Shown piece by piece: positions 1 through 11,916 of a stretch of DNA of 11,916 bases. The position numbers and the translations under genes are program-made. How positions within the stretch are numbered: the stretch's first letter is position 1; the number at the start of each line of letters is the position of its first letter. The DNA comes from a bacterium (GTDB lineage: Bacteria; Coprothermobacterota; Coprothermobacteria; Coprothermobacterales; JAADFF01): contig JAMORD010000028.1 in NCBI GenBank assembly GCA_027063755.1, forward strand, positions 1 to 11,916. Direction: 5' to 3'. The notes under the pieces were generated by a model. That model worked only from the letters and a program-made list of their open reading frames with translations, ran no database searches and had not been told where the DNA came from.

Positions 1-337
1 GTTCGTCAGCCAAAACCTGTTGATGTAACAGCAATAAAAATGCTACATCTCGTAGTAAAGTGCTGTTAAAGGTCATTTTCTTTTTATCATTAGCCGTTTC
101 TTGCTGCATCTTAGAAAGTTTCTTAACAAGGTTCTCAATGGCATCTTTCTCATCGGCAAATTGTTTATTATTCGCCAAGTCCTCAAGTAGCGATAAGAGT
201 TTAGAAGTATCCTCTTTCATGAGTAGTTGCAATAGCTGTGAAAATACTTCTTTACCATCAGAACCAGAGTGTTCTACAGTAGCCTTTGTGCCACTTGGTG
301 CTTGTTCTAAAGCCATCAGTAGCTGCCCTATCTCCAC
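1..337 (-). CDS. fliK: Probable flagellar hook-length control protein FliK, N-terminal part (3' end outside window)
   Basis: The first 112 codons of a gene that runs off the low-coordinate edge; there is no stop inside the window. The GTG start at 337 has a near-perfect Shine-Dalgarno AAAGGAGGTGA four bases upstream, and the fliJ stop lies in the same frame 18 nt before it, so no earlier start is possible. The visible part has no signal peptide or obvious membrane anchor. It is soluble and leucine-rich, with repeated Leu-Leu pairs (SQLLQLLM near 33-40, KLLSLLEDL near 46-54) and a Lys/Gln-rich helix near 68-90. FliK, the secreted ruler that sets hook length, often follows fliJ and has a poorly conserved N-terminus, which fits. 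The alternative neighbour at this place, the MotE/YlxF-type chaperone, normally begins with a membrane helix that is absent here. The identification rests mainly on position; the diagnostic C-terminal domain is not in the window. Confidence 0.5.
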   Translation of the reverse strand, partial: MEIGQLLMALEQAPSGTKATVEHSGSDGKEVFSQLLQLLMKEDTSKLLSLLEDLANNKQFADEKDAIENLVKKLSKMQQETANDKKKMTFNSTLLRDVAFLLLLHQQVLADE

Positions 338-341
338 TATT

Positions 342-352
342 TCACCTCCTTT
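342..352 (-). promoter_or_regulatory. Strong Shine-Dalgarno fixing the GTG start of the fliK-like gene
   Basis: On the minus strand this reads AAAGGAGGTGA, almost fully complementary to the usual 16S rRNA 3' tail, followed by AATA and then GTG at 337. It lies in the 18-nt gap after the fliJ stop and is the best argument that a new gene starts here. Confidence 0.8.
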
Positions 353-355
353 CCT

Positions 356-766
356 TTATGATTTGCTGATATAACTTTTATAGGAAGCAAAGTCATCCAA
401 AATCTCTTGGAGACTTTGCAATTCCTCAAAAAACATCTGCTCTTTCCACATTTCTTCCAATTTTTCCATCATCTTTAAGCGAACATTAGCCTGAAGAAGC
501 TCTTGCCTCTTCTCCTGTAAATTATTATAAGCCTCTATAAGATCCTTCTTGGTATTTTCAATACGTTTTATTAGATTTACAAGTTCTATCCAATCTATTT
601 CTCCACGCTGGAAACGATTACGATACTGCCTATAAATAGCAGTATACTCCTTAGATTTTTCCGCAAGCTCCCTCACCCTTGTCGCTGCCTCAGCAAAGGC
701 TTCTTCAGCCAGCTTCTCTTCCACTTCCCTAATGCGCTTTACTCGGGCAAATCTAAACTTCTTCAT
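356..766 (-). CDS. fliJ: Flagellar export protein FliJ
   Basis: A 136-residue, highly charged and almost entirely helical protein beginning MKKFRFARVKRIREVEE. It has long heptad-like Glu/Lys/Arg stretches and no hydrophobic segment, as expected for FliJ, whose two-helix coiled coil sits in the FliI hexamer and works with FlhA to drive proton-powered export of flagellar subunits. Length matches the family (about 140-150 residues). The ATG at 766 overlaps the end of fliI by 14 nt and has only a weak ribosome binding site, so translation is probably coupled to fliI. FliJ sequences are weakly conserved; the call rests on the coiled-coil composition, the size and the position directly after fliI. 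Confidence 0.9.
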   Translation of the reverse strand: MKKFRFARVKRIREVEEKLAEEAFAEAATRVRELAEKSKEYTAIYRQYRNRFQRGEIDWIELVNLIKRIENTKKDLIEAYNNLQEKRQELLQANVRLKMMEKLEEMWKEQMFFEELQSLQEILDDFASYKSYISKS

Positions 767-2072
767 CGCTCAGTATCTTCTTCATCCACTCTATTGTTTC
801 AGGAAGCGATGTCTTTTCATAAACCCCCTGCTTGAGAAATTCATTAATCTGGTCTATCTTTTTTATAGCATAGTCTATTTTAGGATTGGTCCCCATAGAG
901 TAAGCTCCAATATTGATAAGATCTTCTGCATCACGATAAACAGCCATAATTTCTCTCATTTTCATGGCAAGTTCCATATGTTCCTTGGTAACAACATCCG
1001 GCATAACACGAGATACACTTTGTAGCACATCAATAGCTGGATAATGGGAACGATGGGCTAACTTTCGCGAAAGGACAATGTGACCATCTATAATGGAACG
1101 AACCGTATCGGCAACAGGCTCATTCATATCATCACCTTCAACCAAGACAGTAGAAATAACGGTAATACTACCATTTTCACTAGCCCCACCTCTCTCAAGA
1201 AGACGAGGCAACTGTCCAAACACAGATGGTGTATAACCTCGGGTTGTGGGAGGTTCCCCAGCCGACAATCCTATTTCACGCTGAGCCATGGCAAACCTGG
1301 TTACCGAATCCATCATAAGAAGCACATCTTCTCCCTTATCACGAAAATATTCGGCAATAGTAAAAGCCGTAAATGCAGCTCTTACCCTAACAACAGCTGG
1401 CTGATCAGATGTGGCAACAACAAGCACACTTTTCTTCAATCCCTCTTCACCAAGAGATTTGTAAATAAAATCTTTAACCTCCCTACCACGCTCTCCTATA
1501 AGAGCAATAACATTAATCTTCGCCAATGAGTTTCTTGCAATCATACCCATCAGTGTACTCTTCCCCACACCAGAACCGGCAAATAGTCCTATTCTCTGAC
1601 CTTTTCCAATGGTAATAAGCCCATCTATGGCCCTTACGCCTGTTTCAAGGGGATCCTCAATAGGCTTTCTCTTAAGAGGATGTGGTGGATGAGCATATAT
1701 CAATCTTGTTTCACCATATACTTCCCCATAATCATCAAGAGGCCTTCCTAAACCATCAACAACTCTACCAAGCAAAGCATCGCTAACTTTAACAGATACA
1801 GGTCTACCAGTTGTACGCACAAGACTACCTGGCCCTACCCCAATGAGGTCACCAATAGGCATAAGGATCGTCTTTCCCTCTTTAAACCCTACAACTTCAG
1901 CCCATATGCTATTACCCGATGGGGTGATAATCTCGCATAGTTCACCAACAAACGCACCTGGAGTATAGGCCTCTATAGATAAACCAACAACATCAATAAC
2001 TTTTCCATATGAGGAAAAGGGTGAAAAATCACCTATTTTCTTCTTCAGATCCTCCAAAGCCTGTCTGAGCAT
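753..2072 (-). CDS. fliI: Flagellum-specific ATPase FliI
   Basis: A 439-residue ATPase of the F1-beta/type III secretion family that energises delivery of export substrates to the flagellar gate, in complex with FliH and FliJ at the cytoplasmic face of the basal body. The P-loop AGSGVGKST is at 165-173, the GERGRE motif at 193-198, and the Walker B strand VLLMMD ends at Asp255, followed by SVTRFAMAQREIGL. The motif PPTTRGYTPSVF near 274-285 is typical of FliI and its virulence homologues. Residues 1-100 look like the N-terminal beta domain. The ATG at 2072 is the first usable start, since a TGA lies in frame four codons upstream (after ATT, GCT and TGG). This start lies 44 nt inside fliH, with a purine-rich AAGGGAAG about 12 nt before it, so coupling to fliH translation is likely. 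All catalytic motifs appear intact. Confidence 0.98.
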   Translation of the reverse strand: MLRQALEDLKKKIGDFSPFSSYGKVIDVVGLSIEAYTPGAFVGELCEIITPSGNSIWAEVVGFKEGKTILMPIGDLIGVGPGSLVRTTGRPVSVKVSDALLGRVVDGLGRPLDDYGEVYGETRLIYAHPPHPLKRKPIEDPLETGVRAIDGLITIGKGQRIGLFAGSGVGKSTLMGMIARNSLAKINVIALIGERGREVKDFIYKSLGEEGLKKSVLVVATSDQPAVVRVRAAFTAFTIAEYFRDKGEDVLLMMDSVTRFAMAQREIGLSAGEPPTTRGYTPSVFGQLPRLLERGGASENGSITVISTVLVEGDDMNEPVADTVRSIIDGHIVLSRKLAHRSHYPAIDVLQSVSRVMPDVVTKEHMELAMKMREIMAVYRDAEDLINIGAYSMGTNPKIDYAIKKIDQINEFLKQGVYEKTSLPETIEWMKKILSDEEV

Positions 2073-2835
2073 AATAGCCCATCACTTCCCTTATAAGCTC
2101 TCTTAAGTTATCTATAGCTGACGATAAACGGGCATCAACAAGACCAAGCTGCGAATCAGCAATAACTCCTACATCAACATGGGGATCCTCATTGACAACA
2201 ATTTTTCTGATATTAATATCTGTCTCCATGATTTTATCTGCTATAGCAGAGACCTTTGCATAAAGATTATTCGGAACCCTCAACTCTATAACCTCAGAAC
2301 CTTTGAGTTTGGAAATAGCTTGTTTAACATATCCTTCTAAAAATTCTTCATCTACCTCAAGTGCCTTTCCAGATATAGCCTCTGTAATCTCCGCAATAAC
2401 TTCTGGCAACATCATAAGTAGTTGCCTTTCCATATCTGCATAAATGTTTTCTATCTCTTGCCTTATTGAATTGTTAATATGAACAAGTTCATCTCTGAGT
2501 AAAGATATATCGGTGTGTAAACTTTCTATCTGGCTGATGTATTCTTCTATAGTTTGTAATGCCTTATCTCCCGCATCCACATACGCCTTGTTATAACCAT
2601 CGGCATATCCTCTCTCATATGCTTCTTTATAAGCTCTTTCTTTAACACTCTGCAAAATCCCCTCATAATATTCTTTTATTTTTTGGGTATATTCCTGAAC
2701 TTGCTCTTTTACAGGGTCATATTTCTCCGTTTCCTCAGATTTGGGAGTATATTCTCCAACAACAATTTTGTCACCCTTGCGATACACCGCAACCCTCTTT
2801 AAAGACTCTATACCAATCTTTTTTTCATCTGCCAA
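2029..2835 (-). CDS. fliH: Flagellar assembly protein FliH (ATPase regulator/stator)
   Basis: A 268-residue acidic protein with a central helical region rich in Glu, Tyr and Lys (about 40-150), including small-residue/aromatic repeats such as KEAYERGYADGYNKAY. The C-terminal part resembles the V-/F-type ATPase E/delta-like domain of FliH (for example ELRVPNNLYAKVSA and the VGVIADSQLGLVDARL stretch that is well conserved in the family). FliH dimers bind and restrain FliI and anchor it to the C-ring. The start is a TTG at 2835, 14 nt after the fliG stop, with a modest GGTGAT ribosome binding site; an ATG at 2828 is out of frame. The position between fliG and fliI confirms the name. Confidence 0.93.
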   Translation of the reverse strand: MADEKKIGIESLKRVAVYRKGDKIVVGEYTPKSEETEKYDPVKEQVQEYTQKIKEYYEGILQSVKERAYKEAYERGYADGYNKAYVDAGDKALQTIEEYISQIESLHTDISLLRDELVHINNSIRQEIENIYADMERQLLMMLPEVIAEITEAISGKALEVDEEFLEGYVKQAISKLKGSEVIELRVPNNLYAKVSAIADKIMETDINIRKIVVNEDPHVDVGVIADSQLGLVDARLSSAIDNLRELIREVMGYYAQTGFGGSEEENR

Positions 2836-2849
2836 GAGCTATCACCACT

Positions 2850-3860
2850 TTACATAACAACATCTTCGCCGCCACGAACAATAACAATCTCCCCAGCTTC
2901 TTCAAGCCTACGGATAATGGCAATAATCTTCTGCTGTGCCTCTTCTATCTGCTTAACTCTAACAGGCCCCATATACTCCATTTCTTCTTGAAGCATCTGT
3001 CGCGCACGTTGAGACATGTTCTTAAATATCTTTTCTTTTACCGCATCACTGGCACCTTTAAGGGCTATAGCAAGGTCTCTTGCATCTACTTCCCTAAGTA
3101 CTCTTTGAATAGATCTATCGTCAAGGAGTACGATATCTTCAAAGACAAACATCTGTTTCCTGACTTCTTCGGCAAGAGCAGGATTAATACTATCAAGATA
3201 CTCAAGTACAGCCTGTTGTGTCTGTTGGTCAACAGAGTTTAGAATTTGGACAAGTGTAGCAATACCATCAACTTTGGTCATATCCTGACCAGCAGAGAAT
3301 GCAGAGAACCTACGCTTAAGTTCCTCTTCTATAGTGCGAATAACCTCAGGGGAGGTTCTATCAATAACAGCCATACGATACGCCACCTCTTGGGCAAGCT
3401 CTGGAGGCAAACTAAGGAATACAGCTGTTGCCTGTTGCGGTGTAAGATAGTTAAGGAGTAGTGCAATAGTCTGTGGATGTTCATTTTGTATAAGGTTTGC
3501 CACTTGCTGAGGATCAAGTTTCCTAAGAAATTCAAATGGTACAACCTGCATAGCACCTACGAGTTTCTTGAATATCTCTTCGGCCTTCTGAGGACCATAT
3601 GCCTTCTCTAAAACCTCCTTGGCATATTCCAAACCACCTTTACCAATATACTCTTTAGCCATAAGGAGGGTATAAAACTCTTCTATGACCTTTTGTCTAA
3701 CAGATTTAGGAATTTCTTTGATTTTGGCTATCTCTATCGCAAGCAGCTCGGCATCTTGTTCGGGAAGATATTTCATTACCTTAGCAGCCCAATCTTTGCC
3801 CAGTATAACCATTAAAACCGCCGCTTTGTTGTACTTTATTTCTTTACCACGACCAGGCAC
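2850..3860 (-). CDS. fliG: Flagellar motor switch protein FliG
   Basis: A 336-residue protein of standard FliG length with all three domains. The N-terminal domain (about 8-105, AAVLMVILGKDWAAKVMKYL) docks on the FliF tail. The middle domain carries the EHPQ motif at 127-130 that binds FliM. The C-terminal domain has the MFVFEDI hinge motif at 237-243 and the charged torque helix (DDRSIQRVLREVDARDLAIALKG, about 247-269) that interacts with the MotA stator. It forms the rotor face of the C-ring. The start is a GTG at 3860 with an excellent GAGGAGG ribosome binding site seven bases upstream, embedded in the last codons of fliF; only 2 nt separate the two genes. Confidence 0.98.
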   Translation of the reverse strand: MPGRGKEIKYNKAAVLMVILGKDWAAKVMKYLPEQDAELLAIEIAKIKEIPKSVRQKVIEEFYTLLMAKEYIGKGGLEYAKEVLEKAYGPQKAEEIFKKLVGAMQVVPFEFLRKLDPQQVANLIQNEHPQTIALLLNYLTPQQATAVFLSLPPELAQEVAYRMAVIDRTSPEVIRTIEEELKRRFSAFSAGQDMTKVDGIATLVQILNSVDQQTQQAVLEYLDSINPALAEEVRKQMFVFEDIVLLDDRSIQRVLREVDARDLAIALKGASDAVKEKIFKNMSQRARQMLQEEMEYMGPVRVKQIEEAQQKIIAIIRRLEEAGEIVIVRGGEDVVM

Positions 3861-3862
3861 AG

Positions 3863-5437
3863 CTAAACCTCCTCTTCAAGCCATATCTTGACAAGAGCGG
3901 CAACACGCTCCGGTTGTGATGCAATAATTTCCCTAATACGATCAATAATCTCACGCTCACGCTGTTCTTCGGGCGACAGTTCCTCCTCTTCAATAAGTCC
4001 CCTCTCTCTAAGAAGTTCTTCAACAATAGCCTGTGGCTCCGGCAAAGGTTCCTTTTTGGGTTTCCCCATAATAAGAAACGCCAAAGCCAATATCGTAGTT
4101 AGTAAAAATAACCCTATTGGTATACCTGATGTCAGCAAAAATGATTTCCAATCAAATCCTTTTGGAGCAGAAGCTTCCCTAAGTTGCTTCACTGGCGCAG
4201 GTACAACAACAACATGTTCTCCATCGGCCTCTATACCCAAGCCCTGAATATATGCTTTTACAATATCTTCTATTTTCTGAGCAGACCATTTGAGATTTTT
4301 TAATGTGTCCGAATCAAATATAACACTAACACTGACATCTTTTACATGCCCACCATTATCTTCAAATGTTGTAACGGTTTTGTCCACCTCATAGTTAACT
4401 GTCTTTTCATCATATGTGCGAGACGATGTCTGTCCTGTTCCATAAGGATAATTGGGGCCGGTACCGGCAACATTACCAGCAGTCCCAACAACTCCACCTT
4501 GATTCCCGTTAACCTCTCTCTCATGCTTTTCACTAAGAGATAATGTTGATGTATCACCATACTCCTCTGTGATTTTTTTTACCTTGGAAACATCCACATT
4601 GACCGATACCCTAACATCAAAATACTGCGGGTTTATCCCTATACTAATAAAGTGCTCTTTCAGTGCTGTTTCAATAGAAAAAGCAAGTCTCTGTTCTATC
4701 TGAAACTTATAATCTATAGCATCAAAAGACATTCCTCCATTGTACATTTTGGGATACCAAAGCACCCTACCAGCAGTATCTGCAACAGTAATTTGATCAG
4801 GCGTTAATCCATCAACAGCACCGGCAATAAGATTAACAATGGCACGCACTTCTTCATCAGTAAGTCTTGCACCATATTTGGGTTCAACAATAACTGAAGC
4901 CTTTGCAGTAGAGGTCACCTGTTCGGCAAATATATCTTTAGATGGTAAAACAATAGATACCCGTGCATCTTTAACATTGTTTAGCTGTTTAATGATGTTA
5001 GTAAGTTTTTGCTCAAGTACCCTCTGCTCAAATATACTTTCTTGTTCCTGCGATAGAAACATAGCCCTTGTCTGATCAAAAATAGAATACTCATCACCAA
5101 ACTTACCACTTATACCTTGGGCAGCAAGATCAATTCGTAATTTATCAACATATTTATCTGGCACAAGTATGGTTTTACCACCGTCCTTGAGTTTATATGG
5201 TATTTTTTTCTGATCAAGGTATGCAGTAATAGATGCAGCTGTATCAGGTGATAAATCTGTATAAAGAACCTGATAATTAGGACGACTTACCCAAAATAAC
5301 AAACCAACAAGCAATAGAATAACAACCACAAATATAGCTATAATTTGTTTTCTCCTTGAACTATCAAGTGAACCCCAAAACTCCAAAAAGTCCTTCACAA
5401 CTTGAATATTCTTCAAACGTTCAATAAATTTTTTCAC
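3863..5437 (-). CDS. fliF: Flagellar MS-ring protein FliF
   Basis: A 524-residue inner-membrane protein that forms the MS ring, the first structure of the basal body. Two membrane helices bracket a large extracytoplasmic region: one at about 33-50 (IIAIFVVVILLLVGLLFW) and one at about 433-457. Between them are ring-building motifs, including YQVLYTDLSPDTAASI at 55-70, the RVSIVLPSKDIF segment at 159-170 and a Gly/Asn/Thr-rich low-conservation loop at 310-340. The cytoplasmic tail (about 470-524) is acidic and ends in IRE(I/x)xASQPERVAALVKIWL, the FliG-binding element. The start is GTG at 5437 with AAGGTGAT five bases before it, 11 nt after the fliE stop. The protein appears complete; fliG follows after 2 nt. 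Confidence 0.98.
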   Translation of the reverse strand: MKKFIERLKNIQVVKDFLEFWGSLDSSRRKQIIAIFVVVILLLVGLLFWVSRPNYQVLYTDLSPDTAASITAYLDQKKIPYKLKDGGKTILVPDKYVDKLRIDLAAQGISGKFGDEYSIFDQTRAMFLSQEQESIFEQRVLEQKLTNIIKQLNNVKDARVSIVLPSKDIFAEQVTSTAKASVIVEPKYGARLTDEEVRAIVNLIAGAVDGLTPDQITVADTAGRVLWYPKMYNGGMSFDAIDYKFQIEQRLAFSIETALKEHFISIGINPQYFDVRVSVNVDVSKVKKITEEYGDTSTLSLSEKHEREVNGNQGGVVGTAGNVAGTGPNYPYGTGQTSSRTYDEKTVNYEVDKTVTTFEDNGGHVKDVSVSVIFDSDTLKNLKWSAQKIEDIVKAYIQGLGIEADGEHVVVVPAPVKQLREASAPKGFDWKSFLLTSGIPIGLFLLTTILALAFLIMGKPKKEPLPEPQAIVEELLRERGLIEEEELSPEEQREREIIDRIREIIASQPERVAALVKIWLEEEV

Positions 5438-5448
5438 GACATATCACC

Positions 5449-5739
5449 TTACATAGCTATTCTCATAAACTCCTGAAACCCCTCCATTAACCTATTACGC
5501 ACTTGTATAACCATTTGAACAGCCAAATCAAGCTGTGATGCCATTGTAATGGCTTCTGGCAACTTATCGAGATTACCGGAAGCCACCTCTTTCATTACAC
5601 TATTGGTTTGCTGTTCAAACTGTTGAAGTTCATCAAGGATTTTAGCAAAGTCTCTCACACCAGGTAAAGACTTCTTCGTCGTTTTAGTTATACCCGTTAG
5701 ACCTGTAATTCCCTGAACACCGCCCACCTTTTCAATCAT
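5449..5739 (-). CDS. fliE: Flagellar hook-basal body complex protein FliE
   Basis: A 96-residue rod/MS-ring junction protein. The C-terminal half carries the FliE signature: an SQLDLAVQMVIQVRNRLMEGFQEFMRI-type helix near residues 67-94, which packs into the FliF ring and export gate. The N-terminal part has a glycine-rich stretch (VGGVQGITGLTG). I place the start at ATG 5739, because TAGGTGAT lies four bases before it, the same ribosome binding site type and spacing as fliF. A GTG at 5748 would add three residues and overlap the flgC stop, but it has no good binding site. With the ATG, 5 nt separate flgC and fliE. Confidence 0.95.
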   Translation of the reverse strand: MIEKVGGVQGITGLTGITKTTKKSLPGVRDFAKILDELQQFEQQTNSVMKEVASGNLDKLPEAITMASQLDLAVQMVIQVRNRLMEGFQEFMRIAM

Positions 5740-5744
5740 TGATA

Positions 5745-6152
5745 TCACCTACCTATTTCCAATGTCTTGAGATACATACTTCTTGCAATGCTAATGGTTG
5801 TTGTATTGGCTTCATAAGCCCTCTGAGCAGCCATAAGGTCAACAATTTCAGTTGCAAAGTCAATCCTCGGATAAGCAACATATCCCTGAGCATTGGCATC
5901 GGGATGATTAGGATCGTATACCATGCGAGGAGGTCTATTATCTTCTACAATTGCCGAAACCCTTACTCCATCTACATTGCCACTTTCTTCTACAATGGGT
6001 TCAAATACAACAAATCTTCTTCTGTAAGGACCACCAGTAGGTGTTCTTGTTGTATCAATATTGGCAAGATTATCGGATACAATATCCATCCTCAGTCTCT
6101 CTGCAGTTAATGCTGATGCTGCACTCCTAATAGGTGAAAAACCGAACCCCAT
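5745..6152 (-). CDS. flgC: Flagellar basal-body rod protein FlgC
   Basis: A proximal rod protein of 135 residues with the N-terminal rod/hook/filament motif SALTAERLRMDIVSDNLAN followed by DTTRT, and a C-terminal motif EIVDLMAAQRAYEANTTTI that is diagnostic for FlgC. Both ends form the coiled-coil D0 domain. A longer reading from GTG 6170 is open, but the ATG at 6152 places the conserved motif at nearly the same distance from the start as in well-known FlgC proteins and has GGTGGTG six bases upstream, so I prefer it. The gene follows flgB by about 20 nt (2 nt if the GTG is used) and precedes fliE. It is exported through the flagellar gate and assembled on FliE. Confidence 0.95.
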   Translation of the reverse strand: MGFGFSPIRSAASALTAERLRMDIVSDNLANIDTTRTPTGGPYRRRFVVFEPIVEESGNVDGVRVSAIVEDNRPPRMVYDPNHPDANAQGYVAYPRIDFATEIVDLMAAQRAYEANTTTISIARSMYLKTLEIGR

Positions 6153-6172
6153 ACCGCTCACCACCCTCACAT

Positions 6173-6571
6173 TTATCTAATAACACTGGTCAAGACTGAA
6201 CGCAATGTGCTAAATCGTTGAGAAAGTAGTTTGGCAACACCTCCATACCACATGGAGTTTTGCATCAGTTCTACAAGTTCTTTATCAATATCTACATTGT
6301 TTCCATCACTTCGCCACGATAAGTTTTTATCTTCTTGAACCCTGGGAAACATTACTCCATTGGAATACCTAAAATGACGAGGGCTATCGCCCTTTAATGG
6401 ATTACCAATATTTCCCTTAGAAATGTACTCCAGCATATCCTTGAAGTTTAGGTCTTTACGCTTGTAATAAGGTGTATCCACATTGGCAACATTATCAGAC
6501 AGCAGATCCTGTCTTTTAGAAGCCACACCCATCGCACGAGCCAGCACACTACTAATATCATTAACCTTCAT
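6173..6571 (-). CDS. flgB: Flagellar basal-body rod protein FlgB
   Basis: A proximal rod subunit of 132 residues. The N-terminal region contains QDLLSDNVANVDTPYYKRKDLNF, the FlgB form of the rod motif, and the C-terminal helix contains ELVELMQNSMWYGGVAKLLSQRF, also typical. The reading frame is open up to GTG 6592, but ATG 6571 gives the family's usual N-terminal spacing and has AAGGTGG nine bases upstream; the TTG just before it (6574) is a second possibility. The chosen start overlaps the end of the lipoprotein gene by 11 nt, so the two are probably co-translated. It is the first gene of the compact flgB-to-fliJ block. Confidence 0.95.
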   Translation of the reverse strand: MKVNDISSVLARAMGVASKRQDLLSDNVANVDTPYYKRKDLNFKDMLEYISKGNIGNPLKGDSPRHFRYSNGVMFPRVQEDKNLSWRSDGNNVDIDKELVELMQNSMWYGGVAKLLSQRFSTLRSVLTSVIR

Positions 6572-7136
6572 CAACGCCACCCACCTTTTCACATGCAGGT
6601 GTATCTAAACTCTGAAACTTGAGAAGATAAACCTCACCCTTATATTTGACAAACTCAATCCAAGCAGTATGTCTGCATTTATATTTTACATACTTTTCTT
6701 CCTTTGGTAACCAGAAACGATAAAGTCCTTCATAGACAACCTTAAATGGTATCTTGAACTTAGCTGCTGGATCATCTTTATCTGATACAGCATACCTGTC
6801 CGCGGATATAACATTCATAGATATGATTTCCGGAGGTTTATTTACATTAGATGCAGACATAACCGTGCTTTTCCATGTATTAAAGTAAGATTCTATTTCG
6901 GGCCTCATATTCGTTCTTGATTCAGGGGGATACATATTAACAATGGCATCTATATTCAAGGATGGTAAATATACCTCTATGAGATTCGTTAGCATTTGCC
7001 TCGCCTTGGCTATATCTTCGTCGGTAACATAATCGGGCTTCTTGGGGGAACCACAACCACTTAGTACAAATAAAGCAATTAATACTACCAATACCAATGA
7101 CACTATTACTTTTTTATACCTGGCTATTCTTACCAT
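6561..7136 (-). CDS. Uncharacterised lipoprotein encoded within the flagellar operon
   Basis: I do not recognise this 191-residue protein. It begins with a lysine/arginine-rich tip, a hydrophobic helix at about 9-25 and a lipobox LSGC with Cys28 as the predicted lipidated residue, so it should be exported by Sec and anchored in a membrane. After a short linker (PKKPDYVTDED) comes a helical part with YFNTWKS near 84-90, then alternating strands (IISMNVISADRYAV, KIPFKVVYEGLYRFW, HTAWIEFVKYKGEVYLLKF). This helix-then-sheet pattern is reminiscent of NTF2-like folds, but that is only an impression. Two further cysteines, 154 and 182, could form a disulfide. The ATG at 7136 overlaps the preceding gene by 23 nt with GAGG four bases upstream, and the 3' end overlaps flgB by 11 nt. 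This tight packing argues for a flagellar role, for example at the rod or cell envelope. Confidence 0.85.
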   Translation of the reverse strand: MVRIARYKKVIVSLVLVVLIALFVLSGCGSPKKPDYVTDEDIAKARQMLTNLIEVYLPSLNIDAIVNMYPPESRTNMRPEIESYFNTWKSTVMSASNVNKPPEIISMNVISADRYAVSDKDDPAAKFKIPFKVVYEGLYRFWLPKEEKYVKYKCRHTAWIEFVKYKGEVYLLKFQSLDTPACEKVGGVDEG

Positions 7137-7434
7137 AGGTCCTCGCCGCCCTATGCAGTTTAGGTATCATATCTATATTATCCTGTAATACTTTTACCTT
7201 CTCATCTATACTGGCCAAAATAGCTTCCTGTCTCTTAATAATTTCCATTGCACGAGGTTTTATTCGCTCTTTCTCCTCTCGTGTCAGGCCTTTTACCTCT
7301 TCATCTATAAGTGCAATAATATGGTCTATTTCTGAAACAAGCCCCATAACATCGGCATACTTATCTTCCGATAATAGTTTTTCTATTTTATCAAGTAGCT
7401 GCTCATAAGAGGTTAAATACTCTTCCACTTTCAC
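7114..7434 (-). CDS. Small helical protein, probable FliT-like flagellar chaperone
   Basis: A 106-residue acidic protein predicted to be all helical and cytoplasmic: no signal or membrane segment, and dense Leu/Ile/Glu/Lys heptads (YEQLLDKIEKLLSED near 10-24, IDHIIALIDEEV near 36-47, ending RAARTYGKN). Size, composition, the aromatic-rich first helix and the terminal YGK resemble FliT, the export chaperone that holds the filament cap protein FliD, and the gene comes directly after fliD. FliT is very divergent, so this stays a candidate. The frame is open upstream to ATG 7503, but that start would run through the terminator. GTG 7434 has GGGGAGGG six bases before it and is clearly better. The 3' end overlaps the lipoprotein gene by 23 nt. 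Confidence 0.75.
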   Translation of the reverse strand: MKVEEYLTSYEQLLDKIEKLLSEDKYADVMGLVSEIDHIIALIDEEVKGLTREEKERIKPRAMEIIKRQEAILASIDEKVKVLQDNIDMIPKLHRAARTYGKNSQV

Positions 7435-7440
7435 CTGTAT

Positions 7441-7448
7441 CCCTCCCC
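7441..7448 (-). promoter_or_regulatory. Shine-Dalgarno fixing the GTG 7434 start
   Basis: The minus strand reads GGGGAGGG, ATACAG, then GTG at 7434. The six-base spacing is ideal and decides against the upstream ATG at 7503, whose reading would pass through the intrinsic terminator. Confidence 0.7.
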
Positions 7449-7456
7449 ATATAGGA

Positions 7457-7462
7457 ATTATA
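7457..7462 (-). promoter_or_regulatory. Possible -10 box (TATAAT) for the FliT-like/lipoprotein/flgB operon
   Basis: A perfect TATAAT on the minus strand lies 22 bases before the GTG start at 7434 and directly after the terminator T-run. No good -35 hexamer is found at 16-18 bases upstream, where the terminator hairpin sits; a TTGACT at 7495-7500 is 32 bases away, which is too far. The box could be chance in AT-rich DNA, or an activator-dependent promoter that restarts transcription for the basal-body operon. Confidence 0.35.
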
Positions 7463-7466
7463 CAAC

Positions 7467-7492
7467 AAAAGCGGAGGTTCCCCTCCGCTTTT
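7467..7492 (-). terminator. Intrinsic terminator after fliD
   Basis: On the minus strand the stem GCGGAGG / CCTCCGC is perfect, the loop is GGAA (a GNRA tetraloop in this orientation), and it is followed by TTTTGTTG; flanking AAAA/TTTT extends the stem to 11 bp. It lies 32 nt after the fliD stop, so it should end the fliS-flaG-fliD transcript. The A/T flanks make it nearly symmetrical, but no plus-strand gene ends here, so only the minus orientation has a use. Confidence 0.85.
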
Positions 7493-7523
7493 ATAGTCAA
7501 CATGTGTATTCCATTATGCTAAT

Positions 7524-9068
7524 TTAGTACATAGTTCCGCCAAATATACCCTGCATCTGACTAACCTGCTGTTTTAGCTCCATACTCATAGCCATAAGAT
7601 TACCAAGCTGCTCTCTATACATCTGCTCTTTTACATCAAGCATCTTTTTCAGTGTCTCAATACGCTCATCAATGTAATCTTTGCGTTTATTGAGACTATT
7701 GATACGGGTGGTAAATAAACCACTGACAGAATCCACATACGCCTCTAATTTCTTTTCAAGCCTCACAAATATACCGTCTTCTGGATCACCTTTTTCTATG
7801 CTCTGTGTAAAAACTTTAATAATCTTTTCTCTATCTTCTTCTGAACCATTAAGCATGTTGCGAATAATAGAAGAGTCAAAGGTTAGGTTGCCTTCCTTAT
7901 CAAATGTGATACCAAGTTTCTCGCCAGTGAAAGTTTCAGATTCATCACCCACAGTAACCTTAACAGCTGCGGTCATAGCCTCGCGAATGGCGTAAAGTGT
8001 CATTCTAATACTGGTATCGTTGGCAAGCACACCTCTTTCAGCCTTGTCAGAACCGGCAAATGTATATGCACGAATCTTGGCATTAAGCTCGGTAAACTTA
8101 CTCATAAAATCTTCTATTTTCTTCACAACATTGTCAACATTTTTTCTTATAGAAATCGTTGTTTTACCAGTACCCTTAACGGTAATAGTAGCGCCCAATA
8201 TACCATCAGATATGGTATTATCCGTATCTTTTATTGGAACACCACTTAAAACCGCATCAAGATTAAGCCAGTCATAGTCAAAAGTAGTTCCAGTCTCCCC
8301 TTCAGGTGCAATAGAGCCACCGCTATTGGCATCACTAGGATCATATATCTTTGTAAGGTCATCAAGTGCCAAATCAGACCATAAATTACTATCATTATAT
8401 GTATTTCCTCCATCGGTACTTTCCTCAGCAGACATACTATCTATAGCCTTCTCTGAACCAACCGATGTTGCGTATATACTCAACCTGATATTATCGGGAT
8501 CGGTTCCAATAACAACGGCTTTTACACCGGCTCCTGATGTAGAGTTAACAGCATCGGCTATCTTTTTCAAAACATCTACATTCTTGGACTCATTATCCGT
8601 GGTTACATCACTAAGATCAACCTCAACAGTAGAGTCCGTACCATCTTTTAAATTGAATGTTAGCTTGAGTTTCTTACCGCCATAAGCCTCAACAAGATTG
8701 GTATCTTCTTTAGACACCTGTTTAGAAATCACCCTATGGGCTGTAGCCACCCTGTTAACCTGAAGCTCCCACACGCCTTCGGTTGCCGAGGAACTGACAC
8801 TAACAGAAGCGATATTATCATCAGATATAGAAACCTGTTTATCACGCCAAGCTCCAAGCACAGGATCTGCCAAACTATGGGCCAAGTCTTTCATTGAAGA
8901 CAAAATACCTTTAATTTCATTAAGTGCTTTTACCTGCCTATCTATCTGACTTTTCTGATTATTTAAAAGGTCAATAGGTTTTCTTGCCGGTGCAAGCAAA
9001 GCATTAATGTATTTATCAACCATTTCACGGGTTGCCAGTGGATTAAAACCTCCTACACCGGAAATCAT
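7524..9068 (-). CDS. fliD: Flagellar filament cap protein FliD (HAP2)
   Basis: A 514-residue filament cap protein; a pentamer or hexamer sits at the filament tip and folds incoming flagellin. The N-terminal D0/D1 part (about 1-100) contains NPLATREMVDKYINALL and a coiled-coil region with QKSQIDRQVKALNEIK. The centre (about 110-320) is Ser/Thr/Asp-rich and variable, as expected for surface-exposed D2/D3 domains. The C-terminal D1/D0 region has the long helix with SGLFTTRINSLNKRKDYIDERI and later LKQQVSQMQG. The frame is open to GTG 9074, but ATG 9068 has GGAGGT exactly six bases before it and is the better start, leaving 2 nt after the flaG stop. A terminator follows 32 nt downstream. Confidence 0.96.
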   Translation of the reverse strand: MISGVGGFNPLATREMVDKYINALLAPARKPIDLLNNQKSQIDRQVKALNEIKGILSSMKDLAHSLADPVLGAWRDKQVSISDDNIASVSVSSSATEGVWELQVNRVATAHRVISKQVSKEDTNLVEAYGGKKLKLTFNLKDGTDSTVEVDLSDVTTDNESKNVDVLKKIADAVNSTSGAGVKAVVIGTDPDNIRLSIYATSVGSEKAIDSMSAEESTDGGNTYNDSNLWSDLALDDLTKIYDPSDANSGGSIAPEGETGTTFDYDWLNLDAVLSGVPIKDTDNTISDGILGATITVKGTGKTTISIRKNVDNVVKKIEDFMSKFTELNAKIRAYTFAGSDKAERGVLANDTSIRMTLYAIREAMTAAVKVTVGDESETFTGEKLGITFDKEGNLTFDSSIIRNMLNGSEEDREKIIKVFTQSIEKGDPEDGIFVRLEKKLEAYVDSVSGLFTTRINSLNKRKDYIDERIETLKKMLDVKEQMYREQLGNLMAMSMELKQQVSQMQGIFGGTMY

Positions 9069-9070
9069 GT

Positions 9071-9487
9071 TCACACCTCCTTATCCAGGAGGAAGAACCC
9101 TATCTTCTCCAAGAGCTCTTTATATAATCTCAACAATTTTTCTGGCGGAATTTCTTTGATAACCTTTTTTGTGCGTTTATCTTCAAAGACAATCTGCATT
9201 CCCAGTATAAGATCAGGAATGTCTTTGTAGTGTTTTATCTTCACATCAACAGATGCATCAAGTGTCTCCAAGATCTTCCTAATACGATTAACCATGTTTT
9301 CTACGTCTTCTTTTGTGAGGGGCTTTGTTTGATTGGCATCAAGATAAGCGTTGTATCTACTTGCTTCTTTTACAAGACGATCACCAAGGGAGTACAGCTG
9401 CATAACCTCTCCAACCCCGCGAGATGGCGTCTCAAAATCTGCCCGTTCTATTCCACTAATTCCCTCTATAAACTCTCTTCCTGCCAT
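9071..9487 (-). CDS. flaG: FlaG family flagellar protein
   Basis: A 138-residue protein whose C-terminal half carries the FlaG pattern: a strand pair QIVFEDKRTKKVIKEIPPEKLL at about 98-119 followed by an amphipathic helix and a terminal GFFLLD. FlaG proteins are linked with filament length control and are usually encoded beside fliD, as here. Residues 25-75 form a helical, charged N-terminal extension with no recognisable domain. There is no signal peptide. ATG 9487 has GGGGTGAT five bases upstream, partly inside the last fliS codons; 6 nt separate fliS and flaG, and 2 nt separate flaG and fliD. Confidence 0.88.
   Translation of the reverse strand: MAGREFIEGISGIERADFETPSRGVGEVMQLYSLGDRLVKEASRYNAYLDANQTKPLTKEDVENMVNRIRKILETLDASVDVKIKHYKDIPDLILGMQIVFEDKRTKKVIKEIPPEKLLRLYKELLEKIGFFLLDKEV
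9075..9080 (-). promoter_or_regulatory. Shine-Dalgarno fixing the fliD ATG at 9068
   Basis: GGAGGT on the minus strand lies inside the last flaG codons. It is six bases from ATG 9068 but directly abuts the alternative GTG at 9074, so it supports the ATG. Confidence 0.75.
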
Positions 9488-9493
9488 AACTCA

Positions 9494-9850
9494 TCACCCC
9501 TCCGATACCTCCTCGGTGCTTTCCTCAGAGGTTTTCTTGAAAAACGCCTCCTCCCAGGCATCCCTGAGAGGTTTAATCACATTAAGAGCCTCTTCTAAAT
9601 TACCCTCATGTATCTGTCTTAATGCATATTCATACAGGGAGAGCAAATTGGTTGCCAGTGTGCCACCTCTCTCAAAATCAAGCGAATCTATGAGCTCCCT
9701 AATACCCGCACGGGCTTTAACGGTATCACCTTTTTTCAAAGATGCAATAATAAGGTCGTATATCATTAGCACCAGCTTTACAGGTGATGCATTCTTTACT
9801 TCCTCTTCAATGTATCTCTTTCTAACCCTCTGATATGCTCCATATGGCAT
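9494..9850 (-). CDS. fliS: Flagellar export chaperone FliS
   Basis: A 118-residue helical chaperone that binds the C-terminus of newly made flagellin, prevents its early polymerisation and presents it to the export gate. The N-terminus has YGAYQ at 3-7 and the core motif NASPVKLVLMIYD at 20-32, both typical of FliS; LRDAWEEAF near 95-103 matches the last helix. The tail is Glu/Ser-rich. Longer readings from 9877 or 9856 exist, but ATG 9850 has GGAGGG six bases before it and gives the usual MxYxAYQ beginning. The gene is first in the fliS-flaG-fliD unit, with a sigma28-like promoter just upstream and an inverted repeat that includes the ribosome binding site. Confidence 0.95.
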   Translation of the reverse strand: MPYGAYQRVRKRYIEEEVKNASPVKLVLMIYDLIIASLKKGDTVKARAGIRELIDSLDFERGGTLATNLLSLYEYALRQIHEGNLEEALNVIKPLRDAWEEAFFKKTSEESTEEVSEG

Positions 9851-9854
9851 AATC

Positions 9855-9895
9855 ATCCCTCCTTTTCTACTCTTCATTTATATAATCGGAGGGAT
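9855..9895 (-). repeat. Inverted repeat enclosing the fliS ribosome binding site
   Basis: On the minus strand ATCCCTCC (9895-9888) and GGAGGGAT (9862-9855) are perfect 8-bp complements separated by 25 nt. The second arm contains the GGAGGG Shine-Dalgarno of fliS. The first arm overlaps the stop codon of the upstream ligase-like gene and the -10 region of the sigma28-like promoter. There is no T-run after it and the loop is long, so it is not a terminator; it could hide the fliS start in read-through RNA. Confidence 0.6.
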
Positions 9896-9908
9896 CATAT
9901 ATTTCTTA
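9882..9908 (-). promoter_or_regulatory. Candidate sigma28 (FliA/SigD) promoter for fliS-flaG-fliD
   Basis: On the minus strand TAAG, 15 bases, then CCGATTAT. The known sigma28 consensus is TAAA, about 15 bases, (G)CCGATAA/T, so three of four -35 bases and the CCGAT core match at correct spacing. The predicted transcript start, near 9875, is about 25 nt before the fliS ATG. The -35 lies in the last codons of the ligase-like gene. Late genes such as fliS and fliD are commonly read by sigma28, which supports the call. Confidence 0.55.
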
Positions 9909-11916
9909 ACTGCCCCAGCTTAATCTTGAGAAACATTTCATCAACAAATGCGGGATCGGCATCTTTGTAGTAATTTTCATAGAATCTAAGCCACTTCTTT
10001 GCTTCAGCATGTCTCCCCTGCTGCACCAAACAGAAAATATACATTTTCATAAGATTGGGCGATACTCTTCCTGCCTGCCAAGAAAGTCTTCCCTTAGCGT
10101 GGCCATCAATATCAAAGTCTTCTGGCATATCATCTGTCTTCAGAACAAACTGCCTACTGGTTTTCACGGCATCATAAAAGACATCTTTCATATGCTCGGC
10201 AAATGTATCTGGATCCTCCGAGTACTTAGCATGAATAATCGTTTCCAATATACGACAGGCCCTATCCCAATCTTTGATATTACCGGCAAAATTGGCATAG
10301 GTGCTGATAGTAGCCTCATTAAATGGATTAAGCTCCATAGATTGCTCAAAATAATATAGTGCTTTTTCAAGACACTCTTTGCACCCTAACCTGTATAGAG
10401 TGCCATATGCATATCCCAAATATGCTAAAAACGAATCGGGATAGTTGGTAATCCGTATGTGGTCCTCGTATTCAGTTATACTTGTGGCCAATTTTGCAGC
10501 TAAAGCTGGTGAGGAACCCTTGGCATCTAAAACCTGTATATACTTCACAACAACTTCAGAACGCCAAACAATGTTATGGTCTGGAAATGGGCATATAGCA
10601 AGTGACCTATCTGCCTCCTCTCTTGCCATATCAAGACCTCTTGGAATAATAGCCCTTGCCAGTCCCTTATACATATCTGCCACATATCTAAACAATGTCA
10701 ACAAAACAATCAACAGCAAAATGGCATCTACAACATTAACAGCCCATAATGGCATGTTATATACACTTGTGTGTGTAGTCCATACCACACCCCATAGATA
10801 TCCCATAGATATAACAAAGGTAATATCCCAAAACAGGAAAAGGAGAACACTCATGATAACCAAAGCAATGAGAGCCACAGCAGGATACGACATGAAATTC
10901 TGTCCTACAGGATACATAAGATATGCAAGCAGAGCCAACCAGATAATACCACCTTCTATAAGAATATCCACATACATATTATGACTACGATCATAGCCCT
11001 TTGTATGCTCCGCATAGTAGGTTTCAATAGCCCTATGTTCTATGAGATACCTTCTTACATACTCAAAACCGAATCCCCACAATGGAGATTTTAGCCATGT
11101 TCTTAAACCAGACAACGCCAAATACCATCGTGTTGTGGCAGTTGAAATGGCAAAAAATTTAATTTGGGGATGCACATCTATCTTCTTTAAACGACGAGCA
11201 TATAACAGCGGGAAAATACTTCCTCTAATCCTTCTTGATATAGTCCCTTTACCATTTAATATTATCCATCCTACAATAACTAAAAAGCCATAATATATCA
11301 ATATCCAATACCACGCAAAGTGAAAATCCAAAAACAGAAACACAGGAAGTAAAAGAGCATATACCAACACGCCAATAATAACGGAACGCTTAGTATTATA
11401 TAAAATAGATAACACCAAGACAGTTGCTACCGACCATATAACCCACAATGGTACATTTAGATTATAAAGGGCCCATACTGCAAGTAAACTGGCCATAAAC
11501 AAGTTGAGATTAAAAGTTAAAGGATTGCCTATCGTGCCAAGATATGTTCCTGGATGAAATTTTAAATTCTCTAACTTCAACTGAAAGCCTTTGCCAGAAA
11601 CCTGCAACAAGTATATGAGAAAGTGTAAAAGTGCATAGAACAGCACTATATACATAAAATCTTTCTGGGATATTAGTTTATATGACAAGAGCCAATAAAT
11701 CCATAAACCAAACAAAATCGCATACAGATATGTGGTCGCCCCCAAAACACGCTCTTCTGTTCCCATATATGAAAGCCATGACCTGATACCCCTAAAGGCA
11801 AGCATAACAATAACAACAACCCCAATAACAACCGCCCATGGTACAAGTACACTCTCTACTCTATTTCCCCAAAGATATGCCGTCATCCCTACGTATAAAG
11901 AAAATATATACAGGGT
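9895..11916 (-). CDS. O-antigen ligase/Wzy-type polytopic membrane protein with C-terminal TPR-like domain (5' end outside window)
   Basis: At least 663 residues; the frame is open to the window edge (10 more hydrophobic codons before ATG 11886, which has only a TAGGG abutting it), so the true start is probably beyond 11916. Numbering from that ATG, about ten membrane segments span 12-400. GTIGNPL at 117-123 and the loop with Arg253 (TTRWYLALSGL), PLWGFGFEYVRR and DRSHNMYVDILIEGG (His302) match the Wzy_C pattern, in which Arg and His in an outer loop are needed for glycan transfer from a lipid carrier. Residues about 420-660 are soluble and helical, with a TPR-like unit (about 485-525, ending MELNPFNEAT). 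Family members ligate or polymerise surface glycans or transfer them to proteins; the substrate is not visible here. It ends 44 nt before fliS. Confidence 0.75.
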   Translation of the reverse strand, partial: TLYIFSLYVGMTAYLWGNRVESVLVPWAVVIGVVVIVMLAFRGIRSWLSYMGTEERVLGATTYLYAILFGLWIYWLLSYKLISQKDFMYIVLFYALLHFLIYLLQVSGKGFQLKLENLKFHPGTYLGTIGNPLTFNLNLFMASLLAVWALYNLNVPLWVIWSVATVLVLSILYNTKRSVIIGVLVYALLLPVFLFLDFHFAWYWILIYYGFLVIVGWIILNGKGTISRRIRGSIFPLLYARRLKKIDVHPQIKFFAISTATTRWYLALSGLRTWLKSPLWGFGFEYVRRYLIEHRAIETYYAEHTKGYDRSHNMYVDILIEGGIIWLALLAYLMYPVGQNFMSYPAVALIALVIMSVLLFLFWDITFVISMGYLWGVVWTTHTSVYNMPLWAVNVVDAILLLIVLLTLFRYVADMYKGLARAIIPRGLDMAREEADRSLAICPFPDHNIVWRSEVVVKYIQVLDAKGSSPALAAKLATSITEYEDHIRITNYPDSFLAYLGYAYGTLYRLGCKECLEKALYYFEQSMELNPFNEATISTYANFAGNIKDWDRACRILETIIHAKYSEDPDTFAEHMKDVFYDAVKTSRQFVLKTDDMPEDFDIDGHAKGRLSWQAGRVSPNLMKMYIFCLVQQGRHAEAKKWLRFYENYYKDADPAFVDEMFLKIKLGQLRNI

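Follow-up and report, generated by a model that had tools for sequence, protein, structure and literature searches.

Can the promoter of a late flagellar operon also carry the RNA arm that hides the ribosome-binding site of the gene it serves? The question is raised by the start of fliS, the flagellin chaperone gene, in the window analysed here, a stretch of 11,916 nucleotides that makes up contig C28 of a fragmented 1.5-Mb genome (designated G000). On its minus strand, a perfect 8-bp inverted repeat, ATCCCTCC and GGAGGGAT with a 25-nt spacer, has its downstream arm over the fliS Shine-Dalgarno (SD) sequence, GGAGGG (9862-9857), placed 6 nt ahead of the ATG (Table 1). The original prediction had described this repeat, and a recheck of the sequence gave the same arms, spacer and SD position to the nucleotide. 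An intrinsic terminator was considered for the hairpin and rejected, because no U-tract follows it. For comparison, we used one congener (G001) and five genomes of the sister family (G002-G006), fliS being present in all seven genomes.

Table 1. Features of the fliS region, in coordinates of the window
Feature	Positions	Strand	Remarks
Wzy-like O-antigen ligase/TPR membrane protein gene	9895-11916, runs off contig	minus	PF04932 (Wzy_C), E 8.8e-10, plus weak TPR
-35 element of sigma28 type, TTAAG	9905-9909	minus	within the last codons of the wzy-like gene; in register with the TAAA of flagellin and flgM
Stop codon (TGA) of the wzy-like gene	9897-9895	minus	ribosome terminating here expected to shield arm 1
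Arm 1, upstream anti-SD arm, ATCCCTCC	9888-9895	minus	shares one base with the stop codon and TCC with the -10 element
-10 element of sigma28 type, TCCGATTA	9883-9890	minus	TCCGA(T/A) here in 7/7 genomes of the order with fliS
Predicted sigma28 +1	9876, plus or minus 2	minus	from the -10 position
Arm 2, downstream arm with fliS SD, GGAGGGAT	9855-9862	minus	
fliS, flagellin chaperone	9494-9850, ATG at 9850	minus	PF02561, E 2.4e-17
flaG	9071-9487	minus	own open SD
fliD, filament cap, last gene of the late module	7524-9068	minus	start taken as ATG 9068; the ORF list has GTG 9074
Terminator-like hairpin, AAAGCGGAGGGGAACCTCCGCTTT then TGTTGTATAAT	7468-7491	minus	closes the fliS-flaG-fliD module; kept in G001

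A late sigma28 promoter ahead of fliS is well supported by comparison of orthologous leaders. In the window and in G001, the sequence reads TTAAG-N14-TCCGATTA, which agrees with the sigma28 (FliA/SigD) consensus TAAA-N14/16-(G/T)CCGATAA found ahead of late flagellar genes. The same TCCGA(T/A) class of -10 element precedes flagellin and flgM genes, with TAAA-N14/15-TCCGATAA or TCCGATAT at the flagellin promoters of the genus and TAAA-N15-TCCGAATA at flgM in the sister family. All five sister-family copies of fliS have TAA-like boxes with TCCGAACA or TCCGAATA, placed identically relative to the stop codon and the SD. The promoter thus sits where it had been proposed, recurs before fliS in seven of seven genomes and resembles the promoters of flagellin and flgM genes in the lineage. 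FliA-like sigma genes are present and score below the TIGR02479 cut-off. The genome-wide pattern TAAAN{13,16}TCCGATW showed no enrichment over a backward control, and assignment to the regulon was therefore based on orthologous leaders. With CGATTA as -12 to -7, transcription is predicted to start near 9876, as compared with 9875 in the original prediction. This position falls between the arms (9888 and 9862), and sigma28 RNA should lack arm 1 because that arm lies upstream of it.

Two further observations concern the same leader. An in-frame ATG lies at the predicted sigma28 start (9877-9875, MKSRKGGMIMPYG...) and is kept in G001; a leaderless, longer FliS is possible if the RNA starts at 9877. 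Besides, an AGGGATG at 9860-9854 overlaps the fliS SD and fits ARGGAUG, which we take to be the core CsrA motif. The genus of the window encodes csrA and a fliW-like gene, and leaders of the sister family are devoid of AGGGATG.

For the second RNA species, gene order is the starting point. The minus strand carries the wzy-like/TPR gene, fliS, flaG, fliD, a weakly FliT-like ORF, a lipoprotein-like ORF and then basal-body genes identified by translation (flgB, flgC, fliE, fliF, fliG, fliH and fliI, all on the minus strand). The gap between the wzy-like stop codon and fliS is 44 nt, and no terminator was found there in the window sequence. From this order and this absence, we infer that transcripts of the wzy-like gene may read through into fliS. 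The contigs of G000 and G001 both end within the wzy-like gene, leaving its own promoter outside the available sequence. The wzy-fliS adjacency is also present in the sister family, in which the cluster, as read, runs che-sigma-flgM-flgN-flgK-flgL-csrA-(wzy-like)-fliS-fliC-flaG-fliD; in the genus of the window, the che-to-csrA cluster is located elsewhere and terminates at csrA.

Some features of the surrounding cluster deserve mention in their own right. A large Wzy_C/TPR membrane protein adjoins fliS inside the flagellar cluster across the order (9895-11916 in the window; L026:8697-10601 and L027:8446-10362 elsewhere), and the sister-family copies match TPR models only. It may take part in glycosylating flagellar or surface structures. 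A flagellin gene sits between fliS and flaG in the sister family (L043, L045, L046), while the genus of the window has several dispersed flagellin-type genes (L047-L059) and none within the fliS cluster. Downstream, the terminator-like hairpin marks the boundary between the late module and the basal-body genes. TATAAT comes directly after it, and the sister family has TATGyTATAAT-like sequences in the corresponding position. By its sequence, the 7491-7437 stretch is a probable start of the basal-body operon; its SD, GGGGAGGG, can pair with CCTCC of the terminator 3' arm, and the stretch from hairpin to SD is strongly kept in G001.

In the mechanism that we propose, the sigma28 promoter of the fliS-flaG-fliD module, overlying the end of the wzy-like gene, would have its spacer and -10 element double as an anti-SD arm. 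RNA started by sigma28 would carry a leader of 26 nt, leave the SD open and be freely translated. Read-through RNA from the wzy-like gene would carry arm 1, fold into the 8-bp hairpin and hide the SD, so that fliS would be poorly translated from it, mainly when a ribosome finishing at the wzy-like stop codon pulls arm 1 out. Folding predictions agree with the earlier expectation that the SD is masked in the one RNA and free in the other. Predicted SD pairing in read-through versus sigma28 RNA is 1.00 versus 0.11 at 37 C and 0.99 versus 0.06 at 75 C for G000, and 1.00 versus 0.03 at 37 C and 1.00 versus 0.05 at 75 C for G001.

Temperature could have abolished such a structure. The organism probably lives in heat, as suggested by the finding of a reverse gyrase and by the IVYWREL rule, a rough guide that gives about 69 C for the genome of the window and about 61 C for G002 and that returns an implausible 27 C on the small G004 sample. 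We had expected the hairpin to melt out at growth temperature, and this was rejected: the predicted masking persists at 70-80 C, the SD of read-through RNA remaining 0.99-1.00 paired from 37 to 80 C. The isolated hairpin is predicted to weaken with heat, from -13.0 kcal/mol at 37 C to -4.1 at 70 C and -1.8 at 80 C. We put slightly short of an even chance on an effect of the hairpin in living cells, by which fliS would be translated less from read-through RNA. Expression of fliS may in this way be delayed to the late stage; that the hairpin was selected for a function is less likely than the translational effect.

Read-through RNA would not be simply silent. A ribosome at the wzy-like stop codon had been anticipated to cover the upstream arm, and when it was modelled as a block of 9912-9884, its footprint reached the inhibitory arm 1 and predicted SD pairing dropped from 1.00 to 0.10-0.21. 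As the terminating ribosome opens the hairpin in the model, translation of fliS from this RNA would follow that of the upstream gene. Translational coupling could even be the selected function, fliS being initiated on read-through RNA only with a ribosome terminating upstream, FliS being tied to translation of the wzy-like gene and the sigma28 start acting as an independent boost. The opening of the SD in the constraint fold and the contact between stop codon and arm 1 across a 44-nt gap speak for this, as does the Escherichia coli rpmI-rplT precedent, where RNA is unfolded at +52 nt (PMC12548453). We nevertheless regard it as improbable, given that wzy-like gene and fliS are also adjacent in the sister family without the hairpin, that coupling works best when stop and start codons lie close together (PMC12548453), which they do not at 44 nt, and that there is no obvious need to match the amount of FliS to a membrane ligase. 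Still less credible, and very improbable in our judgement, is a ribosome termination structure that would insulate fliS from re-initiating ribosomes. Structures directly behind stop codons are reported to reduce re-initiation and to occur, in a species-dependent way, in 18-66% of genes, with a preference for the ends of operons (PMC7518266); the wzy-like gene, by contrast, is followed by a flagellar gene on the same strand, whose SD is at the centre of the hairpin.

Returning to the masking of fliS in read-through RNA, the neighbouring genes limit what such a gate could achieve. At 70 C, the flaG SD is predicted to be open (0.33 paired), and that of fliD to be partly paired by another structure (0.83), so the gate would act first on the chaperone gene. 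This counts against gating, because flaG is also a late gene and the gate would not extend to the whole module; holding back fliS alone makes limited sense.

How far is the repeat conserved? Between G000 and G001, both arms are identical and the inter-arm spacer has three changes; a 36-nt block covering the -35 region (GGGCAG...TATAT) is also identical. Fourfold-site divergence between the two genomes is 0.30 in fliS and 0.50-0.69 in its neighbours. Among the eight bases of arm 1, TCCC (9894-9891) alone is free of constraint from the stop codon and the -10 element, so conservation in a single genome pair says little. With arms identical in both sequences of the genus, compensatory change cannot be seen; a search for further relatives yielded G001 only among genome contigs and none among viral contigs. 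Arm 1 is absent from all five sister-family genomes, where promoter and SD are kept, and predicted SD pairing there changes little with the RNA form, at 0.1-0.6 in read-through versus 0.03-0.5 in late RNA at 65-75 C. The original prediction had named loss of the arms in close relatives that retain the SD as evidence against it; such loss is seen at family distance and not in the congener, which makes the hairpin a genus-level trait at most.

The absence of arm 1 from the sister family also fits a neutral reading, in which the hairpin has no role. The TCCGAT of the -10 element holds a partial anti-SD that, with two or three additional C bases in the promoter spacer, would pair with the purine-rich SD; as the working mRNA lacks everything ahead of its start point, such pairing would not be selected against. 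How unusual the pairing is was judged against 325 same-genus genes, drawn from about 350 kb of genome stretches. For two of them, fliS being one, SD pairing was predicted to change by 0.9 or more at 70 C when read-through RNA was compared with RNA having a 25-nt leader. Four other start sites in this set have complements of 8-10 nt with smaller predicted changes. In the genes of the genus whose SD is GGAGG (n = 125), Watson-Crick complements of the SD do not exceed 6 nt over the 60 nt upstream, fliS excepted. When the 60 nt upstream were shuffled with dinucleotides preserved, the observed pairing was matched in 3/4000 sequences. It was matched in 20/4000 (0.5%) with the -10 element kept, which speaks against a neutral origin, but pairing of at least 0.99 was reached in 279/4000 (7%) with that element fixed, which speaks for one. 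The repeat is unusual, yet the promoter itself supplies part of it, the -10 element contributing three bases of arm 1 (TCC).

Other leaders of the genus favour the neutral reading as well. One flagellin gene has CCTCCG at its -10 element and CGGAGG at its SD in both genomes (leaders L047 and L048), and its upstream neighbour is divergent, so such pairing arises without expected co-directional read-through. The sole other strong case of SD masking among the 325 genes (L102, minus strand, start at about 2659-2660 of the reverse complement) also has a pyrimidine tract, CCCTTCCC, just upstream of a possible -10 element, followed by GGGAGGGATTAGTTATG. Against the neutral reading, the fliS arm is longer than the 5-6 bp at other sigma28 promoters, and the fliS promoter spacer is unchanged in G001, in contrast to two pairs of flagellin promoters whose spacers have diverged. 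Together with the shuffles in which the -10 element was fixed, the flagellin control brings the neutral reading close to the regulatory one in likelihood, and we consider the former a serious contender that falls somewhat below an even chance. As a separate observation, the L047 and L048 flagellin leaders contain an additional hairpin, GGCTCCCCAAGGATGGGGAG.

Start-site-dependent masking of an SD, the regulatory reading, is known from phage T4, in the leader of gene e (lysozyme) and also in soc, 49 and I-TevI, and the gene e layout can cut translation 100-fold (PMC3014915). The parallel with gene e drawn in the original prediction agrees with the same source. In both cases, a long RNA started upstream masks the SD, a late RNA starts past the 5' arm with the SD open, and the 5' arm is encoded within the late-promoter region; as far as folding models go, the fliS case works like gene e on paper. 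It differs in that fliS is a chromosomal flagellar gene read by sigma28 instead of the phage late sigma factor gp55, that its arm 1 touches the upstream stop codon, with coupling possible, and that the arrangement is not kept beyond the genus. The rpmI-rplT pair similarly has a structure over the downstream ribosome-binding site that is opened by upstream ribosomes (PMC12548453), at +52 nt as compared with 44 nt here, whereas fliS has an internal late promoter giving RNA that bypasses the structure. In Bacillus subtilis, CsrA-FliW controls the translation of the flagellin gene hag (PMC6529632). Late flagellar control at the level of translation would be common to hag and fliS, and the genus has csrA and fliW-like genes, but the repressor is a protein there and an RNA arm here.

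In the same vein, Salmonella flgM is transcribed both as class 2, with its upstream operon, and as class 3, from its own sigma28 promoter. fliS resembles it as a late gene with reading from an upstream operon and a sigma28 promoter of its own; to our knowledge, no start-site-dependent SD hairpin of the fliS kind is known for flgM-type genes of Salmonella. Judged by titles and abstracts, the bacterial literature on start-site-dependent SD masking offered colicin E2 and a cyanobacterial sRNA study, both with a different layout, and the titles and abstracts on read-through with an anti-SD gave no match.

To conclude, the logic of T4 lysozyme may have been put to use for flagellar timing on the chromosome of a bacterium predicted to grow near 70 C, with a late start deleting the masking arm and the chaperone being made only from late RNA or from RNA whose upstream gene is under translation; we consider this full scenario unlikely. 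If it is false, the locus is a warning that CC-rich -10 elements readily pair with SD sequences and mimic a riboregulator. If it is true, sigma28 would act twice on a late flagellar gene, through RNA synthesis and through RNA shape, with no protein regulator, and -10 elements resembling an anti-SD could act likewise in any operon with internal promoters.
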